38,347 nucleotides of DNA from a virus. Below the pieces are notes generated by a model. That model did no database searches and was not told where the DNA came from. It saw nothing but the letters and a program-made list of their open reading frames with translations. A program made the position numbers and the translations under genes. Positions 1-38,347 of this stretch are shown in pieces. How positions within the stretch are numbered: the stretch's first letter is position 1; each line of letters opens with the position of its first letter. The DNA is taken from positions 1 to 38,347 of the IMG/VR virus record IMGVR_UViG_3300047554_000198; one strand, given 5' to 3'.

Positions 1-117
1 ATGCTGTTACAACTACCAACGCTGATGCGTTTATCCCCGAGATTTGGTCTGATGAGATCGTTGCCGCATACAAGAAAAACTTGGTTGCAGCTAACCTCAT
101 CAAGAAAATGTCTCACC
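1..117. repeat. Window-end overlap, left copy
   Basis: These bases recur at 38231-38347. Bases 1-10 and 16-117 are identical in both copies, and four of the five bases at 11-15 differ (aacta here, cgttt there). The reading frame of the capsid gene passes through both copies, so the window is a circular genome cut inside that gene. The repeat is better explained as an assembly overlap of a circular or circularly permuted molecule than as a physical terminal repeat, because it lies inside a coding sequence. Confidence 0.9.
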
Positions 118-923
118 GTGGCAAGAAGGGTGACACTGTTCACATTCCTAGCCCAACCCGTGGTTCTGCCTCTGCCAAGACTGCTGCTAACGCAGTGACC
201 TTGATCGCTAACACAGACAGCGACATTCCAGTGTACATCAACAAACACTACGAATACAGCCGTTTGATCGAAGACATCGTGGCTACTCAAGCATTGAACA
301 GCTTGCGTTCTTTCTACACTGAAGACGCTGGCTACGCTTTGGGCAAGCAAGTTGACTCTGACATCATCCAGTTGGGCCGTACTGTTCAAGGCGGTGCTGG
401 TGCTCGTTACGCTGGTGCTTTCATCGGTTCTGACGGTACTACTGCCTATGACTACACCACTGACAACCAAGCTGCTTTGACTGATGCTGCTATCCGTCGC
501 ACCATTCAGCGTTTGGACGATGTGGACACCCCAATGGACGGTCGTTTCTTCATCATTCCTCCTTCAAGCCGTAACACCTTGATGGGTTTGAGCCGCTACA
601 CTGAGCAAGCCTTCGTTGGTGAAGCTGGTCAAGGCAACACCATCCGTAACGGTGAAGTGGGTAGCTTGTATGGCGTGTCTGTGTTTGTGTCTAGCAACGC
701 TGATACCCCTAACGACGCTAACGACGGTTCAGGTACAGCTCAATCAGCCCGTGTGTGCTTGATGGGTCACCGTGACGCCTTCGTGTTGGTGGAACAAATG
801 GGTGTGCGTTCACAAACTCAATACCAACAGCAATTCTTGGCTAACTTGTTCACTGCTGATACATTGTACGGCGTGGCTGAGTTGCGTGACGACGGTGCTG
901 TGGCTTTGGTTGTTCCTGCCTAA
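3..923 (+). CDS. Major capsid protein (3' part; start lies at 38206)
   Basis: This is the body of the major head protein, which forms the icosahedral shell. The gene begins at 38206 and continues here in frame 3, giving about 315 residues in all. The N-terminal stretch IPEIWSDEI, the KKGDTVHIP segment and the YINKHYEYSRLIEDI segment are typical of HK97-fold coat proteins of environmental podoviruses. It follows the scaffold gene (one homing endonuclease gene intervenes), as expected. Codon choice is strongly biased and uniform (GGT, GCT, AAC, TTG), as in highly expressed structural genes. A strong terminator follows directly. Codons 4-6 of the part inside this window read TTT here and TVS in the other copy. 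The family assignment is from motif recognition; the exact coat family is not settled. Confidence 0.88.
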   Translation, partial: AVTTTNADAFIPEIWSDEIVAAYKKNLVAANLIKKMSHRGKKGDTVHIPSPTRGSASAKTAANAVTLIANTDSDIPVYINKHYEYSRLIEDIVATQALNSLRSFYTEDAGYALGKQVDSDIIQLGRTVQGGAGARYAGAFIGSDGTTAYDYTTDNQAALTDAAIRRTIQRLDDVDTPMDGRFFIIPPSSRNTLMGLSRYTEQAFVGEAGQGNTIRNGEVGSLYGVSVFVSSNADTPNDANDGSGTAQSARVCLMGHRDAFVLVEQMGVRSQTQYQQQFLANLFTADTLYGVAELRDDGAVALVVPA

Positions 924-937
924 TTGTTGAACTGAGT

Positions 938-960
938 AGGCCCTTCGGGGCCTCTCTTCT
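938..960 (+). terminator. Rho-independent terminator after the capsid gene
   Basis: A perfect six-base stem AGGCCC/GGGCCT (938-943 and 948-953) closes a TTCG tetraloop and is followed by a pyrimidine-rich tail. It sits 14 bases after the capsid stop codon. It probably limits read-through, so that capsid mRNA exceeds that of the downstream genes. Confidence 0.85.
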
Positions 961-995
961 TAACTTAATCAATTAGACTTTTAAAGGAATAAATC

Positions 996-1319
996 ATGGC
1001 TGCTGCTTCCGCTGTTGTGGTTGAGCGTGGTACTAAGCAATTTCAGGGCATGTTCTCTGAAATGTGGAAAGTAAGTGCTACTCTTGACGCAGGTTCATTG
1101 TCTGACGGTGCTGGTGAAACAGACACTGTTGCCGTTCCCGGTGTTGCTATCGGTGATATGGTTCTTGGCGCATCTTTCGGTGTTGATGTTGCTGGCTTGA
1201 GCGTTACTGGTTATGTGAGTGCTGCTAATGTGGTATCTCTGCGTGTCCAGAACGAATCAGGTGGTACTGTTAACTTGGACTCTACTACCATTAAGTTGGT
1301 TGTGGGCCGTCTGAGCTAA
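996..1319 (+). CDS. Small virion protein, decoration-like
   Basis: This 107-residue protein sits directly behind the capsid gene, with a good ribosome site (aaaggaataa) before ATG 996. It has no cysteine or catalytic motif and is rich in Gly, Val, Ser and Thr in alternating patterns, which predicts beta structure. The C-terminal half (GDMVLGASFGVDVAG, then VSAANVVSLRVQNESGG) matches a pattern I know from small structural proteins next to capsid genes in environmental phages. A head decoration or spike role is inferred from position and composition only. Confidence 0.6.
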   Translation: MAAASAVVVERGTKQFQGMFSEMWKVSATLDAGSLSDGAGETDTVAVPGVAIGDMVLGASFGVDVAGLSVTGYVSAANVVSLRVQNESGGTVNLDSTTIKLVVGRLS

Positions 1320-1354
1320 GAAAACCAATAAAAACAATAACAATAAGAGTTTTA

Positions 1355-1393
1355 CCCCTTCTTTCTACCTTATACGGGAAGAGGGGGCTTTTT
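1355..1393 (+). terminator. Probable rho-independent terminator
   Basis: CCCC at 1355-1358 and the following pyrimidines can pair with the purine run ending in GGGGG at 1383-1387, with some G-T pairs and one mismatch. CTTTTTA follows at once. It lies between the decoration-like gene and the next reading frame. Confidence 0.6.
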
Positions 1394-1434
1394 AAAGACT
1401 ACAAGGTGTGGTTTTTAGAAAGAAGAGAAGTAAT

Positions 1435-1632
1435 ATGGCTAAATTTAGATGTCTGGTTTCAGGGAACATCGTCGAATTTACTCAACAAGTAGATATTGAC
1501 AGTATGGAAGGTCACTCAGGTTACGAGTGGGTGGATGAAGATGAGGAAGAGGACTACGAGGAAGAAGAAGAAGTCCTTACTCCACCAAAGAAGCGTATGG
1601 GTAGACCACCAAAGAACAGCAAGGACAAATAA
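1435..1632 (+). CDS. Small acidic protein with a basic AT-hook-like tail
   Basis: The 65-residue product starts at ATG 1435, 4-9 bases after a GAGAAG ribosome site; an upstream ATG at 1408 lacks one. The N-terminus (MAKFRCLVSGNIVEF) looks like a small beta domain. A run of Asp and Glu fills about residues 34-47, and the tail PPKKRMGRPPKNSKDK contains the GRP core of an AT-hook, which binds the DNA minor groove. Proteins of this plan recur in environmental phages next to structural genes. The function is unknown; contact with DNA or the virion is an inference. Confidence 0.65.
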   Translation: MAKFRCLVSGNIVEFTQQVDIDSMEGHSGYEWVDEDEEEDYEEEEEVLTPPKKRMGRPPKNSKDK

Positions 1633-1635
1633 ACG

Positions 1636-3009
1636 ATGGCAATATATAGGGGTGATGGAGGAAGCTTAGACGGGCTTGTTGAGTCCGAAGTTATCCTTAT
1701 TGCTATTTCCCAAGGTGGTACAGGGTCTAATACGGCCTCTGGTGCTAGGACTAACTTAGGTCTCGGCACTGCTGCTGCTACTGATGCCTCAGCTTACGCT
1801 ACCGCTGCTCAAGGAGCCTTAGCTGATACAGCTACTCAGCCCGGTGACTTAGGTACTGCTGCTGCTGAGGATGTAGGTTACTTTGCAACAGCCGCACAAG
1901 GGGCTTTAGCTGACTCAGCTGTACAACCCGGTGATTTGGCTACAGTAGCTACTACAGGCTCATACAATGATCTTACTGATTTGCCCACAGCTGGCTCTGG
2001 TACTGTTACTTCAGTTGCTTTGTCTGTTCCAACAGGGTTGTCAGTATCTGGTAGCCCAGTAACTACTACAGGCACACTTGCTGTAACCTACGCTACTGGT
2101 TACGCTATCCCAACTACAGCTAAACAGACAAACTGGGACACAGCATACGGTTGGGGCAATCACGCCTCAGCTGGTTATCTTACAAGTGAGACTTATACTG
2201 GCACAGTAACCAGTGTAGCTGCTACAGTTCCTACTGGGTTTGCAATCAGTGGTTCTCCTGTTACAAGCTCAGGGACTCTTGCTCTAACATTTGCTGCTGG
2301 ATATTCGTTACCTACAACTGCAAAGCAAACTAATTGGGATACAGCGTATGGCTGGGGTAACCACGCTAGTGCAGGCTATCTGACCTCTGAGACTTACACA
2401 GGTACAGTTACCAGTGTTGCTATGTCAGTTCCTACAGGTCTTTCAGTCTCTGGGACACCTATTACAAGTTCAGGAACTTTAGCTGTTACCTTGACTGCTG
2501 GTTATAGCATCCCTACTACCTCAAGTCAGACTAACTGGGATACTGCGTACACTGATCGCTTGAAATGGGATGGTGGTTCAACTGGTTTGACAGCCTCCAC
2601 AGGTCGTACTAGCTTAGGTGCTACGACTGTTGGCGGTAACTTATTCACGCTGACTGACCCTTCAGCAGTTACTTTTGTAAGACTTAACGCTGATAACACT
2701 GTCAGTGCTCTTAGTGCTTCAGACTTCAGGACTGCTATTGGTGCAGGTACTTCTAGCACTACAGGCACTGTCACTAGCGTAGGAATGACTGTTCCCACAG
2801 GATTGTCTGTGTCTGGAACACCAGTGACCAGCTCAGGTACATTGGCTGTGACGCTTACAGCAGGGTATTCAATACCTACAACTACAAGTCAAACTAATTG
2901 GGACACTGCTTACGGATGGGGAAACCATGCTTCAGCAGGTTATTTAACTTCTTCGTCTACTTTAGACGCATCAAAGCTATCTGGAGTGATAGACGGTGGT
3001 ACTTATTAA
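1636..3009 (+). CDS. Repeat-rich tail fibre or appendage protein
   Basis: The 457-residue product has an N-terminal segment containing SQGGTGSNTASGARTNLGLG, a signature common in phage tail fibres. Next come two Ala-rich repeats (YATAAQGALAD and FATAAQGALAD), then 67-residue repeats. Each repeat begins GTVTSVA, passes through SGTLAVT and QTNWDTAYGWGNHAS, and ends GYLTS. A SLGATTVGGNLFTL block interrupts the third and fourth repeats. The chain ends in DGGTY. The repeats are beta-rich and low in charge, as in trimeric fibre shafts. It stands just before the S74-type fibre gene, so both probably belong to the host-recognition apparatus. No enzymatic domain is visible. Confidence 0.75.
   Translation: MAIYRGDGGSLDGLVESEVILIAISQGGTGSNTASGARTNLGLGTAAATDASAYATAAQGALADTATQPGDLGTAAAEDVGYFATAAQGALADSAVQPGDLATVATTGSYNDLTDLPTAGSGTVTSVALSVPTGLSVSGSPVTTTGTLAVTYATGYAIPTTAKQTNWDTAYGWGNHASAGYLTSETYTGTVTSVAATVPTGFAISGSPVTSSGTLALTFAAGYSLPTTAKQTNWDTAYGWGNHASAGYLTSETYTGTVTSVAMSVPTGLSVSGTPITSSGTLAVTLTAGYSIPTTSSQTNWDTAYTDRLKWDGGSTGLTASTGRTSLGATTVGGNLFTLTDPSAVTFVRLNADNTVSALSASDFRTAIGAGTSSTTGTVTSVGMTVPTGLSVSGTPVTSSGTLAVTLTAGYSIPTTTSQTNWDTAYGWGNHASAGYLTSSSTLDASKLSGVIDGGTY
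1999..2965 (+). repeat. 201-bp coding repeats in the fibre gene
   Basis: Units encoding GTVTSV begin at 1999, 2200, 2401 and 2764. The first two spacings are exactly 201 bases (67 codons). The third is 363 bases because a 162-base segment is inserted. Third positions differ widely between copies while the protein is kept, so the repeats are old and under selection rather than recent duplications. Confidence 0.85.
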
Positions 3010-3026
3010 ATAGGGAACTATGAAAC

Positions 3027-4319
3027 ATGGCTGCAACAATTAAGATTAAAAATAGCTCTACAGCGTCTGCTGTACCTACATCAAGTGATCTAGTCCAAGG
3101 TGAATTGGCTGTCAATGTCACCGATAAGCGTATCTTTACTGAGAACGCTTCAGGTACTGTCGTTGAACTAGGTACTAACCCGTCTATCCTGACCCTTCCT
3201 GACGGTTCAGCAAGTGCTCCTACCTTGACTAACGATGGAGATACTAACACAGGTCTTTTCTTCCCTGCTGCTGATACTGTTGCAGTAACTACTGGTGGAA
3301 CTGAGAGAGCTAGGATTGATAGTTCTGGTAACTTGGGTGTTGGTAGAATTCCTACAAGCAGTTACAAAATTGATACTCAAGGGGATACAGGTATTCGTAT
3401 TCTTGATTCAGCCGCGGCACGAGAGTTAACATTAACTCCTCCAACCGCTTCTGGCGACGCTGCTTTTGTGACTTCTAGTAGTGCTAATGGTCTGGCTTTA
3501 CGAGCAAGTAGCGGATCTGGTTCAGTTATTTTTGCATCAGGCGGAACATCAGAAAAGATGCGTCTTGACACTAGTGGGAATTTGGGTATTGGTACTTCAA
3601 GCCCAAATCAAAAATTGGATGTAAACGGTGCTTCTGTTGTTCGTGGCACATTGACTGCTCGTCAAACATCTGCTTTAGCTTTTGACTATGTAACGGCTAG
3701 CAACTTAGCAAGGATTATTTCTTACGGCCCAAACACTTCAACTGCTGGTGTTATATCTTTTGTTACTGAAAGCTCCGATGGAAGCGTAGGTGGAGAACGC
3801 GCCCGTATCGACTCCAGCGGTAACTTGCTGGTGGGGACTACAAGTCAAGTTAATAGCGGTAAGGTTTGTTTTGTAGGCGACTTTAACTCTAGTAATGGTA
3901 TTGTGCTGAAAACAACTTACGCAAGCACAGGTTCTATTTTTGCTTTGTTTGCAAACTCTGCTGGTTCAACAGCTGGGTACATAACACAAAACGGAACAAC
4001 AACAGTTCAATATGTAACTTCTTCAGACTATCGACTGAAAGAAAACATTACACCAATGACAGGCGCTTTGGCTAAAGTTGCTGCGCTCAAACCATGTACT
4101 TACACATGGAAAGAAGATGGTTCTGTTGGTCAAGGTTTTATCGCCCACGAATTGCAAGAAGTTGTGCCAGACGCTGTCGCTGGTAACAAAGACGATGTTT
4201 ATGAAGATGGTTCAATCAAACCTCAAGGCATTGACACCAGCTTCTTGGTTGCAACATTGACAGCAGCAATTCAAGAGTTGAAAGCAGAATTTGACGCTTA
4301 CAAAGCCTCACACCCTTAA
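3027..4319 (+). CDS. Tail fibre with C-terminal S74 intramolecular chaperone
   Basis: The 430-residue protein begins with a short binding region. It then has shaft repeats ending in RARIDSSGNL(G/L)VG, near residues 91-102 and again mid-protein, a hallmark of phage fibres. From about residue 332 it carries a peptidase S74 domain: SSDYRLKENI holds the Ser/Asp cleavage site and conserved Lys338, followed by GFIAHELQEVVPDAV and an amphipathic helix to the C-terminus. By family knowledge the domain trimerises the fibre and then cuts itself off at the conserved serine. The start at 3027 is chosen because the ATG at 3020 opens only a seven-codon frame. This is the best candidate for the receptor-binding protein. 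Confidence 0.88.
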   Translation: MAATIKIKNSSTASAVPTSSDLVQGELAVNVTDKRIFTENASGTVVELGTNPSILTLPDGSASAPTLTNDGDTNTGLFFPAADTVAVTTGGTERARIDSSGNLGVGRIPTSSYKIDTQGDTGIRILDSAAARELTLTPPTASGDAAFVTSSSANGLALRASSGSGSVIFASGGTSEKMRLDTSGNLGIGTSSPNQKLDVNGASVVRGTLTARQTSALAFDYVTASNLARIISYGPNTSTAGVISFVTESSDGSVGGERARIDSSGNLLVGTTSQVNSGKVCFVGDFNSSNGIVLKTTYASTGSIFALFANSAGSTAGYITQNGTTTVQYVTSSDYRLKENITPMTGALAKVAALKPCTYTWKEDGSVGQGFIAHELQEVVPDAVAGNKDDVYEDGSIKPQGIDTSFLVATLTAAIQELKAEFDAYKASHP

Positions 4320-4329
4320 GGACTAAGAT

Positions 4330-4656
4330 ATGACAGCAATCACATGGAAAATCAATAACCTAGAACGCCAAACCTCTGACGGTCTTGTAACAGTAGTGCA
4401 TTGGGGTGCTTACGCAACTGAGGCTAGTAATGACGCTGAGAAGCCCTACAGCGCAGGTATTTACAGCACACAAGGCTTAGAGCGCGATGGTGACTCATTC
4501 ATGAACTACGACACATTGACTGAACAAACAGTCCTTGGTTGGTTGTGGGGCAAGATTGACAAAGAAGCTGTGGAAGCTGCTCTAGAGGCTCAGATTGAAG
4601 CTCAGAAGGCCCCTGTGAAAGCTAACGGTCTTCCTTGGGTGACTGAGGAGGCTTAA
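4330..4656 (+). CDS. Conserved phage protein of unknown function next to the fibres
   Basis: The 108-residue protein opens MTAITWKINNLERQTSDGLV and holds VVHWGAYATE. Its helical C-terminus has Ala-Glu repeats and ends PWVTEEA. I recognise the TW-x-I-x-x-(L/M)-ERQTSDG opening from uncharacterised proteins that follow tail-fibre genes in environmental phages. It starts ten bases after the S74 fibre stop and probably shares its message. A tail or fibre-assembly role is an inference from position. Confidence 0.6.
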   Translation: MTAITWKINNLERQTSDGLVTVVHWGAYATEASNDAEKPYSAGIYSTQGLERDGDSFMNYDTLTEQTVLGWLWGKIDKEAVEAALEAQIEAQKAPVKANGLPWVTEEA

Positions 4657-4658
4657 AG

Positions 4659-4877
4659 GTGACTGAGCATCAGGTAGACACAGCAGCCGCTGTAGTGGCT
4701 AAGACAGCTCCTCCTGTTGGAGTATCCTTGGCTACAGTGGCTGGTTATCAGGTAAGTGAATTAGTACTTTGGGCTACTCTTGTGTACACCGTCTTGATGA
4801 TTGGTCATAAAGTGTACCAAATATATAAAGATATCCTTGGATATCGTAAAGAAGTAAGCAATACTCTTGACAAATAA
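4659..4877 (+). CDS. Small one-span membrane protein, holin-like
   Basis: The 72-residue product uses a GTG start at 4659, with GAGGAG at 4645-4650 as ribosome site inside the end of the previous gene. A hydrophobic stretch from about residue 34 to 54 (LVLWATLVYTVLMIGHKVYQ) is followed by a charged tail. One membrane span, an Ala/Val-rich N-terminus and a basic C-terminus fit class III holins such as T7 gp17.5, which also lies just after the tail fibre gene. A second holin candidate lies in the lysis cassette at 13525, so which one times lysis is open. Confidence 0.55.
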   Translation: MTEHQVDTAAAVVAKTAPPVGVSLATVAGYQVSELVLWATLVYTVLMIGHKVYQIYKDILGYRKEVSNTLDK

Positions 4878-4905
4878 GAAAATTTAAGATAGGATATAAC
4901 ACATT

Positions 4906-5178
4906 ATGGCACTCAAAACTCTCCTCTCAGCTGTTACAGCCACTGGTGCTTCTTTGGCAGTTGGCACTGACAGCAACAAACCTGCTTTCATTCAGGTATC
5001 TGGTATTACCTCAGCTACTGTGGCTGCTCAAGGTAGCGTAGATGGTTCTACATGGTCTACTATCGGTACAGCTTTGACTGCCGATGGTTTGATTACCATT
5101 ACTAACCCTCCTCCTTATATCCGTGCCAATGTGACTGTGTATGTTACAGGTACTATCACTGTCAAGTGCAGCACTTAA
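4906..5178 (+). CDS. Small beta-rich virion-type protein
   Basis: The 90-residue protein is rich in Thr, Ser, Val, Ala and Gly. Its SVDGSTWSTIGTALTADG segment looks like a carbohydrate-binding or decoration-type beta fold. No known motif is present. It lies among tail genes with a purine-rich ribosome site (aagatagga), so it is probably structural. Confidence 0.5.
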   Translation: MALKTLLSAVTATGASLAVGTDSNKPAFIQVSGITSATVAAQGSVDGSTWSTIGTALTADGLITITNPPPYIRANVTVYVTGTITVKCST

Positions 5179-5190
5179 TAGGGGATCATC

Positions 5191-5391
5191 ATGGCAACAA
5201 CTAAGAAACAAAAACCAAGCAAAATAGGTAAGGTCATGGGCGAATATAAAGCTGGTGAACTGCATAGCGGTAGTAAATCAGGCCCTGTGGTTAAGAACCG
5301 TAAACAAGCTATTGCTATTGCCATGTCAGAGGCCAATATGCCTATGCGTGGACAGCGTACAGCTAAGAACAAGGCTAAGAAAGCTAAATGA
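5191..5391 (+). CDS. Small basic DUF6496-like protein
   Basis: This 66-residue, Lys-rich protein contains KVMGEYKAGELHSGSKSGP, then VVKNRKQAIAIAMSEA. It matches the pattern of the DUF6496 family (KVMxExKxGxLxSGS...KxRKQAIAIALSEA), found in phages and bacteria with no known function. The tail is RTAKNKAKKAK. Charge suggests nucleic-acid binding. Its stop overlaps the next start by four bases (ATGA), so the two are translationally coupled. Confidence 0.7.
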   Translation: MATTKKQKPSKIGKVMGEYKAGELHSGSKSGPVVKNRKQAIAIAMSEANMPMRGQRTAKNKAKKAK

Positions 5392-5723
5392 GATCAATTA
5401 CCGTAGGTGGTAACTTAACAGCTAACACCGAAACAACAATCTACACAGTTCCAACTGGCTACTATGCTAAGTGGAACTTGATGTACTTGTTGAATGGTAC
5501 TGGATCTACTAAGCACATGACTGTTGTATGGAATGATGCTAGTGCAAGTACAGATATTTATATATTGAACACATATTCTATAAGCTCCAAAGAGTTCTTA
5601 AAGCTAGACGGTGGGGCTTATATGGTATTGGAAGCTGGAGACACAATCAAGATGACTTCAGAAGCTGGTAGCTCATTCTCTTATATCTGTACCTTTGAAG
5701 TTGAAAAGAAAGAAGGTATCTAA
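5388..5723 (+). CDS. Small tail-region protein, beta-rich
   Basis: The 111-residue product begins MRSITVGGNLTANTETTIYT and continues VPTGYYAKWNLMYL. The YTVPTGYYAKW motif recurs in small phage proteins between tail genes and resembles receptor-binding or decoration beta domains. It starts within the stop of the DUF6496-like gene and ends four bases before the adaptor gene. No enzymatic residues stand out. A virion role is inferred. Confidence 0.55.
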   Translation: MRSITVGGNLTANTETTIYTVPTGYYAKWNLMYLLNGTGSTKHMTVVWNDASASTDIYILNTYSISSKEFLKLDGGAYMVLEAGDTIKMTSEAGSSFSYICTFEVEKKEGI

Positions 5724-5726
5724 ATC

Positions 5727-6380
5727 ATGGCTACTTATTTAGATGTAGTTAACAGTGTACTTCGTAGGTTGCGTGAGCCTACAGTACAGAGCGTGGATGA
5801 CACCGCTTATTCCTCTATGATTGGTGTCTTGGTTAATGATGCCAAGCGTGAAGTTGAGGATGCAAATGAGTGGAATGCTCTGTCTTCTACTGTCACAGTT
5901 AGTACAGTTGCTGGAACTTACAACTACACATTGACAGGTGCAGGTACTCGCTTCCGTGTTCTTGATGTTGTAAACGACACAAATAACATCTTGTTGCAGA
6001 ATGCTCCTACAACTTGGATGACTCAACAGTTCTTGTTCACTTCGGACAACGACAGAGGCTCCCCAATGTACTACAACTTCAACGGTGTAGACACTAACGG
6101 AGACACACAGGTTGACCTCTTTGAGCGCCCTGATGGTGTCTATTCCCTCCGTTTTAACTTGGTTGTTCCTCAAGCTGAACTGTCTACCGACACAACCCGT
6201 ATCTTGGTTCCTAGTCATCTAGTAGCTATGTTGGCCTATGCTAAGGCTATCGCTGAACGGGGTGAAGACGGTGGTAACCTTTCCTCAGAAGCGTATGCAC
6301 TGTTCAAGAACGCTTTGGCTAACGAAGTTGCTATTGAGCGTAACCGTTACTCTGAAGAAATGAACTGGACTGCTCCTTGA
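5727..6380 (+). CDS. Tail adaptor, T7 gp11 (tubular protein A)-like
   Basis: The 217-residue length is close to T7 gp11 (196). The N-terminal helical part (LDVVNSVLRRLREPTVQSVD, then VNDAKREVEDANEWNAL) is the classic opening of podovirus adaptors, which bind beneath the portal ring. A central beta region contains FRVLDVVND and GVYSLRFNLVVPQ, and a helical bundle closes the protein (LVAMLAYAKAIAERGE). It lies one base before the nozzle gene, as gp11 lies before gp12 in T7. Confidence 0.8.
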   Translation: MATYLDVVNSVLRRLREPTVQSVDDTAYSSMIGVLVNDAKREVEDANEWNALSSTVTVSTVAGTYNYTLTGAGTRFRVLDVVNDTNNILLQNAPTTWMTQQFLFTSDNDRGSPMYYNFNGVDTNGDTQVDLFERPDGVYSLRFNLVVPQAELSTDTTRILVPSHLVAMLAYAKAIAERGEDGGNLSSEAYALFKNALANEVAIERNRYSEEMNWTAP

Positions 6381-6381
6381 T

Positions 6382-7920
6382 ATGGCTGAACAACTCGTAG
6401 GATCATCCATTGCAGCCCCCGGTTTTAAGGGGATCAATACTCAAGATAGTTCTGTAACTCTTGAGTCAGGGTTTGCCACGATTGCTAATAACTGTGTAAT
6501 TGATAAGTTTGGTCGTATTGGTGCTCGTAAAGGTTGGTTAGCTAAGAACTCAACTAGCACTGACTTAGGTAGCAACCCTATCCAAGCCATCGGTGAGCTT
6601 ATTGGTAACGACGGTACTAGCTACACTATCTGTGCAGGTAACAACAAGCTGTTTAAGCTCTCAGGCGGTACACTCACTACCTTGACATACGGTGGTGGCG
6701 GTACAGCTCCTACAATCACGACAAACAACTGGCAGATGGCTCCTTTGAATGGAGTCCTTTACTTGTATCAAGGGGGCTATGACCCACTAGTGTTTGACCC
6801 TGCTGTGTCTACAACTACCTTCCGTAGAGTCTCAGAAAAGACAGGTTACTTAGGCACAGCTGAACAGAATAATGTGGCTATTAGTGCCTTTGGTCGGATC
6901 TGGAGTGGTGGTAATACTACAACTAAGAGTACAGTACAGTTTAGCGATCTACTTGCTGGTCATGTCTTGTCTACAGGAACTTCAGGTACTTTGGATGTCT
7001 CTGAGGTGTGGCCTAACGGTGCAGACGAGATCACTGCTATGGCTGCTCACAACGGCTTCCTGTACATCTTTGGTCGTCGTCAGATCCTAGTGTACAGAGA
7101 TGCTTACGATCCTGCTGCTATGACCCTTGCTGACACAGTATCAGGTATTGGCTGCTGTGCAAGAGATTCTATTGCTTTGACAGGTACTGATGTCTTCTTC
7201 TTGTCTGATAGTGGTGTTCGTAGTCTCTCAAGAACTATCCAAGAGAAGAGTGCTCCTTTCCGTGACATTAGCGCCAATGTGCGTGATGACTTAGTTGAGG
7301 ATCTTAATGCTGAAACTCTGGCTAATATCAAGTCTGTATACTCAGACAGCAACGCTTTCTACCTTATTACATTCCCTACTAAGGGTAGAACATATTGCTT
7401 TGATACAAGGGCTATTCTTCCCAACGGTGCTGCAAGGGCTACGACTTGGAATCTAGTTCCTAAAGCTCTATTCTCAAATAGATCCAAAGAAGTCCTTATG
7501 GGCTTCACAAGCTATGTAGGCTACTACACTGGTAACTTAGACCGTACAGCTACCTACCGAATGGCTTACTACTCTAACTGGTTTGACTTGGGACAAGCTC
7601 AGACAATAAAGATCCTGAAGAAGCTAGGCTTTACCCTTATCGGCGGTAATCAAGCTGATGTTATCGTTAAGTATGCCTTTGATTACAGCCCTTCATACCA
7701 GACTAGAAACATCGTTATGGGTTCTAGGTCTATATCTGAGTATGGTACAGCTGAGTGGGGTTTAGCTGAGTGGACAGCTGGTGTTGTCTTTGATAATCAG
7801 CGTATTCAAGGATCTGGTAGTGGTACTGTCTTCCAGTTTGGTATTGAGGTAGACATCAGTGATTTTGAACTAAGCGTCCAGAAGATGGATTTGTTTGCGA
7901 AAATAGGACGGACAATATAA
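6382..7920 (+). CDS. Tail nozzle, T7 gp12 (tubular protein B)-like
   Basis: The 512-residue beta-rich protein opens with a PGFKGINTQDSS motif and FATIANNCVIDKFGRIGARKG, known from podovirus nozzle proteins. Short blade-like repeats follow (GNNKLFKL, NGVLYLYQGG, NGFLYIFGRRQILVYRD, TDVFFLSDSGVRSL), consistent with the beta-propeller platform of this family. By family knowledge it forms the hexameric tube through which DNA leaves. It is shorter than T7 gp12 (about 790). A rather conserved CC pair (IGCCARDS) lies in the central region. Confidence 0.8.
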   Translation: MAEQLVGSSIAAPGFKGINTQDSSVTLESGFATIANNCVIDKFGRIGARKGWLAKNSTSTDLGSNPIQAIGELIGNDGTSYTICAGNNKLFKLSGGTLTTLTYGGGGTAPTITTNNWQMAPLNGVLYLYQGGYDPLVFDPAVSTTTFRRVSEKTGYLGTAEQNNVAISAFGRIWSGGNTTTKSTVQFSDLLAGHVLSTGTSGTLDVSEVWPNGADEITAMAAHNGFLYIFGRRQILVYRDAYDPAAMTLADTVSGIGCCARDSIALTGTDVFFLSDSGVRSLSRTIQEKSAPFRDISANVRDDLVEDLNAETLANIKSVYSDSNAFYLITFPTKGRTYCFDTRAILPNGAARATTWNLVPKALFSNRSKEVLMGFTSYVGYYTGNLDRTATYRMAYYSNWFDLGQAQTIKILKKLGFTLIGGNQADVIVKYAFDYSPSYQTRNIVMGSRSISEYGTAEWGLAEWTAGVVFDNQRIQGSGSGTVFQFGIEVDISDFELSVQKMDLFAKIGRTI

Positions 7921-7921
7921 T

Positions 7922-8125
7922 ATGAGTAATTACACTATTGCAACGGATTTTGCAGCTAAGGATGCCTTGGCTACAGGTAATCCATCTAAATTAGTTAAAG
8001 GCACTGAAGTGACTGCTGAATTGGAAGCTATCGCTACAGCTGTTAACTCTAAGGCTGATGCTGCTGATGCTGCTTTGTCAGGCACTCTTAGCGGTACTTA
8101 TACCATCGACTGTGGTACATACTAA
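7922..8125 (+). CDS. Small tail-associated protein ending in GTY
   Basis: The 67-residue protein begins MSNYTIATDFAAKDALATGN and has a helical Ala-rich centre (AIATAVNSKADAADAAL). It ends SGTYTIDCGTY. The opening is typical of phage proteins that attach fibre-like chains to the tail. The last residues resemble the end of the 457-residue fibre (DGGTY), suggesting a shared contact. It lies directly after the nozzle gene, so it may be a short fibre or plug. The role is not established. Confidence 0.5.
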   Translation: MSNYTIATDFAAKDALATGNPSKLVKGTEVTAELEAIATAVNSKADAADAALSGTLSGTYTIDCGTY

Positions 8126-8136
8126 GGAATAAATAT

Positions 8137-9549
8137 ATGGGATTTTTTAGTGGAATCACAAACGCTATTAGCGATGTAGTCGAAAGTGCTGGAGACATTG
8201 GTCAAACAGGAATTGATTTAACCAAAGAAGCCTTGAAACCAGCATTAGCCGTTGGTAAATGGTCTTGGGAAAACCCTGTAGAAGCAGCCTTGCTAGGCGC
8301 TGGCGGTTATTATTTTGCTCCTGAGATTGGTGCATGGTTTAACCCAGCTACAGGAGAAGCGGTAGCAGGAACCGCGGCTGGAACAGAAGCAGGAGCAGCT
8401 ACAGCTAATTTAGCTTCATCAGGTACTGGTTTACAGTCTACTGGAGGCCTCGGCTTAACTGGCGGAACTACTGCTAATTTAGGAGCTATGGGCGGAGCAC
8501 AAGGTTTAACAGGATTAGGGACTACAGGGACTACTCTTGGAGCAACAGGAGGCGCTCTTTCTTATGGTGGGTTGGGGGCTGGCTTAGGTCTTTCAGCAGC
8601 TGCAACAGGATTGGGAACAGGACTAGGAACAGGTATGGCAACAGGAACAGGTTTGGGAGCTTTGTCAGCTTCGCAATTAGGCCAATTAGGTCTTATTCAA
8701 GGTGGTTTAGGTTTGGCAGGCGGTTTGCTTGGTGGTAACGCCGCTGCTGACGCTACAGAACAAGCTGCTCAGAACTACGCTAACTTAGCTAGAGAAGCTT
8801 CTGCACTAGGTAAGTTTACTCCGGTAGGCACAACTACTCGCTTTGGCACATCTAACTTCACTATTGACCCTGCTACTGGCGGTCTGAAGGCTGATTACAC
8901 ACTGTCACCTGAAGCTCAAGCCTACCAAACTGCTTTGTCAGGGCTTGGAACACAAGGCTTGCAGGCTGCTCAAGGTGTTATGAACTTGGGTCAGCAATAT
9001 GTCGGGGAGTCTCCAGAAGCTGTTCGTCAGCGTTATATTGAGACACAACGGGCTACTTTGGCTCCCGGTCAAGAGCAAACATTGGCAGGTATTCGTAATC
9101 GTCTATTCCAAACAGGCCGTGGTGGCCTAGCTACAGGCGCTACACAGGCGGGTGGCTTGGCTGCTACTAACCCCGAAATGGCTGCTTACTACAACTCTCT
9201 GGCTAACACAGAGCGTCAGTTGGCTGCTAATGCTGAGACAGCCTATCAGAATCAAGTTAACTTTGGTACTGGACTGCTTGGAAGTGCTGTTACACCATTT
9301 ACCAATGTGTTTGCTGCTCAGAAAGGAGTTGAATCTGCTGGTCAACAACCTCTGGAACTGTCTACAAACCTTGCTAATTTGGCCTCTACAGCAGGCGCTC
9401 GTCAAGGCACAACATACGCTAACTTGATGGCCCCTAGCATTCAAGCTTCACAACAAGCAGCAAGCTATAGTCCTTTCTCTACAGCCGCTATGGGCGCTGC
9501 CTCTAATCCTTTGCTTGGCTTGGGTTTGTTGAACTGGTATAATTCTTAA
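8137..9549 (+). CDS. Internal virion (ejection-type) protein, Gly/Ala-rich
   Basis: The 470-residue product begins MGFFSGITNAISDVV. Roughly residues 80-200 are very rich in Gly, Ala, Leu and Thr, enough to enter a membrane. The helical C-terminal half has EATYQNQ-type segments and Gln/Ala repeats (AAQNYANLAREASALG, ATNPEMAAYYNSLANTERQL). This order, a glycine-rich hydrophobic section and then coiled helices, is common in podovirus ejection proteins between nozzle and lysis genes. No lytic transglycosylase motif is visible. Its place matches T7 gp14/15. Confidence 0.65.
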   Translation: MGFFSGITNAISDVVESAGDIGQTGIDLTKEALKPALAVGKWSWENPVEAALLGAGGYYFAPEIGAWFNPATGEAVAGTAAGTEAGAATANLASSGTGLQSTGGLGLTGGTTANLGAMGGAQGLTGLGTTGTTLGATGGALSYGGLGAGLGLSAAATGLGTGLGTGMATGTGLGALSASQLGQLGLIQGGLGLAGGLLGGNAAADATEQAAQNYANLAREASALGKFTPVGTTTRFGTSNFTIDPATGGLKADYTLSPEAQAYQTALSGLGTQGLQAAQGVMNLGQQYVGESPEAVRQRYIETQRATLAPGQEQTLAGIRNRLFQTGRGGLATGATQAGGLAATNPEMAAYYNSLANTERQLAANAETAYQNQVNFGTGLLGSAVTPFTNVFAAQKGVESAGQQPLELSTNLANLASTAGARQGTTYANLMAPSIQASQQAASYSPFSTAAMGAASNPLLGLGLLNWYNS

Positions 9550-9570
9550 TTGTAAGAGAAAGAAATAATA

Positions 9571-10680
9571 ATGGCACAAGATAGTATCTTAGGTCTGTTT
9601 ACTGACCCATATCAATATCTCCAACAACAAAACCAGAACCAGACTATTGAGGCAATGAAGTTTGCCCAGCTCAATCCAATGGAGAGAGCACAGTATGGTA
9701 TTTACAAAGGCGCTGCTCAGTTGGGTGGCGGTATTGGCTCGGCTCTTGGTGCTCAAGATCCTGCTTTAGTTCGTCAATCGCAACGACAAACTCTGCTACA
9801 AGGTCTGGATTGGAACGATCCTACCTCTTTGGCTAATGCTTCACGCTCTGCCTTGGAAATGGGAGATGTTCAAGCTAGTCGTGAGCTTGCTATGGCTGCT
9901 GAGAAAGCAAAAGCTGCTCAGTTGGAGTCTGCTGTCAAAACAAGTCAGATTGCCCGTAACCTGCGTGAGCGTCCTGCTAATATGTCTGAGCTGTCTAAAT
10001 TACAAGCTGAACGAGATGATTTGATTGCTCAGTTCGGGGAGAACGATCCTCGTGTCAAGGAAATTAATGCCTTGATTAACAAGAAGACAACAGGTGGTGG
10101 ACTTGGTTCTGAGATAGCTGCTGGATTGTCTCCACTTGTAGGTGCTATGGCTGTGTCTCAAGCAAAGAAAGCAGGTGAATCAGGAGGCACTGAGGTGGGT
10201 AAGCAGACTGCCAACATTCAAGGCAAATACACTGCCCTAAGCTCTATTAAAGACGCTCTTGATATTCTTGATAAAGGTATTTACAGCGGTGGTTATGGTC
10301 CATTGCAAGAAGCTGCTGCTAAATACGCTGGGGGCATTATTCGTAAAGACCGTTTAGCAAATACACAAGAATTTAGAGCTTACATTGGTGATGTTGTTAT
10401 TCCTCGTCTACAAGAATTTGGCGGTAACGACTCTGTTGAAGAACTGAATTACTTGCGCTCTGTGATGGCTGGAGATACTTCAATGGAAGGATCAGCAATT
10501 AAAAACATCTTGAAACGAGCCGACAACAAGATTAAAGCAGGTATTTCTCGTTTGGAAAAACAACAGTCAGCTATTACTACAGGTCAGCCTCTTCCTATTG
10601 GTGATTTAGGAGCTCCAGCGGCTGCACCAAAGCCTACTAAACGGTTTAATCCAGTTACAGGCGCTTTAGAGACTCTTTAA
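9571..10680 (+). CDS. Internal virion protein, helical
   Basis: The 369-residue, mostly helical protein starts at ATG 9571 behind a gaaagaaa ribosome site. The N-terminal part is Gln-rich (YQYLQQQNQNQTIEAMKFAQ). The C-terminal domain has IKDALDILDKGIYSGGYGPL, then NTQEFRAYIGDVVIPRLQEF and IKNILKRADNKIKAGI. I know this combination from ejection or injection proteins of environmental podoviruses, in which a conserved helical domain precedes a proline-rich tail (AAPKPTKRFNP). It is second in a three-gene ejection set with short gaps. Confidence 0.65.
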   Translation: MAQDSILGLFTDPYQYLQQQNQNQTIEAMKFAQLNPMERAQYGIYKGAAQLGGGIGSALGAQDPALVRQSQRQTLLQGLDWNDPTSLANASRSALEMGDVQASRELAMAAEKAKAAQLESAVKTSQIARNLRERPANMSELSKLQAERDDLIAQFGENDPRVKEINALINKKTTGGGLGSEIAAGLSPLVGAMAVSQAKKAGESGGTEVGKQTANIQGKYTALSSIKDALDILDKGIYSGGYGPLQEAAAKYAGGIIRKDRLANTQEFRAYIGDVVIPRLQEFGGNDSVEELNYLRSVMAGDTSMEGSAIKNILKRADNKIKAGISRLEKQQSAITTGQPLPIGDLGAPAAAPKPTKRFNPVTGALETL

Positions 10681-10688
10681 GGATAAGT

Positions 10689-12374
10689 ATGCCACAGTAT
10701 ATTCAAGTTGGGCAAGATGTTATTGAGTTCCCCGATAATATGTCGGATGAACAAATCACGGCAGTTTTGAGAAAACAAGCAGCCCCTTCCCAGCAAGCCC
10801 CTGAGCAAAAATACAGCGGGTTTTTGATGGGTTTAAAAGACCCTCTTAGCGGAGGTGCTCAACTTCTTGAACAAGCTCTTCCTAAAAGCCTTGTAACCAA
10901 GATTAATGAAATTAACAACGAGCTTGCTAAATATGGGTTAGTGTCTCCTGTAGGGGCTGGCGGTGTTACAGAGCAAGTAGCTAAAGAACAACAAGCGTAT
11001 CAAGCACAGCGTAAAGCTCAAGGAGAAGGTGAAAACATAGACTGGGCGCGTGTGGCAGGTAACATAGTAAGTCCTGCTAACTTGGCTGTAGGAGGCGTAG
11101 CTGGTAGTCTTGCCACTGCTCCGGCTCGTCAAGCTGCTTTAGTAGGCGCTACACAAGGTGTACTGACACCTACAGCTGAAACTGAGGACTTTGCCACTGA
11201 GAAAGCTCAACAGGCTGGCGCAGGTGCTGTTGGAGGTGTCGTTGGAGGAGCTTTGGTAAAAGGAGCAGGTAAAGTTCTTAGCCCAGCGGTATCAGCAGCT
11301 GAACAGAAGCTACGGGATCTTGGTGTACAGCTAACACCCGGTCAGCTCATTGGAGAAACAGCAAGGGATGTTGAAACATTTGCAACAAACTTGTTTGGTA
11401 TTGGCCCTTCAATTTCAGCCGCCAAAGAACGAGCAGTAATGTCGTTTAACAAAGGCGTTATTAATAAAACACTAGACAAGATAGGCGATAAACTCCCTGA
11501 GAATACTACTGGTCGTAATGCAATTCTATACGCAGCAGATCAGGTATCTAATGCCTATGATGATATTTTGTCAAAAATGAAGTTCAATCTTGACTTCAAA
11601 ACAACATCAGGTCTTTTGAATGCCTTAGATAAAGCAGCCTTGCCTTCAGCTGCCCAAAAAGAAACTGCAATAAATGAGCTTAATAAAGTAGCTTTGTCTC
11701 GATTTGATAAAACAACTCTTACAGGAAACGAATATAAACTTATTGAATCAGACCTAAGAAAGCTTTCTAACGATTACATGATAAGTGATAATATGACTGA
11801 TAAGCAGATTGGTCAAGCTTTGAAAGATGTTTTAGGTGTTTTTAAAGATGAGCTGGCAAAACAAAATCCAAAACAGACTTCTAAATTGCGGCGTATTGAC
11901 AGTGCCTATGGTGATTTAGAGGTTATTCAAACAGCCGCTGCTAATTCAGGTGCAGAAGGCGGTATTTTCACACCAAAACAATATCAAACTGCTGTCCGTC
12001 AGCGTGATATAACAAGAAATAAAAAATCTTTTGCTAGAGGCACAGCAAGGGGCCAAGAAGTATCGGATGCTGCTATTAACATAATGGGGGAAAGCCCACG
12101 AGCCAACATTGAAGGTCGGATTTATGCTAATACCGCAGGTTTGCTTGGAGGCGCTCAAAACCCCTATATTGCCGTTCCGTTAGCGATTGCAACGCCTGTA
12201 ATGTACTCTGAATCAGGTATTAAAACTATGGAAGCTTTGATGCGGAGCCGTCCTGAAATTGCTAAGAAGATTGGTAATACGCTGGTTAAGCGCGCAACTA
12301 GAGAGGGAAGCATTACCGGCGCTCAGGTTCTAGAAGCTTACAACAACGCTATCCAAACTTCAAATAGCCCATAG
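10689..12374 (+). CDS. Large internal virion protein
   Basis: The 561-residue product opens MPQYIQVGQDVIEFPDNMSD, then QITAVLRKQ. This (I-x-V-x-G-x-x-(I/V)-E-F-P-D-x-M) is a short N-terminal domain shared by many phage internal proteins. An Ala/Gly-rich hydrophobic part follows at about 110-200, then a long helical region (LTPGQLIGETARDVETFATN onward). The C-terminus has weakly hydrophobic helices near LLGGAQNPYIAVPLAIATPV. It probably travels with DNA into the host and spans the envelope. No muramidase or other catalytic motif is visible, unlike T7 gp16. Confidence 0.65.
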   Translation: MPQYIQVGQDVIEFPDNMSDEQITAVLRKQAAPSQQAPEQKYSGFLMGLKDPLSGGAQLLEQALPKSLVTKINEINNELAKYGLVSPVGAGGVTEQVAKEQQAYQAQRKAQGEGENIDWARVAGNIVSPANLAVGGVAGSLATAPARQAALVGATQGVLTPTAETEDFATEKAQQAGAGAVGGVVGGALVKGAGKVLSPAVSAAEQKLRDLGVQLTPGQLIGETARDVETFATNLFGIGPSISAAKERAVMSFNKGVINKTLDKIGDKLPENTTGRNAILYAADQVSNAYDDILSKMKFNLDFKTTSGLLNALDKAALPSAAQKETAINELNKVALSRFDKTTLTGNEYKLIESDLRKLSNDYMISDNMTDKQIGQALKDVLGVFKDELAKQNPKQTSKLRRIDSAYGDLEVIQTAAANSGAEGGIFTPKQYQTAVRQRDITRNKKSFARGTARGQEVSDAAINIMGESPRANIEGRIYANTAGLLGGAQNPYIAVPLAIATPVMYSESGIKTMEALMRSRPEIAKKIGNTLVKRATREGSITGAQVLEAYNNAIQTSNSP

Positions 12375-12383
12375 GAGGTTATC

Positions 12384-13169
12384 ATTGATCCAATCTCTGC
12401 AATGCTCATGCTTGGCAGTGCGCTCAAGGGCATACGCTCTTGTTGCGAGATGCTTAACGAGGGCAAAGCAGAGATCCAAAGGATTAAGAAGGGTGTAGAA
12501 GATGCTAAAGCTATCGTCAAGGATGTTTCTGGCTTCTTTGGCTGGCTCAAGGGGTTATTCTTACCACAGGATAAGCAGGATACGAACGCTGTCCAAGCTA
12601 CGGCTAAAGAGACACCTAAGAAGGCGGATGAATACATAGAGTACATCCCCGATGAGGATGCTATTGTAGACCAGTTCATCAAGCATGTAGGGGACTTCTT
12701 CAAGGCTCAGGCTTATTTGGTAGCTTATAAGGAAGACTTAGAGCGTAAGGTGTTTAGTTCTTCGTATGGGGACAACAACATTGGGGCCTTAGAGCTTATC
12801 TCGATTGAGACAAAGCTAGTTAAGTGTGGTAGGGAATTAGTAGAGCTTATGAACGAAGCTCCTCCACAGCTAGGGCCTTTGTACAGTCGATACAAGACAA
12901 TGTACTCTAAGATCTTAGACGAACAAAAGAAGACAAGGGAACGAGATAGAAGGAACGAGAAGCAACGCAAGATAGACGGTGTCAAAGCCTATAACGACAG
13001 GATTGACCGTTGTGTTCCTCATTGGGTAATCTTAGGTCTAATAATAATTTTCTGGTTATCCGTATGGCAAATATATCGAACTACGACGCAAAGATCTACT
13101 TTTGGGGAATGGTCTTCTTTGCCTCAGTTAGCTTCATTGCATTACCCGTCACAGCATTCATCTACATAG
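12384..13169 (+). CDS. Membrane-anchored coiled-coil protein, probable ATT start
   Basis: A strong ribosome site (AGGAGG, 12373-12378) ends five bases before an ATT codon at 12384, in frame with ATG 12402, which is 23 bases away and has no site of its own. Starting at ATT gives MIDPISAMLMLGSALKGI, the N-terminal pattern (MIDPxxA...A...GI) I know from conserved phage proteins at this position. The rest is helical and highly charged, with a membrane span near the C-terminus (WVILGLIIIFWLSVWQIY). The length is 261 residues. Its 3' end overlaps the next frame by 106 bases. The role is unknown; a lysis or envelope role is inferred from place and topology. Confidence 0.7.
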   Translation: MDPISAMLMLGSALKGIRSCCEMLNEGKAEIQRIKKGVEDAKAIVKDVSGFFGWLKGLFLPQDKQDTNAVQATAKETPKKADEYIEYIPDEDAIVDQFIKHVGDFFKAQAYLVAYKEDLERKVFSSSYGDNNIGALELISIETKLVKCGRELVELMNEAPPQLGPLYSRYKTMYSKILDEQKKTRERDRRNEKQRKIDGVKAYNDRIDRCVPHWVILGLIIIFWLSVWQIYRTTTQRSTFGEWSSLPQLASLHYPSQHSST

Positions 13170-13300
13170 ACAACCTAGTCTTAAACGCTAGGGTAGACAA
13201 GACACTTCAACAACTAGAACAAAGGGAGAAAAAGAAGTACCATGAAAGAACTAATTCAAAAATGGATGGACAAACCACCGATGACAGCGGACGAGATTGA
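13064..13300 (+). CDS. Small membrane protein overlapping both neighbours
   Basis: From ATG 13064 the product is 78 residues: MANISNYDAKIYFWGMVFFA, then a hydrophobic span continuing to PVTAFIYIDNL, then a charged coiled tail (RVDKTLQQLEQREKKKYHER). The frame opens earlier (13010), but that ATG has no obvious ribosome site. It overlaps the preceding gene by 106 bases and the next by 59. One span with a long charged tail resembles a spanin subunit, but there is no lipobox and no paired lipoprotein, so I do not call it one. Confidence 0.6.
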   Translation: MANISNYDAKIYFWGMVFFASVSFIALPVTAFIYIDNLVLNARVDKTLQQLEQREKKKYHERTNSKMDGQTTDDSGRD

Positions 13301-13541
13301 GATCAGAACTTGGTCTTTTGTTGTTCGTTCAATCACAGTGATGGTGTTGGTTATTGCATTTGGTGTCTTGTGGCTCATAGGCTTTGAAGAGCAAACAGGT
13401 GACTTAGCTCCTATTGATGCTGTGTTCCTTGAGATCCTCAAAGCTATTGCCTTCATGGGCGTAGGCGCTATGGGTGCTATCTCTGGCCGTAAGGGTGCTA
13501 ATCCACCTGAAGTAAAGAATAACGATGGACAGCCTTCTTAA
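13242..13541 (+). CDS. Two-span membrane protein, holin-like
   Basis: The 99-residue product has a charged N-terminus (MKELIQKWMDKPPMTADEIE) and a first span at about residues 28-47 (VRSITVMVLVIAFGVLWLIG). A second span lies at about 64-82 (LEILKAIAFMGVGAMGAISG), followed by a polar tail. It starts after a ggagaaaaag ribosome site and ends overlapping the 3TM-holin gene by 17 bases. Two spans and this location suggest an accessory or antiholin role. No named family is certain. Confidence 0.6.
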   Translation: MKELIQKWMDKPPMTADEIEIRTWSFVVRSITVMVLVIAFGVLWLIGFEEQTGDLAPIDAVFLEILKAIAFMGVGAMGAISGRKGANPPEVKNNDGQPS

Positions 13542-13977
13542 TATCCTCAAAGGGGCTGCTCCAGCCCTTGCAACAGCCGTAGGAGGCCCTCTAGGGGGTA
13601 TGGCTGTCAAAGCTATAGCTGATAAGCTAGGTGTTCCTGCATCAGTGTCTGAGGTTACTAAGGCCCTTGAGTCGAACCCTGAACTTGCTCTGAAGCTCAA
13701 GGAAATAGACACCAAGGCCTTTGAGGTTGAACAACAGAATGTGACTGATCGTTGGAAGGCTGATATGTCTTCTGACTCTTGGTTGTCTAAGAACATCCGA
13801 CCTATGACCCTTGTGGCTATATTGGGTGCTTACTTCTTGTTTGCAATGATGTCAGCTTTTAATGTCAATGTGAACGAGTCTTATGTCAAATTACTAGGTG
13901 AATGGGGTCAACTGATTATGTTGGCATATTTTGGTGGTAGAACTGCCGAGAAGATTATGGAGAAGAAAAACAAATGA
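13525..13977 (+). CDS. Holin, 3TM (GTA_holin_3TM-like)
   Basis: The 150-residue product starts MDSLLNILKGAAPALATAVG. It has an amphipathic Gly/Ala-rich N-terminal helix (GGPLGGMAVKAIADKLG) and a polar helix with LKEIDTKAFEVEQQNVTDRW. Next comes SWLSKNIRPMTLVAILGAYF and two hydrophobic segments (RPMTLVAILGAYFLFAMMSA and LIMLAYFGGRTAEKI). The order matches the family known as holin of 3TMs from gene-transfer agents and phages, with the W-x-x-x-x-x-RP motif ahead of the spans. By family knowledge it permeabilises the inner membrane to release or activate the endolysin. Its stop overlaps the HNH gene start by four bases. Confidence 0.75.
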   Translation: MDSLLNILKGAAPALATAVGGPLGGMAVKAIADKLGVPASVSEVTKALESNPELALKLKEIDTKAFEVEQQNVTDRWKADMSSDSWLSKNIRPMTLVAILGAYFLFAMMSAFNVNVNESYVKLLGEWGQLIMLAYFGGRTAEKIMEKKNK

Positions 13978-14450
13978 ACCTAAGCGAGTCTTTGACTTCT
14001 CATCAAAAGTCTGTTTTAAAATGGCGTAAGGCTAATCCAGAAAAAGTAAGAGAGACTAAAAATAAATGGAATGAGCTAAATCGTCAAAAAGTAAGAGAAG
14101 ACAAACAACGGTGGATGGCGAAACCAGAAAACCGTATTAGACATTCTTTGGGACAGGCTAAACGAAGAGCACAAAAAGATGGCAGAGAGTTCGATATAAC
14201 TATTGAAGATCTTTTACCTTTGCCAACAACCTGCCCTGTTTTAGGCATAGAGATAAACTATACAGGGACAAAAGCTAGAGGTTTTGTAAATAATTCTCCT
14301 TCGATTGATCGTATTGACTCATCTAAAGGTTACATAAAAGGTAATGTTCAGATCATTTCTTGGAGAGCTAATAGAATTAAATCAGATGCCTCGATAGAAG
14401 AATTAGAAGCAGTTATAAAATATATGAAAGGACATCAACCATGCAATTAA
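13974..14450 (+). CDS. HNH homing endonuclease inserted in the lysis cassette
   Basis: The 158-residue protein has a basic N-terminal part rich in Lys and Arg. Its HNH-type core runs from C87 (TTCPVLGIEI) through SIDRIDSSKGY (residues 110-120), GNVQIISWRANRIKSD (123-138) and a closing helix. These are the marks of a small free-standing HNH endonuclease family common in phages. It is clearly more A+T-rich than the genes on both sides. It splits holin from endolysin, overlapping the holin stop by four bases and the endolysin start by ten. Its first residues MNLSE resemble the endolysin's own start MQLSE, which suggests that it landed at the endolysin start codon. It is probably a mobile gene rather than part of lysis. 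Confidence 0.85.
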   Translation: MNLSESLTSHQKSVLKWRKANPEKVRETKNKWNELNRQKVREDKQRWMAKPENRIRHSLGQAKRRAQKDGREFDITIEDLLPLPTTCPVLGIEINYTGTKARGFVNNSPSIDRIDSSKGYIKGNVQIISWRANRIKSDASIEELEAVIKYMKGHQPCN

Positions 14451-14893
14451 GCGAACATTTTTCACTTGACGAGGCTACCTACAGCGAGACAGCTATCCGT
14501 AATGGTATTGACAACCAACCTTCTACACTCCAGTTGGAGAACATGAAGATTGCAGCTAAGAACTTGGAGCTTATCCGTGCTGCCACAGGCCCACTACGGG
14601 TGAACTCTTGGTTGCGTCTACCAGCAGTTAATGTGGCTGTTGGAGGCTCTAAAGTATCTTCTCACATGGATGGTTGGGCTATTGATGTCTCTAGCTCTAA
14701 ATTGACCCCTTACCAGCTGTGTCAGGAAGTCAAGAAGTCAGGTATCAAGTTTGACCAGATGATCCATGAGTTTGGTCGTTGGATGCATATCAGCTTTGCC
14801 CCTGAGATGAGACAACAAGAACTGACTATCTTCAAGCCTGAGAACAAATACAAAGCAGGTATCTTGACTGAAGAAGAGTACCATAAAGCTTAA
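14441..14893 (+). CDS. Endolysin, peptidase M15 family
   Basis: The 150-residue protein is an M15-type peptidoglycan peptidase (D-Ala-D-Ala or L-Ala-D-Glu type). The zinc ligands are seen in SSHMDGWAID (H75, D82) and in HEFGRWMHISF (H116), with E110 as probable catalytic glutamate. It opens MQLSEHFSLDEATYS, the usual LSxHFxLxE start of phage M15 endolysins. No signal sequence is present, so export depends on the upstream holin. The ATG lies inside the 3' end of the HNH gene, with aaaggacatcaacc before it as ribosome site. A terminator follows 25 bases after the stop. Confidence 0.88.
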   Translation: MQLSEHFSLDEATYSETAIRNGIDNQPSTLQLENMKIAAKNLELIRAATGPLRVNSWLRLPAVNVAVGGSKVSSHMDGWAIDVSSSKLTPYQLCQEVKKSGIKFDQMIHEFGRWMHISFAPEMRQQELTIFKPENKYKAGILTEEEYHKA

Positions 14894-14918
14894 AAAGCCG
14901 TTGTGTACAGAAAAGAAG

Positions 14919-14943
14919 AAGGCCCTCACAAGGGGCCTTTTCC
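14919..14943. terminator. Two-way terminator between converging operons
   Basis: A seven-base perfect stem AAGGCCC/GGGCCTT (14919-14925, 14933-14939) has a seven-base loop. On the plus strand TTTCC follows; on the minus strand the stem is followed by CTTCTTTTCTG. It lies where the plus-strand late genes meet the minus-strand early genes and can end both. Confidence 0.85.
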
Positions 14944-14966
14944 GTTTGTGGAACAAACTATTGTTG

Positions 14967-15131
14967 TCAATCCTTACCTATAACAAAGATAAACGCTATT
15001 GTAAAGAATCCTAGATGTAGAAGAACTGCATTAGCAAACTCATATACATCTTCGTCAGTCTCTACAACAGCCTCCTCAGTATGGTTAATACCTAAGACTA
15101 GACCGCCTGACCAGCTAAAGTCTACTATCAT
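14967..15131 (-). CDS. Small membrane protein (54 aa)
   Basis: I read this frame directly. It opens MIVDFSWSGGLVLGINHTEE, continues VVETDEDVYEFANAVLLHLG and ends with a hydrophobic segment, FFTIAFIFVIGKD. It starts within the stop of the upstream gene (TAATG overlap), the usual style in this operon. It is the last gene before the terminator. The function is unknown; a membrane location is likely from the C-terminal stretch. Confidence 0.6.
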   Translation of the reverse strand: MIVDFSWSGGLVLGINHTEEAVVETDEDVYEFANAVLLHLGFFTIAFIFVIGKD

Positions 15132-15325
15132 TAATCATCTCCTGTAAAGTATTCCATTTTAGTAGGCTCAATAGTTATCTTCCATGAGCTTGAGGGATAA
15201 TCATCGTTGTTTAAGATTTTACCTAAAGCAGCATATAAGTTACAAGGGGCTACAAGTGTTTTTGTCTCCATTACATATTTTGGATCCGTATAAGTTATAA
15301 GCATAAGTGCAGGTAGTGTTTTCAT
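15131..15325 (-). CDS. Hypothetical protein (64 aa)
   Basis: The product begins MKTLPALMLITYTDPKYVME and contains NLYAALGKILNNDDYPSSSW. I recognise no family. The start overlaps the upstream stop (ATGA), and the stop overlaps the downstream start, so it sits inside a coupled set of small genes after the reductase and glutaredoxin. Acidic C-terminus (EYFTGDD). Confidence 0.55.
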   Translation of the reverse strand: MKTLPALMLITYTDPKYVMETKTLVAPCNLYAALGKILNNDDYPSSSWKITIEPTKMEYFTGDD

Positions 15326-15501
15326 GTTTGCTCCTTATCAGAGACAAGGGTTATTTTAGGTCGTTCAAATATCATGTGACCGTCACAAGCTTCTTTCATT
15401 AGGTATGTATTTAACATAGATACCATCTTTGGAAGGAGTATATCAGGGTGTTGAGTGAATGCAAGCTCAACTTCAATAATCAGTTTACCGTTTTGAATCA
15501 T
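15322..15501 (-). CDS. Hypothetical protein (59 aa)
   Basis: From ATG 15501, preceded by GGAGG ten bases upstream (15512-15516), the product is MIQNGKLIIEVELAFTQHPD followed by ILLPKMVSMLNTYLMKEA. An ATG at 15528 would add nine residues but has no better ribosome site. No family is recognised. Its end overlaps the next start by four bases. Confidence 0.5.
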   Translation of the reverse strand: MIQNGKLIIEVELAFTQHPDILLPKMVSMLNTYLMKEACDGHMIFERPKITLVSDKEQT

Positions 15502-15578
15502 ACTACCAGTGCCTCCATGTGTTAGCAATAATGTGGAAGCAGGTAATCATTTCGACTACCCGCATAAGTATCATCAGT

Positions 15579-15761
15579 TTAGACGGCACTTTCTTCTACC
15601 ATGTGTGGGACTGTCCGTACACTGGGAAACTTCTCCATGAACTCTTCCCTAGTAATGTCTTTACCAATCTTAATCTCAGTAAACTCTCGTTTTCCGCTCC
15701 TCAACTGATCTTTCAGATTTAAGCAAGCAGGACAATTATCCTTTGTGTAGACTATTATCAT
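15579..15761 (-). CDS. Glutaredoxin-like protein, apparently cut short at the C-terminus
   Basis: The product starts MIIVYTKDNCPACLNLKDQL, a thioredoxin-fold beginning with the CPAC redox site (C10, C13). Later comes the TVPH segment with the cis-proline. It is only 60 residues. After a TAA stop at 15579-15581 the same frame continues TDDTYAGSRNDYLLPHYC to a second stop at 15522. That extension resembles the missing last strand and helix of a glutaredoxin. The start overlaps the reductase stop (ATGA). Its natural partner is that reductase, whose C-terminal cysteine pair needs re-reduction. Either the short form works or the gene recently lost its end. Confidence 0.75.
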   Translation of the reverse strand: MIIVYTKDNCPACLNLKDQLRSGKREFTEIKIGKDITREEFMEKFPSVRTVPHMVEESAV

Positions 15762-17659
15762 ATCTCGCAACCTCCGGCAGCTGTGCATGACAACATTTGT
15801 GCTCCTTCGACATTATCAGAATACTCTACAAAAGTATCCCAGTTAATGCTTTCAGGAACTTCTTTTAGCAAAGTTTCGTAAGTATTTTCATCAATCTCTT
15901 CGTAAGGTGCTTGACGATAACTGCCTCCTGAGTAAGGAAGGAATGAAACCCCTGTTACCTCATCGAAGTTTCTGTAAACCCACGCACCGACTTCAGGCCA
16001 TTCTTCCTCGGTTACACTAATTGTAACAGAAGGTTTGTGTTCTGTCCAGTGGCGTTGGAAAATCAACCATAGACGCAAATGCTCAATAGCGGTCAAGTCT
16101 TCCCTAAGCACTGCTCCTTCCTCAACCTTCATTGGGAAAGAAAACACTGTCGTAGAGTCAGGCTTCATAACGCAAGGCTCAGACGGAAACCCTGAGTTCT
16201 TCAAGAAATTAGTCAGGGGATCTTTGTTGTCAGAACGCACACGGCGAATAAAAAACTGACTATGCTGGGGGTGTATACCGCTAGCAGTCCCAGTAAGTTG
16301 GGAGACAGTTCCTTCAGGTTTAACACAAGTAATAGCAGCTGAAACGGGGATGCCAAGATCAGCAGCCATCCTAGCGTTTGTATCAATAGCCACATCACGG
16401 AGTTCCTCCAAGCGTTTAGGTAAGCCAATATCGTTAGCTGAATTCAATAACGGGTTATCCAAAATACCTGTCATTGAGACACCCAACAAGCGTTCATCTT
16501 CAGTGTTAGTCTGCCAGATCTTACGAAGATATGGGAAGTTTGTCATCGTCGATTGGAAGGTTCCCAAGATTGTCGCAATAGCGACTTTTTCTTTAAGAGA
16601 CTCCACATCATCATCCGCACGAACAATAACTGAAGAGAGGTTGCAGAATTGGTAAGGACGGAGGATAATTTCACTACAAGGGTTAGTGCCCCATTCTTTA
16701 TCGAGTACACGACGACCATTCTTAGCCGCCTGAAGTTCCGAAGCATAGCGGTTAAAGATTCCACGCTCCCCTGAATGACTTTCATAGATATTGCTCCATT
16801 CACGCATAAACTGACCTACATCAGGCTTAACCTCGTAGACCGCTGAGTTGTTAGCCAATGCTCGTTGACCTTGACCGTCCCACCAATTACCTGCCTTAGC
16901 GTGAGCCATACGGTCATCACCCAAGTCAGACAAAGAGATCATAGCCGAGCGTCGAACCCCGCCAACCACAACGACTTCCCCGATTTTACAAAGAATGTCA
17001 TGTGCTTCAAGCGATGTAAGTTTCCGTCCAGAAGCAGATTTAAACTTCGTAACGACATATTTAAATAAATCGACCAACGGTTCAGGGCCAGAGGCGCGAC
17101 CTCCAAAAGTCTTGAGACGGGTTCCAGCCGGACGCACTGAGGATACATCCCACTTAGGTACTTCACCTGCCCATAGGAGAGCGAGGACTTGTCGAAGGGC
17201 CTTTGCCCATCCTTCTTTGGAGTCTTTAACATGAACCACAGTATTAGACTCATACAGCTTTTCAGGAATCTCAGGGAGTTTGTTGACATATTTTTGTTCT
17301 ACAGAAAAGCCAACGCCAGTACCACAAAGCAAAATATACATTGCTTCGTCGAAGGCTTTGGGGTCGTCAATAGGAAGGTAAGAACAGTTATAGCCAGCAA
17401 TGTTTTGTCGTTCAAGGGCTTCTCCAGCAGTCATAATAGAGCGCATTGAGGGCATAACATCCAAGTTAACCACTGCTGTCTCAAGACGGTTACGAAGTTC
17501 AGGTGTCAAGTCAAAGTTGTTATTCTTCTTCAGGTGCTTTTCCATGAAGTCGAAGTAACGAGCCACTGTCTCATTCCAGTGCTCACGACGGCCTTTATCG
17601 TCCAAATAACGGCTGTAGCGTGACTTGGCGATATAGGTCTGGTAGGGGGTCATTTTCAT
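15758..17659 (-). CDS. nrdJ: Class II (B12-dependent) ribonucleotide reductase
   Basis: The 633-residue enzyme makes deoxyribonucleotides using adenosylcobalamin. Key cysteines are visible. C92 (AGYNCSYLP) pairs with C339 (YQFCNLSS), and C328 in TNPCSEI is the thiyl site, with E330 nearby. The C328-C339 spacing of 11 is the same as between C408 and C419 in Lactobacillus leichmannii RTPR. C625 and C631 form the C-terminal shuttle pair. GGVRRSAMISLSD is another family mark. It is somewhat shorter than the 739-residue lactobacillar enzyme. It opens the nucleotide-metabolism end of the minus operon with AAAGGA ten bases before ATG 17659. Class I and III can be excluded because no small subunit or glycyl-radical tail is present. 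Confidence 0.9.
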   Translation of the reverse strand: MKMTPYQTYIAKSRYSRYLDDKGRREHWNETVARYFDFMEKHLKKNNNFDLTPELRNRLETAVVNLDVMPSMRSIMTAGEALERQNIAGYNCSYLPIDDPKAFDEAMYILLCGTGVGFSVEQKYVNKLPEIPEKLYESNTVVHVKDSKEGWAKALRQVLALLWAGEVPKWDVSSVRPAGTRLKTFGGRASGPEPLVDLFKYVVTKFKSASGRKLTSLEAHDILCKIGEVVVVGGVRRSAMISLSDLGDDRMAHAKAGNWWDGQGQRALANNSAVYEVKPDVGQFMREWSNIYESHSGERGIFNRYASELQAAKNGRRVLDKEWGTNPCSEIILRPYQFCNLSSVIVRADDDVESLKEKVAIATILGTFQSTMTNFPYLRKIWQTNTEDERLLGVSMTGILDNPLLNSANDIGLPKRLEELRDVAIDTNARMAADLGIPVSAAITCVKPEGTVSQLTGTASGIHPQHSQFFIRRVRSDNKDPLTNFLKNSGFPSEPCVMKPDSTTVFSFPMKVEEGAVLREDLTAIEHLRLWLIFQRHWTEHKPSVTISVTEEEWPEVGAWVYRNFDEVTGVSFLPYSGGSYRQAPYEEIDENTYETLLKEVPESINWDTFVEYSDNVEGAQMLSCTAAGGCEI

Positions 17660-17701
17660 TGTTTGATTGTCCTTTTGTTGTTGCTTTTAGGGCCGGGTAT
17701 T

Positions 17702-18097
17702 TTAGTAGCTTTCGATCATCTTGTCAAGATACCAACGAGCCTTTTTGAGGTCTTCCACACCATTTTTGTCCATGAACCTCATAATGTACTGCAAAAGTTG
17801 TACATAATCTGAGATGAACAAAGGGGCGTTGTCAGGATATCCTTGGTAATCGAACTTGGCTACCAGTTTAGCAATCACATCCCGTACCTCAATGTTCTTG
17901 TCCTCAAAGAGCATGTAATGCTTTGGTTTACTTATTACATTGTACAAGTCCTCAGCGGTTGTTCCGTTTAAGCCTTTCTCTGGTAGGTTCAAAGCTGCCA
18001 TATATTCCTCAACCTCTTTAACTGTTGGTTTGGTTGCCATTCGCTCATACTGATTACCAAAAGCTTTCCACTCTTCAATTTGTTTATCAGTTATCAT
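17702..18097 (-). CDS. DUF3310-type protein
   Basis: From ATG 18097 the product is 131 residues. The C-terminal two thirds carry VISKPKHYMLFEDKNIEVRD, then SDYVQLLQYIMRFMDKNGVE and KKARWYLDKMIE. These are the PxHY, EVRDVI and YLxRYxxKNGxEDLxKAxxYLxK marks of the DUF3310 (SaV-like) family, common in phages next to nucleotide metabolism genes. Its biochemical role is not established. The start overlaps the phosphoesterase stop by 11 bases; a start at 18157 would overlap by 71 bases and is less likely. Confidence 0.75.
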   Translation of the reverse strand: MITDKQIEEWKAFGNQYERMATKPTVKEVEEYMAALNLPEKGLNGTTAEDLYNVISKPKHYMLFEDKNIEVRDVIAKLVAKFDYQGYPDNAPLFISDYVQLLQYIMRFMDKNGVEDLKKARWYLDKMIESY

Positions 18098-18857
18098 TAG
18101 AGTACTTTCGTTGTAAGTATTCAATCGACAAGAATAGCTCGTCAAAGTGTCCGTCATTTACCTCGTTCATGACAAGCAAGCCACGCCAGTGACGGTTGGA
18201 GAGCTGATCCATGTAAGACTCATCGTGAAGATAATAACTACCAACAACGATAGCAGAGATAGGCTTCCCATCAGCGCGTTTACCATAAGCAACTTGTTTT
18301 CCTTGTTGGTGTCCAGCCACGCAAGACATATGAAGCTTACTGATAATAGCAGCAGGGGAGGCAGCAGGTCTGCCCATAGCCCCAACAGGCCAATAATGAT
18401 TGAAGCCAACCCCATTGATAAAAACTGGATGCAGAAAAGCGTGTACTTCCCAATCTTTGTCATATTCCAAGTCCTCAATGGAGATTAAACCTTCAAGCAT
18501 AGGATTGTTGTTAACAGCCCTGTCGATACGGTTCTCATGGTTACCGAGTGTTAACACCATACGAGGCTTGTATACCTTGTGTTTGGTGTCTTTCTGTGTC
18601 TTCTGGAGATCACGAAGAGGTTGTAGCAGCATAGACATACCCAACTTAGCTGCCTCGATGTCTTTCTGGTAGCGTAAACCTTCAAAGTATTTACTACCTT
18701 TAACATCGTGGCTAGACAGGCTAGGCATGTCGGCATGGTCGCCCAAGTGAACAACTACATCAGGTTTGTACTCACAGATAGCTTTACCAGCCCAAGTAAG
18801 GTGCTCCATTGGAATACCTTCCTTGACCTGAGTATCAGGGATTACTAGGATCCGCAT
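18087..18857 (-). CDS. Metallophosphoesterase (calcineurin-like)
   Basis: The 256-residue enzyme shows the ordered metal motifs: IPDTQ (D8), HLGDHAD (D40, H41), LGNHENR (N106, H107) and AGHQQGK near the C-terminus. These bind two metals and cleave phosphoesters. The Q in PDTQ replaces the usual H of DxH, as in many phage members. It lies between small replication genes and the reductase; the substrate (nucleotide or nucleic acid) cannot be told from the sequence. AAGGA lies 11 bases upstream of the start. Confidence 0.82.
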   Translation of the reverse strand: MRILVIPDTQVKEGIPMEHLTWAGKAICEYKPDVVVHLGDHADMPSLSSHDVKGSKYFEGLRYQKDIEAAKLGMSMLLQPLRDLQKTQKDTKHKVYKPRMVLTLGNHENRIDRAVNNNPMLEGLISIEDLEYDKDWEVHAFLHPVFINGVGFNHYWPVGAMGRPAASPAAIISKLHMSCVAGHQQGKQVAYGKRADGKPISAIVVGSYYLHDESYMDQLSNRHWRGLLVMNEVNDGHFDELFLSIEYLQRKYSNDN

Positions 18858-18858
18858 G

Positions 18859-19164
18859 TTAGCTCAAGTCCTTAGTGAACATCTGTTTAACTATGTCAGG
18901 ATTGCCGTGTGTTTCTTCAGCCTCAATGTTAAACTCGTGCATCTTAAAAAACACCTTCTCTTTGATACCGTAGCCGTAAGAAGCCTCTAAGACACCCATG
19001 ACTTCCCACAGAATGTCATACCAACGAGCACCGTCTGTCCAAGCAATATCCAAGGTATGAGTATGCTCAGGATAGTGTTCTACCGCAGGTGTAGTGATTG
19101 TGAAATAAACCTTGGTCATTGGTTCTTGATACCCATCCTCAGTCCAACCATCAAAAATAGCCAT
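18859..19164 (-). CDS. Hypothetical protein (101 aa)
   Basis: ATG 19164 is chosen because AAGGAGA lies eight bases before it; the in-frame ATGs at 19212 and 19257 have weaker sites and would run into the upstream gene. The product starts MAIFDGWTEDGYQEPMTKVY. It contains TLDIAWTDGARWYDILWEVM and an acidic helix, HEFNIEAEETHGN. Aromatic-rich, soluble, no recognised family. Confidence 0.6.
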   Translation of the reverse strand: MAIFDGWTEDGYQEPMTKVYFTITTPAVEHYPEHTHTLDIAWTDGARWYDILWEVMGVLEASYGYGIKEKVFFKMHEFNIEAEETHGNPDIVKQMFTKDLS

Positions 19165-19201
19165 ATCTTGTTTCTCCTTATTTATCAAGTGGAAATAGTC
19201 A

Positions 19202-19408
19202 TTAAGTGTCATTGAAGTCTCCATCAATCGGGTGGTAAACAGCATACTCTGTCTCATAGACTCCCTTAGGATACTCTTTAACCACCTTCGTCGTTGTAAT
19301 CAACCTACACCCAAGTCTAGGATGATCTACCACATACAGTTTAAGACAACCATCCATCCAATCAGGCTTGAACGGTGGGGGCTTATAGTGTACTACCAGT
19401 TTCGCCAT
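19202..19408 (-). CDS. Hypothetical protein (68 aa)
   Basis: From ATG 19408, with AGGGGA as ribosome site, the product begins MAKLVVHYKPPPFKPDWMDG. It continues with beta-like segments (LKLYVVDHP, LITTTKVVKEYP) and ends HPIDGDFNDT. The start lies 26 bases inside the upstream gene. No family recognised. Confidence 0.55.
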   Translation of the reverse strand: MAKLVVHYKPPPFKPDWMDGCLKLYVVDHPRLGCRLITTTKVVKEYPKGVYETEYAVYHPIDGDFNDT

Positions 19409-19568
19409 CGGATTGTTCCCCTGCCATGTACTTCTTGCCTTCTTCGATACCATTCTTGATACCTGTCAGGATAGCAAAACAAAGCAGTGCTTCCTTTTCC
19501 TTGTCGGTCATGTCAAAGCTGTAGTCTGCACTGCCGTCAGGGTTCTCACGAATCAATTTTACTTCCAT
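19383..19568 (-). CDS. Hypothetical protein (61 aa)
   Basis: The product is MEVKLIRENPDGSADYSFDM followed by TDKEKEALLCFAILTGIKNG and a charged tail. The pattern (short beta hairpin, then a helix with EKEALLxxAIxxGIxxGIEEG) is one I have seen in small proteins of environmental phages, with no known function. AAAGAGAG precedes the start. Confidence 0.6.
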   Translation of the reverse strand: MEVKLIRENPDGSADYSFDMTDKEKEALLCFAILTGIKNGIEEGKKYMAGEQSDGETGSTL

Positions 19569-19584
19569 CGCTTACTCTCTTTCT

Positions 19585-20010
19585 TTAGCTAAAGCTTTTG
19601 CGTCGTTCTTTAATCCAATGAATAGGTACTTCTTTGTCAGCGTACTGGAACCCATTCTTTTCACACCACTGAGCGTAGGTTGTCCTACTTGCCTTACTTA
19701 TCTTCTGTTTACTATTCGAGAATACAAAACGGATGTCTAAGTGAGGGTGCTGTCTTTTGATAAGAATGTGCTTCTTACGATCTGCAATTAAGAACCTTCC
19801 TTTTGTTTCAATGATGATACCATTCTCAAGCACGAAGTCAGGGGTGTACTCTCGTTCAGTAGCAGGTTGAAGGTATCGAATCTTCATCTCCTCGTATGTG
19901 AACTTAGCACCGTTATCAGTCAAGAACTTTGAAGTCTCTTCCTCTAACCCTGATCTGAATCCATGCTTTAGAGCCACTGCTCGTTTACTCATTACTTTTC
20001 TAGTTACCAT
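19585..20010 (-). CDS. Endonuclease I (Holliday junction resolvase), T7 gp3-like
   Basis: The 141-residue product matches T7 endonuclease I (149 residues). FRSGLEEE gives the first glutamate (E23), and YTPDFVLENGIIIETKGRF gives D58, E68 and K70. The D-x9-E-x-K spacing is the same as T7 D55/E65/K67. The C-terminus has FVFSNSKQKISKASRTTYAQ and WCEKNGF, also as in T7. It resolves branched DNA before packaging. The start overlaps the stop of the metallopeptidase-like gene by seven bases; an alternative ATG lies at 19992. Confidence 0.9.
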   Translation of the reverse strand: MVTRKVMSKRAVALKHGFRSGLEEETSKFLTDNGAKFTYEEMKIRYLQPATEREYTPDFVLENGIIIETKGRFLIADRKKHILIKRQHPHLDIRFVFSNSKQKISKASRTTYAQWCEKNGFQYADKEVPIHWIKERRKSFS

Positions 20011-20294
20011 TGGCCTGTCTTGTGAAACTGGTGGAGAAAGACACCAAAGGCATCAGTGAACTGTTCATCGTGAGTCATATGTCCCATTGTGAACATAATA
20101 GCGTGAACTAACTCATGGTAGAAGGTCTGCTGTGTTGTCTGCTCACTCATGCCACTACGAATTGTAATCAACTGAGAGTGACAATCACACTTACCTAGCT
20201 CTGTGAGGTCGTCTGAGAATCTGACTGTCCACTCGAATCCACCGAGTTCAAAGCCGGAGGGTACCAAGTATCGTGTGGTGTTCTTCTTAACCAT
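20004..20294 (-). CDS. Small HExxH zinc-protease-like protein
   Basis: The 96-residue protein contains FYHELVHAIMFTMGH (H60, E61, H64), the HExxH zinc site, followed by HDEQFTDAFG, which may supply the third ligand. The family resembles the ImmA/SprT type of minimal phage metallopeptidases. An N-terminal beta part includes GFEWTVRFSDDL and CDCHSQLITI. A clear ribosome site (CGGAG) precedes ATG 20294, which lies 100 bases inside the exonuclease gene. The target is unknown; conserved placement beside T7-type recombination genes suggests a role in replication or host takeover. Confidence 0.7.
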   Translation of the reverse strand: MVKKNTTRYLVPSGFELGGFEWTVRFSDDLTELGKCDCHSQLITIRSGMSEQTTQQTFYHELVHAIMFTMGHMTHDEQFTDAFGVFLHQFHKTGQW

Positions 20295-20962
20295 AGAAGT
20301 GCTCCGTTCTCGGTGACTCGTTCAATATTACCATCATAAGCTTTAACACAAGCATCGTACATCTCCCGTTCAGTCTTACATTCAGCTAAGATCTTTGCAG
20401 CCTTAACTGGCCCTATGCCTTTCAAGCCAATGATGTTGTCAATACGATCCCCTGTGAGGATCTGAGAGTAAAAGTTCTTGAGTCCTTCAAACTCAGAGAT
20501 ATAGTACTCTTCCTTCTTTACGAAGTTGTAATGCCAACCTTCAACTTGATCTAGGTCTTTGTCAATGGAGACAATCCAGCCTCCGTTAGTACTTGCTTCG
20601 ATAGCCACTGCATCGTCAGCTTCTTGTCCTTCAACCAGTTCTGCACCAAGGCGCTGGAGATGGTTCCTGATAGCTTCGTAATGCACTGGCCTCTTAGCAT
20701 CCTTACGATTCCCTTTGTAAGGCTCAGTAACTGCAATATCGTATCTAAAGTTACCTCTACCAGTGATGTACGCTTTGTAGTCATCACACTTGAGATCAAA
20801 GTAAACAATGTCATGGAGTAGTTCAGTTACACGAGCAAGACAAAGAGCTTCATCGACATCCTCTGAGGCAAAACCAACACGATATACTAAAATATCACCG
20901 TCGATTAAGGCCACAGAGGGTCGTGTGTCAGGATCAGAGGGCTTCTTCGGTGTCAGGGACAT
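20195..20962 (-). CDS. 5'-3' exonuclease, T7 gp6 / FEN-like
   Basis: The 255-residue protein has LIDGDI near the N-terminus (D21, D23), then GQEADDAVA and SIDKDLDQVEGWHYNF for the metal cluster. The helix-hairpin-helix TGDRIDNIIGLKGIGPVKAA binds DNA. This is the FEN/PIN exonuclease fold used by T7 gp6 to remove primers and degrade host DNA. It ends ALLWLRRTPHDTWYPPAL plus a Ser/Gln-rich tail, overlapping the next gene by 100 bases. It starts inside the SSB-like gene by 29 bases. Confidence 0.87.
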   Translation of the reverse strand: MSLTPKKPSDPDTRPSVALIDGDILVYRVGFASEDVDEALCLARVTELLHDIVYFDLKCDDYKAYITGRGNFRYDIAVTEPYKGNRKDAKRPVHYEAIRNHLQRLGAELVEGQEADDAVAIEASTNGGWIVSIDKDLDQVEGWHYNFVKKEEYYISEFEGLKNFYSQILTGDRIDNIIGLKGIGPVKAAKILAECKTEREMYDACVKAYDGNIERVTENGALLWLRRTPHDTWYPPALNSVDSSGQSDSQTTSQS

Positions 20963-21341
20963 AGGTGACCACTTGCGTGACCATGAAGTTCTTCAAGGAG
21001 GGTGCTTTACCGTGCATCTTGCTCATCTTGTGTTCGTATGAGCTAACAACAGCAACAACCTTAGAACCGTTACCCAAGTCCTCAACTGCAATCTCTTTCA
21101 AGTCTTCACCGATAGGCTTGAAGGCATACTTAGACTTACAGACAATGTAGTTACCCATAGAGTCTTTGTTCTTGACCTTGATACCCAAAGCAGTCAACTT
21201 AGCTGCATCGTTGTCTGAGATGTTACCGATGGTACATTCGTACTTGTCGTTAGCCTCATTGAACTTAGTGTTCAGGTTATTCATCCACTTAGTCCAGAAA
21301 AGTTCTCCGTTGATTTTTGCTGGTTTCAAATCTGCGCTCAT
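20934..21341 (-). CDS. Single-stranded DNA-binding protein (T7 gp2.5-like, probable)
   Basis: From ATG 21341, after GAAGGAAA, the product is 135 residues: MSADLKPAKINGELFWTKWM and so on. Beta segments such as KYECTIGNISDNDAAKL, NYIVCKSKYAFKPI and FMVTQVVTYVPD suggest an OB fold, and it ends in an acidic DTEEAL. An acidic C-terminus and location beside exonuclease and polymerase fit phage SSB proteins of the gp2.5 type, although it is shorter than T7 gp2.5 (232). No sequence motif proves it. Confidence 0.6.
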   Translation of the reverse strand: MSADLKPAKINGELFWTKWMNNLNTKFNEANDKYECTIGNISDNDAAKLTALGIKVKNKDSMGNYIVCKSKYAFKPIGEDLKEIAVEDLGNGSKVVAVVSSYEHKMSKMHGKAPSLKNFMVTQVVTYVPDTEEAL

Positions 21342-21360
21342 TTCAATTTCCTTCATTAGG

Positions 21361-21510
21361 TTATTCGCCACTACCGGGCTGGTTTGCTTGTTGTGAGGCC
21401 GCTTGTGCCTCGATTTTCTGTACGAGTACGAAAGCGCCTGTCTTAGTTGGCAGCTCTCCTAGTACTTGTAACAAGAATTGTACTTCATTTGGTTCAAGGT
21501 TCAATGTCAT
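21361..21510 (-). CDS. Small conserved phage protein (49 aa)
   Basis: I read this frame directly: MTLNLEPNEVQFLLQVLGEL, then PTKTGAFVLVQKIEAQAASQ and a short tail. The pattern (V-Q-F-(V/L)-L-x-V-L-G-E-L-P-T-K-(T/S)-G) is familiar from tiny proteins encoded near replication genes in many phages. The role is unknown; one helix-turn-helix-sized fold is likely. The start overlaps the upstream stop (ATGA). Confidence 0.75.
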   Translation of the reverse strand: MTLNLEPNEVQFLLQVLGELPTKTGAFVLVQKIEAQAASQQANQPGSGE

Positions 21511-21698
21511 TGCAAGTATTTCCCTTCATGTTTTGCAAGTCCGGTTGCTTCTTCCTCAATGTATTCTATGGCAGCAACCAATACCAAGTATACATCTAAT
21601 ATGTCCATCGTATCCGTGTGGTGAATTATAAACGAATCATCACTAATGTTTAGCAAGATCTGTTGTTTTATTGCATCACTTTTATTAGTGAGTTTCAT
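21507..21698 (-). CDS. Hypothetical protein (63 aa)
   Basis: The product is MKLTNKSDAIKQQILLNISD followed by DSFIIHHTDTMDILDVYLVL and an acidic helix with YIEEEATGL. Its start overlaps the upstream stop (TAATG). Mostly helical, no family recognised. Confidence 0.55.
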   Translation of the reverse strand: MKLTNKSDAIKQQILLNISDDSFIIHHTDTMDILDVYLVLVAAIEYIEEEATGLAKHEGKYLQ

Positions 21699-22036
21699 TA
21701 CATTCCTTCTCCGATAGCCGCAGCTGCTTTAACGATTGCTCTGCGGGTTGCTGCGTATTTGTCTTTACACTCTGAAACTCTTTGTGTAATAAACACACCC
21801 TGACTTCCTCTATAAGCCTCATGCGAAGAAACAGTAGCTTCACCATCTGTGCAAGTTGTTAATTTACACTTCACAGCCAAACGCAGCGCATCGCCATCGT
21901 CTGTTAGTGGGTTCCAAACAGTGCCCCCTGCATCATATGAACCTTTAATCCATACACCATAATGGTCTTGCTTTCCATCAATTCCAGCCGCTTTAGCAGC
22001 CTTCTCTAAAAGCTCTCTGTCATCAGTGTGTCTCAC
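21698..22036 (-). CDS. Conserved phage protein with WNPLTDDGDALRLAV motif
   Basis: The 112-residue product uses a GTG start at 22036, with AAGGAA six bases before it, inside the polymerase 3' end. The opening DDRELLEKAAKAAGI and the core VWNPLTDDGDALRLAVKCKL are a motif I know from many small phage proteins of unknown function. The C-terminal part has TRRAIVKAAAAIGEGM. Translationally coupled to the polymerase. Confidence 0.75.
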   Translation of the reverse strand: MRHTDDRELLEKAAKAAGIDGKQDHYGVWIKGSYDAGGTVWNPLTDDGDALRLAVKCKLTTCTDGEATVSSHEAYRGSQGVFITQRVSECKDKYAATRRAIVKAAAAIGEGM

Positions 22037-23738
22037 GCCAATTCCTTCCTATTTTGTATTCCCCATCAAGAGGACATCTTAGATTATACGACAAACCAGC
22101 CTCAACGATTGATTGTCTAGCTGCCTGTCCTGCTTCCTCAGCGATTGTATCAGAACATTCAAACTGAAACTCATCGTGGACATTGGCTACGAACTTGACA
22201 TCCCACTTATTCCTAGTGATCTTGTCGTTGAAGATCACAAGAGCTTTCTTCATAACGATAGCCCCTGCGCCCTGAAGAAGGCTATTGAGTGCCGCATGTT
22301 CACTACGAACCCAAATCTTGCGACCATCGAGGCCCGGTACATAGCCTTTTTCCGCATACCGTTGGACGAGATCGCGTAGACGCTGGAGTGCGGGAGTCCC
22401 TTTAAGAAATCGATCGATAAGGCGTTGACCTTGAACACGAGAACCCCCGACAATGGATCCGATCTTCTCCGGCCCCGCCCCGTAGAGGAACGCATAGATG
22501 AAGGTTTTCGCTTGATCCCTCGTTTCCAAACCGGCTGCACGCTGGTTGATCGTATGCACATCCGTGCCGTCCTTAGAGCTTCCCTCGGTGACTGTCTTGA
22601 CATAATTTTCATCCTTCATGTAATGAGCCAACATCCGTAGCTCAAGGCCGCTAGCATCACAACCAACCAATACATTACCATCTTCTACCGTCCAACATTG
22701 TCTACATTCTTTACCATAAGGGCTTCCAGAGTTAGGGATCTGAGCCATGTTAGGACTGCTATGGGTCATACGCCCTGTCACAGCACCATTGGTGATGACT
22801 CTGCCGTGTACTCTACCGTCCTTACCTACAGCGTCCATCCAAGATTCTACCTGTGCTACTCGTTTCTGTAGCATCAAGTACTCAGCAATGATCTTAGCTT
22901 CAGGGAAGTCTAAAGCTACAAGCACTGCTTCATCTACAATGGGCTGACCAGTAGGTGTAAACTTCTTAGGCTTCCATCCTAACTCAATTAGCTTTTCCCC
23001 GATCTGCTGTCTGCTTGCTGGATTAAAGGTAATTGTCTCATCCTTGAGTCTTTTTCCTGTCTTCTCGGAATATCGTTCCTTGGTGATGGGAGGCCACTGC
23101 TCCTGCATCTGCTCGTATATTCCAGCCATCTTTCCTTTGAGGTCAGCAAGTAAGCAAGTTGCGTAGATTGTGTCAAGTTTGAATCCATTGCGTTCCTGTT
23201 TAGAGATGATAGCTGCTACTTGGTGTTCGAGGGTAACAGACTCTTGAGAAAATCCTTTAGATTCGATATCGCTACAAAGACGCACAAAAAGATCCCGTAG
23301 AACAGCAACATCGCGTATGCAGTAATGCTCAAGCAAATTAGGGACAGGTTTATCGAAACACTCACCAGAGTATTCTTCAGGTCGACCAACCATCCAAGAC
23401 CAAACTTTTGCATAATCAATCTTTTCCTTTCCTAGTTCGTTTCCCCATGCCTCTAGAGAGTGTCCCTTCTCCCTCGTCGGTTCTAGGAGCCTTGACACTA
23501 CGAGAGTATCGTAGCCCTGCTTCAAGCCAATCTTCGTCCCCCAAAGCCTGTTCAATATTGGGAAGTCGAAGTTGATCCCTCCGTGGGCTGCTATCAATGT
23601 AGCGTCCTTTAAGTAGTCCCATAGGCCGTTTGGAGCTTTCCATACTCTTACTTCCCCCGTGTCAATGTCCTGAGAAACGGTTAAATGGATCATATCGTGA
23701 CCCAAGTTGGTCTCTATATCTAAGGCGATCCTTTTCAT
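22023..23738 (-). CDS. DNA polymerase, family A, T7-like
   Basis: The 571-residue replicase has an N-terminal 3'-5' exonuclease: ALDIETN (D7, E9), INFDFPILN and the CIRDVAVLRDL motif. The polymerase motifs are A, GCDASGLELR (D361); B, RDQAKTFIYAFLYG (R407, K411, Y415, Y419); and C, ANVHDEF (H521, D522). Motif B is nearly T7's own, and Y415 stands where T7 has Tyr526, the residue that sets dideoxy discrimination. It is shorter than T7 gp5 (704), mainly between the domains, and any thioredoxin-binding loop seems reduced. The start at 23738 puts DIET at the expected distance. Confidence 0.93.
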   Translation of the reverse strand: MKRIALDIETNLGHDMIHLTVSQDIDTGEVRVWKAPNGLWDYLKDATLIAAHGGINFDFPILNRLWGTKIGLKQGYDTLVVSRLLEPTREKGHSLEAWGNELGKEKIDYAKVWSWMVGRPEEYSGECFDKPVPNLLEHYCIRDVAVLRDLFVRLCSDIESKGFSQESVTLEHQVAAIISKQERNGFKLDTIYATCLLADLKGKMAGIYEQMQEQWPPITKERYSEKTGKRLKDETITFNPASRQQIGEKLIELGWKPKKFTPTGQPIVDEAVLVALDFPEAKIIAEYLMLQKRVAQVESWMDAVGKDGRVHGRVITNGAVTGRMTHSSPNMAQIPNSGSPYGKECRQCWTVEDGNVLVGCDASGLELRMLAHYMKDENYVKTVTEGSSKDGTDVHTINQRAAGLETRDQAKTFIYAFLYGAGPEKIGSIVGGSRVQGQRLIDRFLKGTPALQRLRDLVQRYAEKGYVPGLDGRKIWVRSEHAALNSLLQGAGAIVMKKALVIFNDKITRNKWDVKFVANVHDEFQFECSDTIAEEAGQAARQSIVEAGLSYNLRCPLDGEYKIGRNWRETH

Positions 23739-23856
23739 GTTCTTCTTTCAACTTTTCGTAATCATTGATGAGTGTATGGTACTTCTCTTGTAGCTCGTAA
23801 AACTTGGTCTCTAAGTCCATGAGTCTACCAACTAAGCGTTCGTAGTTGTCAATCAT
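23662..23856 (-). CDS. Small coiled-coil protein (64 aa)
   Basis: The product, MIDNYERLVGRLMDLETKFY followed by ELQEKYHTLINDYEKLKEEH, is a continuous heptad coil rich in Leu, Glu and Lys, ending in a polar tail. It overlaps the start of the polymerase gene by 77 bases and the upstream stop by eight bases. The function is unknown; dimerisation is likely. Confidence 0.55.
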   Translation of the reverse strand: MIDNYERLVGRLMDLETKFYELQEKYHTLINDYEKLKEEHEKDRLRYRDQLGSRYDPFNRFSGH

Positions 23857-24082
23857 CTCTAGCCTCTCTAGCTTTAATCATTGCATCAGCCAATGTATAA
23901 GCATCCATCGCAAGTATTTCCCATCTTGGAAGCGTTCCGTTTGTAACGCCAGTCAAAGTTGAACAAAACCCTTGCATCGCCTTGGCAGCAAAGTAATCAC
24001 GCAATGTCATGCCTAAACAAGTCATCTCGCTGTTAACTTCAATAGGGAACGCTGGCCCACCTGTGTTTTTGTCTGTAATCAT
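23849..24082 (-). CDS. Conserved small phage protein, GGPAFP...GMTLRDYFAA type
   Basis: The 77-residue product has TGGPAFPIE, then LGMTLRDYFAAKAMQGF and AMDAYTLADAMIKAREA. This is a very common small protein in phages and prophages of proteobacteria, with no assigned function. AAAGGA seven bases upstream fixes the start. Confidence 0.8.
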   Translation of the reverse strand: MITDKNTGGPAFPIEVNSEMTCLGMTLRDYFAAKAMQGFCSTLTGVTNGTLPRWEILAMDAYTLADAMIKAREARDD

Positions 24083-24252
24083 GTTTGTTCCTTTCGTTCA
24101 CGATACCACTTCACAGCGGCTATCCAAGCAGCAGACACAGCAGGTTGTCCGTTCCAAGGTTCAAAAGGTAATCCGTACTCTTTAGCCCACTTAAGATAGG
24201 CTTCCTGAGTCTCTTTATCCCACATATCTTTTATATCATGCTCGTTAATCAT
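24079..24252 (-). CDS. Hypothetical protein (57 aa)
   Basis: ATG 24252 follows GAGGA by eight bases; the frame also opens at 24270, without a site. The product MINEHDIKDMWDKETQEAYL continues KWAKEYGLPFEPWNGQPAVS and ends in a helix, AAWIAAVKWYRERKEQT. Trp-rich and helical; unknown role. Overlaps both neighbours by a few bases. Confidence 0.6.
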   Translation of the reverse strand: MINEHDIKDMWDKETQEAYLKWAKEYGLPFEPWNGQPAVSAAWIAAVKWYRERKEQT

Positions 24253-24382
24253 AGTAGTCTTCCTCGTCATTTAGTTCTTGTTCAGCATCTATGAGTTTAC
24301 CAAGAAGGTTAGCTAATTCTACATTACCTTCAATGTAAGCTAAACGCTCACGCTCTTCAAGTGTCAAGTTACTGATGTTCAT
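24245..24382 (-). CDS. Very small acidic protein (45 aa)
   Basis: I read this frame directly: MNISNLTLEERERLAYIEGN, then VELANLLGKLIDAEQELNDE and EDYYD. It is one helix with an acidic tail. It overlaps the next start by eight bases and the upstream stop by four (ATGA), which supports it being translated. Confidence 0.6.
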   Translation of the reverse strand: MNISNLTLEERERLAYIEGNVELANLLGKLIDAEQELNDEEDYYD

Positions 24383-24567
24383 TTAATCTTCTCCAAAGTT
24401 AATAACCACTCTTCAAACTTCTTGTCAATCTCTGAGGGTTTAGCCCTGTGTGTCCTTTTCTCAAAAGGCTTAGGAACATATTTAGGCTTTACTACAACTG
24501 CTTCAGGCCACACAAGCTCTTCAGCAGTGTACCACGGTGCGTTAGGTGCTAGTGTAGTCTTAATCAT
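24379..24567 (-). CDS. Hypothetical protein (62 aa)
   Basis: The product is MIKTTLAPNAPWYTAEELVW, PEAVVVKPKYVPKPFEKRTH and a helix RAKPSEIDKKFEEWLLTLEK. The Pro/Lys-rich middle suggests an extended linker. Overlaps the upstream gene by eight bases. No family known. Confidence 0.55.
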   Translation of the reverse strand: MIKTTLAPNAPWYTAEELVWPEAVVVKPKYVPKPFEKRTHRAKPSEIDKKFEEWLLTLEKIK

Positions 24568-24760
24568 CTTCAGCGACTCCGAAATGTTCTAATACATTCA
24601 TTGCCGATTTAGGACCAGTCTTTTGAGAAACAACTCTGGCACATTCCCGAACAATTAACTCAGCGAACTTTTCTATTTCACAGTCTAACAAAGAGGCAGC
24701 GTGGATGTCGGTATAAACGGCACCGGCTTGTTCAGCAAGTTCTTTAAACATATCATTCAT
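24560..24760 (-). CDS. Small phage protein of the ELAEQAG...KFAELIV family (66 aa)
   Basis: From ATG 24760, which overlaps the upstream stop by eight bases, the product is MNDMFKELAEQAGAVYTDIH onward. It has EKFAELIVRECARVV in the middle and LEHFGVAEDD at the end. This is a widespread small phage family, often in several copies. The next upstream gene and the one at 26761 are relatives. No function is known. Confidence 0.75.
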   Translation of the reverse strand: MNDMFKELAEQAGAVYTDIHAASLLDCEIEKFAELIVRECARVVSQKTGPKSAMNVLEHFGVAEDD

Positions 24761-24962
24761 CTTCAGTGACTCCAAAATGTTCCCTAAGCCATCCACCAGT
24801 CGTTTGACCAATTAACACATTAGGTCTTTGATCTACTATGCTAGCACATTCCTTGATGAGCAATTCAGCAAACTTTATTGCATCAAATGTACCGGTATCA
24901 TTAAATGGCGCAAGAACCATTGATTCGACCATTAATTTTGATATTAGTTCTTCGTTCTTCAT
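24753..24962 (-). CDS. Small phage protein, paralogue of the next gene (69 aa)
   Basis: From ATG 24962 the product is MKNEELISKLMVESMVLAPF and so on. KFAELLIKECASIVDQ and LREHFGVTEDE match the gene at 24560 (KFAELIVRECARVVSQ, LEHFGVAEDD). The N-terminal halves differ. A tandem duplicate; the frame opens further at 25007 but without a ribosome site. Confidence 0.7.
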   Translation of the reverse strand: MKNEELISKLMVESMVLAPFNDTGTFDAIKFAELLIKECASIVDQRPNVLIGQTTGGWLREHFGVTEDE

Positions 24963-24972
24963 GCGGACTCGC

Positions 24973-25119
24973 TTACTTAAGGTTAAGAAACAAACCAACT
25001 TGTGCAATGGAGTAGCCTAGCCAGATAGCCATGTTACTGTATTCCCCTTTGAGGCCTTGGAGTACACCTACTACAGCGTAGCCAATACCTGTGCTACCTA
25101 CGATCATCATTTCAATCAT
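24973..25119 (-). CDS. Small membrane protein (48 aa)
   Basis: I read this frame directly: MIEMMIVGSTGIGYAVVGVL, QGLKGEYSNMAIWLGYSIAQ, VGLFLNLK. It has two short hydrophobic helices around a KGEYS turn. The plan (two helices, G-x-Y-x-x-A-x-W-L-x-Y) is one I have seen in tiny phage membrane proteins. CGGAG eight bases upstream supports the start. Function unknown. Confidence 0.65.
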   Translation of the reverse strand: MIEMMIVGSTGIGYAVVGVLQGLKGEYSNMAIWLGYSIAQVGLFLNLK

Positions 25120-25138
25120 ACGCTCACTCCGTTCCTGC

Positions 25139-26764
25139 TCATAGATCCTCCATGACTACTTCGTACATTCTACCAGTATCCAAGTCATACTTCAATGAGC
25201 AAGCAGGGCCAGTAAGACCGTTATATCTATTCTTTGCAACTGCTACTTTAGTTGTATGTCTTACACTAGCATCAGGACTCATTGAGTTACGCTCTAAGGT
25301 AATCACTGCATCAGACAACTGAGCGATAGCACCTGAGCCTCTCAGTTGAGATAAAGACACTGCCTGACCATCTTCATGGCCTTTGTCGCTGTTAGGTCGC
25401 TTCAAGTGAGATACACAGATAAGCGTAATCTCTAACTCTTGAACCAAAGTGCGTAGCTTAGTCATCAAGACATCAATAGCTTTCCTATCATCATTCCCGT
25501 CCATACCAGAGACAAGCAAGCTAATGTGATCCAAGAAAACAACGCGACAATCGCAAGCCTTGGCCATGTATCGTATACGATTAAGAACATTGTCAAGAGC
25601 AAGGGAGCCGAAATGATCGAACAGAAAAACACGGTCAGTACCAAGAGTAGCATCAAAGGCCTCCTTCAGTTCTTGTTCGGACACTGGTGTGTCTGGCAGG
25701 TGCAACTTTTTATTTGCATGGAGAGACATAATACTTCTAGCAGTCTTTCGTACCGATTCCTCCAGAAACATTCCTCCGATGTTCCACTTTGTTGTGTTGA
25801 GGATGTTGAAGAGGATTTCTCGTAAGAACTGGGATTTTCCCAAGCCACTACCCGCTGTGACCGTAATGAGTTCAGCTCGTCGTAGTCCGTAGAGTAGGTC
25901 ATTGAGTCCTTTGAATGGATAGAAAGCCTCAGCTGCCGGTTCCGGAGTATTGACTGTTGACCATAGGGAAGACGCTGCCACAATTCCATCGGGCACATAA
26001 GTCTCAGCTCTCCACCATTGATTAACAAATTCAGTTGTTCGTCCGTTACGGAGATAGTCGCAAGCATCTTTGAAGTCCTTTAAGTGTTTAACAATCTTAC
26101 ATTTGCTACCGAAGAGTTCAGCTACTTCGTTGGAAGCCTTAATCCCCGCATCATCTGCGTCGAAACAGATCACAATCTCCGCAAAGCTATCTAAGTATTC
26201 GTAGTTAGCCTTACAGTCCTTCAATGCTGCTGAAGCACCGTTACGGATAGACACCACAGGCCACTTAGATCCTGTCATCTGATAGGCCGCTAGAGCGTCT
26301 AATTCACCTTCACAGAGGGTGATGTACTTACCACCCTTAGCGAATAGTTGTTGACCGAATAAGGCCGCTTGTGACCAGCTACCTTCTACATTGAAGTTCT
26401 TCAACTCAACATGGCGTATCTTAGCAGCTACTTCCTTACCATCTTGGTCAAAGTAAGGGTAGTAGTGCTTTGTAGCGTCCTGCCGTACACCATAGGCTTC
26501 ACAGGTCTGCTGTGTAATCCCTCGATCAGGGATAGCCTTAATTTCACCAGCTTTAGTTGTCATTGGTTTACTTTCTTTTGTTGATGGTTTTGTCTGTACA
26601 TGTTCATAAGTACCGACATTATCGACATGTTCTGCTGATGTGTACGCTTGACAAACATGACAGTACGCATGTCCATCGTCATAGAGACTGTTCCCGTCTG
26701 AGGAACCACAGGCTTCACATGGTATGTGTTTCAGGAACTTAGAAGCAATTTTAACTGCACTCAT
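25139..26764 (-). CDS. Primase-helicase, T7 gp4-like
   Basis: The 541-residue protein joins two enzymes of the replisome. A zinc ribbon is formed by C16, C19, C35 and C38. The TOPRIM primase core has TLCEGELDA (E152, E154) and FDADDAG (D202, D204). The helicase domain shows Walker A GSGLGKS (305-311), VFLDHISLLVSG as Walker B, and LRGSGAIAQLSD near the C-terminus. Length and order match T7 gp4 (566). It starts four bases inside the stop of the upstream gene. No separate loader or initiator gene is recognised nearby. Confidence 0.93.
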   Translation of the reverse strand: MSAVKIASKFLKHIPCEACGSSDGNSLYDDGHAYCHVCQAYTSAEHVDNVGTYEHVQTKPSTKESKPMTTKAGEIKAIPDRGITQQTCEAYGVRQDATKHYYPYFDQDGKEVAAKIRHVELKNFNVEGSWSQAALFGQQLFAKGGKYITLCEGELDALAAYQMTGSKWPVVSIRNGASAALKDCKANYEYLDSFAEIVICFDADDAGIKASNEVAELFGSKCKIVKHLKDFKDACDYLRNGRTTEFVNQWWRAETYVPDGIVAASSLWSTVNTPEPAAEAFYPFKGLNDLLYGLRRAELITVTAGSGLGKSQFLREILFNILNTTKWNIGGMFLEESVRKTARSIMSLHANKKLHLPDTPVSEQELKEAFDATLGTDRVFLFDHFGSLALDNVLNRIRYMAKACDCRVVFLDHISLLVSGMDGNDDRKAIDVLMTKLRTLVQELEITLICVSHLKRPNSDKGHEDGQAVSLSQLRGSGAIAQLSDAVITLERNSMSPDASVRHTTKVAVAKNRYNGLTGPACSLKYDLDTGRMYEVVMEDL

Positions 26765-27036
26765 ACTTGTGTAATCCCCCGTGCTCGGATTGCTTCGGCG
26801 GCTGAAGTCAAGCCATTTATGCCCCCTTTACAATACTCACCAAAGTCAGGAAAAATCTCCATATATGACTCACACACCTTTGCACACGCCTCACGCTCTA
26901 TGCTAGCGCTCTTATCAGCTACCAGTTTGGCAAAGTCTTCAAGTTCATCGTGGCACATCCAATGACGATCAACTACAAAACCCAATCCAACTTCTTCAGC
27001 CATCTTTAACACTTCTTCAGTAGTCAGGGTCGTCAT
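26761..27036 (-). CDS. Small phage protein, extended member of the KFAEL family (91 aa)
   Basis: From ATG 27036, with AAAGGA before it, the product is MTTLTTEEVLKMAEEVGLGF onward. DELEDFAKLVADKSASIERE and REACAKVCESYME are followed by an AEAIRARG tail. The MAEEVG...L-x-x-FAxLVA pattern relates it to the genes at 24560 and 24753; the C-terminal EACAKVCES...AAxAIRARG element is widespread in phage proteins. Unknown role. Confidence 0.75.
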   Translation of the reverse strand: MTTLTTEEVLKMAEEVGLGFVVDRHWMCHDELEDFAKLVADKSASIEREACAKVCESYMEIFPDFGEYCKGGINGLTSAAEAIRARGITQV

Positions 27037-27286
27037 GTAGAATCCTTTCAGCGTTACCACATTGGTCACATACACGATACATACCGTTAGGTGCTATATA
27101 CATAGTATCAACACCACCACAGCGTACACACCTTAGTGCATCTCCATCAGGGTCTTCCTCAATCTCTGGTTCTTCTTCTTCCTTTAAGTCTCTGCTGAAG
27201 ATAGCGTCCCAACGCTTGTTGTATTCGTCTTGAGATACGCTAAAAGGGCGAGGTGAACTACCTTTACCACCGTCACTTTTACTCAT
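27017..27286 (-). CDS. Conserved phage protein with C-terminal zinc ribbon (89 aa)
   Basis: ATG 27286 follows GAGG. The product opens MSKSDGGKGSSPRPFSVSQD and then EYNKRWDAIFSRDLKEEEE, a signature known from very many phage proteins (KGSxPRPFSVSxxEYxxRWDxIF). An acidic linker precedes CVRCGG...CDQCGN, two CxxC pairs that should bind zinc. The family's function is unknown. Confidence 0.8.
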   Translation of the reverse strand: MSKSDGGKGSSPRPFSVSQDEYNKRWDAIFSRDLKEEEEPEIEEDPDGDALRCVRCGGVDTMYIAPNGMYRVCDQCGNAERILHDDPDY

Positions 27287-27308
27287 AATTTGCCTCTTTC
27301 TCCAGAAC

Positions 27309-27515
27309 TTAGCTGGCATTTGATTGATCCCATTGATCTATGATGCGCCTAATATCCACTAAAACAGCCTCAGCAGTCGCTTTGTACATTAGGTACTCTT
27401 CCAAATCAGCAGCTATAGATTCAAGCGTGTAAAAGGCTTCTACGGCCTTCTGTGAGCACTTGTATGCGTGAGCATCAGTAGGGTTTGTCAGTTCATAGGT
27501 TACAGTTACTCTCAT
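27309..27515 (-). CDS. Hypothetical protein (68 aa)
   Basis: The product is MRVTVTYELTNPTDAHAYKC, SQKAVEAFYTLESIAADLEE and YLMYKATAEAVLVDIRRIID. A short strand is followed by helices. It overlaps the upstream stop (ATGA). No family known. Confidence 0.6.
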   Translation of the reverse strand: MRVTVTYELTNPTDAHAYKCSQKAVEAFYTLESIAADLEEYLMYKATAEAVLVDIRRIIDQWDQSNAS

Positions 27516-27817
27516 GTCAGTACCTCTGCTGATTTAAGTTTTCCCGTCTCTCCATCAAAAATAAGTTTGAGTTCATCACCTTTGCCAATTAGCTTTGTAA
27601 AGAAACACTCAAGCACCGTCGACCTGTTCATGTCAAAGACACCGTAGTAAACAATGTCAGGTTTTGGTACTGGTTTGATCCGATATCTTTCGGAAGTCCA
27701 TGCTGGATTGCTAATAATATCTACCCAAACATCCCTAATCCCGTCATATGTTTGGATCTCAGCACCATCAGCCCAAGCCTTGATAAATTCTGCGTGTTTA
27801 TGTGGTTTTTTAGTCAT
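27512..27817 (-). CDS. Conserved phage protein, HAEFIKAWADGAEIQ type (101 aa)
   Basis: The product begins MTKKPHKHAEFIKAWADGAE and continues IQTYDGIRDVWVDIISNPAW, then YRIKPVPKP. This (AExIKAWADGAxIQ...W...NPxW...YRIKP) is a frequent phage module. The second half (YYGVFDMNRSTVLECFF, LIFDGETGKL) looks like an added beta domain. Function unknown. AAGGAA precedes the start. Confidence 0.75.
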   Translation of the reverse strand: MTKKPHKHAEFIKAWADGAEIQTYDGIRDVWVDIISNPAWTSERYRIKPVPKPDIVYYGVFDMNRSTVLECFFTKLIGKGDELKLIFDGETGKLKSAEVLT

Positions 27818-27883
27818 TTACATTCCTTCGTCATTTTATTGAAACCTTTATCAAAGTTAATACAAAAATACACAAAGACATAA

Positions 27884-28081
27884 TCATATGTTACCTTTTA
27901 ATGCCTTTCCAGCTTCACAAACGCATACCCCTCGCCACTCACCAGTTTGGTCATGCACATCGCCAGTCCCGTCACAATATTCGCAACGCTTTTCTACCTC
28001 TGCCAACCAATCTTTGAACTCACGCAAAGACCAATGGCCAGTTTTGATCCATTCATAAACTTGTTTTGCTTCTACGCTCAT
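27884..28081 (-). CDS. Small zinc-binding protein (65 aa)
   Basis: ATG 28081 overlaps the upstream stop (ATGA); a GTG at 28093 would add four residues. MSVEAKQVYEWIKTGHWSLR is followed by CEYCDGTGDVHDQTGEWRGV and CVCEAG. The CxxCxGxGxxHxxxGxWxGxCxCxxG pattern resembles a DnaJ-type zinc loop with one repeat. Nucleic-acid or protein binding is possible. The 66 bases between this gene and 27817 hold no gene I can see. Confidence 0.65.
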   Translation of the reverse strand: MSVEAKQVYEWIKTGHWSLREFKDWLAEVEKRCEYCDGTGDVHDQTGEWRGVCVCEAGKALKGNI

Positions 28082-28257
28082 AGCTTTTGCCACCCCACAG
28101 CTTCGTTAATGTCTTTTAACACCTGTTGCCAACCGTAGACGGAGATTAACTCAGCTACATCTTGAATCGTGTGGTGATAATGGGCTTCCTCTTTGAAACA
28201 CCAATCATCAATGTAATGGTCTTCAAAACCATAGTTGTCTTGCTCATTCATCGCCAT
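28078..28257 (-). CDS. Hypothetical protein (59 aa)
   Basis: I read this frame directly: MAMNEQDNYGFEDHYIDDWC, FKEEAHYHHTIQDVAELISV, YGWQQVLKDINEAVGWQKL. CGGAGTGA upstream supports the start; a second ATG lies two codons in. The acidic, His-rich N-terminus and the HTIQDVAELISVYGWQ helix are seen in small phage proteins of unknown role. Confidence 0.65.
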   Translation of the reverse strand: MAMNEQDNYGFEDHYIDDWCFKEEAHYHHTIQDVAELISVYGWQQVLKDINEAVGWQKL

Positions 28258-28280
28258 TCACTCCGTTCTTTTGCTGTTGT

Positions 28281-28439
28281 TTATTCTCTTTCAATAGGCA
28301 CATCACGCCATTCGCCGGGTGCATTCCACTCTGTGTGCTCCCACCATTGCTGAAGGATGCGAACATATCGTCCAGTAGAAGCTCCGGGATAATCAAGCTG
28401 GATTCGCTCAACAAAGCGTAGTTTAGGTGTTGGTGTCAT
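28281..28439 (-). CDS. Small conserved phage protein (52 aa)
   Basis: I read this frame directly: MTPTPKLRFVERIQLDYPGA, STGRYVRILQQWWEHTEWNA, PGEWRDVPIERE. The KLRFVER...RILQQxW...W(R)DVP pattern is a known short phage protein. It starts within the upstream stop (ATGA overlap). Function unknown. Confidence 0.7.
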   Translation of the reverse strand: MTPTPKLRFVERIQLDYPGASTGRYVRILQQWWEHTEWNAPGEWRDVPIERE

Positions 28440-28657
28440 AGTTCTACCCCTTTCTCCGGGTCTAACCCATTGTAATCCATGACCAGTTGGTATGCCCTAC
28501 GCAACTCGTAGTATCGGGTATTGTTTTCCTCTTTGTCATAGGAATACATTGGTACACCCCCTGCTGTTGGAGACAAATCCCCATACTGTGATTCTAAGAC
28601 AACCAAAAAGATGTCAAGTGCCCCATCGTAATCAATTTCAACTGTAATTTTTTCCAT
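28436..28657 (-). CDS. Hypothetical acidic protein (73 aa)
   Basis: The product is MEKITVEIDYDGALDIFLVV, LESQYGDLSPTAGGVPMYSY and a helix with RRAYQLVMDYNGLDPEKG. AGAGGAAA upstream fixes the start. It is first after an 82-base gap that carries an operator-like repeat, so it may begin a transcription unit. Confidence 0.6.
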   Translation of the reverse strand: MEKITVEIDYDGALDIFLVVLESQYGDLSPTAGGVPMYSYDKEENNTRYYELRRAYQLVMDYNGLDPEKGVEL

Positions 28658-28676
28658 GTTGGTTTCCTCTTTAAAG

Positions 28677-28711
28677 TATCTTTAATGATAAAAGATATTT
28701 AAGGTATCTTT
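28677..28711. promoter_or_regulatory. Operator-like alternating repeat
   Basis: TATCTTT at 28677-28683, AAAGATA at 28691-28697 and TATCTTT at 28705-28711 lie exactly 14 bases apart, so each neighbouring pair forms an inverted repeat. The outer two are parts of a longer direct repeat GTATCTTTAAT. They sit in the AT-rich 82-base gap upstream of the minus-strand gene at 28657. A repressor or host regulator site is plausible; no protein is assigned. Confidence 0.5.
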
Positions 28712-28739
28712 AATAGTGTATTTTACTTCTATGAAACAT

Positions 28740-29012
28740 CTATGAATCACCATAGATGTCATTAGATACTATATAGTCTATATAGTCTCTACAATCCCCC
28801 GTGTCCATTTCCCTAGAAGATTCTACTACATCATCGTCACCTTCTAGGTCTAAATCCGACTCAGTTACTAGGTCTTTCCTTTCAATGACAGGGAATAATC
28901 CCTTCACATCTTCAAAACAAACCTTGCATAAGTCCACAAAGTCCTTAGTGATAGCATTTCGTCTTGTTGATTCAAAGTCAGTCAACAATTTATTACAAGC
29001 CACACAGTGCAT
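28740..29012 (-). CDS. Zinc-finger protein with acidic tail (90 aa)
   Basis: The N-terminus is MHCVACNKLLTDFESTRRNA, followed by DFVDLCKVCFED, giving two CxxC pairs about 24 residues apart. The rest is strongly acidic (SDLDLEGDDDVVESSREMDT). The first part matches a small zinc protein common in T7-like phages. AAGGAGG precedes the start, the strongest site in this region, so it should be well expressed early. The role is unknown; a DNA-mimic tail is conceivable but unproven. Confidence 0.7.
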   Translation of the reverse strand: MHCVACNKLLTDFESTRRNAITKDFVDLCKVCFEDVKGLFPVIERKDLVTESDLDLEGDDDVVESSREMDTGDCRDYIDYIVSNDIYGDS

Positions 29013-29069
29013 TATTTACCTCCTTGGCTACCTAGCCCTTAGTCAATGGTTGATCGTGTCTCTAATGGG

Positions 29070-29345
29070 CTAAAAAGGGGCTTCTTGAGCATCTTTAAGT
29101 CCATCAATCTTCACAGGTATGTCGTTCAATGGTTTATTAACCAATGATGTTGGGAAAGGCCATGAAGTTTCAGTCTTTACGACATTCGTCTTTATCAATT
29201 TAGGAAATAAAGACATAACTTGAGGGAACAAATACCCACAATCTAGGCACTGCATAGCATCAGGGAACCCGATAGTTGCGTGATCTACATCATCAGAACC
29301 ACATTTAGGGCAAGTGTTCACCATTCGTTCGCTAGCGCTCACCAT
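29070..29345 (-). CDS. Small zinc-ribbon protein (91 aa)
   Basis: The product has NTCPKCGSDDVDHATIGFPD, then AMQCLDCGYLFPQ, a CxxC...CxxC ribbon. A less ordered C-terminal half follows, with WPFPTSLVNKPLNDIP. GGAG eight bases before ATG 29345 supports the start; an ATG seven codons in is possible. Ribbon proteins of this type may bind nucleic acid or polymerase. Role unknown. Confidence 0.65.
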   Translation of the reverse strand: MVSASERMVNTCPKCGSDDVDHATIGFPDAMQCLDCGYLFPQVMSLFPKLIKTNVVKTETSWPFPTSLVNKPLNDIPVKIDGLKDAQEAPF

Positions 29346-29402
29346 AAATCATACTCCACAATTAAGTCAACTGTATAAAAAAGTATTAACATTGTCATTC
29401 TG

Positions 29403-29567
29403 TTATCTCCAATCTTTAGGGATTAACTCAATACACACTTCACCAACATCAGCCCAACCATTAGCCTCAGCCACCTGTAGTTCAGCCTCATGTAGGGATT
29501 CTGCCTCAATTTCGTATTCATCATACTGCCCATTGTCTTTGTAGACTGTAACAAAATACTGGTTCAT
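29403..29567 (-). CDS. Hypothetical protein (54 aa)
   Basis: I read this frame directly: MNQYFVTVYKDNGQYDEYEI, EAESLHEAELQVAEANGWAD, VGEVCIELIPKDWR. A beta-alpha-beta layout typical of small phage proteins of the YxVxxxxDxGxYDEYEIEAxSxxEA type. AGGGAAGACTT upstream supports the start. Confidence 0.65.
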   Translation of the reverse strand: MNQYFVTVYKDNGQYDEYEIEAESLHEAELQVAEANGWADVGEVCIELIPKDWR

Positions 29568-29583
29568 AAGTCTTCCCTTTCGC

Positions 29584-29835
29584 TCAGAGTTCTTCGCCTA
29601 AATCTCTTTCTAAGCTGTCAATATGGTTGATGAAGGTAGCCCACAAAGCCACTGATGCGTAATCGTCATCTTCGAAGGCATTGTTTACGACACAATCGTA
29701 CCTAGACGCTACACTGTTGGCTATCCTGAGCAAGTGCAATAGTTCTTCGCGCATAGACACAAGTTCCCCATATAAAGGATTGTTATCCCGCCATGTCATG
29801 CGTTCAAGTTCATGGAATTCTAATTTAGACTTCAT
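29584..29835 (-). CDS. Hypothetical helical protein (83 aa)
   Basis: The product is MKSKLEFHELERMTWRDNNP onward, with a long helix (MREELLHLLRIANSVASRY) and then DCVVNNAFEDDDYASVALWA. The CVVNNAFEDDD element resembles CVVHNTFDDDE in the gene at 30821. It overlaps the upstream stop by 11 bases. Unknown role. Confidence 0.6.
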   Translation of the reverse strand: MKSKLEFHELERMTWRDNNPLYGELVSMREELLHLLRIANSVASRYDCVVNNAFEDDDYASVALWATFINHIDSLERDLGEEL

Positions 29836-30034
29836 CGAAAAACCCCTTAGTCAATACAATCTGTGACGCACCGTTTTCTCTGATGGTGTGTCGTTCATAG
29901 GTAATACGGCCTTCGGCCTGCAAAAATTCATGCTCGTTCACCTCTTTTAAGTCCCATTGCATGGCATCGTCTTCGGCATCATAGTCAACGACAAAGAATC
30001 GCACGGGAAGGGTTGCAAAGTATCCGTTACTCAT
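29825..30034 (-). CDS. Hypothetical protein (69 aa)
   Basis: ATG 30034 follows AAGGGG and overlaps the upstream stop by eight bases; the frame extends to 30049 without a site. The product MSNGYFATLPVRFFVVDYDA continues EDDAMQWDLKEVNEHEFLQA and ends in GFFDEV. Acidic alpha/beta protein, family unknown. Confidence 0.6.
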   Translation of the reverse strand: MSNGYFATLPVRFFVVDYDAEDDAMQWDLKEVNEHEFLQAEGRITYERHTIRENGASQIVLTKGFFDEV

Positions 30035-30200
30035 GAGTAGCCCCTTCATTCTGTTTCAAAATTTCAAGGATAGCATCAACTTGTGCGGGAGTTACCCTAA
30101 TCCAATGGGTTTCCCCTTGATCGTTTTGTAACTTGATGTCTGCGTGTTCCCTAGCGATGCGTCTAATGCGATTAATTTGATTTTCATAGTAGCAAGTCAT
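30027..30200 (-). CDS. Hypothetical protein (57 aa)
   Basis: I read this frame directly: MTCYYENQINRIRRIAREHA, DIKLQNDQGETHWIRVTPAQ, VDAILEILKQNEGATHE. Helix, hairpin, helix. The GGAGGCTTAAACC before its ATG is also the end of the upstream gene. Function unknown. Confidence 0.65.
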   Translation of the reverse strand: MTCYYENQINRIRRIAREHADIKLQNDQGETHWIRVTPAQVDAILEILKQNEGATHE

Positions 30201-30203
30201 GGT

Positions 30204-30479
30204 TTAAGCCTCCATCACAGTTGGCACACAATTATCAACAAAAACACCCCTCGAGCTAAGAGGCAAATTAAATACAGTGGCAAATTGACGATTAACGAAG
30301 GCACGCACAGACAAGGGCAGTTCTTCCCACGCTTCAACGCCTTCACCACCACAATGCCCATCGTGATAGGCTTCCGGCTGTTTACCTTCTGCTATAAAAA
30401 TACAATCCGTTATTTTCCCTGATTCGTCAATTACTTGAATCAATGAAGCAATACTTGATTGTTTGATGGTGTAAAGCAT
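30204..30479 (-). CDS. Hypothetical protein (91 aa)
   Basis: The product starts MLYTIKQSSIASLIQVIDES and has CIFIAEGKQPEAYHDGHCGG, EAWEELPLSVRAFVNRQFA and a C-terminal beta part. It ends VPTVMEA, whose GAG-GCT-TAA codons form the ribosome site of the next gene. No family recognised. Confidence 0.6.
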   Translation of the reverse strand: MLYTIKQSSIASLIQVIDESGKITDCIFIAEGKQPEAYHDGHCGGEGVEAWEELPLSVRAFVNRQFATVFNLPLSSRGVFVDNCVPTVMEA

Positions 30480-30482
30480 GAT

Positions 30483-30740
30483 TTAAGCCTCCACAATAGA
30501 ATCGATAAAGCAAAAGACATAACCCTTATTATCAGCGCTATCACCGTAGCACATTTTATCAATAGGCCATTCTAATTTGTGCTTTTTAACCAGTTCTTTA
30601 ACGGCCTCAAAGTGGCACTTTTCATAGCTTAATTCGTAAGGGTATGGCACGGTGGCAGTGAACCCAGTGCTTGTGTACGCTTTGATGCGTGCGCCCTTGG
30701 TGTTGGTGGGCGGAATAAACTTCGTGTGTATTGCGATCAT
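30483..30740 (-). CDS. Conserved phage protein, TNTKGARIKA type (85 aa)
   Basis: The product begins MIAIHTKFIPPTNTKGARIK and continues AYTSTGFTATVPYPYELSYE, a CHFEAVKELVKKHKLEW helix and YVFCFIDSIVEA. The (A-I-x-T-K-(F/Y)-(I/L)-x-x-T-N-T-(K/R)-G-A-R-I-K-A) opening is widespread in phage and plasmid proteins of unknown function. The start is preceded by AAGGACTGTCTACC, a leader seen at two other genes. Confidence 0.7.
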   Translation of the reverse strand: MIAIHTKFIPPTNTKGARIKAYTSTGFTATVPYPYELSYEKCHFEAVKELVKKHKLEWPIDKMCYGDSADNKGYVFCFIDSIVEA

Positions 30741-30780
30741 GGTAGACAGTCCTTGTCAAGAATCAGGCAAAATAGCCCCC

Positions 30781-30805
30781 ATAAAGCCCCGCATTGAGGC
30801 TTTAT
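30781..30805. terminator. Hairpin in the gap between two early genes
   Basis: ATAAAGCC (30781-30788) and GGCTTTAT (30798-30805) form a perfect eight-base stem with a nine-base loop. On the minus strand GGGGGCTATTTTG follows. It lies between the stop of the gene at 30821 and the start of the next, so it may attenuate the leftward transcript. There is no clean T-run. Confidence 0.45.
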
Positions 30806-30812
30806 AAGTGGT

Positions 30813-30828
30813 ATTCTAGCCTACATAT
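30813..30828 (-). promoter_or_regulatory. GGCTAGAAT element, copy 1
   Basis: On the minus strand this reads ATATGTAGGCTAGAAT. A near copy, ATATCTTGGCTAGAAT, lies at 31564-31579. TAGAAT would serve as a -10 hexamer, but neither copy has a good -35 box. Both lie upstream of leftward early genes (30740 and 31509). Confidence 0.4.
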
Positions 30829-31054
30829 ATAGGTTAGTTACATCAGCAGTTAAATCGTTGAATTTGTCAATGTAGCGCTTAATTAAGGCTTCATCATCAT
30901 CGAAAGTATTGTGAACGACACATGATCGCTCTTTAATAAGCCATTGATGATAGTAATCTCTACCCTCAACTTTGAACATATCAAGGGCAAATTCAGCGTC
31001 CATTGTGGCTTGATCTTCTGGAAAGTTATCAACAGCAGATTGATATAAAGACAT
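30821..31054 (-). CDS. Hypothetical acidic protein (77 aa)
   Basis: The product is MSLYQSAVDNFPEDQATMDA, EFALDMFKVEGRDYYHQWLI, then RSCVVHNTFDDDEALIKRYI and a short tail. Its CVVHNTFDDDE part recalls the gene at 29584. Mostly helical and acidic; family unknown. AAGGGAAAAAT upstream supports the start. Confidence 0.6.
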   Translation of the reverse strand: MSLYQSAVDNFPEDQATMDAEFALDMFKVEGRDYYHQWLIKERSCVVHNTFDDDEALIKRYIDKFNDLTADVTNLYM

Positions 31055-31069
31055 GATATTTTTCCCTTC

Positions 31070-31147
31070 TTAGGCAGTAAGCCAGACAATGATAAGGGCA
31101 ACAAAGCCCAAAGCGTAGATTGTAAGGTCAACGATACGGTTATTCAT
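31070..31147 (-). CDS. Tiny membrane peptide (25 aa)
   Basis: I read this frame directly: MNNRIVDLTIYALGFVALII followed by VWLTA. It is one membrane span with a short polar head. AAGGGG lies eight bases upstream of the ATG, the same leader as at 30034. Short length makes the call tentative. Confidence 0.45.
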   Translation of the reverse strand: MNNRIVDLTIYALGFVALIIVWLTA

Positions 31148-31164
31148 GTTTAAGCCCCTTGAGT

Positions 31165-31329
31165 TCAATGATACTTGTTTGTAAATGCTTCTTCTTTTGC
31201 GATAGCGTCCTGCCACTTCTTAGCTAAAGTGTCGTGCTTTGTTTTATCCGTGTTAGCCTGAAAAGCCTTATATGTTTGCTCTATTTTGGCTTGAAGTTTA
31301 CGCCATTGGTTTGTTTGTGCGTGTGTCAT
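31165..31329 (-). CDS. Small Lys/Gln-rich helical protein (54 aa)
   Basis: I read this frame directly: MTHAQTNQWRKLQAKIEQTY, KAFQANTDKTKHDTLAKKWQ, DAIAKEEAFTNKYH. Entirely helical and basic. Its start has the leader AAGGATAAACTACC, shared with the next gene upstream. Function unknown. Confidence 0.6.
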   Translation of the reverse strand: MTHAQTNQWRKLQAKIEQTYKAFQANTDKTKHDTLAKKWQDAIAKEEAFTNKYH

Positions 31330-31350
31330 GGTAGTTTATCCTTCACTTGG

Positions 31351-31509
31351 TTACTGGTTGATGGTGTTGATTGAATGGACTGGGAAAGAATCGCTAGGGA
31401 TATTGATAAGGTTACCAAACCCATCATCAGCACAAAACAGAATGACTGTTCGTGTGATGTAATAGCTAGGCATTGTGACTGCCCAAAAGCCTAATAGTGT
31501 CTGTGTCAT
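31351..31509 (-). CDS. Small protein, first gene of the leftward operon (52 aa)
   Basis: I read this frame directly: MTQTLLGFWAVTMPSYYITR, TVILFCADDGFGNLINIPSD, SFPVHSINTINQ. AAGGACACGCTACC precedes the ATG. It is the gene nearest the control region and so probably the first expressed. No family recognised. Confidence 0.6.
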   Translation of the reverse strand: MTQTLLGFWAVTMPSYYITRTVILFCADDGFGNLINIPSDSFPVHSINTINQ

Positions 31510-31563
31510 GGTAGCGTGTCCTTCGCAAGTTTATGCCCTCAAGGGCTGGTTGATAGAAACTAC

Positions 31564-31579
31564 ATTCTAGCCAAGATAT
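31564..31579 (-). promoter_or_regulatory. GGCTAGAAT element, copy 2
   Basis: ATTCTAGCC here is identical to 30813-30821, and ATAT follows at the same distance in both. It lies 55 bases upstream of the first leftward gene. Confidence 0.45.
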
Positions 31580-31666
31580 TTGTAGTATCTGACTAGGTGT
31601 TTACCCTAGATTGTCTGCTCACTTGGCTTGCCTATTACCATGCAACAACCATGCCAGTATGAATTG

Positions 31667-31680
31667 AATACTTCAGTATT
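31667..31680. promoter_or_regulatory. Palindrome AATACT-TC-AGTATT
   Basis: A perfect six-base inverted repeat with a two-base centre, downstream of the probable leftward promoter. It could be an operator or a small hairpin in the early transcript. Confidence 0.4.
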
Positions 31681-31717
31681 ACTATTACAGATAAACTGAC
31701 GGAATACCGACACAAAC

Positions 31718-31745
31718 CTTACAGTTACCTTACAAATGGTGTCAA
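31718..31745 (-). promoter_or_regulatory. Probable leftward early promoter
   Basis: On the minus strand, consensus TTGACA (31745-31740) is followed after 16 bases by TGTAAG (31723-31718), four of six matches to TATAAT. The -35 box overlaps the first 20-base tandem repeat, so a protein bound to that repeat would control this promoter. Confidence 0.45.
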
Positions 31746-31777
31746 CTTTCCGACACTGGTGTCAATCTTTTGACAGA
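31738..31777. repeat. Tandem 20-bp repeats with palindromic core
   Basis: Two units follow directly, both starting GGTGTCAA (31738 and 31758). The second has a perfect inverted repeat TGTCAA-TCTT-TTGACA (31760-31775); the first keeps TGTC...GACA (31740-31755). A dimeric regulator binding two adjacent sites would explain the layout. TTGACA hexamers occur on both strands here. Confidence 0.65.
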
Positions 31778-31780
31778 TAT

Positions 31781-31799
31781 CTGACTAGTAACTGACTAG
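31781..31799. repeat. CTGACTAG direct repeats
   Basis: CTGACTAG occurs at 31781-31788 and 31792-31799, 11 bases apart, and again at 31589-31596. The first and third are both preceded by TAT. One helical turn of spacing suggests protein binding. Confidence 0.45.
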
Positions 31800-31843
31800 G
31801 TCTAGGTAGTAGCTAATAGGTGCTACAAAGCCCCTCACACTAC

Positions 31844-31930
31844 AATGTTTCACGATAATGTTTCACGATAGTGCCTACAATGTTTCACGGAATTGTTTCA
31901 CAGTAGTGTTTCACGACAATGTTTCACGGA
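31844..31930 (+). repeat. Six 13-bp iterons with parS-half-site core
   Basis: TGTTTCAC occurs at 31846, 31859, 31881, 31894, 31907 and 31920, all in the same orientation. The unit is 13 bases, of the form AATGTTTCACGNN. Two units lie back to back, a nine-base spacer (agtgcctac) follows, then four more back to back. TGTTTCAC is exactly the left half of the bacterial parS consensus TGTTTCACGTGAAACA, but no inverted half is present. Iterons followed by G-rich and AT-rich DNA are the usual form of a replication origin. Confidence 0.85.
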
Positions 31931-31939
31931 TACTAACAT

Positions 31940-31955
31940 GGGGGGAGGGGTAGGG
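31940..31955 (+). other. G-rich block
   Basis: Runs of six, four and three G separated by A and TA lie directly after the last iteron and a short ATG-containing spacer. It might form a two-tier quadruplex or mark the border to the AT-rich tract. Nothing else explains it. Confidence 0.4.
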
Positions 31956-32141
31956 CGTGTGAGTTACTTTTGTGGGAGCCTACTAAGTTCACAAAAAGGA
32001 GTAATTAAGAACATGCAATATAGTGCATAAAAGTCTAATAAAATCAAAGTAGTTGCTTAAAAAAGAGGCAGTTGTAAGGTTAGGTAGTTAATTAGGGACA
32101 GGTTAGGCTATGGAATCCGTACACGAGGGGCTGACATAGGG

Positions 32142-32172
32142 CCTTGTGAGAGCCTTTAAAGTGCCCACAAGG
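32142..32172. other. Hairpin upstream of the rightward promoter
   Basis: CCTTGTG (32142-32148) can pair with CACAAGG (32166-32172), with 17 bases between. It lacks a T-run, so it is not a standard terminator. CCTTGTG appears again at 32282 in the leader. Confidence 0.35.
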
Positions 32173-32248
32173 GGCTATGAAGTAGGTAGGCTGGATGGGT
32201 GTCTAGACCAAGGAATTAAAAATAATTGAAAAAAGATACAAAAAAGAC

Positions 32249-32277
32249 TTGACTTTTCTTTAAAAATATGCTACCCT
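32249..32277 (+). promoter_or_regulatory. Rightward promoter before the terminase genes
   Basis: TTGACT (32249-32254), a 17-base spacer and TACCCT (32272-32277) preceded by TGC make a host sigma-70 type promoter with an extended -10. The upstream stretch is A-rich and could act as an UP element. Transcription should start near 32284 and read the terminase, portal and head genes. Confidence 0.7.
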
Positions 32278-32281
32278 CGAA

Positions 32282-32298
32282 CCTTGTGTTCAACAAGG
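32282..32298 (+). other. Hairpin at the transcript 5' end
   Basis: CCTTGT (32282-32287) and ACAAGG (32293-32298) form a six-base stem with loop GTTCA at the predicted 5' end of the rightward mRNA. A 5' stem of this sort commonly protects mRNA from decay. Confidence 0.6.
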
Positions 32299-32340
32299 AA
32301 AGTAGACCACAACAGGAACTCAGGTAAAACAACATAAGAT

Positions 32341-32363
32341 ACTTAGTAGACGGGCTACTAAGT
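32341..32363 (+). other. Nine-base perfect hairpin in the leader
   Basis: ACTTAGTAG (32341-32349), loop ACGGG, CTACTAAGT (32355-32363). No T-run follows, so this is structural RNA or a protein site and not a terminator. Confidence 0.7.
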
Positions 32364-32473
32364 TAAAACAATACGGGATGTTCAGGAAAGCACCATATGT
32401 GCACAAGGGTAGTAGAAATACTATAAGTAGTTAAATACTTAAGGTATATATTTACCAAGATTCCTGACTTAGA

Positions 32474-32501
32474 AGCCATTAAGATTAACTTCTTAGTGGC
32501 T
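32474..32501 (+). other. Eleven-base hairpin in the leader
   Basis: AGCCATTAAGA (32474-32484) pairs with TCTTAGTGGCT (32491-32501) through one G-T pair, closing a six-base loop. No T-run follows. Confidence 0.65.
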
Positions 32502-32514
32502 AGTACTATGCCCG

Positions 32515-32603
32515 TATCAACACGCATGGGGATTACGAAGCATGACGAACACCTGCATAGGCAGAAATGAGTTGGTCAACAGTAGTCTCCAGCCGTGTTG
32601 GTA
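32515..32603 (+). ncRNA. Possible multi-branched leader RNA
   Basis: TATCAACACG (32515-32524) can pair with CGTGTTGGTA (32594-32603) over ten bases with one G-T pair. Inside lie smaller stems CTGC/GCAG (about 32552-32563) and GTTG/CAAC (about 32573-32582). The structure ends 36 bases before the terminase start. It could be a regulatory leader RNA or a packaging-site signal. No known riboswitch or tRNA pattern is recognised. Confidence 0.4.
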
Positions 32604-32639
32604 TTTAATAACAATAACACATCTCCTAAAAGGACAAAG

Positions 32640-33032
32640 ATGGAGCAAGAGACAGAACAGCGTAGAAAAGCAGGTAGACCCAAGAAGGGTGAGATAGTAG
32701 CCAAGAAGCAGAAGAACAAGGGTGTCCTTGGTCGTCCCAAAGGGGATACAGCTATTATCAATGAATACAAGGCTAGGATGTTAAACAGTCCTAAGTCAGC
32801 TAAAGTCCTAGAGGCTATCTACGATGCAGCTCTTAATGATGACCATAAGAACCAAGCTGCTGCATGGAAGTTGATTGTAGACCGTATTGTCCCAGTGTCT
32901 GCCTTTGAAGCTACTAAAGCTGGAGGTTCTACCCCACAGATCAGTATCAACATCAGTGGTTTAACTTCTCCTGTAGTTGAGGCTGAGGAAGTAACCTACG
33001 ATATTGAGGATGTAGAGGACAAGAATGGCTGA
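32640..33032 (+). CDS. Small terminase subunit (probable)
   Basis: ATG 32640 follows AAGGA; an upstream ATG at 32595 lies in the leader structure and has no site. The 130-residue product begins with a basic part, QRRKAGRPKKGE, containing the AT-hook core GRP, repeated as LGRPKGD. Then come helices (EYKARMLNSPKSAKVLEAIY, NQAAAWKLIVDRIVPVSAFE) and an acidic C-terminus (EEVTYDIEDVEDKNG). Position just before the large terminase, DNA-binding head and acidic tail fit a small terminase, which recognises phage DNA for packaging. It overlaps the next gene by eight bases. Confidence 0.75.
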   Translation: MEQETEQRRKAGRPKKGEIVAKKQKNKGVLGRPKGDTAIINEYKARMLNSPKSAKVLEAIYDAALNDDHKNQAAAWKLIVDRIVPVSAFEATKAGGSTPQISINISGLTSPVVEAEEVTYDIEDVEDKNG

Positions 33033-34293
33033 ACTTAACTTTCAGCTGTTGAAGTGGCAACAAGAGGTCTTCAAGAACCAAACTAGGTTTAAGGTCGTCG
33101 CAGCCGGCAGGCGTTGTGGTAAGTCCAGACTATCCGCTGTAAGCCTCCTTATAGAAGGTTTAAACTGTCCTGAAGGGTCAGCTGTGATGTACATAGCTCC
33201 TACCTTAGGACAAGCTAGAACAATTATCTGGGACTTGTTACATGAACTTGGACGACCAGTCATTAAGTCATCACACATCAATAACCTCGAAATCCTTCTC
33301 GTCAACGGTAGAAAGATACTGGTTCGTGGTGCTGACAATCCTGATTCTCTGCGGGGTGTGTCTCTTACCTATGTGGTTCTAGACGAATGTGCTTTTATCA
33401 AAGAGGATGTCTGGCAGAAGATTATCCGAGCTTCCCTGTCAGATAAGAAGGGTAGAGCTTTATTTATCTCAACACCGTCAGGCCGTAACTGGTTCTACGA
33501 TGTCTTTAAGTTAGGTCAGGAAGAAACTGATGATGAGTGGAAGTCATGGCACTTCACTACCAAAGACAACGAGACTATCGACCCCAAAGAGATTGAGGCT
33601 GCTGAGAGAACCTTAAGCTCCTTTGCTTTCAAGCAGGAATACCTGTCCAGCTTTGATAATGCAGGGCAAGAAGTCTTCAAGGAGGATTGGATCAAATATG
33701 CCCCTGAGCCTCAGTATGGGTCTTATGTCATAGCCATTGACTTGGCTGGTTTTGAGGATGTATCAAAAAATGCTGGTGCAGCCAAGAAAAGACTAGACGA
33801 AAGTGCCATCTCGATCGTTAAGGTAGAGGACAACGGTAACTGGTGGATTAAGGACATCATTCATGGACGCTGGGACATTCGTGAAACTGCTAGTAGGATT
33901 CTTATGGCTGTGCGTGACCATCAGCCCATTGCTGTTGGAATTGAACGAGGAGCTTTGAAGAACGCAGTTCAGCCATACCTCAATGACTTGATGAGAAAGA
34001 ACAATGTCTACTGTCATGTGACAGACTTGACACACGGGAACAAGAAGAAGACTGACAGGGTTGTTTGGTCTTTACAAGGTAGGTTTGAACATGGCAGGAT
34101 CACCTTGAACGATAACTTGGACAAGAGTGATTGGAAAGAGTTTATTGACCAGTTCCTGATGTTCCCTACAGCTGGCGTTCACGATGACTTAATAGATAGT
34201 TTGTCTTATGTTGACCAACTTGCTGTAACTAGTTATAATACAGATTATGACGACGATGAATACGAAATACTTGACCCTATAAGCGGCTATTAA
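33025..34293 (+). CDS. terL: Large terminase subunit
   Basis: The 422-residue DNA-packaging motor shows Walker A AAGRRCGKS (26-34), Walker B VVLDE (117-121) and the coupling motif STPSGRN (149-155). The RNase H-like nuclease domain has AIDLAG (D239) and, at the C-terminus, HDDLIDSL (D387, D388, D391), with ERGALKNAV between. The motor pumps DNA through the portal and cuts at the end of each headful. The type (headful or cohesive ends) cannot be fixed from motifs alone; the circularly closing assembly favours circular permutation. Expression follows the small subunit by overlap. Confidence 0.93.
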   Translation: MAELNFQLLKWQQEVFKNQTRFKVVAAGRRCGKSRLSAVSLLIEGLNCPEGSAVMYIAPTLGQARTIIWDLLHELGRPVIKSSHINNLEILLVNGRKILVRGADNPDSLRGVSLTYVVLDECAFIKEDVWQKIIRASLSDKKGRALFISTPSGRNWFYDVFKLGQEETDDEWKSWHFTTKDNETIDPKEIEAAERTLSSFAFKQEYLSSFDNAGQEVFKEDWIKYAPEPQYGSYVIAIDLAGFEDVSKNAGAAKKRLDESAISIVKVEDNGNWWIKDIIHGRWDIRETASRILMAVRDHQPIAVGIERGALKNAVQPYLNDLMRKNNVYCHVTDLTHGNKKKTDRVVWSLQGRFEHGRITLNDNLDKSDWKEFIDQFLMFPTAGVHDDLIDSLSYVDQLAVTSYNTDYDDDEYEILDPISGY

Positions 34294-34303
34294 CAAGGAA
34301 AAT

Positions 34304-36319
34304 ATGGCTACTAATAATAATGATATGGAAAACATGAACGCACCAGAGTTCGAGGAACCAACAGAGGCTGACAAAGATCTAGTCTCTTTCGTTGTTGGTC
34401 AGTGCGACAACTGGCGTGATTGGCGAGACACCAACTACCTTGAGCTGTGGAATGAATACGAGCGTATCTTCCGTGGTGTGTGGGCTTCTGAGGATAAGAC
34501 TCGTGACTCTGAGCGTTCACGCATCATCTCCCCTGCCACTCAGCAAGCAGTTGAGACTCGTCACGCTGAGATCATGGAAGCTATCTTCGGTAACGGAGAC
34601 TTCTTTGACATTGAAGACGATGTAACCGATGTGAACGGTACTGAGTTGGATGTCAACCAGATCAAAGCTCAGTTGATGGATGACTTCAAGAAGGACAAGA
34701 TCCGTAAGGCTATCGACCAGATCGAGTTGATGGCTGAGATCTACGGTACTGGTATTGGTGAGATTATCGTCAAGACTGAAAAGGAGTATGTTCCTGCTAC
34801 TCAGCCTATCCCCGGTGTTATCGGTCAGGCAGCTATCGGTGTTCAAGAGAAAGACCGTACAGCAGTCAAGATCATGCCTGTCAACCCCAAGAACTTCTTG
34901 TTTGACCCCAACGGTACATCAGTGGATGACTGCTTGGGCGTAGCAGTTGAGAAGTATGTTGGCTTGCACAAGATCGTCAAGGGTATCGAAGACGGTATCT
35001 ACCGTAAGGTCAATGTTGGCCCTATGTACGACACTGATGACTTGGAAGTCACTCAGGAAGACACACAGTACCAGACAGACAAAGTTAAGCTGTTGACCTA
35101 CTATGGCTTAGTCCCCCGTGAATATCTTATGGAGATGGGTGACAAAGAAGAGCTGATGGACTTGTTTCCTGAAGAGAGCGAAGCTGACGAGTACACAGAC
35201 ATGGTGGAAGCTATTGTCGTTATCGTCAACGACTCTACTCTCCTCAAGGCTGAAGAGAATCCTTACATGATGAAGGATCGTCCAGTTGTGTTGTACCAAG
35301 ACGATACAGTTCCTAACCGTATCCTAGGTCGTGGCACAGTGGAAAAAGCATACAACATGCAAAAGGCTATTGACGCTCAGATGCGTAGCCATTTGGACTC
35401 ACTGGCCTTGACCACAGCCCCTATGATAGGTATTGACGCTACCCGTCTGCCCCGTGGTGCTAAGTTCGAGGTTCGTCCCGGTAAGGCCATCCTGACCAAC
35501 GGTAACCCCAACGAGATCCTCCAGCCGTTCAAGTTTGGTCAGACAGACGGTAATAACATGACCACCGCCCAAGCCTTTGAGCGTATGTTGCTCCAAGCTA
35601 CAGGAACCTTGGATTCTCAAGGGATGGTGTCTCAGGTGTCTCGTGACGCTGGCGGGGCTGGTATGTCGGCAGCTATGGCTTCTATTATTAAGAAGTACAA
35701 GCGTACCCTGACCAACTTCCAAGAGGATTTCCTGATCCCCTTCATCAAGAAGGCTGCTTTCCGCTATATGCAGTTCGATCCTGAGCGTTATCCCTCAGTC
35801 GACATGAACTTCATGCCTACAGCTACCTTAGGCATTATGGCTAGAGAGTACGAACAACAGCAGTTTATCGCCCTGTTGCAGACTTTAGGCCCAGATACCC
35901 CTGTTTTGCCTGTCATCTTGAAAGGTATCGTCCAGAATAGCTCACTTAGCAACAAGAACGAGATGTTGGCAGGTTTGGATCGTATGGCACAGCCTAACCC
36001 TGAGCAACAGCAGCTCCAAATGCAGCAACAAATGCTTGCAATGCAGACTGCACAGGCTCAACTGGCTCTGTTACAGGCTCAGACAGCAGAAAGAGCTGCA
36101 AATGCCCAGCAAACTCAGGTTGAGACTGCAATGATGCCAGAGGAACTGCGAGTTAAGGTGGTTCAGGCTGCTTCTAACAACCTAGACCGTGGCGATGACT
36201 TCGGTAAACGCCTCCAGTTGGCTGACCGTGTGCTGAAAGAGAAGGAAATTAACCTTAAAGCAGCAGATATTCAGTCCAATGAGCGCATCGCTGCCCTCCA
36301 AATGATGAGAAAAGCTTAA
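34304..36319 (+). CDS. Portal protein
   Basis: The 671-residue head-tail connector follows the large terminase, as usual. It has an acidic N-terminus, then SERSRIISPATQQAVETRHA, EIMEAIFGNGDFFDI, a wing region, and RGTVEKAYNMQKAIDAQMRS for the clip and stem. A long Gln-rich helix (PEQQQLQMQQQMLAMQTAQA, about residues 565-600) forms a barrel- or crown-like C-terminus. This arrangement matches the large portals of environmental podoviruses. Strong codon bias shows high expression. A promoter follows the stop. Confidence 0.87.
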   Translation: MATNNNDMENMNAPEFEEPTEADKDLVSFVVGQCDNWRDWRDTNYLELWNEYERIFRGVWASEDKTRDSERSRIISPATQQAVETRHAEIMEAIFGNGDFFDIEDDVTDVNGTELDVNQIKAQLMDDFKKDKIRKAIDQIELMAEIYGTGIGEIIVKTEKEYVPATQPIPGVIGQAAIGVQEKDRTAVKIMPVNPKNFLFDPNGTSVDDCLGVAVEKYVGLHKIVKGIEDGIYRKVNVGPMYDTDDLEVTQEDTQYQTDKVKLLTYYGLVPREYLMEMGDKEELMDLFPEESEADEYTDMVEAIVVIVNDSTLLKAEENPYMMKDRPVVLYQDDTVPNRILGRGTVEKAYNMQKAIDAQMRSHLDSLALTTAPMIGIDATRLPRGAKFEVRPGKAILTNGNPNEILQPFKFGQTDGNNMTTAQAFERMLLQATGTLDSQGMVSQVSRDAGGAGMSAAMASIIKKYKRTLTNFQEDFLIPFIKKAAFRYMQFDPERYPSVDMNFMPTATLGIMAREYEQQQFIALLQTLGPDTPVLPVILKGIVQNSSLSNKNEMLAGLDRMAQPNPEQQQLQMQQQMLAMQTAQAQLALLQAQTAERAANAQQTQVETAMMPEELRVKVVQAASNNLDRGDDFGKRLQLADRVLKEKEINLKAADIQSNERIAALQMMRKA

Positions 36320-36336
36320 AAACTTAAAATAAATGC

Positions 36337-36365
36337 TTGACAAAGTGCTACTTTTGTGATAGAGT
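36337..36365 (+). promoter_or_regulatory. Promoter for the head genes
   Basis: TTGACA (36337-36342), an exact 17-base spacer and TAGAGT (36360-36365) form a clear sigma-70 type promoter in the gap after the portal gene. It would boost the scaffold and capsid genes over the terminase and portal. Confidence 0.75.
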
Positions 36366-36394
36366 AGCGTTATTGTAATTAATAGGTTCTCCAA

Positions 36395-36637
36395 ATGGAC
36401 AAAGAACTAGCGAAATTCTATGAAGAAGCGTTCTCTATGATGGCTACCGTTGGGTGGAAAGACTTCATGGAGGACATTCAAAAGGTTAAAACCAGTTATA
36501 ACGATCTGTCAACTGTCGCGGACACACAAGAACTTTATTTCCGTAAAGGACAGCTTGACATCTTGAATTGGCTTTTAGGGCTGAAAGGCTCATATGAGAA
36601 GACTTACGAAGATCTTCAGGCATCAGGGGACATTTAA
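36395..36637 (+). CDS. Small helical protein before the scaffold (80 aa)
   Basis: The product starts MDKELAKFYEEAFSMMATVG and continues WKDFMEDIQKVKTSYNDLST, then FRKGQLDILNWLLGLKGSYE. It is helical. Small proteins with W-x-x-F...Y...FRKGQLDILxWLL occur between portal and scaffold in several phage groups, with no assigned role. A head-assembly accessory role is likely. Confidence 0.65.
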   Translation: MDKELAKFYEEAFSMMATVGWKDFMEDIQKVKTSYNDLSTVADTQELYFRKGQLDILNWLLGLKGSYEKTYEDLQASGDI

Positions 36638-36639
36638 CT

Positions 36640-36873
36640 ATGGCTCTACGATTCTTTGACTTCCTTTGTGAGAATTCCCATAAAACCGAGGCATTAGTTA
36701 AGGACGATGTGTACACAACTTCTTGTAAGGTGTGCGGCGCTGAAGCCCAACGAACTGTCTCTGCACCCATGATGAAGTTAGAAGGCATTACAGGCTCTTT
36801 TCCAAGTGCCTATGACGCATGGGAGCGCAAACGGGCTGAAAAGCTCGTACAAGAGAGAAAACAAAACTCATAA
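36640..36873 (+). CDS. FmdB-like small zinc-ribbon protein (77 aa)
   Basis: The product reads MALRFFDFLCENSHKTEALV, then SCKVCGAEAQRTVSAPMM. It matches the FmdB-type ribbon (a short first knuckle, then CxxCGxxAxRxxS), but the first CxxC is replaced by C-x3-H (C10, H14). The C-terminus is a charged helix. It is placed between portal and scaffold, where such ribbons occur in environmental phages. Its role in head assembly or control is unknown. Confidence 0.7.
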   Translation: MALRFFDFLCENSHKTEALVKDDVYTTSCKVCGAEAQRTVSAPMMKLEGITGSFPSAYDAWERKRAEKLVQERKQNS

Positions 36874-36953
36874 GCCACATTATAAGGCCGAGAAGTAGTT
36901 TCTATTTTTAAATACTCCTAGAACCGTTATACCGGCAGGAAAGGAAATTCAAT

Positions 36954-37733
36954 ATGTTAGTAGATGATAACGAAGAGTTAGGCTCAGGTAGTGAACTGGA
37001 AGCTGTTGAACAAACACAAGTACAACAGACAGCCCCTGAACCCCAACAACCAGCTTTTGAAGTCCCCGAGAAATATAAGGGCAAGACAGCAGAAGACATC
37101 ATTAGGATGCACCAAGAGGCTGAAAAGCTCATTGGTAAGCAAGCCCAAGAGGTTGGTGAGGTTCGTAAGTTAGCCGATGAACTCCTGAAACAAAGTCTCG
37201 CATCGAATAAACCTCAACATATTGAACAGCAAGAGCCTGAAATTGACTTCTTTGAAGACCCCAAGAAAGCAATTCAGAAAGAACTGTCAGCTCACCCTGA
37301 TGTTATCGCAGCTCGTGAAGCAGCTTTGACATTCAAGAAGATGCAGATTCAGCAGAAGTTGAACTCAGATCACCCTGATTTCACACAAGTTGTACAAGAT
37401 CCAGAGTTTGTTAACTGGGTAAAATCTTCACCCGTTCGCATGGGCTTGTACGCTAAAGCAGACGCTGAGTATGATTATGACAGTGCCAATGAGTTGTTGT
37501 CTACATTTAAACAGATCAAGTCTGTAAAGGCACAAGAGACTAAAGCAGCTGGAGAAGTTGCCCGTCAAAGTGCTTTGAAGAGTGCAGCTGTTGATGTAGG
37601 CGGTACAGGAGAGTCATCTAAGAAAGTTTATCGACGGGCTGATCTAATCCGTCTTCGTATGACTGACCCTGCTCGATATGAAGCTCTGTCTGATGACATT
37701 ATGAGAGCATATCAAGAAGGAAGGGTCCGCTGA
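36954..37733 (+). CDS. Scaffolding protein
   Basis: The 259-residue product has an acidic, Gln-rich N-terminus and then VPEKYKGKTAEDIIRMHQEA, a motif frequent in phage scaffolds. Coiled helices follow, with a central LNSDHPDFTQVVQDPEFVNW. The C-terminal KVYRRADLIRLRMTDPARYE is a basic helix that should bind the coat protein. It directs coat assembly and leaves before DNA entry. AGGAAAGGAAA precedes the start. Its stop overlaps the next start (ATGA). Confidence 0.83.
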   Translation: MLVDDNEELGSGSELEAVEQTQVQQTAPEPQQPAFEVPEKYKGKTAEDIIRMHQEAEKLIGKQAQEVGEVRKLADELLKQSLASNKPQHIEQQEPEIDFFEDPKKAIQKELSAHPDVIAAREAALTFKKMQIQQKLNSDHPDFTQVVQDPEFVNWVKSSPVRMGLYAKADAEYDYDSANELLSTFKQIKSVKAQETKAAGEVARQSALKSAAVDVGGTGESSKKVYRRADLIRLRMTDPARYEALSDDIMRAYQEGRVR

Positions 37734-38167
37734 TGGAATGTTCTCAACTAGAACTAGGATGGTTAGCAGGTATTATTGATGGTGAAGGAAGCATAACTGT
37801 TGTAAAACGAGGCCCTACATTTGTACCTTGCGTAAAGATGTCAAATACATCTAAATTACTAATAGACAAATATTGTAGTCTTTTAGATAAATTAGATATT
37901 TCATATCACTGTTACGGAAGACAAAAAGAAGGAAATCGTAAGTACCAATGGGAAGTTTCTGTTGAAGGTCGTCCGCGTGTTTTTAAATTTGTTACTCTAT
38001 TGCAAGATATTTTAATTGCAAAAAAGTCACAAGCAGAAAAAACACTGGAATGGATAGAAAGTAGAGGACTTGATTTAAGAGGTCCTTACACTGAACATCA
38101 ACTTCAAATTATCAAAGATATCCGAAACCTAAATGGTAGAGGAAGAGAATTTTCAGAAGCAAGTTAA
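37733..38167 (+). CDS. LAGLIDADG homing endonuclease
   Basis: The 144-residue protein has one LAGLIDADG motif, LGWLAGIIDGEGSI (residues 8-21; acidic D16 and E18), so it should act as a homodimer. The rest (KMSNTSKLLIDKYCSLLDKL, YQWEVSVEGRPRVFKFVTLL) follows the family fold. It separates scaffold and capsid genes, overlapping the scaffold stop. Its codons are much more A+T-rich than the neighbours', a sign of recent arrival. It is likely a free-standing mobile gene that spreads by cutting phages that lack it here. Confidence 0.88.
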   Translation: MECSQLELGWLAGIIDGEGSITVVKRGPTFVPCVKMSNTSKLLIDKYCSLLDKLDISYHCYGRQKEGNRKYQWEVSVEGRPRVFKFVTLLQDILIAKKSQAEKTLEWIESRGLDLRGPYTEHQLQIIKDIRNLNGRGREFSEAS

Positions 38168-38205
38168 GTAATAACATTTAATATTATAAATTAGGAGCTT
38201 TAAAA

Positions 38206-38347
38206 ATGGCCGCTACTTTTGCAGCAACCAATGCTGTTACCGTTTCCAACGCTGATGCGTTTATCCCCGAGATTTGGTCTGATGAGATCGTTGCCGCATA
38301 CAAGAAAAACTTGGTTGCAGCTAACCTCATCAAGAAAATGTCTCACC
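38206..38347 (+). CDS. Major capsid protein (5' part; continues at 3)
   Basis: ATG 38206 follows TAGGAG with good spacing and opens MAATFAATNAVTVSNADAFI, then PEIWSDEIVAAYKKNL. The frame runs off the window and joins the part at 3-923 through the 117-base overlap. The short AT-rich gap before it adjoins the homing endonuclease gene. Confidence 0.9.
   Translation, partial: MAATFAATNAVTVSNADAFIPEIWSDEIVAAYKKNLVAANLIKKMSH
38231..38347. repeat. Window-end overlap, right copy
   Basis: Matches bases 1-117 except at four of the five positions 38241-38245. Joining the copies gives a circle of 38,230 bases. Confidence 0.9.

Follow-up and report, generated by a model that had tools for sequence, protein, structure and literature searches.

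The window, i.e. the whole stretch of DNA analyzed here, is the 38,347-nt virus record IMGVR_UViG_3300047554_000198 (positions 1 to 38,347), a genome with a GC content of 44%. On its plus strand, a GTA-type holin gene (13525-13977 in the open reading frame list; phrog_3427 holin, 5.3e-17) is the upstream neighbor of a gene encoding a 158-aa HNH endonuclease (13974-14450; MNLSESLT...; phrog_3322, 1.7e-36), hereafter named HNH1. HNH1 is followed by an endolysin gene (14441-14893; MQLSEHFS...) encoding an M15 peptidase (Pfam PF08291, 1.4e-13; phrog_894 endolysin). The three genes are tightly packed. The HNH1 start codon (13974-13976) and the holin stop codon TGA (13975-13977) overlap by four bases, ATGA. 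At the other end, HNH1 and the endolysin gene overlap by 10 nt, the HNH1 stop codon TAA (14448-14450) lying within endolysin codons 3-4. The predicted ribosome-binding site of the endolysin, AAAGGA (14427-14432), is located within the 3' codons of HNH1, with a spacing of 8 nt to the endolysin ATG at 14441. In L004, where HNH1 occurs as well (no other virus with it is among the matches listed), AAAGGG stands at the corresponding position. These coordinates bear out a first-pass annotation of this DNA, which had noted the four-base overlap with the holin stop and a ribosome site and start codon rebuilt for the endolysin at the HNH1 3' end. The HNH1 gene has a GC content of 35%, versus 44% for the genome.

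HNH1 is an HNH-type nuclease according to PHROGs and fold comparison, while Pfam and NCBIfam gave no family. Its AlphaFold model (mean pLDDT 88) shows long N-terminal helices ahead of a PacI-like nuclease part, in which strands 109-113 and 125-129 and helix 130-138 form a beta-beta-alpha unit (109-138). The Foldseek top match in the PDB is PacI (3ldy, E 2.9e-3, probability 1.00); no PDB sequence was matched by a profile built from the HNH alignment. PacI is thus the nearest solved fold to the model, but the identity is 23% over the aligned part, and PacI is a restriction enzyme whereas HNH1 is a phage gene product with an extra N-terminal helical region. Residues C87, D112, R113, G119, Y120, G123, N124, Q126 and N133 are invariant over 22 sequences, and HNH1 carries the HNH/beta-beta-alpha metal nuclease motif with its conserved active-site residues. 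Comparison of the copies in the window and in L004 gave a dN of 0.073 and a dS of 0.75, and the resulting dN/dS of about 0.10 shows that HNH1 is kept under purifying selection. HNH1 is probably a selfish DNA-cutting gene.

The first-pass annotation had also drawn attention to the likeness between the beginnings of HNH1 (MNLSE) and of the endolysin (MQLSE), and 11 of 15 bases are indeed identical (ATGAACCTAAGCGAG versus ATGCAATTAAGCGAA). Inside the window alone this resemblance is modest, since the 8 of 12 bases shared after the ATG are reached at 7 of the 1,279 ATGs on both strands. We therefore rely on HNH-free relatives. Eighty loci with a related endolysin, the best relatives on IMG/VR contigs, were fetched to look for HNH-free junctions, and five of them (L027, L036, L055, L068 and L076) have the same holin junction without an HNH gene. 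In these five, as had been predicted, the holin overlaps an endolysin with a similar start, with the consensus ATGAAC(C/T)T(A/G)AG(C/T)GAACAC. The junctions read ...AACAAATGAACCTGAGCGAACAC in L027, ...AACAAATGAACTTAAGCGAACAC in L036, ...AACAAATGAACTTAAGTGAACAC in L068, ...AATAAATGAACCTAAGCGAACAC in L055 and ...AAGAAATGAACTTAAGCGAACAC in L076. The HNH1 start ATGAACCTAAGCGA (13974-13987) is identical to L055 at 14 of 14 positions, with divergence directly after, and matches the other four at 12-13 of 14. Counted after the ATG, the agreement is 9-11 of 11, and the 11/11 with L055 has a chance probability of about 6e-7. The alignments show that the left end of HNH1 lies in the old endolysin start codons, which are now the start codons of HNH1, and that the ATGA coupling to the holin was kept.

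Homologs of HNH1 located elsewhere do not share this start: none with MNLSE away from the junction was found among the other viral contigs and isolate phages checked. Of five homologs inspected in isolate phages, four have an annotated start; in a base-by-base comparison with its own downstream gene, none of these four showed a clear start duplication. No similar endolysin is present near the homologs L083-L121. An exact-pattern search with the holin-HNH1 junction returned a single match, to a record that does not differ from the window in this part. A distant HNH (41%) is found in L197, elsewhere in the locus and ahead of the holin.

The right end of HNH1 has a different history. Searches were made in IMG/VR contigs and isolate phages, and bacterial genomes were scanned once, with at most the best 80 relatives per scan. 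The backbone of L004 differs from that of the window; its nearest kin are among L005-L011, all HNH-free, and another gene lies upstream of HNH1. HNH1 thus sits at an identical position in two backbones whose nearest relatives are HNH-free, and in this region the similarity between L004 and the window runs from the HNH1 ATG through the endolysin. Within the endolysin gene of the window, the head (nt 4-45) differs from L004 at 4 of 42 positions, from L002 at 11 of 42 and from the same-holin relatives L036 and L068 at 13-14 of 42. The order is reversed for nt 46-420, where L002 differs at 22 of 375 positions, the same-holin relatives at 45-54 and L004 at 63. The switch from the foreign to the resident type falls at about 14485-14491 (about nt 45-50 of the endolysin), so that the first 15 codons (MQLSEHFSLDEATYS, 14441-14485) appear to have travelled with HNH1, while the remainder (14486-14893) is of the resident type. 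HNH-free pairs that share their upstream cassette and are similarly diverged in the endolysin tail served as a control; they had a mean of 5.6 mismatches in the 42 head positions, and 12 or more were found in 1 of 50 pairs. Pairs with different upstream cassettes had a mean of 9.8, and 12 was reached in 304 of 1,018. The endolysin head thus travels with the upstream gene, which in the window is HNH1.

The foreign head, its breakpoint and the presence of HNH1 in another backbone in L004 indicate that the event in the window is the transfer of a ready-made unit, HNH plus endolysin head, into the old endolysin start. The earlier proposal that HNH1 was inserted just behind the old start, with the first codons duplicated, needs revision on its second half: the left start does belong to the resident holin lineage, but the right start and about the first 15 codons are foreign. 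The captured start, the rebuilt start and the empty sites stand, and the two starts are not copies of one another. The L004 copy also starts MNLSE (ATGAACCTTAGTGAG), so the left crossover can be placed only to the start codons. With two HNH1 copies among the matches listed, 16% apart in DNA, no recent jump was caught.

The same junction has been occupied by a second nuclease family. Among the matches listed, five viruses (L035, L049, L135, L217 and L218; four from a dedicated scan and one among the holin loci) carry there an unrelated HNH gene, hereafter named HNH2. The two do not form one family, as judged from their best PHROGs (phrog_3322 for HNH1 versus phrog_2255 for HNH2) and their signatures (DRID...GY..GN versus IDH...CANCN). 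In three of the five, the first HNH2 bases are those of the local endolysin start: ATGCAACTGAG in L035, ATGAA in L218 and ATGCAG in L135. The L035 start equals the endolysin start of L025 and L026, HNH-free viruses with the same holin type (ATGCAACTGAGTGAACA), and reads on as MQL-RIKRG. After the spanin end ...AAATAAGGAATGTTAA, L218 continues with ATGAACCGTAAACGC, whereas L220 and L221 read ATGAATTTAAGTGAACAC there; L135 has ATGCAGAAACGG at the place of ATGCAGTTGAG in L022, L024 and L050. No clear start capture was seen in the HNH2 of L049 (MTHRIKRG) or L217 (MIVVPKIKRG). The endolysin start that follows HNH2 is also recoded, with a TCN serine codon in all five and a TTG start codon in three, versus mostly ATG and AGY in HNH-free relatives.

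A third insert, which enters the holin-endolysin junction at the same base, is not an HNH gene. It is a 60-codon open reading frame (1326-1508 in both L227 and L229) with no PHROG match, and the first endolysin codons after it are likewise coded differently. Since this non-nuclease insert bears the same signature, a nuclease is not required for every such event.

Because the holin and endolysin genes overlap, with no base between them, an insert that spares both must take the old start and bring a new one. These data are best read as repeated landings of free-standing homing-type HNH genes on the start of the endolysin gene, through repair at short homologies that leaves a short co-conversion tract. 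For the window itself, we consider it likely that HNH1 is a free-standing element of the homing type that lands where holin and endolysin overlap, the empty allele being cut and the occupied allele copied. The HNH protein would nick or cut endolysin genes that lack the insert, at their conserved 5' end or close to it, and repair would copy the HNH-bearing allele. The right side of the repair would use endolysin homology, and the left side only a few start-codon bases, the left homology being short where the upstream genes of donor and recipient differ. At its right end, HNH1 carries a ribosome site and a new start for the endolysin, together with about 45 nt of the donor gene; beyond these, the endolysin is again of the resident type. 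The recoded head may also block re-cutting of the new allele. The site is polymorphic for presence and absence of the gene without an intron or intein: it is empty in same-holin relatives and occupied in L004, with no Rfam match. The foreign endolysin head of about 45 nt followed by resident sequence is the trace expected of co-conversion, although ordinary cassette exchange could leave the same tract. It speaks for homing that nucleases of two unrelated families occupy a single junction, that the upstream gene is kept whole where it can be compared, and that the nuclease is under purifying selection. We put forward more tentatively, as a possibility, that the endolysin start is a homing target common to this phage group, hit by at least two unrelated HNH families, each with a recoded head that would restore lysis and give immunity. 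The spread of the nucleases would then exchange the endolysin start along with its ribosome site and the N-terminal codons, possibly altering the timing of lysis.

The strongest rival is ordinary shuffling of lysis cassettes, in which the conserved endolysin 5' end would serve as a short linker, and upstream genes would be exchanged or added by short-homology recombination and selection, with no role for an HNH enzyme. Such shuffling clearly also occurs here and would explain L227. Among the best 80 relatives, at least four unrelated non-HNH cassettes (a short holin-like gene, a GTA holin, a small membrane protein and an Rz-like spanin) terminate on one and the same conserved start of the endolysin, and many of these cassettes overlap the endolysin by 14 nt. 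The endolysin head follows the upstream cassette in HNH-free relatives too, so ordinary exchange has its boundaries at the same place, and the L227/L229 insert bears the same signature without a nuclease. As an account of the HNH genes, we nevertheless find shuffling alone unlikely: the upstream gene is whole in the HNH cases with readable kin, which points to additions rather than exchanges, two unrelated nuclease families occupy one junction in seven viruses, and the nuclease is under purifying selection. Local tandem duplication, in which an HNH gene inserted behind the endolysin start would have had the first codons of that same gene copied to its far side, fares much worse. It would account for two starts that are 11/15 identical, but the right-hand head is foreign to the lineage and matches L004, whereas the left-hand start matches resident relatives; we consider it very improbable for the window. 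Further back, such a duplication could have occurred in the element's first ancestor. Still less credible is a chance resemblance, with MNLSE being simply the beginning of this HNH: the frequency of equally good matches among the ATGs of the window would allow it, but not readily the perfect agreement with the HNH-free L055 allele of the same junction, the parallel start captures by HNH2 and the failure to find MNLSE in any of the HNH1 homologs checked elsewhere. Finally, a self-splicing mobile intron rejoining MNLSE to the endolysin is suggested by an HNH gene between two start-like sequences, but is hardly conceivable, since the HNH1 open reading frame fills the whole insert and leaves no space for an intron core, and the endolysin is complete by itself. 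A group I intron with an HNH gene was also rejected as a candidate, as no Rfam family reached the gathering threshold anywhere in the window.

Reading HNH1 as a homing-type element places it beside known free-standing systems. The seg and mob homing endonucleases of phage T4 overlap upstream open reading frames and spread by intronless homing with co-conversion of flanking DNA; in T4 phages, different nuclease classes target one gene, and the enzymes often cut hundreds of bases away (PMC2988022). The locus described here resembles them in having a nuclease gene between conserved phage genes, an overlap with the upstream gene, a tract that may stem from flank co-conversion and several classes on one gene. 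What sets it apart is a landing point at the start codon of a lysis gene, together with the capture of the old start by the nuclease gene and a recoded start for the target; the cutting by HNH1 is putative. Gene-splitting insertions such as mobE in Aeh1 nrdA and mobA in T4 gene 60 (PMC2988022) likewise place a homing endonuclease gene inside a functionally important phage gene, but there the protein is split in two, whereas the endolysin is whole here by means of a rebuilt start. Homing endonuclease genes are also enriched beside essential genes and at boundaries of genetic exchange (PMC10448857). These too, as here, adjoin essential genes and recombination boundaries, with mixed nuclease families at one locus; a search of that text for endolysin, holin and start codon found none of these terms. 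Judged by titles and abstracts, nothing found in the literature obviously matches HNH genes between holin and endolysin, and a precedent may exist. Free-standing homing itself is known; what appears new is that, at a lysis gene and in parallel cases, the start codon of the target is captured and a recoded one takes its place.

Where phage genes are tightly packed and their stop and start codons overlap, there is no neutral gap, which raises the question of how a selfish gene can enter and leave the phage viable. The junction gives a base-by-base answer with parallel cases, in which the newcomer takes the old start and the target gene gets a recoded one. Should the HNH proteins prove to cut the former junction, this would provide a compact, testable model for the joint shuffling of nucleases and lysis cassettes, and for the escape of the new allele from re-cutting.

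Relatives of the virus gave few indications of its host. The terminase has only distant relatives among isolate phages, and the endolysin gave one partial match in bacterial genomes. This match (L299) lies on a contig binned as a Bacteroidales MAG, and could be a host hint or a mis-binned phage.

Homologs of HNH1 in three isolate phages (L303, L304 and L301) immediately precede genes for exonuclease, DNA polymerase and morphogenesis and overlap them by 4 to 17 nt, which suggests that the family tends to enter where neighboring genes overlap. Elsewhere in the window, the scaffold gene and the gene for the major capsid protein are separated by a LAGLIDADG gene (37733-38167; Pfam 5.6e-9; 34% GC), whose ATG overlaps the stop codon of the scaffold gene (TGATG). 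G004, G002 and G014 (L203, L205 and L204) lack an insert at this site, and their scaffold end is GAAGGTCGTGTTAAATAA versus GAAGGAAGGGTCCGCTGA in the window. L206 carries a diverged LAGLIDADG, and its scaffold also ends in EGRVR, so that this insert may carry its own recoded scaffold tail.

Follow-up and report, generated by a model that had tools for sequence, protein, structure and literature searches.

Several structured RNAs described in phages offer points of comparison for the locus analysed here. In HK022, according to excerpts of PMC9378689, the put sites are structured RNAs of ~70 nt with two stem-loops; they lie in two places, in early transcripts, downstream of host-type phage promoters, with putL just downstream of PL. 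The cabRNA of staphylococcal phages, as outlined in parts of PMC10686824, is a structured phage RNA from the terS-terL region that is unrelated in sequence between phages; it triggers CBASS and is made from the sequence of the terS/terL genes. Among the open-licence PMC papers searched it is the nearest published idea on structured RNAs near terminases. Pseudo-ToxI, in the portion of PMC3475682 that concerns it, is a phage-borne noncoding RNA that copies a known short antitoxin repeat and can evolve by repeat expansion and recombination. The abiF RNA (RF03085) is a 37-nt hairpin with its own loop sequence and acts as an antitoxin, neutralising the AbiF toxin by binding, in trans too (excerpts of PMC12373285). 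GOLLD and ROOL are noncoding structured phage RNAs with large folds (GOLLD often >800 nt) and Rfam families, often located near tRNAs and described in parts of PMC12286853 without an established function.

Here we analyse a 38,347-nt stretch of viral DNA (the window; positions 1 to 38,347 of IMG/VR record IMGVR_UViG_3300047554_000198), and within it the untranslated region preceding the terminase genes. Judged from sequence, predicted folds and relatives, this leader holds two independent elements, of which one, the leader RNA, is lineage-specific and the other, a module denoted E2, is mobile.

A structured leader upstream of the terminase genes

All window features given below are on the + strand. 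The terL gene (33025-34293) matches PHROG and Pfam terminase families and its assignment is secure. The small ORF directly upstream (32640-33032), which matches no PHROG or Pfam family, is presumed to be terS from its position. Phage isolates with a close TerL were absent: all 2,662 matching records were less than 60% identical to the window TerL, the top-listed one at 26.8%. We took as relatives the best 80 of 491 IMG/VR stretches encoding relatives.

A σ70-type promoter motif (TTGACT-17-TACCCT, 32249-32277) places the expected start site near 32283, leaving an untranslated leader of ~357 nt (32283-32640) before the ATG of the presumed terS, in agreement with the roughly 355 bases given by a first-pass annotation of this DNA. 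TTGAC followed by a −10 element (at least 3 of 6 matches, 16-18 nt spacing) is present in 55/55 type-I-like leaders, window included, and this rule is passed by 1.3% of shuffled upstream sequences. The −10 element of the window (TACCCT) is poor, and a general promoter scan omits the window promoter. The gap between the −10 element and the aligned start of the leader is 17 nt in 44/55 leaders and 31 nt in the window.

The region from 32279 to 32640 (362 nt) folds at −105.4 kcal/mol, compared with −72.6 ± 5.0 kcal/mol for 100 shuffles, none of which was as good (z = −6.63). All four stems proposed by the first-pass annotation were recovered (32282-32298, 32341-32363, 32474-32501, and the long-range stem 32515/32594, here 32516-32603), as was its observation that none carries a T-run terminator: a + strand scan yields one weak call (32589-32601), which is part of the E2 module and is without a real T-run. 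The 5′-terminal hairpin P0 (CCUUG..CAAGG, 32282-32298) is predicted from the fold, and a GAAGG..CCUUC hairpin was seen by eye at this position in many relatives. The predicted hairpin AGCCAUUAAG..CUUAGUGGCU (32474-32501) is replaced in many relatives by a palindromic UACUCUAGAGUA-type hairpin, also seen by eye. Rfam 15 gave no match at the gathering cut-off in the whole window; two matches within 31050-32700 lie far below the cut-offs (E = 1.9 and 4).

The divergent intergenic region of the window contains five + strand copies of TGTTTCACG (31846-31928; starts at 31846, 31859, 31881, 31907 and 31920), partly spaced 13 nt apart, which look like iterons or operator sites.

A leader RNA closed by a long-range helix

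The first element is organised around a long-range helix that the first-pass annotation had not described, P1, in which 32313-32328 pairs with 32451-32466. Its outer part, P1a, joins CAGGAA (32313-32318) to UUCCUG (32461-32466), with two-sided changes at 3/6 pairs. A conserved internal loop follows (CUCA, 32319-32322, opposite AAGA, 32457-32460), and the inner part, P1b, joins GGUAAA (32323-32328) to UUUACC (32451-32456), with two-sided changes at three pairs. The window P1 thus reads CAGGAA-cuc-(a)GGUAAA with UUUACC-(a)aga-UUCCUG, and in most relatives it reads CAAGAA..AAAUGAAG with CUUCAUUU..UUCUUG. The strings GAACUCA and AGAUUC are invariant in 48/48 aligned rows, which is partly selection, as most rows were fetched or cut using part of those letters. 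P1 encloses P2 (32341-32363), a hairpin with an ACGGG loop found by fold and alignment (32339-32365 alone, z = −4.38); P3 (GCAC..GUGC, with a conserved CACAAGGG element, 32390-32409), identified by fold and conservation and outside the compensatory count; and P4 (32418-32447), a thermodynamic prediction. When 32309-32467 is folded alone, P1, P2 and P3 all appear in the minimum-energy structure (z = −3.98), and RNAalifold recovers P1 unaided.

In an alignment of 48 sequences, 93.3% of the cells of the drawn structure are paired, and 10 of its 23 pairs show two-sided change (50 cells); none of 500 shuffles reached any of these values. Versions of the structure slid along the alignment are 31.8-51.3% paired. 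One of the five measures, the number of further pair types, does not exceed the shuffles (14, shuffle mean 15.8). A blind covariation ranking (APC-corrected G-test on pairs among 142 columns) placed 45-70, 7-214, 16-205, 46-71, 15-206, 18-203 and 5-216 among its top nine column pairs; seven of the nine are P1 pairs or the two pairs of the ACRRG repeat described below, and the P2 pair 38-52 ranked eleventh. Against a tree-based null, 0.05 null pairs are expected at the score of the best pair and up to ~9 at the other scores, with single P1 pairs at 0.33 (7-214), 0.43 (16-205) or worse. Because single pairs are thus not significant once relatedness is modelled, the case rests on many pairs of the structure ranking high together. 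We consider the structure of the leader elements well supported, and since the compensatory changes fall in a helix enclosing ~120 nt, they argue for constraint at the level of RNA. The earlier proposal that the region may be a regulatory RNA or give rise to a stable small RNA fits in part: compensatory changes, whose absence would have counted against it, are seen in relatives and indicate RNA-level structure, and the single RNA it envisaged gives way to two independent elements.

A covariance model of this RNA (R1) matches 33/69 relatives at E = 0.01 or better, a count that includes some near-duplicates and mostly sequences used to build R1. The leader RNA lies upstream of terS in 29 of 30 further loci, the other record (L084) ending too early. 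R1 matched 19 of 25 records scanned, in each case without a second hit above 24 bits.

The CAGGAA sequence is duplicated in the window (32313-32318 and 32384-32389), and either copy can pair with UUCCUG (32461-32466). P1 therefore has a competitor: the minimum-energy fold of the whole leader swaps P1 for another pairing, which uses the second copy.

Two identical pentamers in the leader RNA

The ACGGG of the P2 loop (32350-32354) recurs 18 nt further on, in a joining strand (32373-32377), a repeat absent from the first-pass annotation. The top-ranked covarying pair, 45-70, corresponds to the first R of both copies of this ACRRG pentamer and 46-71 to the second R. Selection on P1 alone yields 60 distinct bodies. 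The copies are identical in all 55 leaders in which both are readable (AGG, 32; GGG, 16; AAG, 7); four of the remaining bodies keep P1 with a different P2, and one (L217) is probably a chance match. The patterns used to fetch the loci required RR in the loop or in both copies, and identity was a criterion in an early script; one fetch pattern and the final count of ACRRG made no selection for identity. That the copies are identical rather than complementary suggests that both meet the same partner.

A search for 7-mers complementary to GACRRGC or UACRRGA, spanning −3 to +4 kb of the 55 leaders, revealed no place at which most leaders of a type have such a partner. The one 150-nt bin with at least three complements holds GCCTGTC at −300 to −150 in 4/32 AGG leaders, and some complementary 7-mers of the first scan are coding chance hits, among the matches listed. 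TCTTGTA occurs 3.2-3.7 kb downstream in 4/7 AAG leaders with enough sequence, compared with 2/21 AGG and 1/10 GGG leaders; it lies within late genes, is a weak lead and may reflect only relatedness. In the window, CCCGT (32511-32515) was rejected as a partner of ACGGG, being missing at that place in the close relative L002, which also has no E2 at the corresponding place.

Two further readings of the leader were set aside. Some relatives have AUGAG after the second copy where others read GUG, AGG or AAG, and as this start is not kept there is no conserved ORF that would encode a leader peptide. A CACAAGRGG-like element is present in most aligned rows; as a packaging or origin repeat it was rejected, the window having three scattered matches where 0.7 are expected and 2/100 shuffles reach three.

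A hairpin at the terS start codon

A further hairpin, also absent from the first-pass annotation, is predicted at 32620-32642, where CAUCUCC pairs with the start region of terS (Shine-Dalgarno AAGGA, 32630-32634; AUG, 32640). Folded alone it has z = −1.49 (19/200 shuffles as good), and it is found in 52/55 leaders, with AUCU/AGAU in 41 and the double change AUGU/ACAU in 11. Its distance from the leader RNA ranges from 39 to 212 nt in these 52 leaders. A sequence resembling it precedes terS in other leader types too. We consider it probably a separate translational control of terS.

Leader types are exchanged within one slot

The seven closest relatives of the window encode TerLs 94-98% identical to its own, and together with the window they carry three leader types: that of the window, L002 and L003 (the last placed by its R1 match); that of L004 and L006; and that of L001, L005 and L007. 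Across the 80 relatives and the window, 61 leaders were usable, after six without a promoter by our rule and 14 that are short or without terS were left out. These form at least seven groups (I, 27; II/Ib, 15; III, 8; IV, 3; V, 3; two pairs; L064 unplaced), where type I comprises 25 leaders grouped by BLAST plus L003 and L013, whose promoters were misplaced by the script and which R1 matched, and where the promoter of one pair (L008/L036) is perhaps misplaced. As the groups are BLAST-based, a single RNA may be spread, in distant forms, over more than one of them: L059, L024 and L025 group with type II yet keep P1, and type IV also has the GGACACAAGAGG element.

Type V, whose carriers L001, L005 and L007 are among the relatives with 94-98% identical TerL, has nothing visible in common with type I. 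It gave no Rfam match in L005 and looks ornate, but one sequence of it folds no better than shuffles (z = 0.25); its structure is unproven and perhaps pseudoknotted. Type V leaders, ~290 nt in length, were observed upstream of terS in L001, L005, L007, L317, L320 and L325-L327, nearly identical across the carriers seen, some of these loci being the same contig.

Upstream of terS in L023, L059, L079 and L080, P1 is kept and P2 is replaced by another hairpin of the GCCUGACCCCAC kind. The same kind of P2 is present in type II leaders that yielded no P1, and a domain exchange is possible. Pfam gave no match for a small ORF in the leader of L004.

E2 has a constant frame and a variable interior

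The second element, E2 (32516-32603; z = −5.28 alone), has no Rfam entry and is found in at least 120 viral stretches. The family alignment divides it into an outer helix (AACACG/CGUGUU, 32519-32524/32594-32599), an internal loop (CAU/AGC, 32525-32527/32591-32593), an inner helix (GGGGAUUA/UAGUCUCC, 32528-32535/32583-32590) and a variable interior (32536-32582). We searched viral contigs with the pattern ACGCATGRGG N20-50 CCTCAGYCGT. Among 130 distinct copies, outer pairs 2-5, which lie outside the searched letters, are 92-99% paired, with outer pair 2 being AU in 116, UA in 7, CG in 5 and GC in 1; at outer pair 1, 64 copies have C-G and 51 have a G.G mismatch. Pairing is 92-98% at inner pairs 1-4 and 26-40% deeper inside. 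High pairing in the frame and low pairing inside indicate that the frame is constrained and the interior free.

Interiors and flanks are combined as a mosaic. The 127 copies compared fall into 78 interior clusters, of which 25 have at least two members and 24 of these 25 are combined with two or more flanks; a single 3′ flank type with 10 members carries eight interiors. Interiors are common to the window clade and to phages in which the closest ORFs downstream show no match to the window TerL: L077/L112/L118 have one in common with L202/L206/L258, and L326, which has a type V leader, has another in common with L246. Tandem copies, seen by eye in several loci, are joined by stretches closed by GUUGGUG..CACCAAC. 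Within the window clade, E2 is present in 5 of the 67 members with enough upstream sequence (window included), behind type I or type V leaders.

TerL is visible in 55/116 E2 loci, as counted by phmmer with hand-picked TerL seeds, which misses TerLs unlike the seeds; this count was preferred to PHROG labels of ORFs near E2, which do not resolve to individual loci. In 48 of these 55, TerL is encoded downstream of E2 and on its strand, and in 36/55 it is within 2 kb of E2, compared with 25% at random positions in those loci. One-per-species bacterial genomes (n = 84,980) gave 25 matches to E2, with the extended frame in two (L294, L310); the others, without that frame, were taken as chance. One E2 array had no match among plasmids, and blastn with array stretches and a single E2 as queries retrieved no phage isolate that carries a complete E2. 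The environmental record MW202484 matched 20 nt of the E2 3′ arm. Partial matches pointed to Iodobacter phage PhiPLPE, Pseudomonas phage Itty13 and Salicola phage CGphi29, and in the stretches of these phages that were examined no 5′ arm was seen bar a chance-like one-mismatch match in L314. The unannotated gap upstream of terS in Itty13 (L314:1880-2450) contains, by eye, tRNA-like stretches and odd insertions.

Orphan abiF RNAs near E2

Of 50 records drawn from the 116 E2 loci, three contain an abiF RNA above the curated cut-off (L216:2788-2824; L208:3400-3436, − strand; L184:1269-1305), at 86, 337 and 103 nt from E2, respectively, and none of 50 control phage records does; this enrichment is not significant by itself and is suggestive only. 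We found no Abi_2 protein in these three records, which are 4.0-5.3 kb each, a length at which neither the closeness of the abiF RNA nor the lack of AbiF counts for much. A T-run follows the abiF hairpin of L216, making it terminator-like. The window itself has no match to RF03085. tRNAs were found in 7/50 E2 loci scanned.

An orphan abiF RNA was also observed upstream of the terminase in Salicola phage CGphi29 (L315:2003-2039).

Possible functions of the leader RNA and E2

We tentatively propose that the region from the late promoter to terS serves as a slot for accessory structured RNAs. Here the slot would hold the leader RNA (P0-P3, 32282-32466), starting at the 5′ end of the transcript, followed by E2 (32516-32603), whose stem frame is constant and whose payload is interchangeable. 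Both would act in trans as stable RNAs originating from the terminase transcript. Their most likely use would be as decoys, or as mimics of antitoxins, against bacterial defences that use RNA; this would account for the fast swapping of RNAs and payloads with the terminase unchanged. We infer transcription, stability, action in trans and a role in counter-defence from these patterns, and hold this reading with somewhat less than even confidence. The slot neighbours of known function, tRNAs and the abiF RNA, act in trans. Against action in trans, the leader RNA, unlike E2, is seen only upstream of terS and in one strong copy; its near-fixed distance from the promoter also fits a role in cis; and E2 has no known partner. 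A bolder version, to which we give somewhat lower credence, would see an RNA-only accessory island before the terminase genes, with plug-in E2 scaffolds whose payloads are exchanged across unrelated phages, beside orphan antitoxin RNAs: an arsenal of decoys against RNA-dependent defences, in which the leader RNA would be one resident.

The strongest rival, which we consider less likely, is control in cis: the leader RNA would bind the host RNA polymerase from which it emerges and render it resistant to pausing and termination across the long structural operon, much as put does in the early genes of HK022, with E2 a tolerated passenger. The leader RNA begins where the transcript is expected to begin, its spacing from a host-type promoter is nearly fixed, it was seen only ahead of the terminase genes and no second strong copy was found; this tie to promoter and terS keeps the rival strong. 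Its variable distance from the Shine-Dalgarno hairpin suits antitermination and opposes control of terS translation, and no RNA polymerase gene was found among the 20 window proteins scanned. However, close relatives carry different leaders, whereas a put RNA works by a specific fold on the polymerase, with antitermination by way of the β′ zinc-binding domain, and HK022 has two put sites where a second copy was not found here. Terminator-like sites in the late region are not clearly above chance (8 vs. 4.9 ± 2.3; 16 vs. 11.7 ± 3.7, both strands), although the one at 938-953 (+) has a G+C-rich stem of six pairs. Because swapping with the terminase unchanged suits accessory RNAs exposed to changing selection better than an essential part, we prefer counter-defence in trans to a put-like antiterminator.

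A role in DNA packaging, with the leader or E2 serving as a pac/cos site or as a packaging RNA for TerS/TerL, was among the functions first suggested for this region and appears improbable. The position beside the terminase genes in phages with different TerL families speaks for it. The compensatory changes in the helix closing ~120 nt indicate RNA rather than a DNA site, E2 is confined to the few clade members counted above, and leader types differ between phages whose TerLs are near-identical. Packaging RNAs of the phi29 type have complementary loops for intermolecular pairing, and the repeated pentamers of the window are identical.

Least probable of all is a riboswitch or attenuator acting on terS through the hairpin at 32620-32642: that hairpin is kept by compensatory change in type I relatives, with similar sequence in other types, and the loss of P1 in the full-leader fold would allow two folds, but the leader-hairpin distance varies, modules or small ORFs intervene in some relatives, and no intrinsic terminator with a T-run follows the leader, the weak + strand call lying inside E2.

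Counter-defence and late-gene control in phages are usually sought among proteins. If the trans-acting reading is correct, an exchange slot with a recognisable frame and many payloads would be a sequence handle for RNA-based counter-defence, and E2 would be a natural RNA scaffold. Should the leader act in cis instead, it is still a conserved RNA that no Rfam family matches, and its function is directly testable.

Comparison with known systems

The letters of both motifs, searched in open-licence PMC papers, matched only in a parasite PCR context. The window leader resembles put in lying, to judge from the promoter motif, directly downstream of a σ70 promoter. It differs in size and architecture from the ~70-nt, two-stem-loop form given in the excerpts of PMC9378689: P1 (32313-32466) encloses P2-P4, there is one strong copy, it precedes late genes, and antitermination is only a candidate function. 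GOLLD and ROOL share with it the character of a structured noncoding phage RNA, and their Rfam models gave no match at the gathering cut-off in the window or in 33 E2 loci. The abiF RNA is linked to E2 through the three records described above, and neither window element matches its hairpin as described in excerpts of PMC12373285.

Like cabRNA, the window RNA is a structured RNA of the terminase region, where different phages have unrelated sequences; unlike cabRNA in the parts of PMC10686824 that define it, it lies in an untranslated leader that has a promoter motif of its own and shows compensatory changes. Type III antitoxins are tandem, near-identical repeats, whereas the window has one E2 and tandem units elsewhere differ inside. 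Pseudo-ToxI nevertheless appears to be the best precedent for a phage antitoxin mimic: where it copies a known short antitoxin repeat, as the consulted portion of its source has it, E2 units have a common frame, differing interiors and no known toxin.
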